From: a bacterium
Lineage (GTDB): Bacteria > Campylobacterota > Campylobacteria > Campylobacterales > Sulfurimonadaceae
NCBI GenBank assembly: GCA_018825665.1
Contig: JAHJEG010000047.1
Location: 1 to 54,739, forward strand
DNA: 54,739 nt
Direction of reading: 5' to 3'
Below the pieces are notes generated by a model. The model did no database searches. It saw only the letters and a list, made by a program, of their open reading frames with translations, and was not told where the DNA came from. The position numbers and the translations under genes are program-made. Position 1 is the stretch's first letter. The number at the start of each line of letters is the position of its first letter. Positions 1 to 54,739 of the stretch are shown piece by piece.

Positions 1-5
1 CATAA

Positions 6-28
6 AACATTATAATAAATATAATGTT
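6..28. other. AT-rich perfect hairpin
   Basis: Perfect 9-bp inverted repeat (AACATTATA / TATAATGTT) with a 5-base loop, followed on the plus strand by an A-run and then a T-run. It lies downstream of the minus-strand gene ending at 112. It could be a weak bidirectional terminator, but AT-only stems arise easily in such DNA. Confidence 0.3.
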
Positions 29-111
29 AAAAATTTCTTTTTTGGTATGAGCAAATGACTTGAGTTAACTATAAAAAGTGTACAGTTTATGAAGATATAG
101 AAGCTTTATGC

Positions 112-549
112 TTACTCCATATCTTCAAGATATAATTCCACAAAAGCCTCAAGTAAGAACTTTACAGATTCCAAAGTATCTGTATAAGGCTCCTCCGAGT
201 CCATAAAATCACTCATAAAATAGGTAAAGGCAAGAGTCTGGATCTTATCTTTTCTATGGGTCATCACTTCTTCACCTACTGCGACCTGAACACTTATGGC
301 GTAGGTCTTGTCAATCTTTATGGATTCCATTTTAATCATAAAAGTACTTGCATCTACCCTGTCCAGTTCAATCCCTACGGATTGCAGTTTTTCTTTTGCG
401 AGAGTCTTAATCAAGCGCTCTTGTTCCTTACTGATATAGTCGGTATTGTTTATTAGATAGATTCTCAGGTTTTTGAGATTATCCAGAGTAAAAGGAGGAG
501 AGCCGAGCAAAGAGGCACAGAATGCCAGAAGTATGATTATCTTTTTCAT
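112..549 (-). CDS. hypothetical secreted protein
   Basis: A 145-residue protein of unknown function. It starts with a lysine pair and a short hydrophobic stretch typical of a Sec signal peptide (about residues 1-17), so a periplasmic location is likely. The mature part is charged, mixed alpha/beta in look, and has no cysteine or recognisable catalytic motif. Its ATG overlaps the stop of the upstream thioredoxin-fold gene by the ATGA arrangement, so the two are translationally coupled and probably work in the same compartment. I do not recognise the family. Confidence 0.75.
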   Translation of the reverse strand: MKKIIILLAFCASLLGSPPFTLDNLKNLRIYLINNTDYISKEQERLIKTLAKEKLQSVGIELDRVDASTFMIKMESIKIDKTYAISVQVAVGEEVMTHRKDKIQTLAFTYFMSDFMDSEEPYTDTLESVKFLLEAFVELYLEDME

Positions 550-971
550 TTTTTGTACTTTTGCAAGACTTCATCTATGGTTGCAAGAAACTCATCTTTT
601 TTTACATAGCCCAGAGATTCAAAAAGCTTTGCACCTTTTTTTGGATCGATAAAATATGTCGTAGGGATTCGAGGGGAAGAGTATGCCTCCGGATAGCTTT
701 TTTTATCCAGATTTCTATCCACTATCAGGGGGATGAAGTTTTTATTCACGCTCAGGGCAACCGATTCTCTTTGGAGTGTTTTTCTTTCAAACTTTCTGCA
801 CCAGGGGCAGTAGTCTCCGACTAAGACCAGCATTAGGGGTTTATTCTCTTTTTTTGCCTGAACCAAGGCTGTGTCATAATCTCTGTAATAACCCATATTC
901 GCAGCAAAGGTATCTATATTTGCTCCAAAAAGCGTCATTGCCATAGTAAAAAATATAATAAAGAATTTCAC
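546..971 (-). CDS. periplasmic thioredoxin-fold protein (CPWC)
   Basis: A thioredoxin-like protein (Thioredoxin_7 type) with a signal peptide and the redox motif C-P-W-C in the context GDYCPWCRKFE, followed by the cis-proline region R-I-P-T-T-Y-F. Likely role: thiol-disulfide exchange in the periplasm; the substrate is unknown. An ATG lies 12 bases upstream (981-983), but it overlaps a strong GGAGG ribosome site at 977-981, which is placed 5 bases before the GTG at 969-971; I therefore choose GTG. The gene overlaps the following secreted hypothetical gene by four bases. A TATAAT box lies about 31 bases upstream. Confidence 0.85.
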   Translation of the reverse strand: MKFFIIFFTMAMTLFGANIDTFAANMGYYRDYDTALVQAKKENKPLMLVLVGDYCPWCRKFERKTLQRESVALSVNKNFIPLIVDRNLDKKSYPEAYSSPRIPTTYFIDPKKGAKLFESLGYVKKDEFLATIDEVLQKYKK

Positions 972-1001
972 GAATTCCTCCATTTTCTATAAGTTTTTTT
1001 T

Positions 1002-1007
1002 ATTATA
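1002..1007 (-). promoter_or_regulatory. -10 box for the thioredoxin-fold gene
   Basis: Perfect TATAAT read on the minus strand, giving a predicted leader of about 25 bases before the GTG start at 971. No clear -35 box, as is usual in Campylobacterota. Confidence 0.5.
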
Positions 1008-1084
1008 CCACTAAATGTACAAACGAAGAAAAAAGGCTGCCGCCGGAAATGCGCTCTTTTATCCGTCCCCTTTTCTTTATCCTT

Positions 1085-1090
1085 TATAAT
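1085..1090 (+). promoter_or_regulatory. -10 box for the phosphohexomutase gene
   Basis: Perfect TATAAT in a T-rich context, about 105 bases before the ATG at 1197. The leader would be long; a second promoter closer to the gene cannot be excluded. Confidence 0.4.
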
Positions 1091-1196
1091 ATTCTTTTAT
1101 TTAATGTTCTTAACTGTATTATTTTATTTCCCAAAATATAAAATTTATTTTTAATCTAAATAACAAACAAACTTGCCGGGATTTGAGGAGATTTAA

Positions 1197-2555
1197 ATGA
1201 GCATCTATAGAGAATACGACATAAGAGGAATTTACGAAAAAGAGTTGAATGAGCAGAGTGTTACACGCATAGGTTTTGCACTCGCACACAAAATAGACGG
1301 TGCGTATGTGGCGGTAGGTTATGATGCCAGAAGTCACTCCCCTGTTCTTTTTGAATACCTTGTCCGCGGTCTTAACGCTGGCGGGAAAAAAGTGCTTGGC
1401 ATGGGGCTTGTGCCTACTCCTGTAAACTATTTTACAAATTATCAGGATTGGGACGGTATCACGCCTGCGGCATCTGTCATGATAACCGGTTCGCACAATC
1501 CAAGCGAATACAACGGATTTAAGATCACGGTGAACAAAGCACCTTTTTTTGGTGAAGATATTTATGCGCTCGGCCGTGAGTGCCAAACGATGGATGCTAT
1601 AGCAGAAACTCCAAGAGACGTGAGAGAGATAGACGCACTCAGCAGATATGTCGATTATATAGTCGATCAGTTTTCCCATCTCAGAGGAATGGACACCCGT
1701 ATCGTTTATGATTGCGGAAACGGTGTTGCAGGTGTCGTAACCGAGAGAATTTTTGATGCTCTGGGACTTAAGACAAAGGGCTTGTATATTGAGCCCGACG
1801 GTACATTTCCAAACCATCATCCCGACCCTTCAGAAGAGCATAATCTAGAAGATGTCAAAAAGCTTCTGGCCTCTGAGGGCGATATCGCTTTTGCATATGA
1901 CGGAGATGCAGACAGAATAGCGGTCTTGACGCACAAGAACAATATAAAAGGCGATATGATGGCTCTTTTATACTCGATGCACATGGACAAGCCCACTGTT
2001 GTCGGTGAAGTAAAATGCTCGCAGGTGATGTACGATGAGCTTGAAAAACGCGGAGCCAAGGCAGTGATGTATAAAACAGGACACTCAAACCTCAAGGTAA
2101 AGATGAAAGAGATAGATGCAGACCTTGCGTGTGAGGTAAGCGGACACGTGTTTTTCAAAAACCGCTACTTCGGTTATGATGATGCCATCTATGCAACACT
2201 CAGAATGCTTGAACTGATCCATGACGGCATAGACCTTGATGCGGAACTGGCAAAACTCCCACAGGTATTTTCTACAGAAGAGATAAAGGTAAAAACCAGC
2301 GAATCTGAAAAGTTTAAAATCATAGACAGAGTCAAAGAACTTCTCAAAAATCCTCCCTCCTATTTTCCGGCAATCAAGGATATCATCGATGTTGATGGAG
2401 TCCGTATAAATTTTGAGCACGGATGGGGACTTGTAAGAGCTTCCAATACCACACCCATACTTGTAACACGTTTTGAATCTACTTCGCAAGAAGAGGTCAA
2501 ACTATATGAAAAAGCTATAAACGATCTTATCAAAGAAGCTAAAGAATCTCTTTAG
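1197..2555 (+). CDS. phosphomannomutase/phosphoglucomutase
   Basis: A 452-residue alpha-D-phosphohexomutase that interconverts hexose 1- and 6-phosphates, feeding nucleotide-sugar synthesis for surface polysaccharide. The four family signatures are present: the phosphoserine loop TGSHNP (Ser99), the metal loop DGDADR (235-240), the sugar-binding CEVSGH loop, and the C-terminal phosphate loop RASNTTP. Length is typical for the ManB/AlgC group; whether mannose or glucose is preferred cannot be told. A GAGGAG ribosome site (1185-1190) sits six bases before the ATG. The envelope genes farther downstream are plausible users of its product. Confidence 0.95.
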   Translation: MSIYREYDIRGIYEKELNEQSVTRIGFALAHKIDGAYVAVGYDARSHSPVLFEYLVRGLNAGGKKVLGMGLVPTPVNYFTNYQDWDGITPAASVMITGSHNPSEYNGFKITVNKAPFFGEDIYALGRECQTMDAIAETPRDVREIDALSRYVDYIVDQFSHLRGMDTRIVYDCGNGVAGVVTERIFDALGLKTKGLYIEPDGTFPNHHPDPSEEHNLEDVKKLLASEGDIAFAYDGDADRIAVLTHKNNIKGDMMALLYSMHMDKPTVVGEVKCSQVMYDELEKRGAKAVMYKTGHSNLKVKMKEIDADLACEVSGHVFFKNRYFGYDDAIYATLRMLELIHDGIDLDAELAKLPQVFSTEEIKVKTSESEKFKIIDRVKELLKNPPSYFPAIKDIIDVDGVRINFEHGWGLVRASNTTPILVTRFESTSQEEVKLYEKAINDLIKEAKESL

Positions 2556-2558
2556 TTT

Positions 2559-2567
2559 CCACATGCC
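2559..2567 (+). repeat. CCACATGCC copy 1 (candidate uptake word)
   Basis: The only copy outside a coding region, between the phosphohexomutase stop and the ATG at 2602. Context TTTCCACATGCCGGG. Confidence 0.85.
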
Positions 2568-2601
2568 GGGTAAAAGGATTATTAAAGTCTATGGAGAAAA
2601 T

Positions 2602-3516
2602 ATGTCTACTTTAAAAACAGCTCTTGTAATTTTAGTTTTTTTTTCATCTTGCCTGCTTTTTTCAAGTGAGACAAAGACAATAGCCTTCGCCCAGGATACT
2701 TTGGCAAATGATTTTCGCAAGGCTCAGGTATATGAGGTTCGCGATGCGATTGCAAAACATAAGAACCTGAAATTTCTCTATTCGGATGCAAACGGACGAA
2801 CCGCTCTGCTTATCAGCCAGATACAGAAGTTCATTGATCTCAAGGTGAATCTGCTCATTATCGGGACCAATGATGCCGATGCGATTGTACCCGTGGTCTC
2901 AAAGGCGTACAAGAGTTCTATCCCTGTAATCATCCTTGACCGCGGTATCACGGGGGATGACTATACGACTTTTATCAACTCAGACAATATCAAAATCGGA
3001 AAGATAGGAGCTGAGTTTATAGCAAAACAGCTCAGGGGCAAAGGCAGGGTCCTGCTCTTTGAAGGTCTGCAGCAGGCGGATGTCACCAAGCTCCGCAGCA
3101 AAGGCTTTTTGGATGAGATATCCAAGCATCAGGGGATTCATGTCATTAAAAGAACAGGCAACTATTTGCGAAAAGACTCCATCATAGAGATGGAAAGACT
3201 CATCAAAGAAAACATCCGCATCGATGCGATATTCGCTGAGAGTGACAGCATGCTCAGCGGTGCCCGCACTGCAATGCAACGCCATAACCTAGACTACTCT
3301 TCAATGATTACGGTGGGCTGCGACTATACGAGTGAAGCCAGAGAAGCGATAAGGCAGATGAAACAGACAGCCTCTGTGAAATTTCCACTCGGGGGAAAGC
3401 AGTCTGTAGATCTAGCGATAAAAATACTTGCAAACGAAGAGGTGCCAAAACACATATACATACCCGTTGAACTTGTAACAAAAGAAAATCTCGAAGATGT
3501 GGAGCCGATTTTTTAA
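2602..3516 (+). CDS. periplasmic sugar-binding-like protein
   Basis: About 304 residues with a clear signal peptide (M-S-T-L-K then a hydrophobic stretch ending near SSE) and a fold like the RbsB/Peripla_BP_4 group: the first strand TIAFAQD, the region NLLIIGTNDADA, the VIILDRG strand, and the INSDN and GCDY segments of ribose/autoinducer-2 binders. The open frame begins at 2563, but the ATG at 2602 has a GGAGA ribosome site and precedes the signal peptide directly, so I start there. No ABC permease or ATPase is nearby. The stop is two bases from the start of a GGDEF-EAL membrane protein, which suggests that this binder presents a ligand to that sensor, as LuxP does for LuxQ (inference). Confidence 0.85.
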   Translation: MSTLKTALVILVFFSSCLLFSSETKTIAFAQDTLANDFRKAQVYEVRDAIAKHKNLKFLYSDANGRTALLISQIQKFIDLKVNLLIIGTNDADAIVPVVSKAYKSSIPVIILDRGITGDDYTTFINSDNIKIGKIGAEFIAKQLRGKGRVLLFEGLQQADVTKLRSKGFLDEISKHQGIHVIKRTGNYLRKDSIIEMERLIKENIRIDAIFAESDSMLSGARTAMQRHNLDYSSMITVGCDYTSEAREAIRQMKQTASVKFPLGGKQSVDLAIKILANEEVPKHIYIPVELVTKENLEDVEPIF

Positions 3517-3518
3517 AT

Positions 3519-5969
3519 ATGAATAATATAAACCTAACGGACAAACTCTCTTTTTTAATTATTTCGGCGGTGCTTGCCTCAATCATCGGGCTGGGTTTGT
3601 ATTTTGACACATTTTTAAAAGAGAACGACCTGGATGCGACCAAAAAGCGTATGCAGCACGTTTACACACGTATAGAATCTGATATAAAAAAAGTGTCAAA
3701 CGAACTCCTGCAGGGTATCAGCTTTATTCAAACCGATGAAAACTTCATATCTTCCATCGATCTGATCAACAACTATCAAAACAAAGAGGATTATAATGCC
3801 ATTTTGCTTGATGAAGAAAAAAAATATATAGCCGAACAACTTTTATACAAGGTGAAATTTTCATTAAACCATAGTATCTGCCTCTATGACAAAAACGAAG
3901 AGCTTATTGCATTTGTCACCAAAAAAGACAAGGAATACTTTCTTTTCTTTATATCCTACGAAGACGGGAAAAAAGTTTTATATTCAAAATCCGAATATAA
4001 GAACAGGTTTGTCAAAGCACCTGAGGAAGATTATATAAGCATACCCTACAAACATGTCTCGTACTACAAACAAAAAGATTTACAAAAGGGCTCTTTGCTT
4101 ACGTACCATCTCTCAAACGATGAACTGATAATAAAATCACATCAAAGTATTTTTGACAAAAAGCATAAAAATACCAACGCCCATATCGAGATGTCCTATC
4201 AACTAGGAGAACACTATTTCAAAGCTCTCTCGGATGATTTAAATATCGATATCAGCACAAGCCTCAAGGGCAGTTACAATAAAAATACAGATGCTATGCA
4301 AATCATACAAACCGACAGCGATTATTTTGCAAATACCAGTATTATGACAGAAGACGGCAGGCTTTACATACAAGCGAGACTAAACAAAGAGATACTAAAT
4401 ACCACCCTAAACGAAAACAGAGAAAAACTTTTTTATTTTTTACTCCTTATCATTATCACCGTGCCTGTTTTGCTGCACTATCTCTTTAACAAACTCCTGT
4501 CAACTCCTCTTAAAACACTGATGATACAGATAAATAAAATGGAGCATAGTGATTATTCCCATTCCGAGGAGGTACAAACCAGAGATGAGCTTGAAAAAAT
4601 ATCTAAAAATATAAATCAGCTGGCTCTAAAAATCAAAGAAAGAGAAGCTGCCCTTCAAGAATCAAGAAACGACCTTGAGTATCTTTCCACACATGATTCA
4701 CTTACAAACCTGCCAAATCGCAGACTTTTTTTGAATAATCTTGAGTATGCAATAAAAATAGCAAAACGCAACCACACCAAACTCGCTGTCTTGTTTATCG
4801 ATCTTGACAAGTTCAAACATATCAATGACACGTATGGACACACTATAGGGGATGAACTGCTTAAAGCCGTTTCCGATAGAATCCTCAAAACTCTTCGCGA
4901 TTCTGACACCCTGGCAAGAATTGGCGGTGATGAATTCAATATCCTGCTCGAAAACATCAAAGATATAAAAGATATAGAGACAATAGTGAATAAGCTTTTC
5001 CATGACTTTATCGCACCCTTTGCCTGCAAGGATTATGCCATCAAAACGACTATCAGCATCGGTATATCCATATTTCCGGAGGACGGACAAGACAGTGTCA
5101 CATTAACAAAAAATGCCGATATTGCCATGTACAAAGCAAAAGATGACGGACGAAACAACTACAGCTTCTTTTCTGAGGAGCTCTCAAAACGTCTTGAAAA
5201 ACAGACCAGACTTACCAATGCTTTAAAATTCGCGATTGAATCAAAAAATGAGTTTTTTCTGCTTTACCAGCCAAAGATATCACTAAAAACAGGGAAGATA
5301 GTTTCTATTGAGGCTTTGATCAGATGGCACAATCCTCTGCTTGGCTTTGTCATGCCTAATGATTTTATCCCCCTCGCCGAAGAAACACAGCTCATAATTT
5401 CGATTGGGGAGTGGGTATTCCAACAGGCATGCCAGGACTTTGTCGTACTTCAAGAAGAGGGGTATTCGCTTGAGCATATAAGCGTAAACGTCTCAAGCGT
5501 GCAGTTGAATAACGGCACCCTGATACAGACGATACAAGAGATAATCCAAAAAACAGGCATCGATTCGAATTGTATAGAACTTGAAATTACCGAAAGCTAC
5601 ATTGCGACCAATGAAGAAGCAGCCATAAAGACTCTGCAGCAGTTCAGAGAGATGGGGATTGATTTGGCTATTGATGATTTTGGAACAGGGTATTCCTCTA
5701 TGAGCTATCTTCAAAAACTTCCTGTCACTAGACTCAAAATAGACAAATCCTTTATTGATGACCTGCTAAGCTCAGACGAAAGCAATGCACTGGTAAGAGC
5801 CATCATCGTTCTCGCAAAAACCTTTGCCCTTGAAATAACGGCAGAAGGTGTCGAGACCTATGAGCAGGTGCAATTTTTACAAGAAGAGCAATGTGATGAG
5901 ATTCAGGGCTATTATTATTCCAAACCTCTGTCGCTGGATGCTCTAAAAACATATATGGACCACAATTAA
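3519..5969 (+). CDS. membrane GGDEF-EAL c-di-GMP enzyme
   Basis: An 816-residue bifunctional c-di-GMP protein. Order: transmembrane helix (about 11-29), a periplasmic sensing region of roughly 270 residues with no recognisable domain, a second helix (about 304-322), a HAMP-like linker and coiled coil (to about 390), GGDEF (469-473 intact) and EAL (598-600 intact). An inhibitory-site RxxD (460-463) lies five residues before GGDEF. The phosphodiesterase residues look complete: the EAL glutamate, the IDDFGTG aspartates, the LKIDKS lysine and the AEGVET glutamate. Both activities are therefore possible. It follows the binding-protein gene by two bases. Confidence 0.95.
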   Translation: MNNINLTDKLSFLIISAVLASIIGLGLYFDTFLKENDLDATKKRMQHVYTRIESDIKKVSNELLQGISFIQTDENFISSIDLINNYQNKEDYNAILLDEEKKYIAEQLLYKVKFSLNHSICLYDKNEELIAFVTKKDKEYFLFFISYEDGKKVLYSKSEYKNRFVKAPEEDYISIPYKHVSYYKQKDLQKGSLLTYHLSNDELIIKSHQSIFDKKHKNTNAHIEMSYQLGEHYFKALSDDLNIDISTSLKGSYNKNTDAMQIIQTDSDYFANTSIMTEDGRLYIQARLNKEILNTTLNENREKLFYFLLLIIITVPVLLHYLFNKLLSTPLKTLMIQINKMEHSDYSHSEEVQTRDELEKISKNINQLALKIKEREAALQESRNDLEYLSTHDSLTNLPNRRLFLNNLEYAIKIAKRNHTKLAVLFIDLDKFKHINDTYGHTIGDELLKAVSDRILKTLRDSDTLARIGGDEFNILLENIKDIKDIETIVNKLFHDFIAPFACKDYAIKTTISIGISIFPEDGQDSVTLTKNADIAMYKAKDDGRNNYSFFSEELSKRLEKQTRLTNALKFAIESKNEFFLLYQPKISLKTGKIVSIEALIRWHNPLLGFVMPNDFIPLAEETQLIISIGEWVFQQACQDFVVLQEEGYSLEHISVNVSSVQLNNGTLIQTIQEIIQKTGIDSNCIELEITESYIATNEEAAIKTLQQFREMGIDLAIDDFGTGYSSMSYLQKLPVTRLKIDKSFIDDLLSSDESNALVRAIIVLAKTFALEITAEGVETYEQVQFLQEEQCDEIQGYYYSKPLSLDALKTYMDHN

Positions 5970-5994
5970 ATTAAAGTTTTAAACCTTCTTTTGT

Positions 5995-6000
5995 TATAAT
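5995..6000 (+). promoter_or_regulatory. extended -10 box for pyrC operon
   Basis: TATAAT preceded by TG one base away (extended -10), 40 bases upstream of the pyrC start. No good -35 box. It probably drives pyrC, the two-component genes and exbBD. Confidence 0.6.
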
Positions 6001-6040
6001 TTTACGAACGTATTCATTTAATAAATTTAAAGGACAAACA

Positions 6041-7048
6041 GTGAAAACTCATACTATTTTAATGCCTCTGGACATGCATCTTCATCTGCGTGACGGAGTT
6101 ATGCTCGAAAACGTTGCTCCCCTTACCGCGTACAGCTACAGCGGTGCGATCGTAATGCCCAACCTTGTTCCTCCCGTATCCAATCTTGAAGAATTAAAAG
6201 CGTATAAACAGCGAATTATGGCCGCTGTTCCGAATGATTACTTCGAACCTTATATGACACTTTTTTATAAAAATTACGACAAGGCCTTTTTAGAAAGCGT
6301 TGCAAACGATATAACAGCGATAAAACTTTATCCGGCGGGAATCACCACAAACTCAGAGGGCGGTGTCTCTTCGTTTGACATAGAAGAGATGAGAACCACC
6401 CTGCAGACTATGAGTGATTTAAACATTCCGCTATGCGTACACGGGGAGACTGACGGTTTTGTTATGGACAGAGAAGCCGAATTTATGAGCATCTACGAGC
6501 TTTTGGCAAAGAACTTTCCGAACCTAAAAATCATCATGGAGCATATCACAACCAAAGCTGCCGTAGAGATGCTGGACAAATATGAAAACCTTTATGCGAC
6601 AATCACCGTACATCACCTGCTTTTAACCCTCGATGATGTTATCGGCGGTATGATGAAACCTCACCTCTTTTGTAAGCCGATTGCAAAAAGACCCGAAGAT
6701 TTGGATGCACTTTTGAGTGTTGCACTTGCCGCACACCCCAAGGTGATGTTTGGTTCGGATTCCGCACCTCATCCTCAGCATAAAAAAGAGTCATGCGGAT
6801 GTGCGGCAGGAGTTTTTACAGCACCTATCTCGCTTCAACTTTTATGCGAAATTTTTGAGCAGTTTGGAAAGCTTGACAATCTGCAGGCCTTTGTAAGTGA
6901 CAATGCACAAAATATTTACGGTATCTGTCCTGAATTTAAAGAAGTGACTCTTGAAAAAAGAACCTTTATCGTTCCGCAAAATTACGCCGGTGTCGTACCT
7001 ATGTACGCGGGCGAAGCTATCTCTTGGGCCATTGCGAGTGTTGATTAG
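6041..7048 (+). CDS. pyrC: dihydroorotase
   Basis: A 335-residue class II dihydroorotase, the third step of pyrimidine synthesis (carbamoyl aspartate to dihydroorotate), cytoplasmic. Visible metal and active-site elements are the HLHLRDG zinc motif near the N-terminus, the KLYPAG segment with the lysine that is carbamylated in the family, HGE, EHITT and the GSDSAPH aspartate motif. The start codon is GTG, with AGGA six bases upstream. Its 3' end overlaps the start of a response regulator gene, which ties pyrimidine synthesis to a signalling operon; the reason is unclear and may be only operon packing. Confidence 0.95.
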
Positions 7049-7694
7049 TATCCTGCTCCTCGAAGATGATCTGCTTTTTGCAGAGACTCTTGTTGATTTG
7101 CTTGAGGATGCAGGGCATGAAGTGCTGCATTGCCCCAACGGTCAAGAAGCCCTGGATGCGACTTTTGCCAAAAAATTCGATCTCTACCTGCTGGATATCA
7201 ATGTTCCGCTTATCAACGGCATAACAGTGCTCAAAGAGCTAAGAGAAGCAAAGGACGATACGCCTGCCATTTTCTTAACCTCCCATAAAAACAAAGAGAT
7301 GCTTACTCAGGGATTTTCAAACGGAGCGGATGACTATATAACCAAACCCTTTGATACGGATGAACTCATCCTGCGCATCAATGCACTTCTAAGAAGGACA
7401 AAAGTGGATACGACCATATGTGTCGGTCTGTTATGCCACGATGAGATTCACAAAAGAATCTTTTACGACAAAGAGGAACTGGACCTGTCCAAAAAAGAGT
7501 ATGAGCTCCTTTTACTCCTTATGAGACACGTAAACAACTCTGTTCCAAAAGAGTTGATAATCAATGAGCTTTGGAGCATTTCAGAATCGGGAAGCGATGG
7601 CGCTATTCGTGTGTATATAAACCGCATCAAGCAGCTTTTACCGCATATGAGGATAGAAAATATCCGAGGCATAGGCTATAAACTTGTTTCGTAA
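7038..7694 (+). CDS. OmpR-family response regulator
   Basis: A receiver domain followed by a winged-helix DNA-binding domain. The receiver has the acidic pocket LLLEDD, the phosphoacceptor aspartate in LLDINVP, the FLTS threonine and the TKPF lysine. The C-terminal part has the OmpR signature with RVYINRIK and the final GIGYKL. The open frame extends back to 6951 inside pyrC, but family proteins begin just before the ILLLEDD strand. That leaves GTG at 7038 or TTG at 7041; I give the GTG, and the exact start is uncertain. It overlaps the kinase gene downstream by 11 bases. Confidence 0.9.
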
Positions 7695-8514
7695 CCTTCG
7701 TCTGAGTATCTTTATATACTATCTTTTAACGGCAAGCGCTTTTTTGGGGATATTACACTATTTTTTGGCAGTTGTACAGGTTGAAAATGTTTTTTTGCTC
7801 GCTGTGATCTTATTGTCTTTGGTGGTTTTATCGGGAGTTATGATATCAAAACTCGCAATCGACCCCTTGGAGCAATACACCAGGAATCTGCAAAATCTCT
7901 CAAAAGAAACACTGCATGAGCTGAACCTTCCAATCAGCACTATTATGACAAATTCCCACATGCTTAAAAAGAATATGACGAACGAAAAAGATCTAAAGAG
8001 GATGTTGAGGATAGAGAGTGCCTGTGCGATGCTCTCACAAAGATACAACGAACTTGAATATATGATAAAAACGCAATCCAGACAAGAGATAAACGAAACC
8101 TTTGATTTAAAGACGCTTGTAAAGAACAGGGTGGATTTTTTGCAGCAGATATATCCTCATATACAATTCGAGCTTGACCTTCAAGATACGCAAATCACAA
8201 ATGACAAAATAGGCCTGTCAAAAGTCATTGACAATATTATCGATAATGGGGTAAAATACTCGCCGATCTCAAACAAAATAGAGATAAAACTAAACGATTT
8301 TAAACTAAGTATCAAAGACTACGGTTGCGGTATGGATGAAGTTGAACTCATTCAGATATTTGACAACTACTATCAGGCGAATGAAAACATGCAGGGATTC
8401 GGAATAGGTCTGAGCATGGTAAAAAGATTTTGCGACACGCACGGAATACTTCTAAACATAAAATCAAAACCAAATGTCGGAACAACGCTGACACTGAAAT
8501 TTAAGGATAATTAA
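7684..8514 (+). CDS. small sensor histidine kinase
   Basis: A compact 276-residue kinase. Two transmembrane helices (about 8-30 and 36-55) are separated by only a few residues, so there is almost no periplasmic sensor; it may sense within the membrane or through a partner. The phosphoacceptor is His78 in LHELNLP, with the N box DNIIDNG, G1 KDYGCGMD and G2 GFGIGLSM. It starts with TTG and overlaps the response regulator by 11 bases, so the two form a pair. Its stop overlaps the exbB start by one base (TAATG), suggesting the energising complex belongs to the same regulon or operon. Confidence 0.9.
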   Translation: MFRNLRLSIFIYYLLTASAFLGILHYFLAVVQVENVFLLAVILLSLVVLSGVMISKLAIDPLEQYTRNLQNLSKETLHELNLPISTIMTNSHMLKKNMTNEKDLKRMLRIESACAMLSQRYNELEYMIKTQSRQEINETFDLKTLVKNRVDFLQQIYPHIQFELDLQDTQITNDKIGLSKVIDNIIDNGVKYSPISNKIEIKLNDFKLSIKDYGCGMDEVELIQIFDNYYQANENMQGFGIGLSMVKRFCDTHGILLNIKSKPNVGTTLTLKFKDN

Positions 8515-8960
8515 TGGAAACACAAAACCTGTTGGTATATGCAGAAAAAACACTTGATTACGGAGTGATGGGGGTCTTAATACTTATGAGTATTGTAACG
8601 CTTTGGCTTTTTATTGAGAGAATGATGTTTTACAAAAGCGTCAGAATTGATGATTATGAGCACAGAGACACTCTTGAGATGGACCTGACCGATAATATCG
8701 GTGTTATCAGTGCCATCGGCTCAAATGCTCCCTATGTAGGACTCCTTGGAACCGTTATAGGGATTATGCTTACATTTTATACGATGGGAGATGCGGGAGC
8801 CGTTGATGCCAAAAAGATCATGGTAGGACTTGCCCTTGCGCTTAAAGCTACCGCCATGGGACTTATAGTAGCAATGCCTGCCATTGTTACCTACACGATG
8901 CTGCTTCGTAAGGTTGAAAAGATACTTACCAGATACGATGTAGCCAGAGACAAAAAGTAA
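8514..8960 (+). CDS. exbB: ExbB/TolQ-family proton channel subunit
   Basis: A 148-residue MotA/TolQ/ExbB protein with three predicted inner-membrane helices. The conserved segment VGLLGTVIGIML and the third-helix ALKATAMGLIVAMPAI stretch are diagnostic. With ExbD it forms the proton-driven stator that energises TonB (or a TolA-like partner). No tonB or receptor gene is adjacent. It is short compared with gammaproteobacterial ExbB, as is usual in Campylobacterota. It is followed nine bases later by exbD. Confidence 0.9.
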   Translation: METQNLLVYAEKTLDYGVMGVLILMSIVTLWLFIERMMFYKSVRIDDYEHRDTLEMDLTDNIGVISAIGSNAPYVGLLGTVIGIMLTFYTMGDAGAVDAKKIMVGLALALKATAMGLIVAMPAIVTYTMLLRKVEKILTRYDVARDKK

Positions 8961-8969
8961 GCAGCTACC

Positions 8970-9362
8970 ATGGGAAAATGCAAAAAACAAAGAAAGAGAT
9001 TTGATGAGATAAATGTTATCCCGTTTATAGATATCATGCTTGTTCTTCTCGTGATGGTATTGACTACGGCTACCTTTATCAAACAGGGCGTGATCCCTGT
9101 CGAACTTCCACATGCCCAGACCTCGGCAAAAGAAGATATAGAAAAAGAGATAACAGTATATGTAAATGCCAAGGGTGAGCTCTTTTTTGAAAAAGAAAAA
9201 GTCACGCTCAAGGAGCTTGAAGAGAAACTCTCAACAATCTCAAAAGAGCAAACCGTCGTTTTAAGAAGTGACAAGGAATCAAGATTTCAGGATTTCGTCA
9301 GTGTTATGGATATCCTAAAACGTCTCAACCATGAACAGCTTTATATCGTTACAAAAGAGTAG
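8970..9362 (+). CDS. exbD: ExbD/TolR-family protein
   Basis: A 130-residue ExbD: cytoplasmic N-terminus (FDEINVIPFID), one transmembrane helix carrying the conserved aspartate (Asp21 in IPFIDIML), and a periplasmic domain. It is the partner of ExbB for proton-driven energy transfer to the outer membrane. The stop TAG ends at 9362, immediately next to the last base of the convergent gene, so no intergenic terminator fits. Residues LPHAQ are written by an exact copy of the repeated word CCACATGCC. Confidence 0.9.
   Translation: MGKCKKQRKRFDEINVIPFIDIMLVLLVMVLTTATFIKQGVIPVELPHAQTSAKEDIEKEITVYVNAKGELFFEKEKVTLKELEEKLSTISKEQTVVLRSDKESRFQDFVSVMDILKRLNHEQLYIVTKE
9108..9116 (+). repeat. CCACATGCC copy 2
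   Basis: In exbD, coding sense, read as Pro-His-Ala. Flanks CTT and CAG. Confidence 0.85.
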
Positions 9363-9668
9363 CTAGTAGGCTTTGTCCAGAAGTTTAAATTTCCTGCTGC
9401 TGTTCTCATCCTCCGTTATTTCCCGGGCATGTGGAAACTCTCCGGTTTTTCCGGAGACCACGCTTACGTTCGAATCAAAATTCATCTTATCAATTTCTTC
9501 TATATCATGAAAAAGCGTACTGGCTATAAAAAATAAAACCATAATAACCACAACGCTTGCATATAAAAGCAAATAGTTTTTAATATGGCCTGTCTCAAAG
9601 GGATTTTGCATTGGTACTCTTTGTAATAATTTAAAAGGATTATAGTAAAAAGATGCTGACAACTTCAT
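9363..9668 (-). CDS. hypothetical single-helix membrane protein
   Basis: A 101-residue protein with one transmembrane helix (about 33-53) and a hydrophilic, acidic C-terminal tail; family not recognised. A strong AAGGAG ribosome site lies inside the end of the upstream patatin gene, nine bases before this ATG, so it is co-translated with the patatin. An internal Met20 is an alternative start. The FPHAR stretch in the tail is written by a copy of CCACATGCC. Confidence 0.65.
   Translation of the reverse strand: MKLSASFYYNPFKLLQRVPMQNPFETGHIKNYLLLYASVVVIMVLFFIASTLFHDIEEIDKMNFDSNVSVVSGKTGEFPHAREITEDENSSRKFKLLDKAY
9426..9434 (-). repeat. CCACATGCC copy 3
   Basis: In the small membrane protein gene, coding sense, read as Pro-His-Ala. 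Confidence 0.85.
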
Positions 9669-9674
9669 ACATCT

Positions 9675-10553
9675 TCACTCCTTGGCAAAAGTTTTTTCAC
9701 AGGCATTATAGCCGTATTCAATAAGCTCTTTTGATCTGTTAAACTCAAAGATACTGCACAGATTCCTTGGGATATCTATCTCTATATCCGGCGGATAGGC
9801 GGAGAGCTTCATTCTGGCTATCGTACTCTGCATGCTTTCAAAGGATTTATACGCTACTTGATACATCCCTATTTCTGTAACTATAGTACTAGGAATGGAT
9901 ATTTTATTAAAGTATTTTCTTATTTTTGATGGGATAATAGATTCCTCTTGCATATCTGTTTTCATATCTGTTTTAAAATGCTCATCTCTTGGTTCACCGC
10001 CGAGATTCACAGCAATGGTCAAATCGGTGTTATCATGAAAAGTGGGTGCGATAGGCACGGGATTCAATATCCCCCCGTCTAAGAGAAATTTTTCATTGTG
10101 CAGATAGGGAGTAAAAAAAAGGGGTAATGAGATGGACGCGCGAACGGCATTTAAAAGAGAGCCTTTATTTATCCACACCTCTTTTTCCGCGTCCACATCC
10201 GTAGCAACAGCCGTAAACTTAATAGGCATCTCTTCTATTTTACAATCACCGACCAGCTCATGCATCTTTTTCATAAGGGTGTCTCCCGACACAAGACCGC
10301 CTGTTCCCTTGAAATCCAAAAGCTTAAGCATATCAAGAACATCTACGCCCTCAAGCCATTTGACATAGATATCCAGTTTGCCCGCAGCATAAAACCCTCC
10401 GACCAAAGCACCCATGGAACAGCCCGAAATCGATTCTATCACATATCCGTGTTCCTCAAGCCATTTGATAACACCCACATGGGTCAGCCCTCTTGCTCCC
10501 CCGCTTCCAAGGACCAAAGAGACTCTTTTTTGTTTCATCTTCTCAACTTTCAT
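9675..10553 (-). CDS. patatin-like phospholipase (RssA-type)
   Basis: A 292-residue patatin with the oxyanion-hole glycine run GSGGARG (16-22), the nucleophile elbow GCSMG (Ser46) and the DGG dyad (Asp159). This is the single-domain bacterial RssA type, predicted to be a cytoplasmic or membrane-peripheral lipid acyl hydrolase. Its start overlaps the end of the NMT1-sensor kinase gene by 11 bases and it precedes a small membrane protein gene, giving a three-gene operon. The link between lipid hydrolysis and the sensor is unexplained. Confidence 0.92.
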   Translation of the reverse strand: MKVEKMKQKRVSLVLGSGGARGLTHVGVIKWLEEHGYVIESISGCSMGALVGGFYAAGKLDIYVKWLEGVDVLDMLKLLDFKGTGGLVSGDTLMKKMHELVGDCKIEEMPIKFTAVATDVDAEKEVWINKGSLLNAVRASISLPLFFTPYLHNEKFLLDGGILNPVPIAPTFHDNTDLTIAVNLGGEPRDEHFKTDMKTDMQEESIIPSKIRKYFNKISIPSTIVTEIGMYQVAYKSFESMQSTIARMKLSAYPPDIEIDIPRNLCSIFEFNRSKELIEYGYNACEKTFAKE

Positions 10554-12411
10554 AGACTTTACCTTTTTGTATTATCGGAATTGTGATCTCAAACTCTGCA
10601 CCTCTTAGTTTATGACCCTTATACACATACTCTTTATTCCTGACCTCTATACTTCCGTGAAAGTGCTTGGTGACAATCTCATAGGAGATATATAGACCCA
10701 GCCCCGTTCCCGCTGCCTGCCCTTTGGTGCTGTAATAGGGCTCAAAAATCCTGCCGATGATATCTTCGTTTATACCGCCGCCGCTGTCTCTAAGAGAGAG
10801 TACTATTTTTTCATCATCACAGAAAATCTCGACAAAGAAACATCTGTACTTGGTGTTTGTCTCAACCATCGCATCTTTTGCATTGTTATATATATTTAAA
10901 AGAGCCTGGATTAAAAGGCTTTCATTTTGTACGATACTGCACTCCATAGAGCTCATGACAAGCTCAATGGAGTTGTTTTTATAGAGCTCTTTGGTCAGCT
11001 CATTCACTTTAACGATAGAATCTTCAATTGTAAATTCTGTCATATTCTTAATATTTGAATTGAAATAGTTTTTAAAATCATCGATTGTCTGCGATAGGTA
11101 CTGGGACTGTCTGTTAATCTCCCGGCTCATAGCGCTGATATCTGCTACGTTTACATCTTTTCCCAACAGTAAAGAAGTTTCCATTTTCGCTATATTGAGA
11201 GAGATTATATTCAAAGGCTGTCTCCACTGATGCGCAATATTGCTGAGCATGGAGCCCACTGCCGCCATTTTTGACTGTGCCATGATCACCCTGTTTTGCT
11301 TGTCTATCTCATTCTTTTGGTCTGATATTTTTTTATTCATATCGTTTTTGGTAAGAAGCCACTGCTTTCTGAAACTGAGCAACAATACTCCAAAACCGAT
11401 ACTGACAATCACCAACACAGAGATCATTGCCAGATGAAAGAGCTCATCATAATTAAGGGTAAATGCCAGCTCTGCAGGATGGTTCTTTTCATAGATGAAA
11501 CTCTCGACATCAAGATCTTCGCTCACAATTCCCAATAATTTATACACATTCACTATATCATCAAGCTGCTCGCAATCCAAATAACCTATAGTTCCATTCG
11601 CATGATACGCCAGCCGTTTCAAGCTCTCACCCTCTTTTATAAGCTGCAGCAGCGTTTTATTTTGGGTATTGTATTTACGGTAGATGAGTTCTGCTGTTTC
11701 TGAGATATGCTCAAACGCATATTCCCATCCCCTGAGAGTGGCTTCATAAAAATCTTTTGTAAGTTTTGGATTGTGCTTTATAAATTCTGATGAACCAAAA
11801 AGTATATCGCCGTAAAACTGGAATCCGTAGTCTTTGGGATCAAATATCTTGTACCCTACCCCCATATCCTCCAGACGTATCGGCTCATTCGACACATACG
11901 AAGCCATGGCATCGGTATTGCGGTTTATGAGGTCGTCCAAATTGAAACTGTGCGGCAGAATGTGCACATCTTTTTGTGTGATTCCCTTTGAAAACAGCAT
12001 CGCCATTATAGAAGCTGTTCCGCGGGCATCATCGGTAAGCATGATGCGTTTGCCTTTTAAATCCGAGACACTGCTGATATTGCTATCGTCTCTGACTAAG
12101 AGCATCAGCGGAGATACTTGAAAGATGGCACCAAGAGCTACAATATCTTTGCCCTCAATCCTGTCAATGAGCAAAGAGGAGCGGCCTATTGCAAAATCCG
12201 CTTCTTTTTTCTCAATAACACCAGACAAGTCCGTGCCATACGTAAACTCTTTGAACTCGACATCTATCGCACGCTCTTTATAGTAGCCCCGCTCTTTGGC
12301 AATATAATAACCGCCAAACTGAAACTGATGCAGCCAGCTCAGCTGCAATACGACTTTTTGGGATGCGAATAAAGAAACCGATAAGAATAAAAGTAAAAGT
12401 ATTGTTTTCAT
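10543..12411 (-). CDS. NMT1/THI5-sensor histidine kinase
   Basis: A 622-residue fusion. A signal peptide (1-17) is followed by a periplasmic domain of the NMT1/THI5/SsuA substrate-binding type (about 20-300), which opens with LQLSWLHQFQFGGYY. Then come a transmembrane helix (about 327-347), a coiled coil, and a histidine kinase core with His394 in NIAHQWRQPLN, N box NIYNNAKDAM, DSGGG and GTGLGL. The THI5-type domain binds pyrimidine precursors or related small molecules in transporters; here it has become a sensor. No cognate response regulator is adjacent; the downstream gene is a patatin. Confidence 0.92.
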   Translation of the reverse strand: MKTILLLLFLSVSLFASQKVVLQLSWLHQFQFGGYYIAKERGYYKERAIDVEFKEFTYGTDLSGVIEKKEADFAIGRSSLLIDRIEGKDIVALGAIFQVSPLMLLVRDDSNISSVSDLKGKRIMLTDDARGTASIMAMLFSKGITQKDVHILPHSFNLDDLINRNTDAMASYVSNEPIRLEDMGVGYKIFDPKDYGFQFYGDILFGSSEFIKHNPKLTKDFYEATLRGWEYAFEHISETAELIYRKYNTQNKTLLQLIKEGESLKRLAYHANGTIGYLDCEQLDDIVNVYKLLGIVSEDLDVESFIYEKNHPAELAFTLNYDELFHLAMISVLVIVSIGFGVLLLSFRKQWLLTKNDMNKKISDQKNEIDKQNRVIMAQSKMAAVGSMLSNIAHQWRQPLNIISLNIAKMETSLLLGKDVNVADISAMSREINRQSQYLSQTIDDFKNYFNSNIKNMTEFTIEDSIVKVNELTKELYKNNSIELVMSSMECSIVQNESLLIQALLNIYNNAKDAMVETNTKYRCFFVEIFCDDEKIVLSLRDSGGGINEDIIGRIFEPYYSTKGQAAGTGLGLYISYEIVTKHFHGSIEVRNKEYVYKGHKLRGAEFEITIPIIQKGKVYES

Positions 12412-12491
12412 ATGAGCAATTGTATCTTAGAAACAATCATTCTGTGGTTAATTATTTGGCAGGGTAAAAAAGAGTATTTTAAAGGGGAAAC

Positions 12492-12515
12492 AAAGTCACC
12501 CGTAAAGGTGACTTT
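12492..12515 (-). terminator. intrinsic terminator of groES-groEL
   Basis: Perfect 9-bp stem (AAAGTCACC / GGTGACTTT) with a 6-base loop, 19 bases beyond the groEL stop. On the transcript strand the stem ends in a short U-run and is followed by GTTTCCCC. Confidence 0.65.
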
Positions 12516-12534
12516 AAGAGGTATAAAAGGGGAT

Positions 12535-14166
12535 TTACATCATCCCAGGCATGCCCTGCATCGCTGCATTCATCTCGTTGTTTGAAGGTTGTTCTTCCGG
12601 TATCTCATAAATTGCCGCTTCTGTTGTTAGAAGCAGACTTGAAACCGATGTAGCATTGATAAGTGCGACACGGGCAACTTTAAGAGGATCGATGATCCCT
12701 GCTTCGAACATATCCACATATTCGCCTGTTGCAGCGTTAAAACCTACGTTCTGATTTTCAGCAGATTCAACCGCGTTTACAACGACACCCGTATCATAAC
12801 CGGCATTTTGGGCAATCTGTTTCATAGGTGCTTTTACAGCGCGAAGAATAATCTCACAACCGATTTTCTGGTCGCCTGAGAGTTCAAGCTTCACCTTTGC
12901 AGCAGCACGTACAAGCGCAGCGCCGCCACCGATGATAATACCCTCTTCCACCGCAGCTTTTGTTGCGCTCAGAGCATCGTCCACACGGTCTTTCTTCTCT
13001 TTCATCTCAGTCTCGGTCGCAGCACCCACTTTGATAACCGCTACACCGCCGCTGAGTTTTGCCAAACGCTCTTGAAGCTTCTCTTTGTCGTACTCAGAAC
13101 TTGTCGCATCTATCTGAACTTTGATTTCAGAGATTCTGGCTTTTACAGCCTCTTGGGAACCTGCACCGTTTACGATTACCGTGTTGTCCTTGTCGATAAC
13201 TACACGTGTAGCCTGACCGAGCATCTGAATATTTGCACCCTCAAGCGTATGTCCTGTTTCTTCGGCAATCACAGTTGCAGCGGTCAAGATTGCGATATCC
13301 TGCAGCATAGCTTTTCTTCTGTCGCCAAAACCTGGAGCTTTTACCGCAGAGATGTTCAAGATGCCGCGAAGTTTATTTACAACCAAAGTTGAAAGTGCTT
13401 CACCCTCAACATCTTCAGCGATGATAAGAAGAGGACGATTCGTCTTTTGAACCTGCTCCAGCACCGGCAGCAGATCTTTTAAAGAGGAGATTTTGCTATC
13501 AGCCAACAATATCCAAGGATTTTCAATCTCAGCTATCATCTTTTCGGCATTTGTAATAAAATACGGGCTTAAATAACCACGGTCAAACTGCATACCCTCA
13601 ACAACCTCAAGCTCATCAGAGATACCCTTGGCTTCTTCAACGGTAATAACACCGTCTTGTCCTACCTTGTCCATAGCTTCGGCAATCATATCACCGATTG
13701 CACTGTCAGAGTTTGCCGAGATAGTTGCAACCTGGGCTATATCCTGCTTGCCGTTGACTGTTTTACTCGCTGCTTTTAGGTTGGCCAAAATCGCTTCACA
13801 AGCTTTGTCCATACCGCGTTTTACTTCAACCGGATTTGCTCCGGCGGTGATATTTCTAAGACCCTCCGAAAAGATAGCATTTGCCAAAACAGTAGCCGTA
13901 GTCGTCCCGTCACCCGCTTCATCAGCAGTATTGGAAGCCACTTGTTTTACAAGCTGCGCGCCCATATCTTCTAGTTTGTCTTTTAGCTCGATCTCTCTAG
14001 CAACAGAAACACCGTCTTTTGTGATTACCGGAGCACCGTAGCTTTTTTGGATGAGGACATTGCGACCGCGAGGCCCCATTGTCACTTTTACCGCATCTGT
14101 AAGTTTTGCAACACCGCGAGCCAATGCATTACGCGCATTGTCTGAAAATATAATTTCTTTTGCCAT
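12535..14166 (-). CDS. groL: chaperonin GroEL
   Basis: The 543-residue 60-kDa chaperonin that folds proteins inside the GroEL-GroES cage, cytoplasmic. N-terminal [11 protein letters not shown], the nucleotide loop with [12 protein letters not shown] near residue 85, and the C-terminal GMPGMM tail are typical. Length is normal, no break. It lies 35 bases after groES in the usual order, with a terminator behind it. Although long and highly expressed, it carries no copy of the CCACATGCC word. Confidence 0.99.
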
Positions 14167-14201
14167 ATCTTTAAATTCCTTAATTTTATTTTTCTAAATT
14201 A

Positions 14202-14462
14202 TTAACCAATGATTCCAAAAATATCATCAACATCTAAAACTAAGTATTTTTCAGTACCCAGAGAAACCTCATTACCTGCATATTTGCCGAATAAAACCTG
14301 ATTTCCACATGCCAGAACTGTTACTTCGGAACTTACTGCCACTACCTCACCGCGAGACGGTTTTTCCTTCGCATTATCAGGGATAATGATACCTGACATG
14401 GTAGTGTTTGTTTCCTCTACTCTTTTAACTAAAACTCTATTTCCCAATGGTTGAAAGTTCAT
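14202..14462 (-). CDS. groS: co-chaperonin GroES
   Basis: The 86-residue lid of the GroEL cage. [12 protein letters not shown] at the N-terminus, the mobile loop near [16 protein letters not shown], and [11 protein letters not shown] are family features. The segment VLACGNQ has an unusual cysteine and is written by a copy of CCACATGCC, at a place where relatives vary. An AAGGAA ribosome site precedes the ATG. I see no CIRCE element (TTAGCACTC-N9-GAGTGCTAA) upstream, so control by HrcA is not supported here. Confidence 0.98.
14305..14313 (+). repeat. CCACATGCC copy 4
   Basis: In groS, antisense to the gene; on the coding strand it reads Ala-Cys-Gly. Confidence 0.85.
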
Positions 14463-14502
14463 ACATTTCCTTATTGAATTTTAATATATTTTAATAGATG
14501 GG

Positions 14503-14508
14503 ATTCTA
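14503..14508 (-). promoter_or_regulatory. possible -10 box of groES-groEL
   Basis: TAGAAT on the minus strand about 40 bases before the groS ATG; no -35 match. Tentative. Confidence 0.35.
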
Positions 14509-14592
14509 CCTGATGTTAAGTAAATTTTTGGTAAATCCAATCAACTTCATAAATTATTTAATGACAAAAGGAAAATAAAAGCTTTACGTAGA

Positions 14593-14598
14593 TATAAT
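14593..14598 (+). promoter_or_regulatory. -10 box of the tRNA gene
   Basis: Perfect TATAAT ending 19 bases before the mature tRNA 5' end. Confidence 0.5.
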
Positions 14599-14617
14599 TC
14601 CGACCTACAAATTAGAT

Positions 14618-14694
14618 GTCAGGGTAGCTCAGCTGGTTAGAGCACTGGTCTCATAAGCCGGGGGTCGGGGGTTCAAGTCCCCCCTCTGACACCA
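14618..14694 (+). tRNA. tRNA with anticodon CAT (tRNA-Met, or tRNA-Ile2)
   Basis: A complete 77-base cloverleaf. The acceptor GTCAGGG pairs with CTCTGAC (one G-U), the D arm is GCTC/GAGC, the anticodon loop CTCATAA has CAT in place, and the T arm is GGGGG-TTCAAGT-CCCCC. The CCA end is encoded. The G1-C72 pair and the anticodon stem exclude the initiator tRNA; elongator Met is likeliest, but the lysidine-modified Ile2 tRNA also has CAT and cannot be excluded by eye. The AT-rich scar with IS remnants begins just downstream. Confidence 0.95.
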
Positions 14695-14775
14695 TCCATA
14701 AATATCACAATCACCGTACTTACATCAACTTTATATAAACGCCAATTCTAAAATCAAGTGCAATTTTCACCTAAA

Positions 14776-14886
14776 TCAACTAGCTAACTTTCTGCTCATT
14801 TCACTGAAAAATACTTCATATGGAGTTTTATATCCAAGCACTTTTCTAGGTCTATGGTTAAGTATAATGCAAAGTTTCCACGCTCT
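14776..14886 (-). pseudogene. C-terminal remnant of an IS30-family transposase
   Basis: On the minus strand a closed frame ending at a TGA (14776-14778) encodes the ending LNHRPRKVLGYKTPYEVFF and then a short SRKLAS tail. This is the hallmark C-terminus of IS30-family transposases (NxRPRKxLGxKTPxEVF). Only about 35 residues survive; the catalytic DDE core, the start and the element ends are missing. It is a decayed leftover. A second frame over the same bases forms the end of the neighbouring small open frame. Confidence 0.75.
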
Positions 14887-15074
14887 CCAATAACCAATTT
14901 AAAATAATAAAAATATATACTCAACCCGATAGCAAATGCCAATGGCTTTAAAAAAGAACAAGTGTCCAGGCTATTTATAGAAATAGCAAGAATAAAAAGC
15001 CATATACTTTTATTACTCAATTGTTCCCTAGTTGCAGTAATCTCATTTTCTAGATTTTCTCTTCCAATTTTCAA
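14796..15074 (-). CDS. small membrane protein, probably truncated by IS remnant
   Basis: A 92-residue open frame with TTG as its only plausible start, 15 bases after the lipoprotein gene. Residues about 22-62 are hydrophobic and could form one or two membrane helices. The last 25 or so residues are an out-of-frame reading of the IS30-type remnant, so the original C-terminus was probably lost when that element inserted. Family not recognised; it may no longer be functional. Confidence 0.4.
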   Translation of the reverse strand: MKIGRENLENEITATREQLSNKSIWLFILAISINSLDTCSFLKPLAFAIGLSIYFYYFKLVIGERGNFALYLTIDLEKCLDIKLHMKYFSVK

Positions 15075-15089
15075 TACCTAAAACTTATT

Positions 15090-15560
15090 TTATTGCTTTT
15101 GTTTCTTTGACCATTCAATTAAATGTTGTTCTTTTTCAGCCCAAATTTTCTTTGCATTCTCAATCTTAATAAAATATTCCATTGCTAAAGTTGTGTTTTT
15201 TGGAATCCCAAATAATCCATCTCTATATAAAGCAGTTAAACTTTCTAATGCTCGTGGATTACCATTATCCGCAGCTAATTCCAAATACCTTAAACCATTT
15301 ACTGAATCATGTAGTTTATTAAAATAAACACTTCCTATAAAAAACTGTGATTCTATTTTATAATACTCAGATATTTCATCAAGCTTTTTATTATTATCTG
15401 AATTTTTTTTAAGGTATTCAATAGAATTCTGATAGTTTCTATCATTATATGCATATGCTCCTTTTAGATAGTTTTGTGCGAATTTATTTGCTAAAGGTTG
15501 ACTTTCACATGCAGTAAAAGATACAGAAGTCAATAATAAAATAAAGTAAATTATTTTCAT
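15090..15560 (-). CDS. Sel1-repeat-like lipoprotein
   Basis: A 156-residue protein with a signal peptide ending in the lipobox-like FTAC (Cys18), so probably membrane-anchored in the periplasm. The rest contains helical repeats of the Sel1/TPR type: the stretches FIGSVYFNKLHDSVNGLRYL and AADNGNPRALESLTALYRDG have the usual alanine, glycine and G-N-P-x-A-L spacing. Function unknown; such proteins usually mediate protein-protein contacts. It lies in AT-rich DNA between two IS remnants and may be acquired. Confidence 0.75.
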   Translation of the reverse strand: MKIIYFILLLTSVSFTACESQPLANKFAQNYLKGAYAYNDRNYQNSIEYLKKNSDNNKKLDEISEYYKIESQFFIGSVYFNKLHDSVNGLRYLELAADNGNPRALESLTALYRDGLFGIPKNTTLAMEYFIKIENAKKIWAEKEQHLIEWSKKQKQ

Positions 15561-15638
15561 TTAAACATCTCCAGCCATCAGCCTTGAAAGGCTAAAAATT
15601 TCTTTTTGTGTGTATTTCATAAAATTTCCTTTGTGTAT

Positions 15639-15692
15639 AACGGTTGAATTAGCCAATAAATTGCCGCTAGGTAATTTATTGGCTACAACGTT
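15639..15692. repeat. 54-base palindrome (attC-like or MITE-like)
   Basis: An inner stem of 16 bp (15650-15665 against 15670-15685, one G/A difference) has the 4-base loop GCTA. It is flanked by an outer repeat, AACGGTTG against CAACGTT, with one unpaired G. Nested arms with a bulged base resemble an integron attC site. However, the strict boxes RYYYAAC and GTTRRRY are not both met (GTTATAC is the closest), and the site is at the short end for attC. It separates the lipoprotein from the broken transposase. A bidirectional terminator is another reading. Confidence 0.6.
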
Positions 15693-15695
15693 TTA

Positions 15696-16316
15696 TTATA
15701 TATTTATTGTTCTAATACACCTAAAAGTGGAGTTGGTCATATATCCAAATACATGTTCTACTTTGACACGAACTTTTGATTTAACCGCATTATCTCTTTC
15801 TTGAGCATATGTGAGTGGTCTTGATCTGTACGCTTTTTCATGTACGAAGCTTTTACATTTTTTCAGCCAGAGATAGCGCTCTATTTTATCACTACGATAA
15901 GCACTGTCGGCAAACAGTCTATTGTCATGTTGATTGACAAGTTCTTCAAGTTTTTGAGAATCATGAAGTGATGCGCTTGAAGTTGCAAACTTTGTAATAA
16001 TCTTTGTGCACGCATCTGCATTCACATGGTTTTTATATCCGAAGTGACGTTCTTTATTTTTTGTTGTCCATCTTGCCTCTGTATCTTTTTGAGAGAACTT
16101 TGCTGGATTATTTTCAAAGCTCTCAGGGATATTGTCTTGCTTGATAGCATTATTCTCTTCTCTGGTATTACGCTGTCTTGGAACATTTACAAAGGATGCA
16201 TCTACGATACTTCCTTCTTTAGTATTATAAAGCTCTTGACCTAGCATATACAACCGATAATTATAAACCATTTTTGGAACTTACATATAAGATTGTGAAA
16301 GAAAGTTTTGAGCCAT
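15696..16316 (-). pseudogene. broken IS5-family transposase
   Basis: The main open frame (from 16271) is the central and catalytic part of an IS5-family DDE transposase. The first D is in SIVDAS, followed by VPRQRN, KFSQKDTEARWT and GYKNHVN; the second D is in FADSAYRS; the E is in VEHVFGYMTNS. An in-frame ATG at 16314-16316 gives 11 further residues beginning MAQNFLSQ and then a stop, so the N-terminal helix-turn-helix part has been deleted. The C-terminus also ends about 30 residues early, just beside the 54-base palindrome. Inactive remnant. Confidence 0.85.
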
Positions 16317-16410
16317 ATTCTTATGCTTTAAGTATTAAATAAAATTATAAAATATTATTCAGATTCAGTTCATATCACATATCGCAAATTTATTTTCCCT
16401 GCTCCCCCCC

Positions 16411-17190
16411 CTAGTATTGCACAAAATTTTCAAGCAGTTCATTGTGGACGAGGGTGTTGGTTGCGACGAGGACATTGTCACTGAACATGTAGGGCTTTGC
16501 ATATCCGTTTGTGATTTTTCCTCCCGCTTCTTGCACAATCAGGATTCCCGCGGCGACATCCCACGGTTTGAGGTTGCACTCATAATACACATCGAATTTT
16601 CCTTGGGCTAAATAACACATGTCAAGTGAGGCTGAACCAAGTCTTCTGATATCACGGGTAATGGGCAGAAGGTTTGAGATATTTTTTAGCACCCATTCAT
16701 AGTCTTTGCCGCGTTGAACTTTTGTGTAAGGAAAGCCGGTTGCTACGAGGGATTGCTGAAGGGAGGTTTGGGTTGAGACATGAAGAGCCTTGCCATTGAG
16801 GTACGCACCCTTGCCTGCATCTGCGCGAAAACACTCCTCTAGCACGGGGTTATAGACAAGTGCCGCAACAGGTACGCCCTCTTTCCACATGCCTATAGAA
16901 ATGGCACAGTGTTCTATGCCGTGCACGAAATTCGTCGTTCCGTCAATAGGGTCTATATAAATCGCTCTGGAGGGATAATGCATCTCTTTTGTGTTTTCTT
17001 CGCCCACCAGCACATACTCAGGGAATTTTTCTTTGAGTTTTAGACTCAAGTGCTTTTCAATGGCCACATCATACTCGGTGACCAAATCGACCGTACCCTT
17101 ATATTTCACATCCTGATTGGAATAGAACCCTTCCAAAAAAAGATCCCTGCACTCAAGCGCTATCTCATAAAGCTGCTCCGATAATAACAT
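16411..17190 (-). CDS. suhB: inositol monophosphatase family protein (SuhB-like)
   Basis: A 259-residue metal-dependent phosphatase of the IMPase/SuhB family with GEEN (metal glutamate), DPIDGTTNFVHG (metal aspartates and catalytic threonine) and the C-terminal WDVAAGILIVQEAGG. Substrate could be inositol 1-phosphate, fructose 1,6-bisphosphate or similar; sequence alone does not decide. The frame opens 30 bases earlier, but a strong GGGGAGGAG ribosome site sits just before the ATG at 17188-17190, which I choose. The TAG stop is followed at once by a run of guanines (C8 on the plus strand, 16404-16411). IGMWKEG is written by a CCACATGCC copy. Confidence 0.92.
   Translation of the reverse strand: MLLSEQLYEIALECRDLFLEGFYSNQDVKYKGTVDLVTEYDVAIEKHLSLKLKEKFPEYVLVGEENTKEMHYPSRAIYIDPIDGTTNFVHGIEHCAISIGMWKEGVPVAALVYNPVLEECFRADAGKGAYLNGKALHVSTQTSLQQSLVATGFPYTKVQRGKDYEWVLKNISNLLPITRDIRRLGSASLDMCYLAQGKFDVYYECNLKPWDVAAGILIVQEAGGKITNGYAKPYMFSDNVLVATNTLVHNELLENFVQY
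16885..16893 (+). repeat. CCACATGCC copy 5
   Basis: In suhB, antisense; coding strand reads Gly-Met-Trp. Confidence 0.85.
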
Positions 17191-17300
17191 ACACTCTCCT
17201 CCCCGTACAACTTTTTTCATTGTGCCATTGTACTTTCTTCAAACCCTTTCTTTGATTAAAACTTATACGCTGTTTTTCTGCTCCCGTATCCTTTTTATGT

Positions 17301-17306
17301 TATTAT
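17301..17306 (+). promoter_or_regulatory. extended -10 box of pyk
   Basis: TATTAT preceded by TGT, 29 bases before the pyk ATG. Confidence 0.45.
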
Positions 17307-17335
17307 CGCGCTAAATTTAACCTAATTGGCGGCAC

Positions 17336-18808
17336 ATGAAAAAACGAACAAAAATTTTGGCTACAGTTGGTCCTGCTTCTGATTCGCTTGAGATGCTCGA
17401 AGCTCTTATCCATGCGGGCGTTAATGTCTTTCGTCTTAATTTTTCTCACGGCACACACGACTACCATTACGGGGTCTTACAAAAAATCCGTCAGGCAGAA
17501 AAGAATACGGGACTTCTTACAGGAGTATTGCAGGATATCAGCGGCCCGAAAATCCGTGTCGGAGCTCTTGAATCATCTTTTCATCTTGAAGAAAACGACA
17601 TCATCGAATTTGTAAAAGACGATATCATTGGACATCAGGTGACCCAGCACAGCTACAGAACATGTATAAACCAGCCGAGTATTTTAGGGCAGTTGCAAGT
17701 AAATGATTATATCTACCTCTATGACGGGATGATCCGTACACGTGTGATAGAAGTTTCTTCTGAAGCTATCAGCGTAAGGGTTGAAAACAGCGGAATCCTA
17801 TCCTCTAAAAAGGGCGTGAATTTTCCAAACACCCGTTTAGGCATAGATGTCCTTACCGCAAAAGACAAAGAAGATATGCTTTGGGGGATAAAAAACGATA
17901 TTGATTTTATGGCCATATCTTTTGTGCAGGATGCGGAGGATATGATTGAGGCTAGAAAAATCATCACGGACAACAAGGGTTCGGTTCAGCTTTATGCGAA
18001 GATTGAGAAGTTTGACGCTGTTGAAAATATTGACGCTATTCTCAAAGCCAGTGACGGGATAATGGTCGCACGCGGTGATTTGGGGATAGAAGTACCCTTT
18101 TATGAGGTTCCTACCCTGCAAAAGATGCTGATAAAAAAAGCCAACGAAGCGTCCAAGCCCGTCATAACCGCGACGCAGATGCTTCTTTCTATGACAGATA
18201 AAGAGCGTGCCACCCGTGCCGAGATCAGCGATATCGCTAATGCCGTTTTAGACGGGACAGATGTTGTGATGCTCTCAGAAGAGAGCGCCGTCGGACAGTA
18301 CCCTGTTTTGGCGGTCAAAACAATGGTGCAGGCTATTCAGGGAGCGGAAAAGATTTATCCGTTTAATAAATTCAACAAGTTTAAGAGACAGGATGTCACG
18401 GACAGTATAAACGAATCAGCCGTAAAACTGTGTGAAGACGTAGAAGCCTGGGGCATCATAGGGCTTACAGCCTCCGGTGCCTCTGTTAGAAAAATCGCCA
18501 GATACAGACCCCGCCGCGATATTTACGCGGTGACGCACAGCTTAAAAATTGCAAGGTTTCTCACGATTTGCTGGGGTGTTGTACCTGCTTTTTTGGTTGA
18601 AGAGGACTCTTTGGGGCAAATGATGAGCAAGGTGATGGACCAAGGGCTCAAACGCAAGGTTCTTAAACTTGACAAAAGCTATATATTGACCGCAGGAGAC
18701 CCTATCGGCATCTCCGGCACTACCAATATGATACGCTTGCTTCGTCAGCGTGAAATGGAGTTTTTCCGTTCTCTAAAGAGCGATGAGAACAGATATATCC
18801 CTTCTTGA
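17336..18808 (+). CDS. pyk: pyruvate kinase
   Basis: A 490-residue pyruvate kinase (phosphoenolpyruvate + ADP to pyruvate + ATP). Visible: TKILATVGPAS at the N-terminus, RLNFSHG, the catalytic-lysine region YAKIEKFDAVENID, the MVARGDLGIE signature, ITATQML, and the C-terminal regulatory domain with TASGASVRKIARYRP. Length is normal. It is transcribed away from suhB. The amrA promoter's -35 box overlaps its stop codon. Confidence 0.98.
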   Translation: MKKRTKILATVGPASDSLEMLEALIHAGVNVFRLNFSHGTHDYHYGVLQKIRQAEKNTGLLTGVLQDISGPKIRVGALESSFHLEENDIIEFVKDDIIGHQVTQHSYRTCINQPSILGQLQVNDYIYLYDGMIRTRVIEVSSEAISVRVENSGILSSKKGVNFPNTRLGIDVLTAKDKEDMLWGIKNDIDFMAISFVQDAEDMIEARKIITDNKGSVQLYAKIEKFDAVENIDAILKASDGIMVARGDLGIEVPFYEVPTLQKMLIKKANEASKPVITATQMLLSMTDKERATRAEISDIANAVLDGTDVVMLSEESAVGQYPVLAVKTMVQAIQGAEKIYPFNKFNKFKRQDVTDSINESAVKLCEDVEAWGIIGLTASGASVRKIARYRPRRDIYAVTHSLKIARFLTICWGVVPAFLVEEDSLGQMMSKVMDQGLKRKVLKLDKSYILTAGDPIGISGTTNMIRLLRQREMEFFRSLKSDENRYIPS

Positions 18809-18833
18809 CACCTTAGAATTAAAGTTATATAAT
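18805..18833 (+). promoter_or_regulatory. consensus sigma-70 promoter of the amr operon
   Basis: TTGACA (18805-18810) and TATAAT (18828-18833) separated by exactly 17 bases: a perfect consensus, unusual beside the -10-only promoters elsewhere in the window. It suggests strong constitutive expression. The -35 box overlaps the pyk stop. Confidence 0.8.
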
Positions 18834-18862
18834 AGTTATACTTGATTTTTAAAGGGGTTTAT

Positions 18863-19435
18863 ATGTTAGATCCTATTTTACTTCGTATAGCCAAGAATGC
18901 GATTCTTAGCAGATTTTATAAGAGCAGTATCATAAACAGGGGTAAACTTTTTGGTGAGTACCCCTTTTTAAATACGATGGGTGCGTGCTTCGTCACACTT
19001 CATACAAACCATGACCTTCGCGGCTGCATAGGTTCTATAGTTGCCCATACCTCTTTGCTTGAGGACCTTATACAAAATTCTGTTTCTGCCGCTTTTAATG
19101 ATCCGAGATTTGCTCCACTTGAGAGCAGTGAACTCTCAAGTCTCAGAATTGAAGTATCTGTTTTGAGCAAACCTGAACTTTTGGAATACGCTGATTTTGA
19201 TGAGCTCCTGAAAAAAGTCAGACCTTCTGTAGATGGCCTGATCTTAAAGTATGGCGGATATCAGGGGACGTTTTTGCCTCAGGTCTGGGAGCAGCTTCCA
19301 CATGCCGAGGATTTTTTGGAGCATCTGAGTGTAAAAGCGGGTGCCGATCCCTCTATATACGCCAGAAATCCGAGTATTTACAGATATACGGTTGATGCCA
19401 TAGAGGAGGATTTTGATGCAATACTACCGCTATAA
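18863..19435 (+). CDS. amrA: AmmeMemoRadiSam system protein A (AMMECR1 domain)
   Basis: A 190-residue AMMECR1-domain protein. The hallmark LRGCIGS motif is present, as are the FVTLH strand, AAFNDPRFAPL and the FLPQVWEQLP region. Homologues occur in archaea, bacteria and humans; the biochemical role is unknown. The ATG at 18863 has AAAGGGG in front; the TTG that opens the frame at 18842 has no such site. It overlaps the radical SAM gene by 20 bases. QLPHAED is written by a CCACATGCC copy. Confidence 0.93.
   Translation: MLDPILLRIAKNAILSRFYKSSIINRGKLFGEYPFLNTMGACFVTLHTNHDLRGCIGSIVAHTSLLEDLIQNSVSAAFNDPRFAPLESSELSSLRIEVSVLSKPELLEYADFDELLKKVRPSVDGLILKYGGYQGTFLPQVWEQLPHAEDFLEHLSVKAGADPSIYARNPSIYRYTVDAIEEDFDAILPL
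19298..19306 (+). repeat. CCACATGCC copy 6
   Basis: In amrA, sense, Pro-His-Ala; first of six copies in 2.2 kb. Confidence 0.85.
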
Positions 19436-20405
19436 GAATGAAAATGCCATTGTTTGTCTTTTGTGCAAGCATTACTGCACGCTCAAAAAGGATTCACACG
19501 GGATTTGCGGTGTGAATTTCAACATAGACTCCAAGCTCGTGAACAAGACCTATTCCCATCCGAGTGCCGTTCATATAGATCCAATCGAGAAAAAACCCCT
19601 CTATCATTTCCTCCCCTCATCTACTTCCCTCTCGATTGGAACCGTGGGGTGTAACTTTAGATGCCCGTTTTGTCAAAACTATTCAATTTCACAGACTTCA
19701 AACGTTGATGAGAGTATCGTCTATACTCCAAGAGACATCGTGGACCTTGCCCTCAAATACAATACCAAAAGCATCAGCTACACCTACAATGAGCCGACCA
19801 TCTGGTACCCTTATGCAAAAGATATCGGCATCCTGGCCAAAGAATACGGGATAAAAAATGTATTTGTTTCCAGCGGATACGAGTCGCATGAAGTTTTAGA
19901 GGATATGAAGTCCTGGGTGGATGCCGCAAATATCGACCTTAAGAGTTTTTCGCACGATTATTACAAAAAGGTGCTAAAAACAGACCTGGACGGAGTGTTG
20001 GAATCACTCATCGAATTTGCCAAAAGCGATATATGGCTTGAAATCACCACTTTGCTGATTCCGGATATCAACGACGGCGAAGAAGAGATACATAAGATGG
20101 CAGAGTTTATCTCTACAAAACTCGGAGTCGACATACCTTGGCATTTCAGCGCTTTTCATCCGGACTATAAAATGCTCGATACTCCAAGCACCTCCCTCCA
20201 AAGCATGGAAAGAGCCAAAAAAATTGCAAAAAGTCACGGTATAAAATATGTATATCTTGGCAATATTCAAAACGACAGCAGTACCTATTGTTCCAATTGC
20301 GGTATGAAACTTATAGATAGAAACGGATTCAGTTCCGGCATGCCAAACATGGAGGACGGAAAATGTATGGCATGTGGAAGTACGATCAAAGGAGTCTGGT
20401 CATGA
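19416..20405 (+). CDS. amrS: AmmeMemoRadiSam system radical SAM enzyme
   Basis: About 329 residues, related to pyruvate formate-lyase activating enzymes. The radical SAM cluster motif CNFRCPFC (CxxxCxxC) follows GTVGC; an extra N-terminal cysteine set (CLLCKHYC and GICGVN) and a C-terminal zinc-ribbon-like pair (CSNC and CMAC) are typical for this subgroup. The ATG at 19416 lies five bases behind GAGGAGGA, inside the end of amrA. Its stop overlaps the amrB start (ATGA). The product and substrate are unknown; the conserved neighbourhood implies action with the AMMECR1 and MEMO proteins. Confidence 0.94.
   Translation: MQYYRYKNENAIVCLLCKHYCTLKKDSHGICGVNFNIDSKLVNKTYSHPSAVHIDPIEKKPLYHFLPSSTSLSIGTVGCNFRCPFCQNYSISQTSNVDESIVYTPRDIVDLALKYNTKSISYTYNEPTIWYPYAKDIGILAKEYGIKNVFVSSGYESHEVLEDMKSWVDAANIDLKSFSHDYYKKVLKTDLDGVLESLIEFAKSDIWLEITTLLIPDINDGEEEIHKMAEFISTKLGVDIPWHFSAFHPDYKMLDTPSTSLQSMERAKKIAKSHGIKYVYLGNIQNDSSTYCSNCGMKLIDRNGFSSGMPNMEDGKCMACGSTIKGVWS
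20369..20377 (-). repeat. CCACATGCC copy 7
   Basis: In amrS, antisense, coding strand Ala-Cys-Gly; it supplies the last cysteine of the C-terminal metal-binding pair. Confidence 0.85.
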
Positions 20406-21184
20406 AAAGAGAGATGAGCGTAGCCGGTGCTTTTTATCCGGCGAGAGATACCGAACTTGAGAGATATTTTGAGCATTTCAACACAATTTATGATGAAAGC
20501 CATAAACTGCCAAATATCAGATGCAAGGCCGTGATAGTTCCACATGCCGGATATATCTATTCGGGATATACCGCCAACATCGCTTACCGCCTTTTACAAA
20601 ACACGAAGATTAAAGAATTTGTGGTCATAGGGCCCTCGCATAGAATCGGATTCAACGGAGTAAGCATGTGTCAGGCAAGCAGCTACAGCACTCCATTTGG
20701 AGACATCCCTGCAGCATCCGCACTCAGACAAGAGCTCCATGATACATTCAAACTCAACAGCCTGATTCCACATGCCGAACATTCGACAGAAGTTCAATTC
20801 CCTTTTTTGAAATACTATATGCCTGATGTCAATATCCTTGAGCTTATTTACGGCAAAGAAGATCCCGGTTTTATATCTGAGATAATAGATTTTGTCTTAG
20901 GCAAAGAAGATACGGGGGTCATCATCAGTACAGACCTGAGCCACTTCTACGATCTTCAAGACGCGAACAAACTCGACCGCATCTGTTTAAATGCGATAGA
21001 TACACTCAATCCTGCCTTACTTCATAACGGCTGTGAGGCATGTGGAGAAATCGGTATAGAGGCTATGCTCCTGAGTGCAAAAACACTCAATCTGCAGACT
21101 CAGATACTTGATTACAGAACAAGCGCAGATGCAAGCCATGATTCGCAAAAAGTGGTTGGTTATGTGAGTGCCTGTTTTTATTAA
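20402..21184 (+). CDS. amrB: AmmeMemoRadiSam system protein B (MEMO family)
   Basis: A 260-residue MEMO1-family protein, structurally related to extradiol dioxygenases. The metal-pocket histidines are in VPHAGYIYSG, GPSHRIG and STDLSHFYD, and the AEHSTEVQFPFL segment is typical. The ATG at 20402 has AAAGGAG seven bases upstream and overlaps the amrS stop. Human MEMO1 is reported to bind redox metal; the bacterial role is unknown. Three copies of CCACATGCC occur in this gene alone, one writing the conserved PHAGY motif. Confidence 0.94.
   Translation: MKREMSVAGAFYPARDTELERYFEHFNTIYDESHKLPNIRCKAVIVPHAGYIYSGYTANIAYRLLQNTKIKEFVVIGPSHRIGFNGVSMCQASSYSTPFGDIPAASALRQELHDTFKLNSLIPHAEHSTEVQFPFLKYYMPDVNILELIYGKEDPGFISEIIDFVLGKEDTGVIISTDLSHFYDLQDANKLDRICLNAIDTLNPALLHNGCEACGEIGIEAMLLSAKTLNLQTQILDYRTSADASHDSQKVVGYVSACFY
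20540..20548 (+). repeat. CCACATGCC copy 8
   Basis: In amrB, sense; writes Pro-His-Ala of the conserved PHAGY pocket. Confidence 0.85.
20768..20776 (+). repeat. CCACATGCC copy 9
   Basis: In amrB, sense, Pro-His-Ala of IPHAEHS. Confidence 0.85.
21037..21045 (-). repeat. CCACATGCC copy 10
   Basis: In amrB, antisense, Ala-Cys-Gly. Confidence 0.85.
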
Positions 21185-21187
21185 AAC

Positions 21188-21928
21188 TCAGACAATCCAT
21201 TCCTGCCAGGCAAAACTTTTAAAAATATCTTGAAATGTCTCATCCAGAGCTGCAATCACCGTGATATCCGCACCGCTGTGGGGATGCCTGAATTTTAATG
21301 AAGATGCGTGCAGAAGCATTCTGTGGCAGTCGTATTGCTGTCTTATAAACTTGTTATGTTCTCCGCGGCCGTATTTGGTATCTCCCAAAAGATGATGCGA
21401 TATATGTTTCATATGTCTTCGTATCTGATGTTTTCGCCCGCTGCGTGGCAAGACCTCAAGCAGTGAGTATCTGGTCTTCTCATAACGGCCTGTGGCATGT
21501 GGAAGTTCAACTTTTGCAAGTCTGGTATATTCCGTGAGCGCTTCTTGGGGCTCTTTGTCCTCTTTTGCATTTTTATCGGCTATCTTGTCAAGTTTCACGC
21601 TTAAGGGGTGCTCTATTATCCCAGATTCCTGTGTGTAGCCACGCACTACGGCAAGATATTTTTTTTCTATAGTGTGCTCTTGAAACTGCTCCGACATCAG
21701 TCTCGCGCTCTCTTTATCAAGCGCAAACAACAGCACGCCGGAAGTAGGTTTGTCCAGGCGGTGCACCGGGTAGACATATTTGCCTATCTGGTCGCGGATA
21801 ATCTTCATGGCAAAATATATCTCATGCCTGTCTATCATAGACTTATGCACCAGCAAGCCGCTCGGCTTATTTACAATTACGAGATATTCGTCCTGATATA
21901 TTATTTCTAATTCATAATCTTTGTACAT
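21188..21928 (-). CDS. truC: RluA-family pseudouridine synthase (TruC-like)
   Basis: A 246-residue RNA pseudouridine synthase. The catalytic aspartate lies in VHRLDKPTSG; RSGRKHQIRRH and LLGDTKYG are the later family motifs. There is no N-terminal S4 domain, and the overall form fits TruC (tRNA U65) best, although other RluA members are possible. It converges on amrB with a 3-base gap. KVELPHATG is written by a CCACATGCC copy. Confidence 0.88.
   Translation of the reverse strand: MYKDYELEIIYQDEYLVIVNKPSGLLVHKSMIDRHEIYFAMKIIRDQIGKYVYPVHRLDKPTSGVLLFALDKESARLMSEQFQEHTIEKKYLAVVRGYTQESGIIEHPLSVKLDKIADKNAKEDKEPQEALTEYTRLAKVELPHATGRYEKTRYSLLEVLPRSGRKHQIRRHMKHISHHLLGDTKYGRGEHNKFIRQQYDCHRMLLHASSLKFRHPHSGADITVIAALDETFQDIFKSFAWQEWIV
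21494..21502 (-). repeat. CCACATGCC copy 11
   Basis: In the pseudouridine synthase gene, sense, Pro-His-Ala. Confidence 0.85.
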
Positions 21929-21952
21929 GCCGAAATAGTATCATATTTAGAG

Positions 21953-21958
21953 TATAAT
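21953..21958 (+). promoter_or_regulatory. -10 box five bases before the cupin ATG (possible leaderless mRNA)
   Basis: TATAAT ends five bases before the ATG at 21964 and no ribosome site is present, so transcription would begin at or next to the start codon. Confidence 0.45.
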
Positions 21959-21963
21959 TTTTT

Positions 21964-22290
21964 ATGAAAAAAACAAATATATTTGAATCCATACCCCCAA
22001 AGATACAAGAGGAACTTTTTGAAGAGATTCTCTCAAATGAGCATATTGTGATAGAGAGGATTGTTTCCTACGGACACACCTCGCCAAAATCGGGCTGGTA
22101 CAACCAGGAGAGAGATGAATGGGTTATGGTTTTGGAGGGGGAAGCGGTGCTTTGCTTTGAAGACGAAAAAGAGCTCAGACTCAAAGCGGGAGATTATCTC
22201 AATATCCCTGCACATACAAAGCACAAGGTCTCATGGACAAAACCTGAATGCAAAACCGTATGGCTGGCGATTCATTACCAGCCTCGATAG
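21964..22290 (+). CDS. small cupin-domain protein
   Basis: A 108-residue single-domain cupin. The first motif ends in EWVMVLEGEA and the second is GDYLNIPAHTKHKV, with likely metal-binding histidines. Such small cupins include sensors, isomerases and dioxygenases; the specific role is not evident. It is transcribed divergently from the pseudouridine synthase and converges with the helicase gene with a one-base gap. Confidence 0.88.
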   Translation: MKKTNIFESIPPKIQEELFEEILSNEHIVIERIVSYGHTSPKSGWYNQERDEWVMVLEGEAVLCFEDEKELRLKAGDYLNIPAHTKHKVSWTKPECKTVWLAIHYQPR

Positions 22291-22291
22291 A

Positions 22292-23608
22292 TTACTTAGG
22301 GTCTCTTTTAGTAGTTTTTCTCTTTTTGGTCGTACTCTTTTTTACAGGCGAGGCTTTTGCAGGTGTCGCTGCCCTTTTGTTTGAAGAGAACTTTCTCTCT
22401 TTTTTATGAGGATTTTTATTTGCCGCTTTATGTTCGGCTTTTAACTTGATATCTTCTCTGTCTGCTCTTCGTATTGTAGGATCTGGTTCAAACCCCTCAA
22501 CTGTCTCTTTTGGAATTTTAAGACCGATAACCCTTTCAATCTCTTTGATATCATATTTTTCATAAATATCTATCAGCGATATCGCCTCACCCTCACGCCC
22601 AGCACGACCCGTTCGCCCCACTCTGTGGACGTAGTCTTCTGGAACCGAGGGGAGTTCATAGTTGATCACATACGGTAATTCTTCTATATCCAGACCTCTT
22701 GAAGCGATATCCGTGGCTACGAGGACTTTTATAGTCCCGTCTTTGAACTGGCTGAGTGTTTTTAAACGCGCCGCCTGCGTTTTATCACCATGGATTACCC
22801 CGCATTTTAAACCGTCTTTTTTGAGCTCTATTGCCAAAGCATCCGCACTGACTTTTGTTCTTGTAAAGACCAGCACCTGTCTAAAGTTGCGTGAACCAAT
22901 GATATAAGCCAGGAGAGCCGCTTTTCTGTCCGTATCCACAAGATACGCGATTTGATTGATGGTATCCACAGTGGAGTTTTTCTTCGAAGCTTCTATAAAG
23001 GCCGGCTTGGTGAGTAAAAGTTTGGATATCTTTCTTACCTTGTCGCTGTATGTGGCTGAAAAAAGCAGGGTCTGATGGCGTTTTGGCAAAAGCGGATGGA
23101 TTTTTCTTATCTCTTTTGCAAATCCCATATCCAGCATTCTGTCCGCTTCGTCCAGAACAAATATTTCCACCTTGGAGACATCCAGCCCTTTTTCCACATG
23201 CTCAAGAAATCTTCCGGGAGTAGCGATAACGATATCTACCCCTTTTTTAAGTGACTTCTGCTGGGAATCCAAATCTTTTCCGCCCACGAGAATCGTACAG
23301 CTGACATCCATATATTTTGCATAATTTTTCACATCATCAAAGATCTGTATAGAAAGTTCGCGTGTCGGAGACAGGATGACGCCCCGGATGGCTTTGTTCT
23401 CATCGGAGCTTGTGTTTCTTAGTCTCTGCAAAAGCGGCAGTGCAAAAGCAGCCGTCTTTCCCGTTCCTGTTTGTGCTGTAGCAAAGATATCTTCTTTTGC
23501 CAAGACTAAAGGTATAGCCCTTTTTTGAATACTTGTAGGATCCGTATAACCCAAATCCCTAATAGCACCAAGCAGCGGTTTCATAACCCCTAATTTTTCA
23601 AATGACAT
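22292..23608 (-). CDS. rhlE: DEAD-box RNA helicase (RhlE-like)
   Basis: A 438-residue ATP-dependent RNA helicase. In order: Q motif (GYTDPTSIQKRAIP), Walker A AQTGTGKT, PTRELS, DEADRMLDMGF, SAT, then the second RecA domain with ATDIASRGLD and HRVGRTGRAGR. A lysine-rich tail of about 60 residues, rich in K, T and P, probably binds RNA. Likely acts in ribosome assembly or RNA decay. The near-match CCACATGCT at 23194-23202 falls in this gene. Confidence 0.95.
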   Translation of the reverse strand: MSFEKLGVMKPLLGAIRDLGYTDPTSIQKRAIPLVLAKEDIFATAQTGTGKTAAFALPLLQRLRNTSSDENKAIRGVILSPTRELSIQIFDDVKNYAKYMDVSCTILVGGKDLDSQQKSLKKGVDIVIATPGRFLEHVEKGLDVSKVEIFVLDEADRMLDMGFAKEIRKIHPLLPKRHQTLLFSATYSDKVRKISKLLLTKPAFIEASKKNSTVDTINQIAYLVDTDRKAALLAYIIGSRNFRQVLVFTRTKVSADALAIELKKDGLKCGVIHGDKTQAARLKTLSQFKDGTIKVLVATDIASRGLDIEELPYVINYELPSVPEDYVHRVGRTGRAGREGEAISLIDIYEKYDIKEIERVIGLKIPKETVEGFEPDPTIRRADREDIKLKAEHKAANKNPHKKERKFSSNKRAATPAKASPVKKSTTKKRKTTKRDPK

Positions 23609-23698
23609 AATGGCATAACCTTTTAAAATAGTTATGCAATTTTAGCATATTATTAAAGATATAAGTTGTATGTCGATATAATCCTCTTATATTTAAAA

Positions 23699-24202
23699 AT
23701 GAGTCTCATAATGATTAGAAAAACTCTTAAAAAGACAAGCAAAAGCGAAAGATTAAAAACATTTTTAGAAAAATACAATATCCCCAGAGAATATTTAGCC
23801 GCAAATAGAAGAATGGTTTCCAGAGCCGTTCTTTTGGGAGTGTTCATAGCCTTCATCCCTATGCCCTTTCAGATGCTAGCAGTGCTCGCATTTATTCCGT
23901 TTTTTCGCTTTAATGTACCTATAGGGCTTGCGATGTGCTGGCTGAGCAACCCTTTTACAATGCCGCCGATGTACTATATAGAGTATCTGACCGGGAGTTT
24001 TATTCTTAGAATGGAGATAGAACCTGTTGAGATGACGATGGAGTGGTTTAGCAAAAATATTGATAATATTTTCATACCCCTGTATTTCGGGACGCTTGTC
24101 TATTCCGTCTTTGGATCACTCCTGGCGTACTGGGCCGTCAACCATTTTTGGAAATCTTCCGTTCACAGAGACAAAAAACTCCACCGCGACGACAGACTCT
24201 AA
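23699..24202 (+). CDS. DUF2062 membrane protein
   Basis: About 167 residues with the DUF2062 pattern: a basic N-terminal part, then membrane segments around RAVLLGVFIAFIPMPFQML and the WLSNPFTMPPMYY loop, with a basic C-terminus. Inner membrane; function unknown. The frame opens at 23666; I use the ATG at 23699 because the first 11 residues of the longer form are not family-like. ATG 23711 is also possible. A TATAAT at 23677-23682 would give a short leader with no clear ribosome site. Confidence 0.82.
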   Translation: MSLIMIRKTLKKTSKSERLKTFLEKYNIPREYLAANRRMVSRAVLLGVFIAFIPMPFQMLAVLAFIPFFRFNVPIGLAMCWLSNPFTMPPMYYIEYLTGSFILRMEIEPVEMTMEWFSKNIDNIFIPLYFGTLVYSVFGSLLAYWAVNHFWKSSVHRDKKLHRDDRL

Positions 24203-24204
24203 TC

Positions 24205-24495
24205 CTAGCCTAAAAAATTCAGTTCATTGAACTGGGTAAAATAAACAAAAATCAAAACTATCCAGACAAGTATGATAGCACTATGTTTAAGTAAAAAAGA
24301 GAGTTTTCCTGTTTTATGCCTGAAGAGTGACATACTGAGACTCATCCCCACAAAACCGCCAAGAAGGGACAAGAGATGAAGTGTGTTTTCGGGAACTCTT
24401 TTTCCCCCTATTCTGGCTTTGAACTTATCAAAGGTCATAAGCACAAAACTCGCCACATTGATACCTATAAAATAGATGAGTATAAATTTTTGCAT
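24205..24495 (-). CDS. DUF1294 membrane protein
   Basis: A 96-residue protein with about three helices and the DUF1294 signature: MTFDKFKARIGGKRVPE, LLSLLGGFVG and the FRHKTGKLSF loop. Function unknown; related domains occur fused to cold-shock domains in other bacteria. Its ATG overlaps the lgt stop by one base, so it is the last gene of the hemN-lgt operon. It converges on the DUF2062 gene with a 2-base gap. Confidence 0.88.
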   Translation of the reverse strand: MQKFILIYFIGINVASFVLMTFDKFKARIGGKRVPENTLHLLSLLGGFVGMSLSMSLFRHKTGKLSFLLKHSAIILVWIVLIFVYFTQFNELNFLG

Positions 24496-25325
24496 TATCT
24501 GTTCGTTTTTTTACTTTTTGCGTCAAAATAGAACCAGGCGATAAGACAAGAGAGGCTCATCCCCAGGCTCAGTACCTGACCGAAGGTTATCGCATTACAG
24601 CAGATATAGCCTATCTGCACATCAGGCGCACGGTAGATCTCTGCCAAAAATCTAAAGATGCCGTAACTTATAGCGTATACCAAAATAAGCTCTCCGCTGA
24701 ATCTCTGGTATTTTCTGTAAAGGTAGACAACTCCAAAAACACCAAAACCTTCCAGAACAGCTTCATAGAGCTGTGAGGGATGACGAAGGATACCCTCTAC
24801 ATAGATTCCCCAGGCCACATCCGTCTCACGCCCTATAAGTTCCTGATTTAAAAAATTTCCGATGCGTCCAAATACAAAGGCAAGAGGAACACTGATTGCC
24901 ACCAGGTCCATCAGTTTTCCAAAAGAGACCTTGTGTCTGTTTGAGTAAAGATAGGTCCCTATTATAAACCCAAGAACCGCACCATGGTAGCTCATCCCCC
25001 TTATACCGACAAACTCTCCGTTTATAAAAGGGTTGAATATCTGCCAGGGGTGGGAGAGATAGTACAGTGTCTGCGTATCGTAAAAAAGGATGTATCCCAG
25101 TCTTGCACCGAGAATCACCCCTATTTCAACATAAATAAAATATATATCCAACTGTGAATTTTTGAAATCCAGCTTGTCTCTTTTAATAAAATACTTGCCT
25201 ATATACAGAGCGCTTACAAGGGCTAAGACGTACATCATCCCGTACCAGTGAACCGGAAATGAAAATATATGAAAAGCTACGGGGTTGAAGGTCTCATATA
25301 TGTGATTCCAGCTGTTGTTTGGCAT
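24495..25325 (-). CDS. lgt: prolipoprotein diacylglyceryl transferase
   Basis: The first enzyme of lipoprotein maturation, transferring diacylglycerol from phosphatidylglycerol to the lipobox cysteine; inner membrane. The signature GRIGNFLNQELIGRETDVAWG region, GMSYHGAVLG and RHPSQLYEA are visible, with seven or so membrane helices. A GTG at 25329-25331 would overlap the upstream stop, but AAGGAA is better spaced (nine bases) for the ATG at 25325. It follows the Fe-S protein gene directly. Confidence 0.95.
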   Translation of the reverse strand: MPNNSWNHIYETFNPVAFHIFSFPVHWYGMMYVLALVSALYIGKYFIKRDKLDFKNSQLDIYFIYVEIGVILGARLGYILFYDTQTLYYLSHPWQIFNPFINGEFVGIRGMSYHGAVLGFIIGTYLYSNRHKVSFGKLMDLVAISVPLAFVFGRIGNFLNQELIGRETDVAWGIYVEGILRHPSQLYEAVLEGFGVFGVVYLYRKYQRFSGELILVYAISYGIFRFLAEIYRAPDVQIGYICCNAITFGQVLSLGMSLSCLIAWFYFDAKSKKTNR

Positions 25326-25330
25326 AAACA

Positions 25331-26614
25331 CTATTTCCTTAGAGCTTCTGCTATAAGCTCAATAGGGTTTTTAAATACGGTTTGAACACCTGCATTGCTC
25401 ATGGAGTTGTTTATCTGCATGCGACAGGCGCTGCACTCGGCTGTAACGATATCCGCTCCCGTATTTTCTATCATAGCCGCCTTTGGAACACCGGCTGCTT
25501 TTGCAAAATGATATTTTTCCGTCTGCATGGTAATACCGCCAAAACCGCAACAGGCATTCGGGTCACTCATCTCAACTATTTTATAGTTTTGACGAACCAG
25601 ATTTCTTGGTTCCTGATAAATCCCCTGCATCTTTCTTGCATGACAAGGGTCATGGTAGGTCACAATTTTCACATCTTTCTTTTTGGAAGCTAAAAGGTGC
25701 TCCAGGTGCGTATGGTGCTGGAGCCACTCTGTAGCCATAAATATTTTGCTTTTTATCTTTTTGGCTCGCTCATACCACTCCGGCTGGTCATGAAAATAAT
25801 GTTCGTAGTCGATTTTAAGCATGGCGCTGCAGGTAGCTTCTGGAACTATTATCGCCTCTATATCATCGCCGAAACTCTCAAAGTATTTGATATTGTGCTT
25901 GGCGTTTGCATCCACCGTATCAAAATCACCCGTAAAATATGCAGGTGCGGAACAGCATTTTTGGTCTTTTGCCAAAAACGCATCAATTTCCAAAGCCTTA
26001 AGTATCTCCAAAAGTCCATTCCCGATATCCACATAGTTATAATTCCCCAGACAACCTATAAAAATAGCTACTTTTCTTTTCCCGCCATTATTTATATTTT
26101 CCTCATGTGAATTTAAAAATGATGTTTTTCTAAGACTTGGCAACAATCTGTCTGTTTTTATCATCGGCAGATTCAGGCGTGAGTTCATGGAGTCGATCTC
26201 TGCTTTTATTTTAAATCCGCAGGTCTGAAATGTCCAGCCTAGTTTAAAAGCCAAATCATTCAGCCATCTGTGACGAAGAAGTAAGAAGAAGGCTTTTTTA
26301 TACCAGGCGATACCGAATTTTTTGGCTATGTCTGAGCGCACCTGCTCTATTATCATATCCGTAGGCAGTGCTTTTGGACATACGTCTACACAATTTGTAC
26401 ATAAAAAACAGCTCTCAAAAATATCTTTTGCATTTTTATCCAGCTCCAGTTTTCCCTTATGATACGCGCCAAGCAGATCTATAAAACCACGAGGAGAGGT
26501 TACCTCATCCGGGTTGACATTGTGTATAGTACACACGGGAATACACTTTCCGCACTTGACACAGGCATCCGAAATTTCACTAAAATTGAAAATATCTTCT
26601 GGTTTTACTGACAT
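25331..26614 (-). CDS. Fe-S/CCG-domain oxidoreductase (GlpC/HdrD-like)
   Basis: A 427-residue protein. Two 4Fe-4S motifs at the N-terminus (CVKCGKCIPVC and CFLCTNCVDVCP) are followed by two cysteine-rich CCG domains (CLGN...CCSAP and HDPCHARK...CCGFGG). This is the layout of GlpC, glycolate oxidase GlcF and heterodisulfide reductase-type electron carriers. No flavoprotein partner is next to it, so its electron donor is unknown. It sits two bases behind hemN and directly before lgt; Campylobacterota carry several such subunits. Confidence 0.88.
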   Translation of the reverse strand: MSVKPEDIFNFSEISDACVKCGKCIPVCTIHNVNPDEVTSPRGFIDLLGAYHKGKLELDKNAKDIFESCFLCTNCVDVCPKALPTDMIIEQVRSDIAKKFGIAWYKKAFFLLLRHRWLNDLAFKLGWTFQTCGFKIKAEIDSMNSRLNLPMIKTDRLLPSLRKTSFLNSHEENINNGGKRKVAIFIGCLGNYNYVDIGNGLLEILKALEIDAFLAKDQKCCSAPAYFTGDFDTVDANAKHNIKYFESFGDDIEAIIVPEATCSAMLKIDYEHYFHDQPEWYERAKKIKSKIFMATEWLQHHTHLEHLLASKKKDVKIVTYHDPCHARKMQGIYQEPRNLVRQNYKIVEMSDPNACCGFGGITMQTEKYHFAKAAGVPKAAMIENTGADIVTAECSACRMQINNSMSNAGVQTVFKNPIELIAEALRK

Positions 26615-26616
26615 AT

Positions 26617-27984
26617 CTACACCGTTTTAGAAAATGTTTTTGAACTTGCGGCATGGCGCTTCATATATGCATCAAAGGGCATTGCTATGTTGCGTATAAG
26701 CAAGGTTCCCGTTTCGCTGCACTCTATGTGCTCCTCATCCATGTGCAGGAGTTCTTCTTGCGCAAAAGGTTTAAGCGCTTCAATCGCGTCTGCAAAATAG
26801 CTTTTGAACTCTATGTTGAAGAGTTTTTCAAATCTTTTTATATCAAGCTTGAAATTGCTCATAAGCTCCATAATGACATACTGGCGTATCTGGTCATCCT
26901 CATTGAGGACAACTCCCCGCTCAAACGGAAGCTTGCCCGCATCTATGGCAGCTTCATACTCACTCATATCCTTGAAGTTTTGGGCATAGTAGTCCACACC
27001 CTCGCCTATAGATGTAAGTCCGACACCGATGAGATCAGCTCCGCCCTTTGTTGTATAGCCTTGGAAATTTCTATGCAGCTCACCTTTTTCTATCGCCTTG
27101 AAGAGTTCATCTTCAGGTTTTGCAAAATGGTCCATCCCTATCATCCTGTAGCCGTGTGAGGTCAGAAAATCTATAGTGTACTGCATGATGTGAAGCTTTT
27201 CGTCAGGAAGAGGAAGAGTTGTTTCATCTATCTTGCGCATAGTCTTTTTCAGCCATGGAACATGCGCATAATTAAAGACGGCAAATCTGTCCGGATTAAG
27301 TGTAAGGGCAAGGGCAAGTGTCTCTTTAAAAGTCTCCAGAGTCTGAAACGGCAAGCCGTAGATAAGGTCGACGTTGACGGAGACCATATTGTACTTTCTT
27401 GCCAGGTCCATTGCATTCTTGGTCATCTCATAAGGCTGCACACGGTGGACGGCCACTTGAACTTTTTCATTGAAGTCTTGAATACCGAAGCTCACGCGGT
27501 TGAATCCTGCCTCGCTCATCACCTTCATCTGCGCTTCGTCTATGTGTCTTGGGTCAATCTCACAGCTGACCTCGGCACCCTCTATAAAGTTTGGAAAAAA
27601 GGATTGTATCTCCTCAATAATTTCTTTGAGCTGGGGAGCACTGAAAAACGTAGGTGTCCCTCCGCCAAAGTGCATCTGAATCACTTTGCGATTGCAGTCA
27701 AGGTGTTTTGAGAGAATTTTCAGTTCTCTTTTTAAATACTCCATATAGCGGAGCATCTTGTCCTCTTTGGACGTAAAGACAACATTACAGCCGCAGAAAT
27801 AACAGGCATTTCTGCAAAACGGCAAATGAAAATAAAGGCTTAAGGGACGCGAAGCATCCTGCCCTTCGAGTTTTTTAAGATAAGTATCGTACTCGTAAGT
27901 GTCACTAAATTCTAATGCGGTAGGATAACTTGTATATCGGGGACCCGGTTTTGAGTACTTTGTAAATTTTGCAAAATCTAACAT
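26617..27984 (-). CDS. hemN: oxygen-independent coproporphyrinogen III oxidase
   Basis: A 455-residue radical SAM enzyme converting coproporphyrinogen III to protoporphyrinogen IX in haem synthesis. PGPRYTSYPTA at the N-terminus, the CRNACYFCGC cluster motif, FGGGTPTF and a SFGIQDF segment are typical; length matches E. coli HemN. The frame opens at 28011, but the family begins at the MLDFAKF methionine (27984). It supplies haem for the cytochromes and the cbb3 oxidase. It is the first gene of a four-gene minus-strand operon; TATGAT at 27998-28003 may be its -10 box. Confidence 0.95.
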   Translation of the reverse strand: MLDFAKFTKYSKPGPRYTSYPTALEFSDTYEYDTYLKKLEGQDASRPLSLYFHLPFCRNACYFCGCNVVFTSKEDKMLRYMEYLKRELKILSKHLDCNRKVIQMHFGGGTPTFFSAPQLKEIIEEIQSFFPNFIEGAEVSCEIDPRHIDEAQMKVMSEAGFNRVSFGIQDFNEKVQVAVHRVQPYEMTKNAMDLARKYNMVSVNVDLIYGLPFQTLETFKETLALALTLNPDRFAVFNYAHVPWLKKTMRKIDETTLPLPDEKLHIMQYTIDFLTSHGYRMIGMDHFAKPEDELFKAIEKGELHRNFQGYTTKGGADLIGVGLTSIGEGVDYYAQNFKDMSEYEAAIDAGKLPFERGVVLNEDDQIRQYVIMELMSNFKLDIKRFEKLFNIEFKSYFADAIEALKPFAQEELLHMDEEHIECSETGTLLIRNIAMPFDAYMKRHAASSKTFSKTV

Positions 27985-28119
27985 TTTAATCCATTTTATC
28001 ATATAGTTCAACCATCCTGAACTTGAGCGGAAAGGGCTGAATGTTTTAAGTTTTCAAATAGCGAAAAAATTGTTACGATTATCTCCAAAAAGTGTTGAAG
28101 AAGCGATTAATTTTTTTTA

Positions 28120-29127
28120 TTAGGAATATGTTTTAGAGAATAGTTTTATCAAATGCTCAATATACTTGCTGCTGAGCTTCTCTTTATACTCTTTTTTCAT
28201 TACTTTAAGTGTCTCAAATGCATTCTTTTTGTCATGAAAACTTCTTTCACTCGTCATAGCGTCAAAGATATCGCATACGGTTATTATCTGGGTAAAATTG
28301 GAGATCCGCTGCCCTTTTAGTCCATCGGGATACCCTGTTCCATCCAAATATTCATGATGATGCAAGATAGCATCCAAAATGCTTGTATCGTTTATTTTCA
28401 TCTCCTGTGCCATTGAATAGCTTGAAAATGAGTGCGTTTTGATATACTCATACTCACTGCTTCTGAGCTTGCCCCTTTTTTCATAAAGAGTACTGTCTAT
28501 ATCCCTTTTTCCTATATCATGCAAAAGTGCGGCTTTGCCGAGCAGCTTCATCTGCAGTATGGAATATTGAAGATGATTTGCAAGCCCCAGCGACAAAACC
28601 ATCACATTCGTACAATGGAATTCATGCCTGTTTTTACGACAGAGAATATCAAGCGTTGCATGAAAGACAGAAGCATCTTTTTTAAGAGATAAAATATATG
28701 CCCTAATCAATTCGTCGATACACTCCTGATTGATATCAGCTCCGGCATCAAAAAATTTCTTCATCACTTCTGCAATACTGAAATAAATCACCTTTGCATT
28801 TTCCTCGACATTATCCTTCTGCTCAAAATAACCCGATGCGATTTCATCGCAGTCTATGACAACATTTTCAACAATGAGTTCATCCTCATCACGCGCAACC
28901 AACTTGAGGTACTTCTCATGCTCAGTGGATTTTACGTAATGACTATCCGTATTTTTAAGCAGTTTGACATCCTGCTCGCTTATCAATGTCCCTGCGGAGA
29001 TGATAATCACAAAATCTTTGAATCTTTGCACATAACAGTCAAATTCCAGAGTGTCACCGACTTTTATATACGATACATTTATCGGTTTATATGAATCCGT
29101 AATCGCGACCTGTGTTATTTTTTTCAT
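28120..29127 (-). CDS. HD-GYP c-di-GMP phosphodiesterase
   Basis: A 335-residue cytoplasmic protein. The N-terminal part (about 1-75) is a beta-rich region like DUF3391, and the C-terminal domain is HD-GYP with HD at 203-204 (LLHDIGKRD), HHHEYLDGTGYP with GYP at 265-267, and the SERSFH segment. All metal and substrate motifs look intact, so hydrolysis of c-di-GMP is likely. It lies 16 bases behind the MsbA-like exporter gene. With the GGDEF-EAL protein at 3.5 kb the window holds two c-di-GMP enzymes. Confidence 0.93.
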   Translation of the reverse strand: MKKITQVAITDSYKPINVSYIKVGDTLEFDCYVQRFKDFVIIISAGTLISEQDVKLLKNTDSHYVKSTEHEKYLKLVARDEDELIVENVVIDCDEIASGYFEQKDNVEENAKVIYFSIAEVMKKFFDAGADINQECIDELIRAYILSLKKDASVFHATLDILCRKNRHEFHCTNVMVLSLGLANHLQYSILQMKLLGKAALLHDIGKRDIDSTLYEKRGKLRSSEYEYIKTHSFSSYSMAQEMKINDTSILDAILHHHEYLDGTGYPDGLKGQRISNFTQIITVCDIFDAMTSERSFHDKKNAFETLKVMKKEYKEKLSSKYIEHLIKLFSKTYS

Positions 29128-29143
29128 TTATCTTCCGCTCTTT

Positions 29144-30853
29144 TTATTTGTCAAATTTTCCTGCCAATCTTTTATAGACATCCGAGCTTGCCAATAATTG
29201 CGCATGATTTCCACATGCCACAATCATCCCTTTTTGCATGACGAGTATTTTGTCCGCATGTTCAATCGTACTGAGTCTGTGGGCAATCGTTATGGTAATC
29301 TTATCTTTTGTATATTCATCGAGAGCTTTTTGTATCCTTTTTTCACTTTCATTATCCAGGGCAGATGTCGCCTCGTCAAAAAGCAGAAGGGACGAGTGCT
29401 TGTAAATCGCTCTGGCAATCGCTATACGCTGGCGCTGACCGCCGGAGAGATTTGTTCCGAATTCATCCATATTCGTGTAGATGCCATCATCAAGCGAAGA
29501 GACAAAAGAGCTTGCATCCGCCAATCTTAAAGCTTCATACACTTTTTCTTCATCAATCTCCTGTCCATAAGCCACATTCGCGGCAAGAGTATCCTGAAAG
29601 ATATAAATTCTTTGCGAGACCAGGGATATATGATGCTTTAGAGATACCTGATTAAATTCTTTGATATCTGTTTTATTGATCAGGACCTGCCCCTTGTCGG
29701 GATCATAAAATCGAAGAAGCATATTTATAAATGTAGATTTTCCCCCTCCGCTATCCCCGACCAAAGCTATATTCTCTCCCTGGTTTATCTCAATATTCAC
29801 ATCTTTTAGGGCATACGAATCCAAATATCTGAGAGTGACGTCTTTAAATTCCACATGCCGGATATTTTCTTCCAAAAGTTTTGTGCCATCCTTTATGCGG
29901 CTTCTTGTATCTAAAATCTCAAATACTCTCTCGCTCGCGGCAACTGCGTCCTGAATCTTCGAATAAATCGATCCTATGCGGCGGATCGGCTGAAACACAA
30001 GTCCGACAGCCGTCAAAAATGCCGTAAACTCCCCCACACTCATTTTACCGTCATACACTTCCCGTCCGCCGACAAAGATAACTGCAGCAAGACCTGCCGC
30101 CCCGATAATCTCCATCATAGGAGATACGATCTCTCCGACATAGACCGACTTCATATTGATCTTGAAAAACTGCCAATTCTGTACGCTGAAACGCTCTAGT
30201 TCATATTTTTCCGTGGCATTTGCCTTGATAATCTCGGAATTGTTGAACACCTCCGTGAGTCGGGTCACAACATCGGCATTCTTTGCCTGTGAACGGTGCG
30301 AATATTTTTTAAGTTTTTTGGCGATAAAGATAAGGGGATAAATCACAAGAGGCACAACAATCAGTGAGTAAAAAGCCAAAGTAGCATTTAAATACACGAC
30401 ATAGCCTATAAGCGCCGCCACGGTCAAGCTCTCACGAAACAGTTCGGGGAGCATATTTGAGACAAAATACTGGATCCTGTTTATATCGTTCGTAACACGG
30501 GAGATAAGCTCTCCGCTGCGGTTAAGATACAAAAATGTCATATCCAGGTTTATGATCTTATCCAGCAGCATCTCACGAAACCTGCTGACAATATGCTGAC
30601 CGATATAGTTCATATAGACCGACTGAACATAACGCCCGATGGCCTTAAAAAAATAGATGCCGATAAGCCCGAAGGGGATAAGATAAAGCATCTCCTCTTT
30701 GCGGGCGATAAACATCTCATCCATCAAAGGTTTCATGATATGTGCAGTTGCTGCCGTAGCACTTACAGTCAATAGTATTCCGATAAGCACTAAAAAATAT
30801 TGTACTTTATACTCTTTTATATAGGGCCAATAACGTTTAAAAATTTTATTCAA
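29144..30853 (-). CDS. msbA: ABC exporter, MsbA-like
   Basis: A 569-residue half-transporter: six transmembrane helices (to about 310), then the ATPase with Walker A GDSGGGKST (366-374), signature LSGGQ (469-473), Walker B LLLFDEATSALD and the switch histidine in IAHRLST. Size and closeness to LPS genes suggest lipid A-core flipping, but a peptide or other lipid substrate cannot be excluded. Two CCACATGCC copies fall in the gene. Confidence 0.85.
   Translation of the reverse strand: MNKIFKRYWPYIKEYKVQYFLVLIGILLTVSATAATAHIMKPLMDEMFIARKEEMLYLIPFGLIGIYFFKAIGRYVQSVYMNYIGQHIVSRFREMLLDKIINLDMTFLYLNRSGELISRVTNDINRIQYFVSNMLPELFRESLTVAALIGYVVYLNATLAFYSLIVVPLVIYPLIFIAKKLKKYSHRSQAKNADVVTRLTEVFNNSEIIKANATEKYELERFSVQNWQFFKINMKSVYVGEIVSPMMEIIGAAGLAAVIFVGGREVYDGKMSVGEFTAFLTAVGLVFQPIRRIGSIYSKIQDAVAASERVFEILDTRSRIKDGTKLLEENIRHVEFKDVTLRYLDSYALKDVNIEINQGENIALVGDSGGGKSTFINMLLRFYDPDKGQVLINKTDIKEFNQVSLKHHISLVSQRIYIFQDTLAANVAYGQEIDEEKVYEALRLADASSFVSSLDDGIYTNMDEFGTNLSGGQRQRIAIARAIYKHSSLLLFDEATSALDNESEKRIQKALDEYTKDKITITIAHRLSTIEHADKILVMQKGMIVACGNHAQLLASSDVYKRLAGKFDK
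29211..29219 (+). repeat. CCACATGCC copy 12
   Basis: In the exporter gene, antisense, Ala-Cys-Gly; first copy after a 7.7-kb gap. Confidence 0.85.
29851..29859 (+). repeat. CCACATGCC copy 13
   Basis: In the exporter gene, antisense; coding strand reads His-Val within IRHVEF. Confidence 0.85.
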
Positions 30854-30873
30854 ATATCTTCCTGCTTCGATGT

Positions 30874-32856
30874 CTATTTATGAGATTGTACCAAATACTC
30901 TGTAACTGCGAGCGTCGCCTTGTAATATTCCTGACATTTTTTTTGCTCGTCACTCACAGCTTTGGTATCTTTAAATCCGCCGTCTTTTGCCATTATAACA
31001 CCTGCATCATTAAAGCCGCAATGTAGAGCCGATTTATCCAGCAAAGAAGTGCCGATGGCTGTATAATCTTGGTCATAGAGGCTCAGATTGTAAAGCGTAG
31101 GAAAGATATCTTTATGAGAGGAGGCCAGGCTCGTGTCTATTGCTTCTTTTGGTTTTAAATCTTCGGGCATGTAGATGTAAAAGGGAACCTTTTTCGTTTG
31201 CGTATAATGGTCGTCGTAGCGCATAATTCCCTCAACCGTGTTATTGTCTGCAGTTATTGCCACAAATGTATCTTTTGAAAGTTTGGAACCCTTCACCTCG
31301 TCCAAAAATTTTCCTGCCATATCAAGGGCATAGGCGTAATCTTTAAATCTTTGTGAGGCCAAATCCAAATCGCCTGTGATATGTTCTTTTAAATCTTGTG
31401 ACATTTTCAGAGAGTTGGATTGATAGTCGCCTGGGACGGTGTATGGGGGATGATTGTTTGTTGTCAGAATAAATATAAACTGGGGCTTTGTGGCATTTTT
31501 GAGCTTTTCATAAACGTAATTATACACATACCCGTCAAATATGCCCCAATCATGGGAAATCGACTTGGCATCCCTGCCTAAAGCGCTCGCAATGCTTGCC
31601 TTGCCCTCAACTTTCTCAAAGCCCTGTCTTGAGACAAAACTGCCGATATTCCTCCATGAAAGGTCACCGCCATAGACAAAACTCGTCTCATATCCTGCAT
31701 CCTGATACACCTTTGCCGAGGCTTGCTTAAAGGAGGTATTAAGATATTCGCTCTGAGCAAAAGAGGTTGAATTCGGGCGGGCCGTAATATTTAAGAGAAC
31801 CGGTTCCAAAGAAACGATGGTACCGTTGGAGCTTGAGATAAAATTTGTAAAAAGCGTATCCTCTTTAAAATGTTTTTCAAGCCTGCCCATAATATTGAAA
31901 CTCTCACTTTGATACGCAAGCACAGGCATGCCAAAACTCTCAACCATCACAAGGACAACATGGGGATTTCTTTTGTAGAGCATTTCATTTTTAGAGGTTT
32001 TATATCTGAGATTGTTGAGCAGATTGACTCTGTCTATATCTTTGTTTGCGGTATGTATCTCAAAGGCTTTATCAATCTTTGAGGCGAAGCCCGATTGTTT
32101 AATCAAGTCATACTTTCCCGATTTACTCTTTGCATACTGCTCGTACGAGTTGAGCATGGCGTATCCCGCTGTTTGGGGCAGTTTGTTTATAAACGGGTCG
32201 GCACTCACATCGGGGATATCTTTTGCAAGCGGGAAAAGACCTACAGAACCGCGCCCTACAAGTCCTACAAGAGCGATAACCGCCAAAAAGAACAAGGCCT
32301 GTTTTGCAAGGTTATAGGTGGCCAAAGAAGTTTCTCTTTGTTTGAGTATTTTAAAGATAAGCGTATATAAAAATGTAAAAAATGCGGCGACCATAAAAAA
32401 CAGCAATGCTACATTGTAGTTCGCCAAGGCTGTGTGTATCAAAGCCTCCGTATCATCATCAAAGACACCGAATATCATAAGGGTAGAGTGTTCCGCAAAA
32501 TAGGAAAAATAAGTCAGATCCGCAAAGGTCAGGAAGAATAAAACAGTAAAGAAGAAAACAAAATAGATTCTGAAAAACGGGTAAAGATATTTCTGGATAA
32601 ATCTCAGATTTAAGACCCAGACCAGAAAAACGATAAGTACCGCCAGAGAGAAAACATAGGCCAATACACTGGCATCAAGCCTCATTCCAAGCCAAAACGT
32701 GTTTATAAGCTCCATCATCGTGTACACGGATGAAGAGCCGTAGTTCAAAAACAGGTACACCCTAAAGGCGGACATAATCGTCAAAACGACCAGAAACAAT
32801 CTTAAAAACGAAACAAGTAAACGGACCAAAAAGGTAAAATGTTGATATTTATGCAT
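30874..32856 (-). CDS. LTA synthase/MdoB-like sulfatase-fold protein (paralogue 1)
   Basis: About 660 residues: five transmembrane helices (to about residue 200) and a periplasmic alkaline-phosphatase-superfamily domain. VVLVMVESFG carries the metal glutamate, SSNGTIVSLE the likely threonine nucleophile, and TTNNHPPYTVP and TADNNT later metal sites. Such enzymes move phosphoglycerol or phosphoethanolamine onto glycans or lipids; the substrate is unknown. The ATG at 32856 is the only methionine before the first helix; no ribosome site is visible and a TATAAT ends five bases upstream. A paralogue lies at 43867-45780. Confidence 0.88.
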   Translation of the reverse strand: MHKYQHFTFLVRLLVSFLRLFLVVLTIMSAFRVYLFLNYGSSSVYTMMELINTFWLGMRLDASVLAYVFSLAVLIVFLVWVLNLRFIQKYLYPFFRIYFVFFFTVLFFLTFADLTYFSYFAEHSTLMIFGVFDDDTEALIHTALANYNVALLFFMVAAFFTFLYTLIFKILKQRETSLATYNLAKQALFFLAVIALVGLVGRGSVGLFPLAKDIPDVSADPFINKLPQTAGYAMLNSYEQYAKSKSGKYDLIKQSGFASKIDKAFEIHTANKDIDRVNLLNNLRYKTSKNEMLYKRNPHVVLVMVESFGMPVLAYQSESFNIMGRLEKHFKEDTLFTNFISSSNGTIVSLEPVLLNITARPNSTSFAQSEYLNTSFKQASAKVYQDAGYETSFVYGGDLSWRNIGSFVSRQGFEKVEGKASIASALGRDAKSISHDWGIFDGYVYNYVYEKLKNATKPQFIFILTTNNHPPYTVPGDYQSNSLKMSQDLKEHITGDLDLASQRFKDYAYALDMAGKFLDEVKGSKLSKDTFVAITADNNTVEGIMRYDDHYTQTKKVPFYIYMPEDLKPKEAIDTSLASSHKDIFPTLYNLSLYDQDYTAIGTSLLDKSALHCGFNDAGVIMAKDGGFKDTKAVSDEQKKCQEYYKATLAVTEYLVQSHK

Positions 32857-32861
32857 ACACA

Positions 32862-32867
32862 ATTATA
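32862..32867 (-). promoter_or_regulatory. -10 box five bases before an ATG (possible leaderless mRNA)
   Basis: TATAAT on the minus strand ends five bases before the ATG at 32856, the same GAG-TATAAT layout as at 21953. Confidence 0.45.
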
Positions 32868-32889
32868 CTCTTTTTAATCATTTTTTTTG

Positions 32890-32895
32890 TAGAAT
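32890..32895 (+). promoter_or_regulatory. -10 box of the UXS-like gene
   Basis: TAGAAT after a T-run, about 26 bases before the ATG at 32922, in the 65-base divergent region. Confidence 0.45.
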
Positions 32896-32921
32896 GACTG
32901 ACTTAATTAAAATGGAATATA

Positions 32922-33857
32922 ATGAAAAAACGCATATTGGTAACGGGTGGAGCTGGTTTTGTTGGGAGTCATCTGTGCAGAAGACTTTTAAACGAAGGCA
33001 ATGAAGTGATATGTCTGGACAGTTTTTTTACAGGTGCAAAAGAAAATATCATCGATATGATGTCTCATCCTTATTTTGAACTGGTTCGCCATGACGTACA
33101 ACAGCCGATTTTACTTGAAGTGGACGAGATTTACAATCTTGCCTGCCCCGCTTCTCCTCCATACTACCAATTTGACCCCGTAGCAACAACGAGAACCTCC
33201 GTCTTGGGTGCTATCCATATGCTTGATATCGCCAGAAAATGCAAGGCGAAGATACTTCAGGCAAGTACGAGCGAAGTATACGGGGATCCGGAAGTGCATC
33301 CGCAGCCCGAAAGCTATAGAGGAAGTGTAAGCACAACCGGTATACGCGCCTGTTATGATGAGGGCAAAAGATGTGCTGAGACACTCTTTTTCGATTACCA
33401 GAGACAATACGGCGTAGAGATAAAAGTTATCAGGATCTTTAACACCTACGGTCCGTATATGAACCCCCATGACGGCAGAGTTGTAAGCAACTTTATCGTC
33501 CAGGCGCTCAAGGGTGAGGATATCACCATGTATGGCGATGGAAAACAGACAAGAAGTTTTCAGTATATCGATGATCTCATAGACGGGATGATAAGACTTA
33601 TGAATTCCAGAGACGGATTTACAGGTCCCGTCAATGTCGGGAATCCGGGGGAATTTACAATGCTTGAACTTGCCCAAAAAGTGATAGAACTCACCGGGAG
33701 CAAAAGTGAGATCAGATTTTTTCCTCTCCCTCAGGATGACCCGCTTCAAAGACAACCCGACATCACCATGGCAAAAAAAGAGCTGGGCTGGGAACCTCAT
33801 GTGGATCTTGAGGATGGCTTAAAAAGCACTATTGAGTATTTTAGGACAATAATATAA
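32922..33857 (+). CDS. UDP-glucuronate decarboxylase-like (UXS family)
   Basis: A 311-residue extended short-chain dehydrogenase. NAD loop GGAGFVG (9-15), substrate segment [12 protein letters not shown] with the DPV stretch after it, catalytic STSEVYGD and Tyr145-x3-Lys149 in ACYDEGKR. The closest family is UDP-xylose synthase, which converts UDP-glucuronate to UDP-xylose through a 4-keto intermediate. This predicts a pentose in the LPS or capsule. No UDP-glucose dehydrogenase is in the window. Confidence 0.9.
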
Positions 33858-33861
33858 ACGC

Positions 33862-34698
33862 TTAAGATGCATCGTTTATTTTTGTCATCCCCTCTTTACA
33901 AAAATATTCGTTCTTTTTTTGTTTTTTCAACATTAGCTCAAAGTTTTTTCTATGCGCTTCTCTTCTGTCTTTTCTTGAGTGATTCAGATGTATAAGATTT
34001 GCTGCATATTTGCAGGACTTGTTCTCTACACCTATAGCGTTTAAGCGCCATTCTACATCTACATCATCTGCGACATCACCGCTGGGATAGGACGTATCAA
34101 AGCCGTTTATTTTTATCATATCCTCTTTAAAGGCTGAAAAATTACATCCGACCAATCTCTTTTTCTTATCCAACACTCTAATAAGCCCTCTGTAAAAAAA
34201 ACTTTGGGGAAACAGATATAAGCCCTGCTCTATGTGTCTGGCTCCATCTTTTTTGAACCTGCCCCAGAATCCAAAGAAGTTATTTTCAATATCCTGAACC
34301 CTTATCTCTTTGTCTCTGAGTTGTTTGCTGAGTGCATCACCCGTATTCACCCGTCTTCCGCAAAGAACTCTATTCTTTTCGCTCAAGAGCACATGGGCTT
34401 GCACAAATGTGCTGTAAGGGAGACAGTCACCGTCGAAAAATATAAGATACTCCCCTTTGGCAAGCTCTATCGCCCCGTTTAGGGCCTTTGCCTTTCTCCA
34501 CCCTTTATCTTCGTGAGAAAAATGTTTTATTGTATATTCAGCCTTATACTCGGCCAGGAAATTTTTGACTTCCTCCGAATCGTCGTCTTCGGCTATCACT
34601 ACTTCAAAGTCTTTGCAGCTCTGAAGTTTTAGGGCATCGAGAATCAACTCCAGAGCCTCTACATCCTTGTATGTTGGAATGATGAGAGAGACAAACAC
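33862..34698 (-). CDS. family 2 glycosyltransferase
   Basis: A 278-residue GT2 enzyme with LIIPTYKD at the start, the metal-binding DGD in FFDGDCLP, and a C-terminal galactosyltransferase-like part (ADDVDVEWRL). Cytoplasmic face, LPS core or O-chain sugar transfer; donor and acceptor unknown. Its start overlaps the end of the upstream GT4 gene by one base, in a three-gene glycosyltransferase operon. Confidence 0.88.
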   Translation of the reverse strand: MFVSLIIPTYKDVEALELILDALKLQSCKDFEVVIAEDDDSEEVKNFLAEYKAEYTIKHFSHEDKGWRKAKALNGAIELAKGEYLIFFDGDCLPYSTFVQAHVLLSEKNRVLCGRRVNTGDALSKQLRDKEIRVQDIENNFFGFWGRFKKDGARHIEQGLYLFPQSFFYRGLIRVLDKKKRLVGCNFSAFKEDMIKINGFDTSYPSGDVADDVDVEWRLNAIGVENKSCKYAANLIHLNHSRKDRREAHRKNFELMLKKQKKNEYFCKEGMTKINDAS

Positions 34699-35807
34699 TA
34701 GAGTTCGCTTTTAAAAATCTCAGCAAGCTGCAAAAACTGCTTCTCGTTGGAAAACTTCTCTTCACATTTGCCCTGTCCCGCTTTTGCGATAGCTGTATTC
34801 AAAGAGGGGTTCTGGATAAGTTTTTCAATTGCACATGCCAGGCTCTCAAAGTTTTGGTTCTCAAACAGGAGCCCTGTTCTTTCATCGTCTATTATCTCGA
34901 CCACTCCGCCGCTGTTTGAGCCTATGACCGTAGTCCCCACCTGCATCGCTTCTATAAGGACAAGCCCGAAAGTCTCCCTTTTTGAAGCTAATACTACAGC
35001 GTCGCATATTTGGTAAAAATGGTGCGGATTCTTCATAAATCCAAGAAAATGGATATTGTTTTGCAGACCTCTTTCTTTGACATCCTCTTGGAGCATGTTC
35101 AGATACGATTCTTCCATGGCATGCCCTACAAAATATGCGTTTACCTCAAGCCCTTTTTTCACCAGGATATCCACGGCTTTTATAAGCAGGTGCTGCCCTT
35201 TTGCTTCATTGATACGGCCGACCATTCCGATATTGAAACTCTTCTCACTAAACTGCAGCTGTTTTTTTAACTCCCTCACCTCATTTTCATCCAGCATCTC
35301 AGGCTTGTCGGAGCCCATGTATAAAACCTCTACACTGGGTCTTATATCGGATGGGATAAACTTCTCCAGCTGCTCTTTTACCTGATAGGTCACGGGCAGC
35401 ATCAAGTCAATATTCTTATACAAGAACCTGTGATAAAAATCATCCTTAAACCTTGTCATCGTCATGTTTCTGGTCTGCACTATTTTGGGTTTGGAGCTAC
35501 AGAGCAGCTTTGCCAAGACCACAAAAGGGATATCCTTTGTCCAATGCAGGTGGATAATCTGTACATTTTCGCTGTCGATGATCTTCGCCAGCTTTTTGGC
35601 AGCGCCGTACATGAAGATATTGCCGGATTTTTTGATTTTTATATATCTGTCATCCCCCTCATAATAGGGTTCAAGCTTTGAATCTTCATTGAGTATGCTG
35701 ATAACGTCAAACTCATCTTTTAAGAACTTGGCAGCCCTCACCATATAAAGCTCAAGTCCTCCCAGATCAGGGGACATACAAAGTTCTATTATTGTTTTTT
35801 TATTCAT
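34698..35807 (-). CDS. family 4 glycosyltransferase
   Basis: A 369-residue GT-B fold retaining transferase: N-terminal PDLGGLELYM, a central MVGRINEAKGQHLLIKA and the nucleotide-sugar site KRETFGLVLIEAMQVGT with the E-x7-E spacing. Role in LPS glycan assembly; specificity unknown. The motif GCACATGCC at 34831-34839 is one base off the repeated word. The start overlaps the WaaE-like gene by eight bases. Confidence 0.9.
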   Translation of the reverse strand: MNKKTIIELCMSPDLGGLELYMVRAAKFLKDEFDVISILNEDSKLEPYYEGDDRYIKIKKSGNIFMYGAAKKLAKIIDSENVQIIHLHWTKDIPFVVLAKLLCSSKPKIVQTRNMTMTRFKDDFYHRFLYKNIDLMLPVTYQVKEQLEKFIPSDIRPSVEVLYMGSDKPEMLDENEVRELKKQLQFSEKSFNIGMVGRINEAKGQHLLIKAVDILVKKGLEVNAYFVGHAMEESYLNMLQEDVKERGLQNNIHFLGFMKNPHHFYQICDAVVLASKRETFGLVLIEAMQVGTTVIGSNSGGVVEIIDDERTGLLFENQNFESLACAIEKLIQNPSLNTAIAKAGQGKCEEKFSNEKQFLQLAEIFKSEL

Positions 35808-36546
35808 TTTCCTGCATCTCCAACATCAAAGCATATTTCATATAAGAACTAAAAGCGGATATAACGGCAACGTTCCAGCCGTTGACGCCGTGAAAAGCGC
35901 CCCCTTTTAAAACAAGCGCCTTAAACAAAGCTCCCATCCCGTGTACAAAAGGGTCCAGACTTGAAGCCCTTTTGCCCTCCTCGTGTGCAATCTTGGCACC
36001 GCGTGTAATAAACTTATGGCTTGTCTTGATCATCTCTGCATAGTCCGCATATGAATAGTGCAGCATGTCCGCATCAAGCGCTTTTACATTTTTGGCATCT
36101 ATCTTTGCATGTCCGCTTGCAGTGGAAAATCCACATGCCGATTTTCTATAAAGTCTTGTCACTCTGTCCGGATACCAGAGCTTTATAAAGGCTTTTCCCA
36201 CAAAAGTTTTTCTTGCAAATGAAAACGCATCATAATCCGTGGTGTCCAAGTCTATATTTTTGATCGCCTCTATCGCATTGGCGTCGAGTCTCTCATCCGC
36301 ATCTATGCTTAGTATCCACTCATTCCCGGCATGTGGAACACCAAAAGCTTTTTGCGGACCATCACCGAGATACTCCTGTTTTATAACTTTTGCTCCCAAA
36401 GACTCGGCTATCTCACAGGTCCTGTCACTGCTTAGGGAATCAATCACAAGAACCTCGTCACAAACCTCTTGGACAGATTTGATAACGGCTTCAATGTGTT
36501 TTTCTTCATTAAGTGTTATAATATTGGCAGTTATATTTTTTTTCAT
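35800..36546 (-). CDS. WaaE/KdtX-like LPS core glycosyltransferase
   Basis: A 248-residue GT2 enzyme of the WaaE (KdtX) type, which in enterobacteria adds glucose to the first heptose. ANIITLNEEKHI, VIDSLSSDRT, SIDADERLD and WYPDRVTRLYRK are typical. An AGGA ribosome site precedes the ATG. It begins the three-gene minus operon and is divergent from the core kinase gene. Two CCACATGCC copies lie in it, 189 bases apart and in opposite orientation. Confidence 0.88.
   Translation of the reverse strand: MKKNITANIITLNEEKHIEAVIKSVQEVCDEVLVIDSLSSDRTCEIAESLGAKVIKQEYLGDGPQKAFGVPHAGNEWILSIDADERLDANAIEAIKNIDLDTTDYDAFSFARKTFVGKAFIKLWYPDRVTRLYRKSACGFSTASGHAKIDAKNVKALDADMLHYSYADYAEMIKTSHKFITRGAKIAHEEGKRASSLDPFVHGMGALFKALVLKGGAFHGVNGWNVAVISAFSSYMKYALMLEMQENE
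36131..36139 (+). repeat. CCACATGCC copy 14
   Basis: In the WaaE-like gene, antisense, Ala-Cys-Gly. Confidence 0.85.
36328..36336 (-). repeat. CCACATGCC copy 15
   Basis: In the WaaE-like gene, sense, Pro-His-Ala of VPHAGNEW. Confidence 0.85.
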
Positions 36547-36611
36547 AAAAATCCTAAAATTATTAGCAGAATTTTATCTAAATATCAATTATACACAACT
36601 AAAGGTTTTCT

Positions 36612-37358
36612 TTGTCGCACAAATACACACTAAATCCAAAATATGAAAATTTTAAAAATGAGCTTTTAAATATAAAAAATATTTTCAACACCTCAAACGA
36701 AAGTATCCACAAAGCCAGAAATGAACTCAAGATCGTTGAACTCCACGGAGTTCGATGTGTTGTAAAATCCTTTAAGGTTCCCCATCTCATCAACAGGATC
36801 GCTTACACTTTTTTTCGCGAGGGAAAGGCGAAAAAATCGTATACGAATGCCCTGAGACTTACCGAGCTTGGAGTAAACACCCCCGAACCGATAGGTGTTA
36901 TAGAATTTTTCAGCGGGGGTCTTTTGGCAGAGAGTTATTTTATATCGGTGTATGAGCCTTATGATTTTACCATCCGCGAAGTATTTCACCATAAAATTCA
37001 AAACTATCCGGAGATTCTCAGACAGTTTGCAGCCTTCACCTACGAGATTCACCAAAAAAATGTTTGGCATGTGGACTATTCGCTTGGAAATATTTTGGTG
37101 ACACACCAGGATGATGCGTACAGGTTTTCTCTGGTAGATATAAACAGAATGGAGTTTAGGGCCATAGCACCCTATGAAGGCCTGAAAAACTTCAATAAAT
37201 TCTGGGCGAAAGATGATAACGACCTTGTTATCCTGGCACTCGAATATTCCAGACTGGCAAACATTGAGGAAAAAAAATCTGTGGAGATTCTTGTCAACGA
37301 AGCAAAATACCTCCAAAGCAAGGTGAATTTAAAGAGAAGATTAAAAGGCAAAAGCTGA
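36612..37358 (+). CDS. LPS core kinase-like protein (WaaP/KdkA fold)
   Basis: A 248-residue kinase-fold protein. The ATP-binding lysine is probably in CVVKSF, the catalytic loop is WHVDYSLGN (Asp155, Asn160), and the metal aspartate is in VDINRM (Asp176). This matches small LPS heptose/Kdo kinases, and the place among LPS genes agrees. The start is TTG (36612) with AAAGG in front. The catalytic-loop bases contain an exact CCACATGCC copy. It overlaps the next glycosyltransferase by one base. Confidence 0.85.
   Translation: MSHKYTLNPKYENFKNELLNIKNIFNTSNESIHKARNELKIVELHGVRCVVKSFKVPHLINRIAYTFFREGKAKKSYTNALRLTELGVNTPEPIGVIEFFSGGLLAESYFISVYEPYDFTIREVFHHKIQNYPEILRQFAAFTYEIHQKNVWHVDYSLGNILVTHQDDAYRFSLVDINRMEFRAIAPYEGLKNFNKFWAKDDNDLVILALEYSRLANIEEKKSVEILVNEAKYLQSKVNLKRRLKGKS
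37066..37074 (-). repeat. CCACATGCC copy 16
   Basis: In the core kinase gene, antisense; coding strand writes His-Val of the catalytic loop WHVD. Confidence 0.85.
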
Positions 37359-38506
37359 TGAGAGTGGCTGTGGTGGTAAGAACGCTCAAGATAGGCGGGA
37401 TGGAGAGAGTCGCGATATCTTTGGCTGAGGCATTTGCATCCAACGGACATGAATCCCACCTTATCTATTTTAAAAAGAAAAAAAAGACCCTCTCCCCCGA
37501 TAAAAATGTCATCATGCACCATTTTAATCTCGATAAACTTATGTACCTCACCTTCATAGGAATATTCTGGGAACTATTCTCAAGAATAAGCAATATTTTT
37601 TTGAGAAAAAGCTATTTTATCTTCAAGGGGATCTTCAGCTCACAGATATTTAAAATCAAGCTTTTGCTGCTTGAAAAAAAATACGGAAAGTTTGATCTGC
37701 TGATTATCAGAGGCCAAGGCACTCTGGAGATGATCTATACTATAAAAGACCCCAGGATAGTCGCCGTTTCAGAGAATATTTTTTCTTACGGAACAATGAA
37801 CAGCTATATTAAAAACTTTCAGATCAGAATGCTTTATGAAAATATAAATCTGGCCTGCGTCTCAAACGGTGTAGTGCAAAATTTTCAAGAGCTTGAGACA
37901 GATGAGAATTTCAAGTGTAAGAAAATATGTAAAATCACCAACCCCATAGATGTAAACTATACAAAAAAACTGGCTCAAGAATATATTCCTGACCTTAATG
38001 CCCCTTATATTTTAAGTGTGGGGAGAGTTGTGCCGGCAAAAAACATACCCTTGCTCATCGACGCCTATGCCTATGCCAAAAAACTGAACATAAAACACAA
38101 ACTTGTCATCGTAGGAAGCGGTTCGGATATGAGTCTTGTTCAGGAAAAGATCAAAAAACTCTCTCTTGAACAGGATGTCCACTTCACGGGACAATTGACA
38201 AACCCCTTTCCCTGGATGCTGCATGCCGATTTGTTTGTGCTTAGTTCCAAATTTGAAGGCCTGGGTATGGTACTGCTCGAAGCTATGGCATGTGGAACCA
38301 AGGTCGTCTCCACAAAAAGCAGGGGCGGAGTCATAGATATCATGAAAGATGAACTCAGCGATTATCTGGCTGAGCAAAATACAGAAGATCTGGGCTCAAA
38401 AATAGTTTCTGCCTTAGAAGAAAAAAGAAAGATAGACTTTGAAAAACATCTTATGGAGTTTCAGCCAAAGACCATAGTAGAGCAGTATATTTCAAATTTT
38501 GCCTAA
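37358..38506 (+). CDS. family 4 glycosyltransferase
   Basis: A 382-residue GT4 enzyme: LKIGGMERVAIS at the N-terminus, SVGRVVPAKNIPLLIDAY, and FEGLGMVLLEAMACGT with the family glutamates. The start overlaps the kinase stop (TGATG), so the two are coupled. The MACGT of the donor site is written by a CCACATGCC copy. LPS core or O-chain synthesis; donor unknown. Confidence 0.9.
   Translation: MRVAVVVRTLKIGGMERVAISLAEAFASNGHESHLIYFKKKKKTLSPDKNVIMHHFNLDKLMYLTFIGIFWELFSRISNIFLRKSYFIFKGIFSSQIFKIKLLLLEKKYGKFDLLIIRGQGTLEMIYTIKDPRIVAVSENIFSYGTMNSYIKNFQIRMLYENINLACVSNGVVQNFQELETDENFKCKKICKITNPIDVNYTKKLAQEYIPDLNAPYILSVGRVVPAKNIPLLIDAYAYAKKLNIKHKLVIVGSGSDMSLVQEKIKKLSLEQDVHFTGQLTNPFPWMLHADLFVLSSKFEGLGMVLLEAMACGTKVVSTKSRGGVIDIMKDELSDYLAEQNTEDLGSKIVSALEEKRKIDFEKHLMEFQPKTIVEQYISNFA
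38287..38295 (-). repeat. CCACATGCC copy 17
   Basis: In the GT4 gene, antisense, Ala-Cys-Gly of the donor-site MACGT. Confidence 0.85.
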
Positions 38507-38653
38507 AGACAGAAATCCCCGTGCTTCAGACAACGAAGCTTAGGCTTTGTCGGGTGTTTGGGCTCTTTTGGGTTTATAAATGTTGAAGGCAATTGATAGT
38601 AGACTTAAACACTTAAAACAGACGTAAAAAATTAATTTCATATAAAGATAAAA

Positions 38654-39949
38654 ATGACACTCAGAGATACACTGGAAAATAAATACTATTCTTCTGCTAT
38701 GCTTTTATTTATTTTCTGTTATGCATTTTTCAATATCAAATATCACCATCTGGGGGATCTGTTTTTAGGATTCATCCTGATTGGAAGTATTCCTCTGCTT
38801 GTTCTTCATAAAAATAAGATTTTCAAAGACCCTGTTATCATAGTCCTGATGCTTACTTTGACAGCACAGATACTAAGCTGGATAAACAGCCTGATATTCG
38901 CACCTGAATTTGCTGCAGAGGTTCCAAAACTGGATAGACTCGGGAAGCTGTTTGTCTTTTTCTTTATTGCCTACTGGCTCAAGGGCCGGCTTAAAAACAT
39001 AGCTTTTCTGTGGCTGTTTTTCATTTTCGGATTTCTTTTTGCGATTGTGATGAATGTTGACCTTCATCTTCTCTTTGAGTTTGCTCAGGAGCAGCAAAGA
39101 GCCGATTTTTCAATAAAAAACGCCCAGTTTGATTCTATGCTTGCAGGGAGCAGCTTATTGATGTCCCTCTCTCTTTTTTACATCACACTGCAATCATCCA
39201 GATTTTCCAAAGAGATAAAGATTCTCTTGCTCTTTGGTATTTCCCTGTTGATAGTACTGTTTACCTATCTTGTCTTAATCACCCAATCAAGACAGGTATG
39301 GCTTGGATTGATAAGTATAGCCATTGTCGGACCGGTCTCTTTTGCCGTGATATATAAAAGTAAAAACCTGAAATTTTTGGCACTTAGCTATTTGGCCGTG
39401 ATAGGGGTGCTGTTTTTATTCAGCACCTCAACCATCGTGCAAAAAAGATTTTTAGAAGAACAAAATGTTGTGCATTCCATTTTTGAAAATAATGAGACTA
39501 TAGAGATGTCCAGTATTGGTATCAGAGTGAACTCCTGGCTTGATGCCGCAGAGTGGATTCAACGCCATCCTATCCTTGGGCTCGATTCCGAAGCGATAGC
39601 AGAAGTGATTCATCAGTCTGAAAAATTTGACGCTGCGCTAAAAAAACAGTTTGGACATTTGCATAATTTTTTTATAGAGACCCTCGTCGCATATGGATTT
39701 GTAGGGCTTTTGTTGATTCTCGCTCTTTACTATTTTATTCTTAGAGGTACGCAAACCTCTTCTCTGTCAGAAGATGAAAAAAAATACCACCTGCTTGCAG
39801 GCATATGTTTCGTGACATACTGGCTGATCATCAATAATTTTGAAACATTCAACAGCAGGATGCTCGGTGTTTTCGCCCACAATATTATATTTGCAAGTTT
39901 TTACACTTTTCATATAAGCGCTTATTTAAAAGAAAACGCTCAAAAGTAA
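38654..39949 (+). CDS. waaL: O-antigen ligase/polymerase-like protein
   Basis: A 431-residue protein with about ten membrane helices and a Wzy_C-type periplasmic loop. The arginine of TQSRQVWLGL and the histidine in HLHNFFIETLVAYGFVG match the catalytic residues of WaaL-type ligases, which join O-chain to lipid A-core. Polymerase (Wzy) function is an alternative. A TATAAA sits seven bases before the ATG with no ribosome site, similar to the possible leaderless genes. The 147 bases upstream hold only small, weak stem-loops. Confidence 0.82.
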   Translation: MTLRDTLENKYYSSAMLLFIFCYAFFNIKYHHLGDLFLGFILIGSIPLLVLHKNKIFKDPVIIVLMLTLTAQILSWINSLIFAPEFAAEVPKLDRLGKLFVFFFIAYWLKGRLKNIAFLWLFFIFGFLFAIVMNVDLHLLFEFAQEQQRADFSIKNAQFDSMLAGSSLLMSLSLFYITLQSSRFSKEIKILLLFGISLLIVLFTYLVLITQSRQVWLGLISIAIVGPVSFAVIYKSKNLKFLALSYLAVIGVLFLFSTSTIVQKRFLEEQNVVHSIFENNETIEMSSIGIRVNSWLDAAEWIQRHPILGLDSEAIAEVIHQSEKFDAALKKQFGHLHNFFIETLVAYGFVGLLLILALYYFILRGTQTSSLSEDEKKYHLLAGICFVTYWLIINNFETFNSRMLGVFAHNIIFASFYTFHISAYLKENAQK

Positions 39950-39966
39950 TATCTTCGCCTCAAACC

Positions 39967-40983
39967 TCACTCTTCTTTGAGAGCTTTTATCTGCGAGAGC
40001 TTTTTTAACACATCGGCAAAGACGGCATCCCTTTGGTTTTTGGCGCTCAAAAAAGATTTGTCGCCTCTGTGCGGCAGCTGCGGAATCATAAAATGCTGCT
40101 GAAGGTTTTCATCCCCCACCCCCTTCCATCTTTTAGAACTGGCAAAGAGAGTATCCGCAAAAAATGTCATCGTCGCACATCCCACAAGCGAAGCCAAATG
40201 ATAGGTTCCCGTTGAAGTGCTTACAAAAAGTTTAAAACTGCTTATGAGTTTTGCGAAGTGTACAATTCCGCTTTTTGAGATGTAAAAAAGAATATCTTCC
40301 CCTTTGAGCTTTTCCTGCATCTCCTTGCATAAGGAAACCTCATCCGGTCCGAAGGTAAGCACAAGCTGATATCTTCCCTGCTTTAGAACCTCACGGATAA
40401 GGATCCCATACTCGTCGAGATTCCAGTTTGCATCCGACGAGCCGCCAAAGCCCACATGGAATGCCACCACCTCTTTTGTGACTTTATACTCTTTGCAAAA
40501 CTCCATATACACATCTTTTGCATCCCCAAATACTACAAGCGGCTTTGTATAGCCCAGGTCTATGTCAGGAAAAAGTGTTTTTGTAAGTTCAAGGTTATAC
40601 TCAAACTCAGCCATTGCAACCTCGCTTCGTCTTTGCCTGACTCTGTGTGTGTAAAATATCTGCGCTATCTTTGTAGCCGGTGCGATTCGCTTTGAAATCC
40701 CTGCCGCAAACTGGGCAAACGCCACGCGGGTATTTGAAAAAAGTGTAATAGAGACATCTGCATTCGCCTTTTTGAGCTTCTTCGTCAGTTCCCATACGCC
40801 GCTTTTTTCATCATCCACAATCACCTCATCAATAAATCCACATGCCAGGGCCAGTTCTTTATTCAAAGGTGCCACACAGGCGATGATCCTGTTGTGCGGA
40901 TTATGCTTTTTGAGCACATATATGGCGGGAAGTGCGGTAATAAAATCACCGAGCTTGTCTGTACGGACGACTAAAATATTCAC
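39967..40983 (-). CDS. family 9 glycosyltransferase (heptosyltransferase-like)
   Basis: A 338-residue GT9 enzyme: ILVVRTDKLGDFITALP at the start, and the C-terminal STSTGTYHLASLVG region with SSKRW. It resembles heptosyltransferases I-III; which heptose it adds is not clear. Its start overlaps the end of the ligase gene by one base. It lacks the full NDSGPMH motif seen in the WaaF gene at 45.8 kb. Confidence 0.88.
   Translation of the reverse strand: MNILVVRTDKLGDFITALPAIYVLKKHNPHNRIIACVAPLNKELALACGFIDEVIVDDEKSGVWELTKKLKKANADVSITLFSNTRVAFAQFAAGISKRIAPATKIAQIFYTHRVRQRRSEVAMAEFEYNLELTKTLFPDIDLGYTKPLVVFGDAKDVYMEFCKEYKVTKEVVAFHVGFGGSSDANWNLDEYGILIREVLKQGRYQLVLTFGPDEVSLCKEMQEKLKGEDILFYISKSGIVHFAKLISSFKLFVSTSTGTYHLASLVGCATMTFFADTLFASSKRWKGVGDENLQQHFMIPQLPHRGDKSFLSAKNQRDAVFADVLKKLSQIKALKEE
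40838..40846 (+). repeat. CCACATGCC copy 18
   Basis: In the GT9 gene, antisense, Ala-Cys-Gly; first of five copies in 1.5 kb. Confidence 0.85.
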
Positions 40984-41792
40984 TAATCTCTCCTTAGCCT
41001 CATGAATGAAGCAAATTTGGGCTTGCCGTACTTTGTGAAGCCGTAATGTCTAAACGTGACAATGGTTCCCGTTTTAGGCGGATTTTTTCGTTGTTCCTCG
41101 CTAAAACCGCTTCCAAGATAAAACCGTATCCCATTTGCAAGTTCAAGCTGCAGGCTCCCCATCATCCCAAAAAACTTGCCACTTCCCTCTTTGTATCCAA
41201 CTACTTCAGCCTCGGAGTCATCCGCCTTTTTTACCTTGAGTATAGAATCGCTTCTGCCATCAAAATAGCTCTTTGATGCATCTTTTATCATCACGCCTTC
41301 GCCGCCCTTTGCTATGACATGTTCCAAAAAAGCATCCAGCTCTTTTTGGTTCATACATATTTTTTGCTCAATGATCTCCACATGCCGCAGCTTCTTTTTT
41401 TCTATAGAGTCTCTCACTTTTTGCAGTCTGTCTGTAAAGTTTCCCTCGGCTCCGGGCGCTTCAAACAGCATATATTTTATCTCTTTCCACATGCCGCCGG
41501 GGTTTGCATCCATAACAGCGGCCTGGATGTTTTCAAAGTCCCCTCTTTTGCTCCACAACTCCCCATCAAGAGCGAACTGCGGCAAGCCCCGCGTAAAATA
41601 CTCAGGCGCATTTATCTTTTTGTTTTGTCTTGTAAAAAGATTTTTTCCATCCCAATACGCCCGAATCCCATCAAGCTTTTCCGACATCACCCAGCCTGAG
41701 ATATTCTGGTCCGTATATCTGTTTGCCTTTTGCAGAGCCAGCGCATCTGCACAAGTCAAAACAAGCCAGAGGAGAACAAAAAGTCTAAGCAA
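40983..41792 (-). CDS. ligE: secreted ATP-dependent DNA ligase, LigE type
   Basis: A 269-residue minimal ATP-dependent DNA ligase with an N-terminal signal peptide (about 1-19, ending ADALA). The adenylation lysine is Lys39 in KLDGIRAYWDG; ALDGELW, KGGEGVMIK and ILKVKK are the further nucleotidyltransferase motifs; a short OB domain follows (GTIVTFRHYG). This is the LigE (Lig E) layout: minimal, exported and found in competent bacteria, where it has been proposed to repair incoming DNA in the periplasm. Two CCACATGCC copies lie inside, 109 bases apart. It is the first gene of a minus pair with the GT9 gene. Confidence 0.92.
   Translation of the reverse strand: MLRLFVLLWLVLTCADALALQKANRYTDQNISGWVMSEKLDGIRAYWDGKNLFTRQNKKINAPEYFTRGLPQFALDGELWSKRGDFENIQAAVMDANPGGMWKEIKYMLFEAPGAEGNFTDRLQKVRDSIEKKKLRHVEIIEQKICMNQKELDAFLEHVIAKGGEGVMIKDASKSYFDGRSDSILKVKKADDSEAEVVGYKEGSGKFFGMMGSLQLELANGIRFYLGSGFSEEQRKNPPKTGTIVTFRHYGFTKYGKPKFASFMRLRRD
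41378..41386 (+). repeat. CCACATGCC copy 19
   Basis: In ligE, antisense; coding strand His-Val in LRHVEI. Confidence 0.85.
41487..41495 (+). repeat. CCACATGCC copy 20
   Basis: In ligE, antisense; coding strand Gly-Met-Trp. Confidence 0.85.
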
Positions 41793-41894
41793 GACTAATG
41801 TGTACCAAAATCTGCGTAAGCACTACCGATAACTGATATTTTCATAATCATGCATTCCTGATTTTTTTGATTTATGATTTTACATTAAAAACGA

Positions 41895-41900
41895 TATAAT
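41895..41900 (+). promoter_or_regulatory. -10 box seven bases before an ATG (possible leaderless mRNA)
   Basis: TATAAT followed by TCGCCTT and then ATG at 41908; no ribosome site. Confidence 0.45.
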
Positions 41901-41907
41901 TCGCCTT

Positions 41908-43200
41908 ATGAAAAAACCGTATCAATGGGATAACTATTCCGACCAGCCGTATCAACTAAAAGACAAAGAGTATAAAAAAAAGATGAGAAAAAAAGAACTC
42001 GTTTCTTTGGTAAAAACATTTTTTATATCACTGTTTATCCTTCCCTTTTCGCTTATCATGATGCCCTTTGTGAGAAGAAAACATGTCGATTCAAATACAT
42101 TTTTTTGTATGGGCGTTGATTTTCAAAGAGAGCCAAAAGAGAGCCTGAAACTGCTTAATGAACTTGGGGTAGAGCACATTCTACTGCGATTCAAACTTTG
42201 GGAGATGGATTCGCTTCCTCTTTTGCAGGAGTTTGTTTCCACATGCCAAGATAAAAAGATCACCCTTAAGATTATGCAAGACCAAGAGCATGTGGAAGAT
42301 TTGCAACTGCTACAAAAAGACCTCAGAACACTCTTTGGCACGCTCAACGGGCATGTGGATATTTATGAGATAGGCACAACGATCAATCGCGCAAAGTGGG
42401 GATTTTTCAGTGTAGACGAGTATAACCGTTTTTTTCAAACGGCTTATGATTTGATGACCCAGGAGTTTTCACATCTGCTTGGGCAAAACGGCAAAGATTC
42501 TCGAAATCCAAAACTCATAGGAAGCGGTGTCATAGATTTTGAGTACCATTTCACGGCACATACTTTTTTTAACTTTTTTAAATACCGCTACGACGGAATC
42601 TCCGCATTGCTCTATGTAGACAGAAGAGGAGCTCCCGAAAATACACAGATGGGATTTGACCTCTCAGATAAGATAGCATGGTTGAGCACTATGGTCTGGC
42701 TGAGTCCCAAAACCCCTCAAAAGCTCTATATCACGGAGACAAACTGGCCTATAACCGGAACCGCCCCCTATGCGCCCACAAGCGAACACGAGTGTATCGA
42801 TGAGGAGCAGTATGCTGATTTCATGATTCGCTATTATCTTTTAGCCTTTGCTTCTCAGCAGGTTGATGCTGTTGCCTGGCATCAGCTCATAGCTCCCGGA
42901 TACGGGCTTATAGACAACAGAGAGGGTATAAGAAAACGAAGTGCCTTTGAAGCGTATAAAAACATGCTGCAACACCTCAAATATGCACAGTTCCTACGCA
43001 TGGATATAAAACGGGACTACTATATACTCCAGTGTCTCGTTGATGAAAAACTGCTGCAGATACATTGGTCACTCAAGCCGACCACGCTTAAAAATGAAGA
43101 TTATTTTGATGTACTCTCCCGTGATGGAAAACTTATAGAAGATGAAATTCTCAACATAGGTTCTTCCCCTTTATATATACATATAAAAGACAAGGTATAA
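41908..43200 (+). CDS. membrane-anchored glycosidase-like protein
   Basis: A 430-residue protein with a basic N-terminus, one membrane helix (about 33-54) and a large periplasmic domain that looks like a TIM-barrel glycoside hydrolase of clan GH-A. Candidate catalytic glutamates are Glu154 in YEIGTTIN and Glu277 in YITETNWP, about 120 residues apart as in that clan. The family is not certain. It lies between the DNA ligase and the PAP2 phosphatase, so it may trim an envelope glycan. Two CCACATGCC copies lie within. Confidence 0.72.
   Translation: MKKPYQWDNYSDQPYQLKDKEYKKKMRKKELVSLVKTFFISLFILPFSLIMMPFVRRKHVDSNTFFCMGVDFQREPKESLKLLNELGVEHILLRFKLWEMDSLPLLQEFVSTCQDKKITLKIMQDQEHVEDLQLLQKDLRTLFGTLNGHVDIYEIGTTINRAKWGFFSVDEYNRFFQTAYDLMTQEFSHLLGQNGKDSRNPKLIGSGVIDFEYHFTAHTFFNFFKYRYDGISALLYVDRRGAPENTQMGFDLSDKIAWLSTMVWLSPKTPQKLYITETNWPITGTAPYAPTSEHECIDEEQYADFMIRYYLLAFASQQVDAVAWHQLIAPGYGLIDNREGIRKRSAFEAYKNMLQHLKYAQFLRMDIKRDYYILQCLVDEKLLQIHWSLKPTTLKNEDYFDVLSRDGKLIEDEILNIGSSPLYIHIKDKV
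42239..42247 (+). repeat. CCACATGCC copy 21
   Basis: In the glycosidase-like gene, sense, read in a third frame as Ser-Thr-Cys. Confidence 0.85.
42350..42358 (-). repeat. CCACATGCC copy 22
   Basis: In the glycosidase-like gene, antisense; coding strand His-Val in NGHVDI. It faces copy 21, 111 bases away. Confidence 0.85.
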
Positions 43201-43201
43201 T
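43196..43201 (+). promoter_or_regulatory. -10 box seven bases before an ATG (possible leaderless mRNA)
   Basis: TATAAT overlaps the stop of the previous gene and ends seven bases before ATG 43209. AAGGT at 43192 is 13 bases from the ATG, too far for a normal ribosome site. Confidence 0.4.
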
Positions 43202-43208
43202 TTCACTT

Positions 43209-43874
43209 ATGAATAAAAAATACTTAAATGTGCCCTATTATATCTGGGGACTCTTTCTCGTATCCTCTCTGGTCTTTATCTTTTTCCCGCAAATCGATAT
43301 ATTTGTCACCTCGCTTTTTTATGAAGATGGAACTTTTCCTGCGAATAAAACATGGCTTGAAGAATTTTTCTACCATTCGGTGCAGCCTATAATCATCGCC
43401 TTGTCACTCGCAAGTCTTGCGCTCTTTGCCTACAACTTTTTTACAAAAAAAGCCGTCTTAAACATCAATGCAAAAGTTGTTCTCTATCTGCTTTTGGTCC
43501 TGGGTCTGGCACCCGGACTTATCGTAAATGCAACGCTTAAAGATAATTGGGGAAGAGCCAGACCGGCAGAGACACTCAATTTTGGAGGCACAAAAGAATT
43601 TACTCCTGCTTTTATCCCAAGTACGCAGGGGGGCTACTCTTTTAGTTCAGGGCATGCCGCGGCTGCATTTTCACTTATAGGTTTTGCCCTTTTGGCCAAA
43701 AACAGAAGAAAATTCTGGATGACTTTGGCTCTGGCGTACGGAGTATTTGTCAGCATTGCCAGAGTCTCTGCGGGGGGACATTTCTTTAGTGACGTCGTGA
43801 CCTCATTTTTTATAGTCTATATATTTACCTATATATTTTACGGCTTGCTTATAAAAGAAAAAAGTGATGCATAA
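43209..43874 (+). CDS. PAP2 phosphatase (LpxE-like)
   Basis: A 221-residue six-helix PAP2 protein with the three-part active site KDNWGRARP, SFSSGHAAAAF and ARVSAGGHFFSDV. It may dephosphorylate lipid A (LpxE type) or undecaprenyl pyrophosphate; LPS context favours lipid A. Its end overlaps the start of the second LTA-synthase-like gene, a frequent pairing of a phosphatase with a phosphoethanolamine-type transferase. Confidence 0.88.
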   Translation: MNKKYLNVPYYIWGLFLVSSLVFIFFPQIDIFVTSLFYEDGTFPANKTWLEEFFYHSVQPIIIALSLASLALFAYNFFTKKAVLNINAKVVLYLLLVLGLAPGLIVNATLKDNWGRARPAETLNFGGTKEFTPAFIPSTQGGYSFSSGHAAAAFSLIGFALLAKNRRKFWMTLALAYGVFVSIARVSAGGHFFSDVVTSFFIVYIFTYIFYGLLIKEKSDA

Positions 43875-45780
43875 GAATCAACTGACCCAAATCCTGCCTC
43901 TCATTCTTTTTAGCTTTATTGTCTTAATGCTCCAGAGAGTGGTACTTTTTAATCTATATCCCGATGATTTCAGCGATTTAAGCAAAGCTGAGATATTTTC
44001 CTCTTTAGTGATGGGCTTAAGGGTGGATATGATTACGATTTTCACCTTTTCATCCATCTTTGTATTGCTTTTATTATTTATAAGAAAAGTGCAAACCAGA
44101 GCGATAGTGGCTCTGGCTTGGGCACTTGTTTTGAATATTATCTTTATACTCAATTTTAGTGATGTCTTATATTTTGATTATATTCACAGACACATCTCCA
44201 ATGAGATATTCAATCTAGGTGAAGACTGGGACATTATTTTCGGTATGGCGCTTGGTTCTATGTTTTTTTACACCCTCGGAGCTTTTATTTTAAGCGCTCT
44301 TTTTCTCTACGGCATATATAAAATATTTTCAAACGAGCTTGAGAACTTCCTCTCAGGCAAAAAACTTCTTATCACCGCGCTTGTCACACTCTTAATACTT
44401 TTTATAGGGATCAGAAACAACTTTGGCGGCAAAAGCTTTGGGAGCAGTGACGCCTATGCCGTGAATAAGGTAAGCAGCGGAAATCTGGCCTTAAACGGTT
44501 TTTTTACAATCTACAGAACTGCAAAAAAAGCACAAAAACACAATCTGATGCAGCTGGACAAAGCGGTACGGATTACTCAAGATACGATGTACTCTCCCAA
44601 TGCATCCTTTATAGACCCGGAATATCCGCTTCAAAAAAGATACACAAAAAAAGACACTCCCAAATATAACGTAGTCATAGTCTTGCTTGAGTCCTTCGGA
44701 GCGGAGCATATCGACGGTTTTACCCGATACAAAGAGCTGAATGTCACTCCCTATTTCAAAAAACTCTCCAATGAGGGTTTAAAGTTTACAAACTTTTACT
44801 CCAACGGCTACCGTTCCATATTTGGCATCACCTCTATATTTACGGGGCTTACAATCCCTTATGGGTTTCAGTATCTCGGAAAAGGGCTGGAGCTCTCAAA
44901 ATTAAGCTATCTGGGACAGACGGCAAAAGACAACGGATACTCCACCCTTTCCATGCAGGCTGCAAATAACCGCTCCTACAGAGTGGATTCCGTAAGTGCT
45001 TTGGCCGGATTTGACAATTATTACGGGGCACAGGATATGCCCAATATCGAAGAGTGTGACGAGGGCAGAGAACCCATAACCGGTACCTATGACTTCAATA
45101 TGCTTGATTTTTATCACAAGAAACTAAATACGATGAAGGAACCTTTCCTGGGTTTTGCTTTTACCGATTCAACCCACTCTGATTTTTATCTCCCTAGCAA
45201 AAAATTTGAGAGATACCCGCATGACCTGCAAAATTATAACGGAGCTTTAAACGCTTACATCTATGCAGATAATGCGATAGAGAGATTTATGGAAAATGTA
45301 AAACACGAACCCTGGTTTGAGAGGACCATCTTCATTTTCACATCCGACCACGGAAGCGGAGATGCTCTGAACCCCATAGCAAGACAATACCGTCCGGATG
45401 ATACGCCGCTCTCCTCTATCGAGCACTTTAGAATTCCTCTTATCCTCTACGCACCGAAGATATTTGAACCCCAAGAGATACAGACCCTGGGTTCTCACAA
45501 CGATATCTTTGCAACTATAGTCGATCTGCTCGGTTGGGAGGCGGAGATAAGCACATTGGGCAACTCCTTGTTTGATTCGGACATTCACAAAAGATTCGCC
45601 TACTTTTATGCGGGCAATCTCATCGGTTTGATAACCGACAAGGGCTATATAAAATATAATTTTAAAGATATAGTGGAGACCTCGGCAAATGAGGCAGAGA
45701 CCAAAAACATGAAAGAGCTGCTCTTTGCAGTAGATACGGCAGAAGCAGTTCTTTTAGAAAAAAACAAGTGGGTTAAATGA
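43867..45780 (+). CDS. LTA synthase/MdoB-like sulfatase-fold protein (paralogue 2)
   Basis: About 637 residues: five membrane helices, then a periplasmic domain with NVVIVLLESFGAEH, the nucleophile region NGYRSIFGITSIF, SDSTHSDF-like DSTHSDF, and FTSDHGSGD for the metal histidine. Same family as the protein at 30.9 kb but only distantly similar. I choose the ATG at 43867 over the GTG at 43864. Next to an LpxE-like phosphatase it may add phosphoethanolamine or phosphoglycerol to lipid A or core; this is inference. It ends in an ATGA overlap with waaF. Confidence 0.88.
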   Translation: MHKNQLTQILPLILFSFIVLMLQRVVLFNLYPDDFSDLSKAEIFSSLVMGLRVDMITIFTFSSIFVLLLLFIRKVQTRAIVALAWALVLNIIFILNFSDVLYFDYIHRHISNEIFNLGEDWDIIFGMALGSMFFYTLGAFILSALFLYGIYKIFSNELENFLSGKKLLITALVTLLILFIGIRNNFGGKSFGSSDAYAVNKVSSGNLALNGFFTIYRTAKKAQKHNLMQLDKAVRITQDTMYSPNASFIDPEYPLQKRYTKKDTPKYNVVIVLLESFGAEHIDGFTRYKELNVTPYFKKLSNEGLKFTNFYSNGYRSIFGITSIFTGLTIPYGFQYLGKGLELSKLSYLGQTAKDNGYSTLSMQAANNRSYRVDSVSALAGFDNYYGAQDMPNIEECDEGREPITGTYDFNMLDFYHKKLNTMKEPFLGFAFTDSTHSDFYLPSKKFERYPHDLQNYNGALNAYIYADNAIERFMENVKHEPWFERTIFIFTSDHGSGDALNPIARQYRPDDTPLSSIEHFRIPLILYAPKIFEPQEIQTLGSHNDIFATIVDLLGWEAEISTLGNSLFDSDIHKRFAYFYAGNLIGLITDKGYIKYNFKDIVETSANEAETKNMKELLFAVDTAEAVLLEKNKWVK

Positions 45781-46763
45781 TGCCGGCTTTTAAGATACTG
45801 ATAATCCTGCCAAACTGGCTTGGTGATGCTGTTATGGCTACTCCGGCCATAGAACTTTTAAGCTCTTATTATCCACATGCCGAGTTTACCTTTGTAGGAA
45901 GCTATGCAAGTATTGAAGCATTAAAATACCATCCAAACTGCACAAAGGCTGTTGTGGATGAGACAAAAAAAGCACCAAACAGATTTGTAGCCACCTATAA
46001 GCTGGCAAAGAGTCTCGGTGAATTTCATCTCGCCCTCACGTTTAGAAATCAGCTGCACTCTTCACTTTTACTCAGATTTACAAACACTGTTGTCTGTATT
46101 GCAAAACGCTCATGGCATTCACTGTTTTTACTCTCACACACTCCAAAAATCTCAACACATCAGCATTTGTCCATACAGTATGCAAAACTAGCCATGACAG
46201 ATACGGAAAGTTTTAATGGAGATGTTCCAAACCTCAAGCTCTACATAGAACCCAAAAAATTTAAAAAGCCATGCCTAGGCATAAATGCAGGTGCCACGTA
46301 CGGAAGCGCCAAAAGATGGTACCCCGAGCGATTCGCAGAAGTAGCAAAGGCGTTCAGCGACAGATTTGACATCCTTATATTTGGCGGTCCCAATGAGGTG
46401 GAGATGTCAAAAGAGATAGAAAAAAATCTTCTCTCATGGCATGTGCAAAACTATACCAATCTCGCCGGAAAGACCGACATACAAGAGTTATGCGCACATA
46501 TAGGCGGATGCTCTTTGTTTATCACGAATGACAGCGGACCGATGCATATTGCAGCAGCATATCAAGTCCCGACAGTCTCTGTTTTTGGACCTACCAAATA
46601 TACTGAGACCTCCCAATGGATGAATGAAAAAAGTAAGATTGTAAGACATGAGATGGATTGCAGTCCATGTATGAAAAGAGAATGTCCCCTGGGACATCAT
46701 GAGTGTATGAAAAGCATCACAGCCTCAGAGGTGATAGAGGCTGTAAAAGAGTTAGAGATCTAA
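45777..46763 (+). CDS. waaF: ADP-heptose:LPS heptosyltransferase II
   Basis: A 328-residue GT9 enzyme adding the second heptose to the LPS inner core. ILPNWLGDAVMATPAIELL at the start, NAGATYGSAKRWYPERF, TNDSGPMHIAAA and GPTKYTETSQW are WaaF signatures. It uses the ADP-heptose made by GmhA, HldE, GmhB and HldD, all encoded in the next 8 kb. YPHAEF is written by a CCACATGCC copy. Confidence 0.94.
   Translation: MMPAFKILIILPNWLGDAVMATPAIELLSSYYPHAEFTFVGSYASIEALKYHPNCTKAVVDETKKAPNRFVATYKLAKSLGEFHLALTFRNQLHSSLLLRFTNTVVCIAKRSWHSLFLLSHTPKISTHQHLSIQYAKLAMTDTESFNGDVPNLKLYIEPKKFKKPCLGINAGATYGSAKRWYPERFAEVAKAFSDRFDILIFGGPNEVEMSKEIEKNLLSWHVQNYTNLAGKTDIQELCAHIGGCSLFITNDSGPMHIAAAYQVPTVSVFGPTKYTETSQWMNEKSKIVRHEMDCSPCMKRECPLGHHECMKSITASEVIEAVKELEI
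45873..45881 (+). repeat. CCACATGCC copy 23
   Basis: In waaF, sense, Pro-His-Ala; next copy is 5.3 kb away. Confidence 0.85.
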
Positions 46764-47356
46764 AAGGCGAATTTAAATCCTGCGTATGCAGATCTGTTGT
46801 AGTTCACCTTTATGCTGCTGCCGGCACTGTCTTCATAGTTTGTGTCCAAAGCTCTGTAGCCGACGGTAATACGCCCGTTTTCAATCACTTCAATATCAAC
46901 GTGGGCACGATATTCCAAGAAATTGTTTCCATCTTCCATGGATAAAACTTCCGGAGCATAGTAAACTCCTGCACCGAAATACAAGGGAACCGTATTTGAA
47001 GCAGGCAATTTATACGCCGCTTCGATTCCAAGAGGGATAGAGGTAAAGTCTTTTGTATGGTTTATCTTAACCCCAAGACCTATGCTCAGACCATTGCCGG
47101 CTATTTCTCTTTGCATCAAAAAATTCAATTCATAAAAATCTTTGATACTGTTTTCACTGAAATCACTATGTTCAGCATCACCTTTGAGGAATTTTGCTCC
47201 TACAAAAACCGTATTTGGCTCTGTAGCTTCATTAAACTGTCCCATATCAAGACGAGCGCCCAATTCTAAATCTTTGTCATTTATATTGATCTCTGCAGTA
47301 TGTAATGCAAAAGCAGATGCGCTACATAAAGCTATTAAACTTAATTTTTTTAACAT
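46760..47356 (-). CDS. YfaZ-like outer membrane protein
   Basis: A 198-residue protein with a signal peptide (1-17), alternating beta strands and a terminal aromatic residue (AGFKFAF), as expected for a small outer-membrane barrel. It resembles the YfaZ family; function unknown. It overlaps the waaF end by four bases (convergent) and its start overlaps hldE by seven bases. Confidence 0.8.
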   Translation of the reverse strand: MLKKLSLIALCSASAFALHTAEININDKDLELGARLDMGQFNEATEPNTVFVGAKFLKGDAEHSDFSENSIKDFYELNFLMQREIAGNGLSIGLGVKINHTKDFTSIPLGIEAAYKLPASNTVPLYFGAGVYYAPEVLSMEDGNNFLEYRAHVDIEVIENGRITVGYRALDTNYEDSAGSSIKVNYNRSAYAGFKFAF

Positions 47357-48780
47357 GAACTTCCTTGTATTCTTTCTATAGTTTTTGTTGTACTTTTTCC
47401 GTTGACAAAATCAACAAGTTTTAATTTACCAGCAAATTCAGTTACAACGACCTCTTTGCCCTCATAATCCCCACCCTTTACAAGTACATCGGGCTTTATC
47501 ATTTGGATAAGTTCGTAGGGCGTATCCTCTGTAAAAGGCACGACAAAATCAACAGCTTCAAGCGCCGCCAGGATATATGCCCTGTCTTCCGCCACGTTTA
47601 CAGGTCTTGTCGGACCTTTTAAACGTGAAACGGATGCATCCGAATTCAATCCTACAATCAAGATATCTCCAAAACTTTTTGCCTCTTGTAGATATTTGAC
47701 ATGTCCGACATGCAAGATATCAAAACAGCCGTTGGTAAAGACCACTTTTTTTCCGCTTGTACGGCAACGCTTCACAATCGCATCAATATCCTCAAAACTT
47801 TTGATATGCGCGTCCGAAGTACTTTTATGTAAGCTTGCCTCATACTCTTCTATCTCACCCAGGCTTACCGTAGCCGAACCGATTTTGCCGACTACCACGC
47901 CCGCCGCAAGATTTGCAAACTTGGCCGTCTCCTCTATGTTCTTGCCTGCACTCAAAGCAAAGGCTATAGAAGCTATCACGGTATCCCCCGCTCCCGTAAC
48001 ATCAAAAACCTCTTTTGCTACAGTCGGAAATTTTTTCAGCTCATTGTCATACGTGGCTATTCCATCCTCAGATAAGGTGATGAGGGAGATCCCAAGGTCA
48101 CACTCCTGTTTAAGCTTCAATAAGGCTTCTCGCAGTGTCTCTTCGTTGTGTATATTCACATTAGTAGCAAGCATCGCCTCTTTTTTATTTGGTGTTAAGA
48201 GAAAGGCTCCTTTGTATTTGGAATAGTCACTCCCTTTTGGATCGACCAAAACTTTTACATCGTTTTCATTTGCGAGACGGATAATACCCTGACAGAGTTC
48301 ATCAGTTAAAACACCCTTGCCGTAGTCGGATAAAATAACCATATCATAGTTTTTTATCTTGCCCTCTATTGAGTGCAGTATCGAATGTACGGATGTGCTG
48401 ATAATATCATTTTTACTTTCTCTGTCATATCTTAGGATCTGTTGGCTTACTGCGATTACCCTGCTTTTTTTAGATGTACTTCTACCGTTTTGCGTGATTA
48501 AATTCTTTGTATCAACCCCTATCGATTCAAGCATCTTTGTCAGCTCACGCCCGTTATCATCATCTCCGATAACACTGCTGACACTTACGTTTGCTCCCAA
48601 AGCTTTAAGGTTGTTGATAACATTTCCGGCTCCGCCTAGAACCGTTGTCTCTTTCGCAATATCTACCACCTGAACAGGAGCCTCTGGAGAGATTCTCTCA
48701 CAACTTCCCCATAAGTAATGATCGATCATCAAATCACCTATGACAAGGATGTTTGGCTTGAATTTTTTAAGGGAATTCAT
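47350..48780 (-). CDS. hldE: bifunctional heptose 7-phosphate kinase / heptose 1-phosphate adenylyltransferase
   Basis: A 476-residue fusion. The N-terminal PfkB-type kinase (to about 320) shows GDLMIDHYLWG, VLGGAGNV and the catalytic TGAGDTV. The C-terminal nucleotidyltransferase shows FTNGCFDILHVGHVKYL with the HxGH motif. It makes heptose 1,7-bisphosphate and later ADP-heptose. It abuts hldD, the next enzyme. Confidence 0.97.
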   Translation of the reverse strand: MNSLKKFKPNILVIGDLMIDHYLWGSCERISPEAPVQVVDIAKETTVLGGAGNVINNLKALGANVSVSSVIGDDDNGRELTKMLESIGVDTKNLITQNGRSTSKKSRVIAVSQQILRYDRESKNDIISTSVHSILHSIEGKIKNYDMVILSDYGKGVLTDELCQGIIRLANENDVKVLVDPKGSDYSKYKGAFLLTPNKKEAMLATNVNIHNEETLREALLKLKQECDLGISLITLSEDGIATYDNELKKFPTVAKEVFDVTGAGDTVIASIAFALSAGKNIEETAKFANLAAGVVVGKIGSATVSLGEIEEYEASLHKSTSDAHIKSFEDIDAIVKRCRTSGKKVVFTNGCFDILHVGHVKYLQEAKSFGDILIVGLNSDASVSRLKGPTRPVNVAEDRAYILAALEAVDFVVPFTEDTPYELIQMIKPDVLVKGGDYEGKEVVVTEFAGKLKLVDFVNGKSTTKTIERIQGSSC

Positions 48781-49800
48781 CTATTTCACTTCTTCTTCAA
48801 ACATTCTTTTTATCTCACTCACATAGGCCTTAATACCCTCTTCCATCTCATAAGCCGGCTCATAACCCAGGAGCTCTTTTGTAGTCTGTATATCCGCTTC
48901 TGTGTGAAACTGGTAACTCCCCACAAAAGGGTTCGGTATATATTCGCATTTTAAAGATGTACCGAGTTCATTTTGCAAAATATCCACTATGTCCTGAAAA
49001 CTTCTTGCCTTGCCTGTTCCGACATTATAGATTCCGCTTTGCTTAGGTTCCATTGCTTTTATATTTGCCTGAATGATATCTTCTATGTAAATGAAGTCAC
49101 GCAGAATTTTGTCACTTCCTTCAAAAAGACGAGGATTTTTGCCGGCCAATATTTGATGTCCAAACTGTAAAATCATTGAAGCTGTACTATTTTTGAAATA
49201 TTCTCTGGGACCGTAAACATTAAAATAGCGAAGTCCCACAATAGAGATATCGGAGTTTTTCATATATTCACGGCTCAAATTGTCCATGCTCAGCTTTGAA
49301 AAACCATACACATTGTTCGGTGCTTCACGGCCGACTCTTTGCGGCGACTCAGCATTTCCGTATGTAGCCGCCGATGATGCATATACCATATTTGCATTAT
49401 GCGCTACAGCAAGATCAAGCAAATCCTTATACGCATTTACATTTGTTTTTATCATTAAATCCTGTTCAAGGGCAGTGGTATCAGAGATAGCGGCTTCATG
49501 AAAGATATAATCAAATTTATAATTGATTTCCAAATCCAGCAGCAAGTCTTTGTCATTGATATCACCGCTAATTATTTCACCTCTGAAGCCTATAAGATTT
49601 TTAAAATGTCCAAAACTTTTCAAATTCCCGTTTGAAAGCGTCTCCCCGCTTCTAAAACTGTCAAGAATTACAAGCTTTACCTCCGGATGGTTTTCCTGAA
49701 AGTAGAATGCCAGATTTGAACCGACAAAACCGGCTCCGCCCGTTATCAAAATTGTTTTGTCTTTTAAATCGTCTTCTATGTATTTCATATTCTTATCCAT
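48781..49800 (-). CDS. hldD: ADP-glyceromanno-heptose 6-epimerase
   Basis: A 339-residue extended SDR converting ADP-D,D-heptose to the L,D form. [12 protein letters not shown] loop, DYIFHEAAISDTT, YGFSK active site and LRYFNVYGPRE are typical. Start ATG 49800 or the in-frame Met5 (49788). It ends directly before hldE. Confidence 0.96.
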   Translation of the reverse strand: MDKNMKYIEDDLKDKTILITGGAGFVGSNLAFYFQENHPEVKLVILDSFRSGETLSNGNLKSFGHFKNLIGFRGEIISGDINDKDLLLDLEINYKFDYIFHEAAISDTTALEQDLMIKTNVNAYKDLLDLAVAHNANMVYASSAATYGNAESPQRVGREAPNNVYGFSKLSMDNLSREYMKNSDISIVGLRYFNVYGPREYFKNSTASMILQFGHQILAGKNPRLFEGSDKILRDFIYIEDIIQANIKAMEPKQSGIYNVGTGKARSFQDIVDILQNELGTSLKCEYIPNPFVGSYQFHTEADIQTTKELLGYEPAYEMEEGIKAYVSEIKRMFEEEVK

Positions 49801-49865
49801 TATAAATTTTATTTAATAAAATGATACCCTATCATTCATTAACAAGCATTTAAGACTCAAAGCAC

Positions 49866-49871
49866 TATAAT
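49866..49871 (+). promoter_or_regulatory. -10 box of the cytochrome c gene
   Basis: TATAAT 30 bases before the ATG at 49902, with a GAGGA ribosome site at 49891-49895. Confidence 0.6.
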
Positions 49872-49901
49872 TAACCCGAAAATTTATATTGAGGAAATAA
49901 T

Positions 49902-50195
49902 ATGAAAAAAATTGCATTAACTTTATTAATTGCTAGTGTTGGTCTTATGGCTGCTGATGGTGCGGCTCTGTTTAAAAAATGTGCTAGTTGTCATGGTGCT
50001 AACGGTGAGAAAAAAGCTCTTAACCAATCACAAGTAATCGCTGGATGGGATGCTGCTAAAACTGAAGCGTCTCTAAAAGGCTACAAAGACGGTTCATACG
50101 GCGGTAAAATGAAAGGTCTTATGAAAGGTCAGGTTGCTGCTTACAGTGACGCAGATATCACTGCAGTTTCTGCTTATATTGCAGGTCTTAAATAA
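49902..50195 (+). CDS. periplasmic monohaem cytochrome c (c553-like)
   Basis: A 97-residue cytochrome: signal peptide (1-18), haem motif CASCH (Cys27-His31), and a C-terminal methionine (MKGLMKGQ region) as likely sixth ligand. Such c553 proteins carry electrons from the bc1 complex to the cbb3 oxidase in Campylobacterota. Fittingly, two cbb3 assembly genes converge on it. Strong promoter and ribosome site suggest high expression. Confidence 0.94.
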   Translation: MKKIALTLLIASVGLMAADGAALFKKCASCHGANGEKKALNQSQVIAGWDAAKTEASLKGYKDGSYGGKMKGLMKGQVAAYSDADITAVSAYIAGLK

Positions 50196-50210
50196 TTTCT
50201 TGCACTTCTT

Positions 50211-50233
50211 GAGTCGCCTCTAAGAGGTAACTC
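50211..50233. terminator. weak hairpin between convergent genes
   Basis: GAGT-N2-CCTC / GAGG-N2-ACTC with a short loop, between the cytochrome stop and the ccoS stop. No T-run follows, so a terminator role is tentative. Confidence 0.3.
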
Positions 50234-50249
50234 ATCTTATAGATCCGAC

Positions 50250-50465
50250 TTACTCGGGTTTATAATTTCTTTTTAAATCTTCTTTTTTTCTTTCTTGTTT
50301 TACAGCATCGTTGAGCTCATCTTCACCGTCAAATTTTGCAGCGTTTAAAAACTTTTCTTCATCGTCAAACTGTCCGTTTTTAATAGCCCATAAAAAAGCA
50401 AAAAGTGCTACTGCCCCCAAAAATATAGATGCTCCAAGCATCATGGCTATTACCCAATTATCCAT
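50250..50465 (-). CDS. ccoS: cbb3-type oxidase assembly protein CcoS
   Basis: A 71-residue protein with one N-terminal membrane helix and the CcoS motif LWAIKNGQFDDEEK, followed by a charged tail. It helps insert cofactors into cbb3 oxidase. It lies 12 bases behind ccoI. Confidence 0.92.
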   Translation of the reverse strand: MDNWVIAMMLGASIFLGAVALFAFLWAIKNGQFDDEEKFLNAAKFDGEDELNDAVKQERKKEDLKRNYKPE

Positions 50466-50477
50466 TTATATACACCT

Positions 50478-52886
50478 TTATATTTTGTTCCATTTTAATC
50501 GAATTCTCATAGAGTTTCCGACAACCAAAAGAGAGCTCACACTCATAGATATTGCAGCAACCAAAGGTATAACATAGCCAGCCATTGCCAAAGGAATCGT
50601 TACGGCATTGTAGACCAAAGAGATACCAAGATTTTGTTTTATCAGTCCATATGTCGTACGTGATATCTTGAATGCATCATCAAGTGCATCAAGAGAATCG
50701 TTTAGCAAGACAACATCACCCACGGCAATTGCTATATCACTGCCGCTTCCCATAACTATGCCGATATCTGCCTGGGCAAGTGCCAAAATATCATTCACAC
50801 CATCACCGACCATGACAACCGTTTTTCCATCATCATGAAGATTATTGATAAATTTTGACTTATCCTCTGGTGTTTGTTCAGACATATAATGGCTTATACC
50901 CACCAAACCTGCTACTTTTTGCGCACTGTAGTCATTATCACCCGTAAGCATGATAATCTCAATTCCGCGCTTTGCAATACTCTCAACAACTTCTTTTGCC
51001 TTCTCTTTTATTTTGTCGCTCAACTCATATGCCGCCACAACTTTATTGTCGATTACAAAATAAAATATTGTATTATCGCTTGAAAAATTTACATCAATCT
51101 CATATCTTTGTAAAAGTTTTAAGTTTCCGCCGTATATATCCGTATCTTTATATTTGGCTTTTATTCCACATGCCGGAATCTGCTTGAATTCATCAAAGAT
51201 AATTTCATCTATATCTTCATAGTTGTGTTTCATATATTGAAAAATTCCGTGTGAAACCGGATGATTAGAAGATTTAACCAGAGAATATAACAAGTTTTTA
51301 TCAAAATTCTCATATATGTGTTCTTTAACGACTTCCGGCTTGCCCACTGTGATCGTTCCGGTTTTATCGAGGACAAGAGTATCAGCCTTAGCCATAGTCT
51401 CCAACTGTGCCGCTTCTTTAAAAAGGATGCCTCTTGAAGCACCCAAACTGAGACCGACAAGGGTAGCAACAGGTGTGGCTAACGCCAATGCACACGGACA
51501 TGCTATAACTATTACAGAGATCCCGACCATAAAAGATGTCTCAAAACTGTGAGGCCAAAGCCACCAGACAATAAAGGTTAAAAACGACAAAGCCAAAATA
51601 GTTGTCGAGAAATGTTCTGAGAGTCTATTGGCCATCTGTTCAATTTTTGGCTTTTTATTTATAGCAGACTCCAGCAAAGTGACCAGATTGGATAATGTTG
51701 AATGCTCAAAATCTTTCGTTGCGATAAAATGTATATCAGCATCTATGCTCGTTGTTCCGCTGATGACGCTCTCGCCGACTTCTTTATATATAGGCTCATT
51801 CTCACCGGTAAGATTTGACTCGTCAAAAGATCCCGATCCTTTAATGATTTCACCGTCAAGTAAAACTTTCCCTCCGGATGAGACAACAATCACATCCCCT
51901 ACACATACATCAGAGAGTTTGCAGGAGATGATTTTATCATTACTGACAATTTTAACCTCGCTGGGAATATGTTTACCGATAATATCAAGTGTATCTGCAG
52001 CATTTTTTTTGCTTAAGATTTCTAAAAATTTTCCAATGAGCACAAAGGTTATGATCATACTCACAGAATCAAAATAGGCTTCACCCTCTTCAAGAACAGT
52101 GATATAGATGGAATAAACATAAGTCAAGGTTGCGCCTGTTGCAACAAGCAGGTCCATGTTCACAACTTTGTTCTTCATGCCGTAGTATGCGCCTCTGAAG
52201 AATATCCATCCGCTGTACAAAAGGACAGGCGTGGCCAATAAACCTTCGGCCACATTTAAAATAGTCTTGATATCCTGAGTGATTCCGGAGAAATAACCTG
52301 CATACTGGGCAACAGCTATCCACATGATATTCATGGATGCAAATATTGCAACGGCCATTCTCAGATAGTAATCTTTTCTCTCTTTATTTGCATGCACTTC
52401 CTGGATTGCAGCATCATAAGGATAGGCATCGTATCCTATAGCTCTAATCATATCAATAATGCCCGAAAGCTTGACTACGTCATCAGCCCATATAATGTTG
52501 GCCTTGTTGTTGGTAAAATTGATATTTGCTTCAATGACTCCGTCCATTTTATGAAGCGCTTTTTCATTGAGCCACACGCAGGCAGAACAATGGATACCTT
52601 GGATTATAAGAGAAACTTCAGAAAATCCGTCTTGATTGGTTTTGACAAATCTATCGTAGAATGCCGGCGAATTGAAATTTGAAGAGTCTTCATACTGTTT
52701 GGTAGGAGGAGTAAGTTTTGTACTGCCTGCTTTATCATAAAAACTCTCAAGACCCTGATCGCTGAGAAGATGAAAAACTCCCTGACATCCTTTGCAGCAA
52801 AAATTATGATCTGCTTCTTTTATCATTACAGAGTCATCAAATTCCAAATGACAATGAGAACATGCAATTTTATCCGACAATTTCAA
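50478..52886 (-). CDS. ccoI: copper-exporting P-type ATPase for cbb3 oxidase
   Basis: An 802-residue P1B ATPase of the CcoI/FixI type, supplying copper to the cbb3 oxidase. N-terminal cysteine-rich domain (CSHC and CCKGC), heavy-metal domain with CSAC (100-103), eight membrane helices, the CPC transport motif in IVIACPCALALATP, phosphorylation DKTGTIT and GDGVNDILAL. Its start overlaps the asparaginase-like gene by 17 bases. One CCACATGCC copy gives PACGIKA. Confidence 0.95.
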   Translation of the reverse strand: MKLSDKIACSHCHLEFDDSVMIKEADHNFCCKGCQGVFHLLSDQGLESFYDKAGSTKLTPPTKQYEDSSNFNSPAFYDRFVKTNQDGFSEVSLIIQGIHCSACVWLNEKALHKMDGVIEANINFTNNKANIIWADDVVKLSGIIDMIRAIGYDAYPYDAAIQEVHANKERKDYYLRMAVAIFASMNIMWIAVAQYAGYFSGITQDIKTILNVAEGLLATPVLLYSGWIFFRGAYYGMKNKVVNMDLLVATGATLTYVYSIYITVLEEGEAYFDSVSMIITFVLIGKFLEILSKKNAADTLDIIGKHIPSEVKIVSNDKIISCKLSDVCVGDVIVVSSGGKVLLDGEIIKGSGSFDESNLTGENEPIYKEVGESVISGTTSIDADIHFIATKDFEHSTLSNLVTLLESAINKKPKIEQMANRLSEHFSTTILALSFLTFIVWWLWPHSFETSFMVGISVIVIACPCALALATPVATLVGLSLGASRGILFKEAAQLETMAKADTLVLDKTGTITVGKPEVVKEHIYENFDKNLLYSLVKSSNHPVSHGIFQYMKHNYEDIDEIIFDEFKQIPACGIKAKYKDTDIYGGNLKLLQRYEIDVNFSSDNTIFYFVIDNKVVAAYELSDKIKEKAKEVVESIAKRGIEIIMLTGDNDYSAQKVAGLVGISHYMSEQTPEDKSKFINNLHDDGKTVVMVGDGVNDILALAQADIGIVMGSGSDIAIAVGDVVLLNDSLDALDDAFKISRTTYGLIKQNLGISLVYNAVTIPLAMAGYVIPLVAAISMSVSSLLVVGNSMRIRLKWNKI
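51166..51174 (+). repeat. CCACATGCC copy 24
   Basis: In ccoI, antisense, Ala-Cys-Gly. Confidence 0.85.
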
Positions 52887-53355
52887 ACTTCCCTAAAAGA
52901 CGATTTTTTTCTATTTTATTCCACAATGCAACATGTCCGCTCATGCATATATAGACCCCAAAGCTCTCCAAAGATTTAAGAAATCCACATGCCATACCTA
53001 AATTAAAAGCGGATTCGATACAGTCTATTTCAAAAGGCTTCATAGCACCCGTAAGAACGATTTTTTTATCTTTAAATATTTCATGCAGAAATTCAGCAGT
53101 AAGACTCATAGTATCAGTTCCATGCACAATAATAAAAGTATCCTCTTTGGACTCCGCAATAATACTGGCTAATATTTTTCTGTCGTTCGTATCTATTTCA
53201 AGACTGTCTTTATAAATGACTCCTGCCAAATCGTATTTGAAATTGGTGGAGAACAAAATTTTTTCAATAGCCTCGTTATCATACGGAACTTCCAAATCAC
53301 CGTTTAGCGGATTATATCTTTTGTTAAATGTTCCGCCGCTGTTTAAAATCAACAT
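52870..53355 (-). CDS. half-length asparaginase-like protein
   Basis: A 161-residue protein matching only the N-terminal domain of type I/II L-asparaginases: NSGGTF (first catalytic threonine), VHGTDTM (second threonine, aspartate) and TGAMKP (lysine). Full enzymes have about 330 residues; the C-terminal domain is absent and the frame is intact on both sides, overlapping ccoI and gmhB. It may be a stable domain with another role rather than debris. Confidence 0.85.
   Translation of the reverse strand: MLILNSGGTFNKRYNPLNGDLEVPYDNEAIEKILFSTNFKYDLAGVIYKDSLEIDTNDRKILASIIAESKEDTFIIVHGTDTMSLTAEFLHEIFKDKKIVLTGAMKPFEIDCIESAFNLGMACGFLKSLESFGVYICMSGHVALWNKIEKNRLLGKFEIVG
52985..52993 (+). repeat. CCACATGCC copy 25
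   Basis: In the asparaginase-like gene, antisense, Ala-Cys-Gly. Confidence 0.85.
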
Positions 53356-53882
53356 CTATCTTTCCAAATATCATCCAATTTCGAAACAATTCTCGTGGCT
53401 TTGGAGCTTGTAACACTCTTAGTTTCATCAAATAAATATGTTTCAAAAATACCTGCATTCAAAGCAGCTTCAATATCTCTTTCTTTATCCCCTACCAAAA
53501 CAGAATTTTTTAAGTCCAAATGAAATTCATAGGCTGCATCCAATATCATCCCGGCATGTGGCTTTCTGCAGGTACAGTTGCCTGAAATATCAGGATGATG
53601 GGGACAATAATAAACTTTTTTAATCTCTATGCTCTCATGTTTAAATTTTTTTATCATCCAGTCCGTCAATGTTTCGAATTGCTCCTGTGAATAATACTCA
53701 CGTGCGATACCTGACTGATTTGTAACAACAAATATCAAATAACCCTGTTCCTGATAATATTTACAAAGCGCAAAAATCCCATCAATAAATTCAAAGTCTT
53801 CAACCCTATACAGATAATCCTTTTCAATATTAATGACACCGTCCCGATCTAAAAAAAGAGCTCTCCTTAAACTATGCGTCAT
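53349..53882 (-). CDS. gmhB: heptose 1,7-bisphosphate 7-phosphatase
   Basis: A 177-residue HAD phosphatase: LFLDRDGVIN (Asp12, Asp14), VVTNQSGIAR, the zinc loop CPHHPDISGNCTCRKP, and VGDKERDI. It removes the 7-phosphate in ADP-heptose synthesis. It follows gmhA by three bases. CRKPHAGM is written by a CCACATGCC copy where relatives often have KPxPGM. Confidence 0.95.
   Translation of the reverse strand: MTHSLRRALFLDRDGVINIEKDYLYRVEDFEFIDGIFALCKYYQEQGYLIFVVTNQSGIAREYYSQEQFETLTDWMIKKFKHESIEIKKVYYCPHHPDISGNCTCRKPHAGMILDAAYEFHLDLKNSVLVGDKERDIEAALNAGIFETYLFDETKSVTSSKATRIVSKLDDIWKDRC
53553..53561 (-). repeat. CCACATGCC copy 26
   Basis: In gmhB, sense, Pro-His-Ala. The only copy not preceded by T (it has G). 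Confidence 0.85.
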
Positions 53883-53885
53883 AAA

Positions 53886-54476
53886 CTATTCGCCTACACC
53901 ATCACCAAAAATCTCTTTTTCTATAATATCACACAAGATATGACCAATTAAAATATGTGATTCCTGAATTCTTGGCGTAGAATCCGAAGGGACAACAATC
54001 GCATAATCAGCCATTTTCGCCATTTTACCCCCATCTCTTCCTACCAAAGCAACAGTAGTAATACCTTTTTTCTTTGCACTTTCAAAAGCATTTATAATAT
54101 TAACAGAGTTGCCGGATGTTGAGATACCGATAAAAATATCCCCTTCCTGCCCCATACCTTCTAGTTGGCGTGAAAAAACTTTGTCATATCCGTAATCATT
54201 ACCGATTGCAGTAAGATTTGAAGTATCTGTAGTTAGCGCTAAAGAGGGTATCGAAGGCCTGTCAAAGCCATATCTGCCAACTAGTTCAGCAGCAATATGC
54301 TGCGCATCAGCTGCACTTCCGCCATTTCCTGCCAATATTGTCTTATTGTTACCTCTATAAAGTTCTACACATTTTTTAGATACATCTTCAATCATATCCA
54401 GCAAGGCTTCATTTTCATAAATGGCCTGTTTCGTTTCATATGATTTTTTTATTTGATCTTTGATATATTTTTTCAT
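53886..54476 (-). CDS. gmhA: sedoheptulose 7-phosphate isomerase
   Basis: A 196-residue SIS-domain isomerase, the first step of heptose synthesis. AGNGGSAADAQHIAAELVGR, ALTTDTSNLTAIGNDYG and GISTSGNSVNI are signatures. The frame opens at 54512, but the ATG at 54476 has AGGA in front and matches the family start. It heads a minus operon: gmhA, gmhB, asparaginase-like, ccoI, ccoS. Confidence 0.96.
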   Translation of the reverse strand: MKKYIKDQIKKSYETKQAIYENEALLDMIEDVSKKCVELYRGNNKTILAGNGGSAADAQHIAAELVGRYGFDRPSIPSLALTTDTSNLTAIGNDYGYDKVFSRQLEGMGQEGDIFIGISTSGNSVNIINAFESAKKKGITTVALVGRDGGKMAKMADYAIVVPSDSTPRIQESHILIGHILCDIIEKEIFGDGVGE

Positions 54477-54651
54477 TATTTTTCCTGGAAAATTTGTATA
54501 AGATGATAACATATATATTATTTAGATTAATGGAATTGGAAAGTTAAATTGAAAATTATCAGGCAGGAAAAACCCAAAAATTAATTCTAAAAGAAAAGCA
54601 AACAGATTGATTAAAAAAATGATTAAAGGGAGAAAAAAGCAATAACGACAA

Positions 54652-54739
54652 CTAGGCAGCGACCTACTTTTCCACACCTGAAAGGTGCAGTATTATCAGC
54701 GATGAGAGGCTTAGCTTCTGGGTTCGGAATGGGGCCAGG
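54652..54739 (-). rRNA. rrf: 5S rRNA, 3' part (cut by the window end)
   Basis: Read on the minus strand: CCCCATTCCGAACCCAGAAG, then GCTAAGCC, and the 3' half ending GGTCGCTGCCTAG, all typical of bacterial 5S rRNA. The 5' part lies outside the window. The 3' end is estimated to within a few bases. It implies an rRNA operon entering from the right and reading toward gmhA. Confidence 0.93.

Follow-up and report, generated by a model that had tools for sequence, protein, structure and literature searches.

A word resembling a DNA uptake sequence and its density in a Lig E-type ligase gene of Sulfurimonas

Our analysis suggests that CCACATGCC, a word dispersed through a Sulfurimonas genome, is probably akin to the DNA uptake sequences (DUS) and belongs to this species and some of its relatives, that the gene ligE is rich in it because this gene is weakly constrained, and that the encoded protein is an ordinary Lig E. 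Such a word would probably have accumulated as DNA carrying it was taken up preferentially and then recombined, and would have settled at sites where the protein sequence tolerates it. The window, i.e. the whole stretch of DNA analysed (54,739 nucleotides), carries the following features:

20363..21184 (+): Memo-family gene with four CCACATGCC copies, the window's other dense cluster
39967..40983 (-): heptosyltransferase gene (Glyco_transf_9), overlapping the end of ligE by one base on the same strand
40838..40846 (+): CCACATGCC copy in the heptosyltransferase gene
40983..41792 (-): ligE, putatively exported minimal ATP-dependent DNA ligase, 269 aa, TTG start according to the ORF list
41378..41386 (+): CCACATGCC copy in ligE, codons 136-139 (RHVE)
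41487..41495 (+): CCACATGCC copy in ligE, codons 100-102 (GMW)
41908..43200 (+): gene of a 430-aa protein, divergent from ligE, next to or near ligE in relatives
42239..42247 (+): CCACATGCC copy in the 430-aa gene
42350..42358 (-): CCACATGCC copy in the 430-aa gene

A Lig E-type ligase in an LPS locus

Profile matches identify the ligE product as an ATP-dependent DNA ligase of the Lig E type. It matches DNA_ligase_OB_2 (7.8e-25) and DNA_ligase_A_M (8.3e-10) in Pfam, and scores 349.5 bits against the NCBIfam DNA ligase equivalog NF006592 (cut-off 200). The KLDG motif (Lys39) is unchanged in all 16 aligned ligE sequences of the genus, its own included, which agrees with the minimal KxDG core announced in the preliminary description. 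For the signal peptide also announced there, the alignment shows by eye a hydrophobic N-terminus, MLRLFVLLWLVLTCADALA, as putative leader. Profile matches and alignment reveal the KxDG nucleotidyltransferase core and the OB domain, and no extra domain. The best PDB sequence matches of the profile are 8u6x, 4d05 and 6gdr, labelled in the match table only as DNA ligases. In the available part of PMC10799422, Lig E of Neisseria gonorrhoeae is likewise a minimal ATP-dependent ligase composed of adenylation core, OB domain and N-terminal leader, with no further domain found; the present gene, whose leader is putative, differs by its Campylobacterota host, its LPS locus and its overlap with a heptosyltransferase gene. 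As an ordinary member, the protein is predicted to be secreted to the periplasm, where it would adenylate itself on Lys39 with ATP as substrate and close nicked double strands of extracytoplasmic DNA, either incoming or from biofilm.

Given the one-base overlap on the same strand, ligE and the heptosyltransferase gene behind it are probably cotranscribed and translationally coupled, and their products probably made together. Of 19 loci compared that have this ligE type, 17 show the two genes side by side. Pfam confirms that the ligase lies within an LPS cluster, as initially proposed: the glycan/LPS neighbours comprise two Glyco_transf_9 proteins, Wzy_C, a Kdo/WaaP kinase, a Glycos_transf_1 protein, PAP2 and a sulfatase-fold protein, while the 430-aa protein matches nothing in Pfam and NCBIfam. 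Species that carry other words share the ligE-heptosyltransferase arrangement, and one species without any word shares part of it. The placement is therefore uninformative about uptake, and we reject the idea that uptake accounts for it.

Distribution of the word in the genome

The window contains 26 copies of CCACATGCC where 0.22 are expected, a number reached in none of 100 shuffles, and T precedes 25 of them; the extended form of the word is TTCCACATGCC. Since a Markov screen of order k-2 on the own genome is blind to a rigid word, a second-order model was used instead. The 2.34-Mb genome contains 754 copies, 397 and 357 on the two strands, against 4 of the reversed control. In a 380-kb sample of this genome, intergenic DNA contains 28 of the 135 copies against 7% of the bases, all eight pairs closer than 40 bp are inverted, and orientation relative to genes is unbiased (58/49); in the ligE regions of seven other genomes, two of three close pairs are inverted.

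CCACATGCC thus looks like a DNA uptake sequence. It combines very high, dispersed over-representation on two strands with inverted, terminator-like close pairs, and sits at permissive protein positions (five genes only; in ligE 10 of 12 word codons vary). The competence machinery is present as well, as seen from ComEC and DprA alone, the latter in 22 of 25 word-rich genomes. ComEC occurs in 123 of the 135 genus genomes (G000 included), with or without word alike, so the tie of the word to competence is one of analogy. Neisseriaceae DUS dialects count hundreds to thousands of copies, usually with one main word per species (PMC3630211), and inverted DUS pairs serve as terminators (PMC2397512); the USS of H. 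influenzae, AAGTGCGGT, reaches about 1300 copies, also with inverted pairs as terminators (PMC5217627), as far as the available parts of these papers go. The Sulfurimonas words resemble DUS by their many copies, by a main word that is mostly single per species and by differences between related species, and the close pairs of CCACATGCC recall DUS terminators. As a dispersed short word with terminator-like inverted pairs, CCACATGCC also echoes the Pasteurellaceae USS, from which it differs in sequence and phylum. Unlike DUS, the candidate uptake words of Sulfurimonas belong to another phylum, are unrelated in sequence, have no single core common to all four and include a palindrome. Word statistics and this likeness together suggest an uptake function for CCACATGCC.

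Alternative words in the genus

Unexpectedly, no fewer than four words that almost exclude one another are spread through Sulfurimonas genomes: CCACATGCC, the palindrome TACATGTA, which is the word of many relatives, AAACGCAG and CTCACGCA. ACATG is common to CCACATGCC and TACATGTA, and ACGCA to AAACGCAG and CTCACGCA. Unlike CCACATGCC, neither TACATGTA (5 of 140 copies) nor AAACGCAG (1 of 139) is in excess between genes. Both close pairs of AAACGCAG are inverted but wide, CTCACGCA has no inverted close pair in the regions scored, and inversion cannot be scored for the palindromic TACATGTA. According to the ComEC tree, the word changes between close relatives. Word classes were set by eye after the counts (at least 50 copies for CCACATGCC; for the others at least 3 times the control and at least 90-100 copies); G016 and G363, which also pass for AAACGCAG (141 and 101 copies), were counted as CTCACGCA, and G412 was entered twice, under CCACATGCC and under TACATGTA, when counts were made per word, under TACATGTA alone in ligE density counts and under CCACATGCC in trees. 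We disregarded CCCATCATA of G414, which is probably a local repeat. In the part of the open-licence literature covered, no description of uptake words from Campylobacterota came to light. If several such words almost exclude one another within a genus, that genus would offer a second, independent system for the origin, switching and protein-shaping of uptake words.

A cluster of copies at ligE

Five CCACATGCC copies lie within 1521 bp, exactly 40838-42358, two of them inside ligE; the counts in the preliminary description (two in the gene, five in about 1.5 kb) hold at positions 40838, 41378, 41487, 42239 and 42350. It was also right to call this cluster one of the densest: among the 106 genes of 600-1020 bp called mechanically in the 380-kb sample, ligE is one of 4 that contain at least two copies, and it is surpassed by hemD with 6 copies and by the Memo-family gene with 4.

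It is highly improbable that the cluster arose by chance and was merely singled out afterwards. Random placement of 754 copies would produce about 0.95 such clusters genome-wide, with a probability of 0.61 for at least one. The 380-kb sample by itself holds three (ligE; window positions 20369-21494; hemD on contig C17), so CCACATGCC copies do cluster. Moreover, seven other genomes rich in CCACATGCC have 4-6 copies each at their ligE locus, the exception among such loci being G341, on a 4.4-kb contig, and ligE is also dense in other words in other species. Pure chance was rejected on these cross-species counts and the three clusters.

Word density probably follows low protein conservation

In 25 word-rich genomes with three different words, ligE contains 39 words against 8.6 expected (G335 and G364, which have ligE, and the fragments of G343 and G371 were left out). 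By word, the counts are 16 against 2.9 for CCACATGCC (9 rich genomes), 14 against 2.2 for TACATGTA (11 genomes) and 15 against 3.8 for AAACGCAG (8 rich genomes). The word sites (codons 98-102, 113-115 and 136-139) recur at the same codons among relatives, where only W102 and P113 of the 12 codons are invariant; copies are thus inherited, and the Poisson excess overstates the independent evidence. The flanks of ligE in CCACATGCC-rich genomes are enriched too (27 against 10.1), which makes part of the effect in these genomes regional. No copy is found in ligE of G341, of 4 of 8 TACATGTA-rich and of 2 of 8 AAACGCAG-rich genomes, and that of six AAACGCAG-poor genomes has 0 copies against 0.7 expected.

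The haem-synthesis gene hemD contains 44 words against 5.4 expected in 18 genomes. Over five genes, the word excess climbs as mean protein identity drops: hisF (0.94, x1.3), ligA (0.85, x1.7), dprA (0.73, x2.7), ligE (0.70, x4.5) and hemD (0.68, x8.2), ligE and hemD being selected for their density and the genome sets differing slightly per gene. Second or weaker matches were left out (dprA 2/24; ligA 1/22, cut off; His_biosynth search 6/30 loci; hemD 7/25, at 26-33% identity), and the hisF, ligA, dprA and hemD ORFs were picked by position, so that starts may be wrong. Tolerance of change thus explains density better than repair function, in line with the available part of PMC2397512, which reports that DUS of the core genome lie where the sequence is permissive. 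The initial view that such words are dense in recombination and repair genes stands insofar as dprA and ligA exceed hisF, and falls short insofar as hemD is densest; that density marks such a role for ligE we reject, since hemD is denser and the excess follows low conservation.

Presence of ligE and of the words

Among 135 Sulfurimonas genomes, ligE occurs in 17 of 19 CCACATGCC genomes and in 53 of 116 others, i.e. with fewer than 50 copies (Fisher P = 0.00035). The two exceptions are 71% and 75% complete. Simulations along the ComEC tree, where CCACATGCC appears at several places with 6 changes, give P of about 0.002-0.03, for one of five associations tested and on one single-gene tree. This tree contains 73 of the 74 word-bearing genomes having a ComEC match (G327, split, was left out) and 27 hand-chosen wordless genomes, 14 with and 13 without ligE. 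The suggested correlation between ligE and the word is therefore true of CCACATGCC and fails for words generally: ligE is present in 45 of 83 genomes with any of the four words and in 25 of 52 with none, in none of 8 CTCACGCA genomes, and is unassociated with TACATGTA or AAACGCAG among the 135. We accordingly reject that it tracks uptake-like words in general. In 7 of the genomes counted as having ligE, the gene is present only as fragments or broken copies; without these genomes the counts become 17/19 against 46/116 for CCACATGCC and 43/83 against 20/52 for any word (P = 0.16). At the order level, 2 of 298 drawn genomes hold CCACATGCC in quantity, and a set of 74 ligE loci taken from named records (L057-L130) contains 4 copies in 1.05 Mb. 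Weak constraint on the gene leaves the retention of ligE in 17 of 19 CCACATGCC genomes unexplained.

Alternative explanations

Could the word be another genome-wide signal? Chi and KOPS are polar sites and HIP1 is a methylase-tied element; a site of one of these kinds, or a nucleoid or regulatory site, seems doubtful to us. The palindromic nature of TACATGTA, its ACATG in common with CCACATGCC and the lack of intergenic excess of TACATGTA and AAACGCAG speak for it, but the unbiased strands and gene-relative orientation of CCACATGCC and its inverted terminator-like pairs do not, nor does the change of word between close relatives, as in the DUS dialects described in the accessible part of PMC3630211.

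We consider it unlikely that Lig E takes part in the uptake route, repairing nicks on periplasmic double-stranded DNA before ComEC, so that CCACATGCC species would retain ligE, which would be word-rich via selection for its recovery by transformation. The available part of PMC10799422 proposes, without showing it, a role of Lig E in uptake. The association with CCACATGCC, its persistence on the tree, the incompleteness of both exceptions and the enrichment of dprA and ligA are consistent with this role. However, 53 genomes have ligE without CCACATGCC in quantity, the other words do not follow it, hemD surpasses the tested maintenance genes in density, and the N. gonorrhoeae knock-outs in the same source display biofilm and adhesion phenotypes. 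A DUS-like word tolerated in a weakly constrained gene remains our preferred reading. It is quite unlikely that the at least four words, one palindromic, are alternative uptake words swapping among close relatives and acting as transfer barriers, with Lig E kept in the CCACATGCC dialect as a component of the uptake route that is linked to the word. The association between ligE and CCACATGCC, whose reason we infer only tentatively, makes the role of Lig E directly testable in cultured species.

The word CCACATGCC and its cluster at ligE

In this Sulfurimonas genome (2,340,223 bases, 59 contigs), the uptake-like word CCACATGCC occurs 754 times, with 397 and 357 copies on the two strands, and its reversed form four times. 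The window alone holds 26 copies for 0.22 expected, preceded by T in 25 cases and by TT in 17. A 380-kb sample of the genome (the window plus 20 stretches; 135 copies) displayed an intergenic excess, 28 copies lying between genes for about 7% of bases. Orientation relative to genes was 58/49, and all eight pairs less than 40 bp apart were inverted. In seven other CCACATGCC genomes, the regions around ligE gave 9 of 97 copies in intergenic DNA (2.7% of bases), their close pairs being two inverted and one direct. Inverted pairs acting as terminators are described for the uptake sequences of Neisseriaceae (DUS) and Pasteurellaceae (USS) in the available portions of PMC2397512 and PMC5217627.

The genes concerned are the following:

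40983-41792, minus strand: ligE, putatively exported ATP-dependent DNA ligase, 269 aa, TTG start in the ORF list
41908-43200, plus strand: gene of a 430-aa protein lacking any Pfam or NCBIfam match and kept next to ligE across the genus
20363-21184: Memo-family gene, with a CCACATGCC cluster including its surroundings
L169:6763-7494, a locus on another contig (C17) of the same genome: hemD, six CCACATGCC copies in 0.73 kb

The preliminary description placed ligE in one of the densest clusters of the word, and this holds. Taken by itself, the cluster at ligE is unremarkable, since 754 copies placed at random would form 0.95 groups of five within 1521 bp in each genome. The 380-kb sample, however, contains three such clusters, at ligE, at the Memo-family gene with its surroundings and at hemD, the last being denser with its six copies. 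Of 106 genes of 600-1020 bp called mechanically, four, ligE among them, have at least two copies. The densest gene seen, hemD, is also rich in CCACATGCC in other species, and likewise in TACATGTA.

The ligase and its neighbourhood

Domain search assigned to the ligE product a ligase adenylation domain and a DNA_ligase_OB_2 domain; it scores 349.5 bits against the NCBIfam DNA ligase equivalog NF006592 (cut-off 200), and the solved structures that match its sequence best are 8u6x, 4d05 and 6gdr. An N-terminal hydrophobic leader is visible by eye. Across 16 LigE sequences of the genus, KLDG (Lys39), F110 E111, E165 G166, K186 and K188 are invariant, the residues after KLDG being presumably the later ligase motifs. 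In-frame stop codons interrupt the ligE matches of four genomes (G320 at locus L012, G404 at L020, G343 and G408), copies which may be decaying or reflect assembly errors. For Lig E of N. gonorrhoeae, the available part of PMC10799422 describes knock-out phenotypes in biofilm and adhesion and names a role in uptake as still to be explored.

The end of ligE overlaps by one base the same-strand heptosyltransferase gene behind it. Comparison of 24 fetched loci showed a block of heptosyltransferase, ligE, 430-aa protein, PAP2, (sulfatase-fold) and heptosyltransferase. Where this ligE type is present, CCACATGCC, TACATGTA and AAACGCAG species retain the block, entire or partial, and in 17 of 19 such loci ligE adjoins the first heptosyltransferase. 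Since the block is kept across word classes, the LPS setting is common to species with different words. In G281, a genome without any of the words, ligE is likewise accompanied by the 430-aa gene and the second heptosyltransferase. None of these neighbours appears beside another ligE type, seen in G310, G305, G358 and G356 and in G341, where the contig measures only 4.4 kb. The ITETNWPITG stretch of the 430-aa protein gives, from sequence, the impression of a glycoside-hydrolase-like fold.

Four words in the genus and the presence of ligE

Sampling 20-40 kb from 30 other genus genomes revealed TACATGTA, a palindrome, AAACGCAG and CTCACGCA. The four words are nearly exclusive of one another, with maximum genome counts of 1427 (CCACATGCC), 848 (TACATGTA), 2331 (AAACGCAG) and 962 (CTCACGCA). 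Few genomes pass for two: G412 carries 50 CCACATGCC and 271 TACATGTA, while G016 and G363 qualify for CTCACGCA and, weakly, for AAACGCAG. As only CCACATGCC forms terminator-like pairs with intergenic excess, the label of uptake word is less secure for the other three. A ComEC tree was built for 100 of the 135 genus genomes, 73 carrying a word and 27 lacking one. Word class changes along it 23 times, whereas none of 500 shuffles needed fewer than 51 changes; the class thus tracks descent, yet switches often. At the order level, CCACATGCC was present in quantity in 2 of 298 genomes drawn, both Sulfurimonas. No description of such words in Campylobacterota, Sulfurimonas and Campylobacter included, appeared among the matches listed in the accessible part of the open-licence literature, nor in the available portions of PMC2734928 and PMC5217627.

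Several side observations concern these distributions. Intermediate CCACATGCC counts (50-226; G351, G413, G404, G315, G412) possibly represent word gain or decay in progress. The ComEC of G337 falls with the main CCACATGCC clade while its hisF, ligA and dprA group elsewhere, ligE being of the type common there; horizontal replacement of the competence gene together with the word is possible. Loci around ligE from Arcobacteraceae/Campylobacterales (L064, L066, L072) show over-representation of the palindrome GCAATTGC; TACATGTAA is likewise over-represented in L098, a locus from Sulfurospirillaceae.

The correlation between ligE and the word proposed in the preliminary description was found for CCACATGCC but does not extend to uptake-like words generally. 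Among the 135 genomes, ligE (fragments included) is present in 17 of 19 with at least 50 CCACATGCC copies against 53 of 116 others (P = 0.00035), the two CCACATGCC genomes lacking it being 71% and 75% complete; it is present in 45 of 83 genomes with any word against 25 of 52 without (TACATGTA 12/27, AAACGCAG 17/30, CTCACGCA 0/8). Simulated ligE evolution on the ComEC tree gave P = 0.002 for CCACATGCC (16/17 against 39/83) and P = 0.006 for ligE absence with CTCACGCA; the remaining three of the five tests on this tree were not significant. With slower rates, the richest genomes only or genomes at least 90% complete only, P for CCACATGCC was 0.002-0.03. As one positive of five tests, on a single-gene tree and with uncorrected P, the link with CCACATGCC is suggestive.

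Word density in ligE and in control genes

Relative to each genome's own word rate, ligE is enriched in different words in different species: 16 copies against 2.9 across nine CCACATGCC-rich genomes (14 of the copies in the eight besides the own genome), 3 against 0.36 in seven CCACATGCC-poorer ones, 14 against 2.2 in 11 TACATGTA genomes and 15 against 3.8 in eight AAACGCAG-rich genomes; six AAACGCAG-poorer genomes gave none for 0.7 expected. Over the 25 genomes whose word density exceeds 0.18 copies per kb, ligE holds 39 words against 8.6, with at least one in 18. Clear enrichment of the 1.5-kb flanks is confined to CCACATGCC-rich genomes (27 against 10.1; TACATGTA 10 against 8.2, AAACGCAG 10 against 15.8). 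Because the same codons recur within a word (98, 113 and 136 for CCACATGCC; 128, 136 and 214 for TACATGTA; 15, 82, 113, 149, 153 and 172 for AAACGCAG), the copies are partly inherited and Poisson figures overstate their independence. At codons 113 and 136, the word present differs between species. Copies of CCACATGCC cover 12 codons, ten of which vary; the two invariant ones are W102 and P113.

Four control genes were sought in genomes of the same kind, 25 for each, weaker hemD homologues being left out. Words numbered 10 against 7.9 expected in hisF (24 genomes), 33 against 19.1 in ligA (21 genomes), 22 against 8.1 in dprA (22 genomes) and 44 against 5.4 in hemD (18 genomes), the last selected for being densest in the own genome; over seven CCACATGCC genomes it has 28 copies, 22 of them in the six others. 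Within the CCACATGCC clade, mean protein identity across six or seven genomes (restricted to the matched part in ligA, dprA and hisF) is 0.94 for hisF, 0.85 for ligA, 0.73 for dprA, 0.70 for ligE and 0.68 for hemD, ranking the genes in exact reverse of word excess, although five genes are few. With that number of genes, this order fits the finding, in the available part of PMC2397512, that DUS sit at permissive core-genome positions. The enrichment of dprA and ligA agrees mildly with that of DUS and USS in genome-maintenance genes, as reported in the accessible portions of PMC2397512 and PMC2734928.
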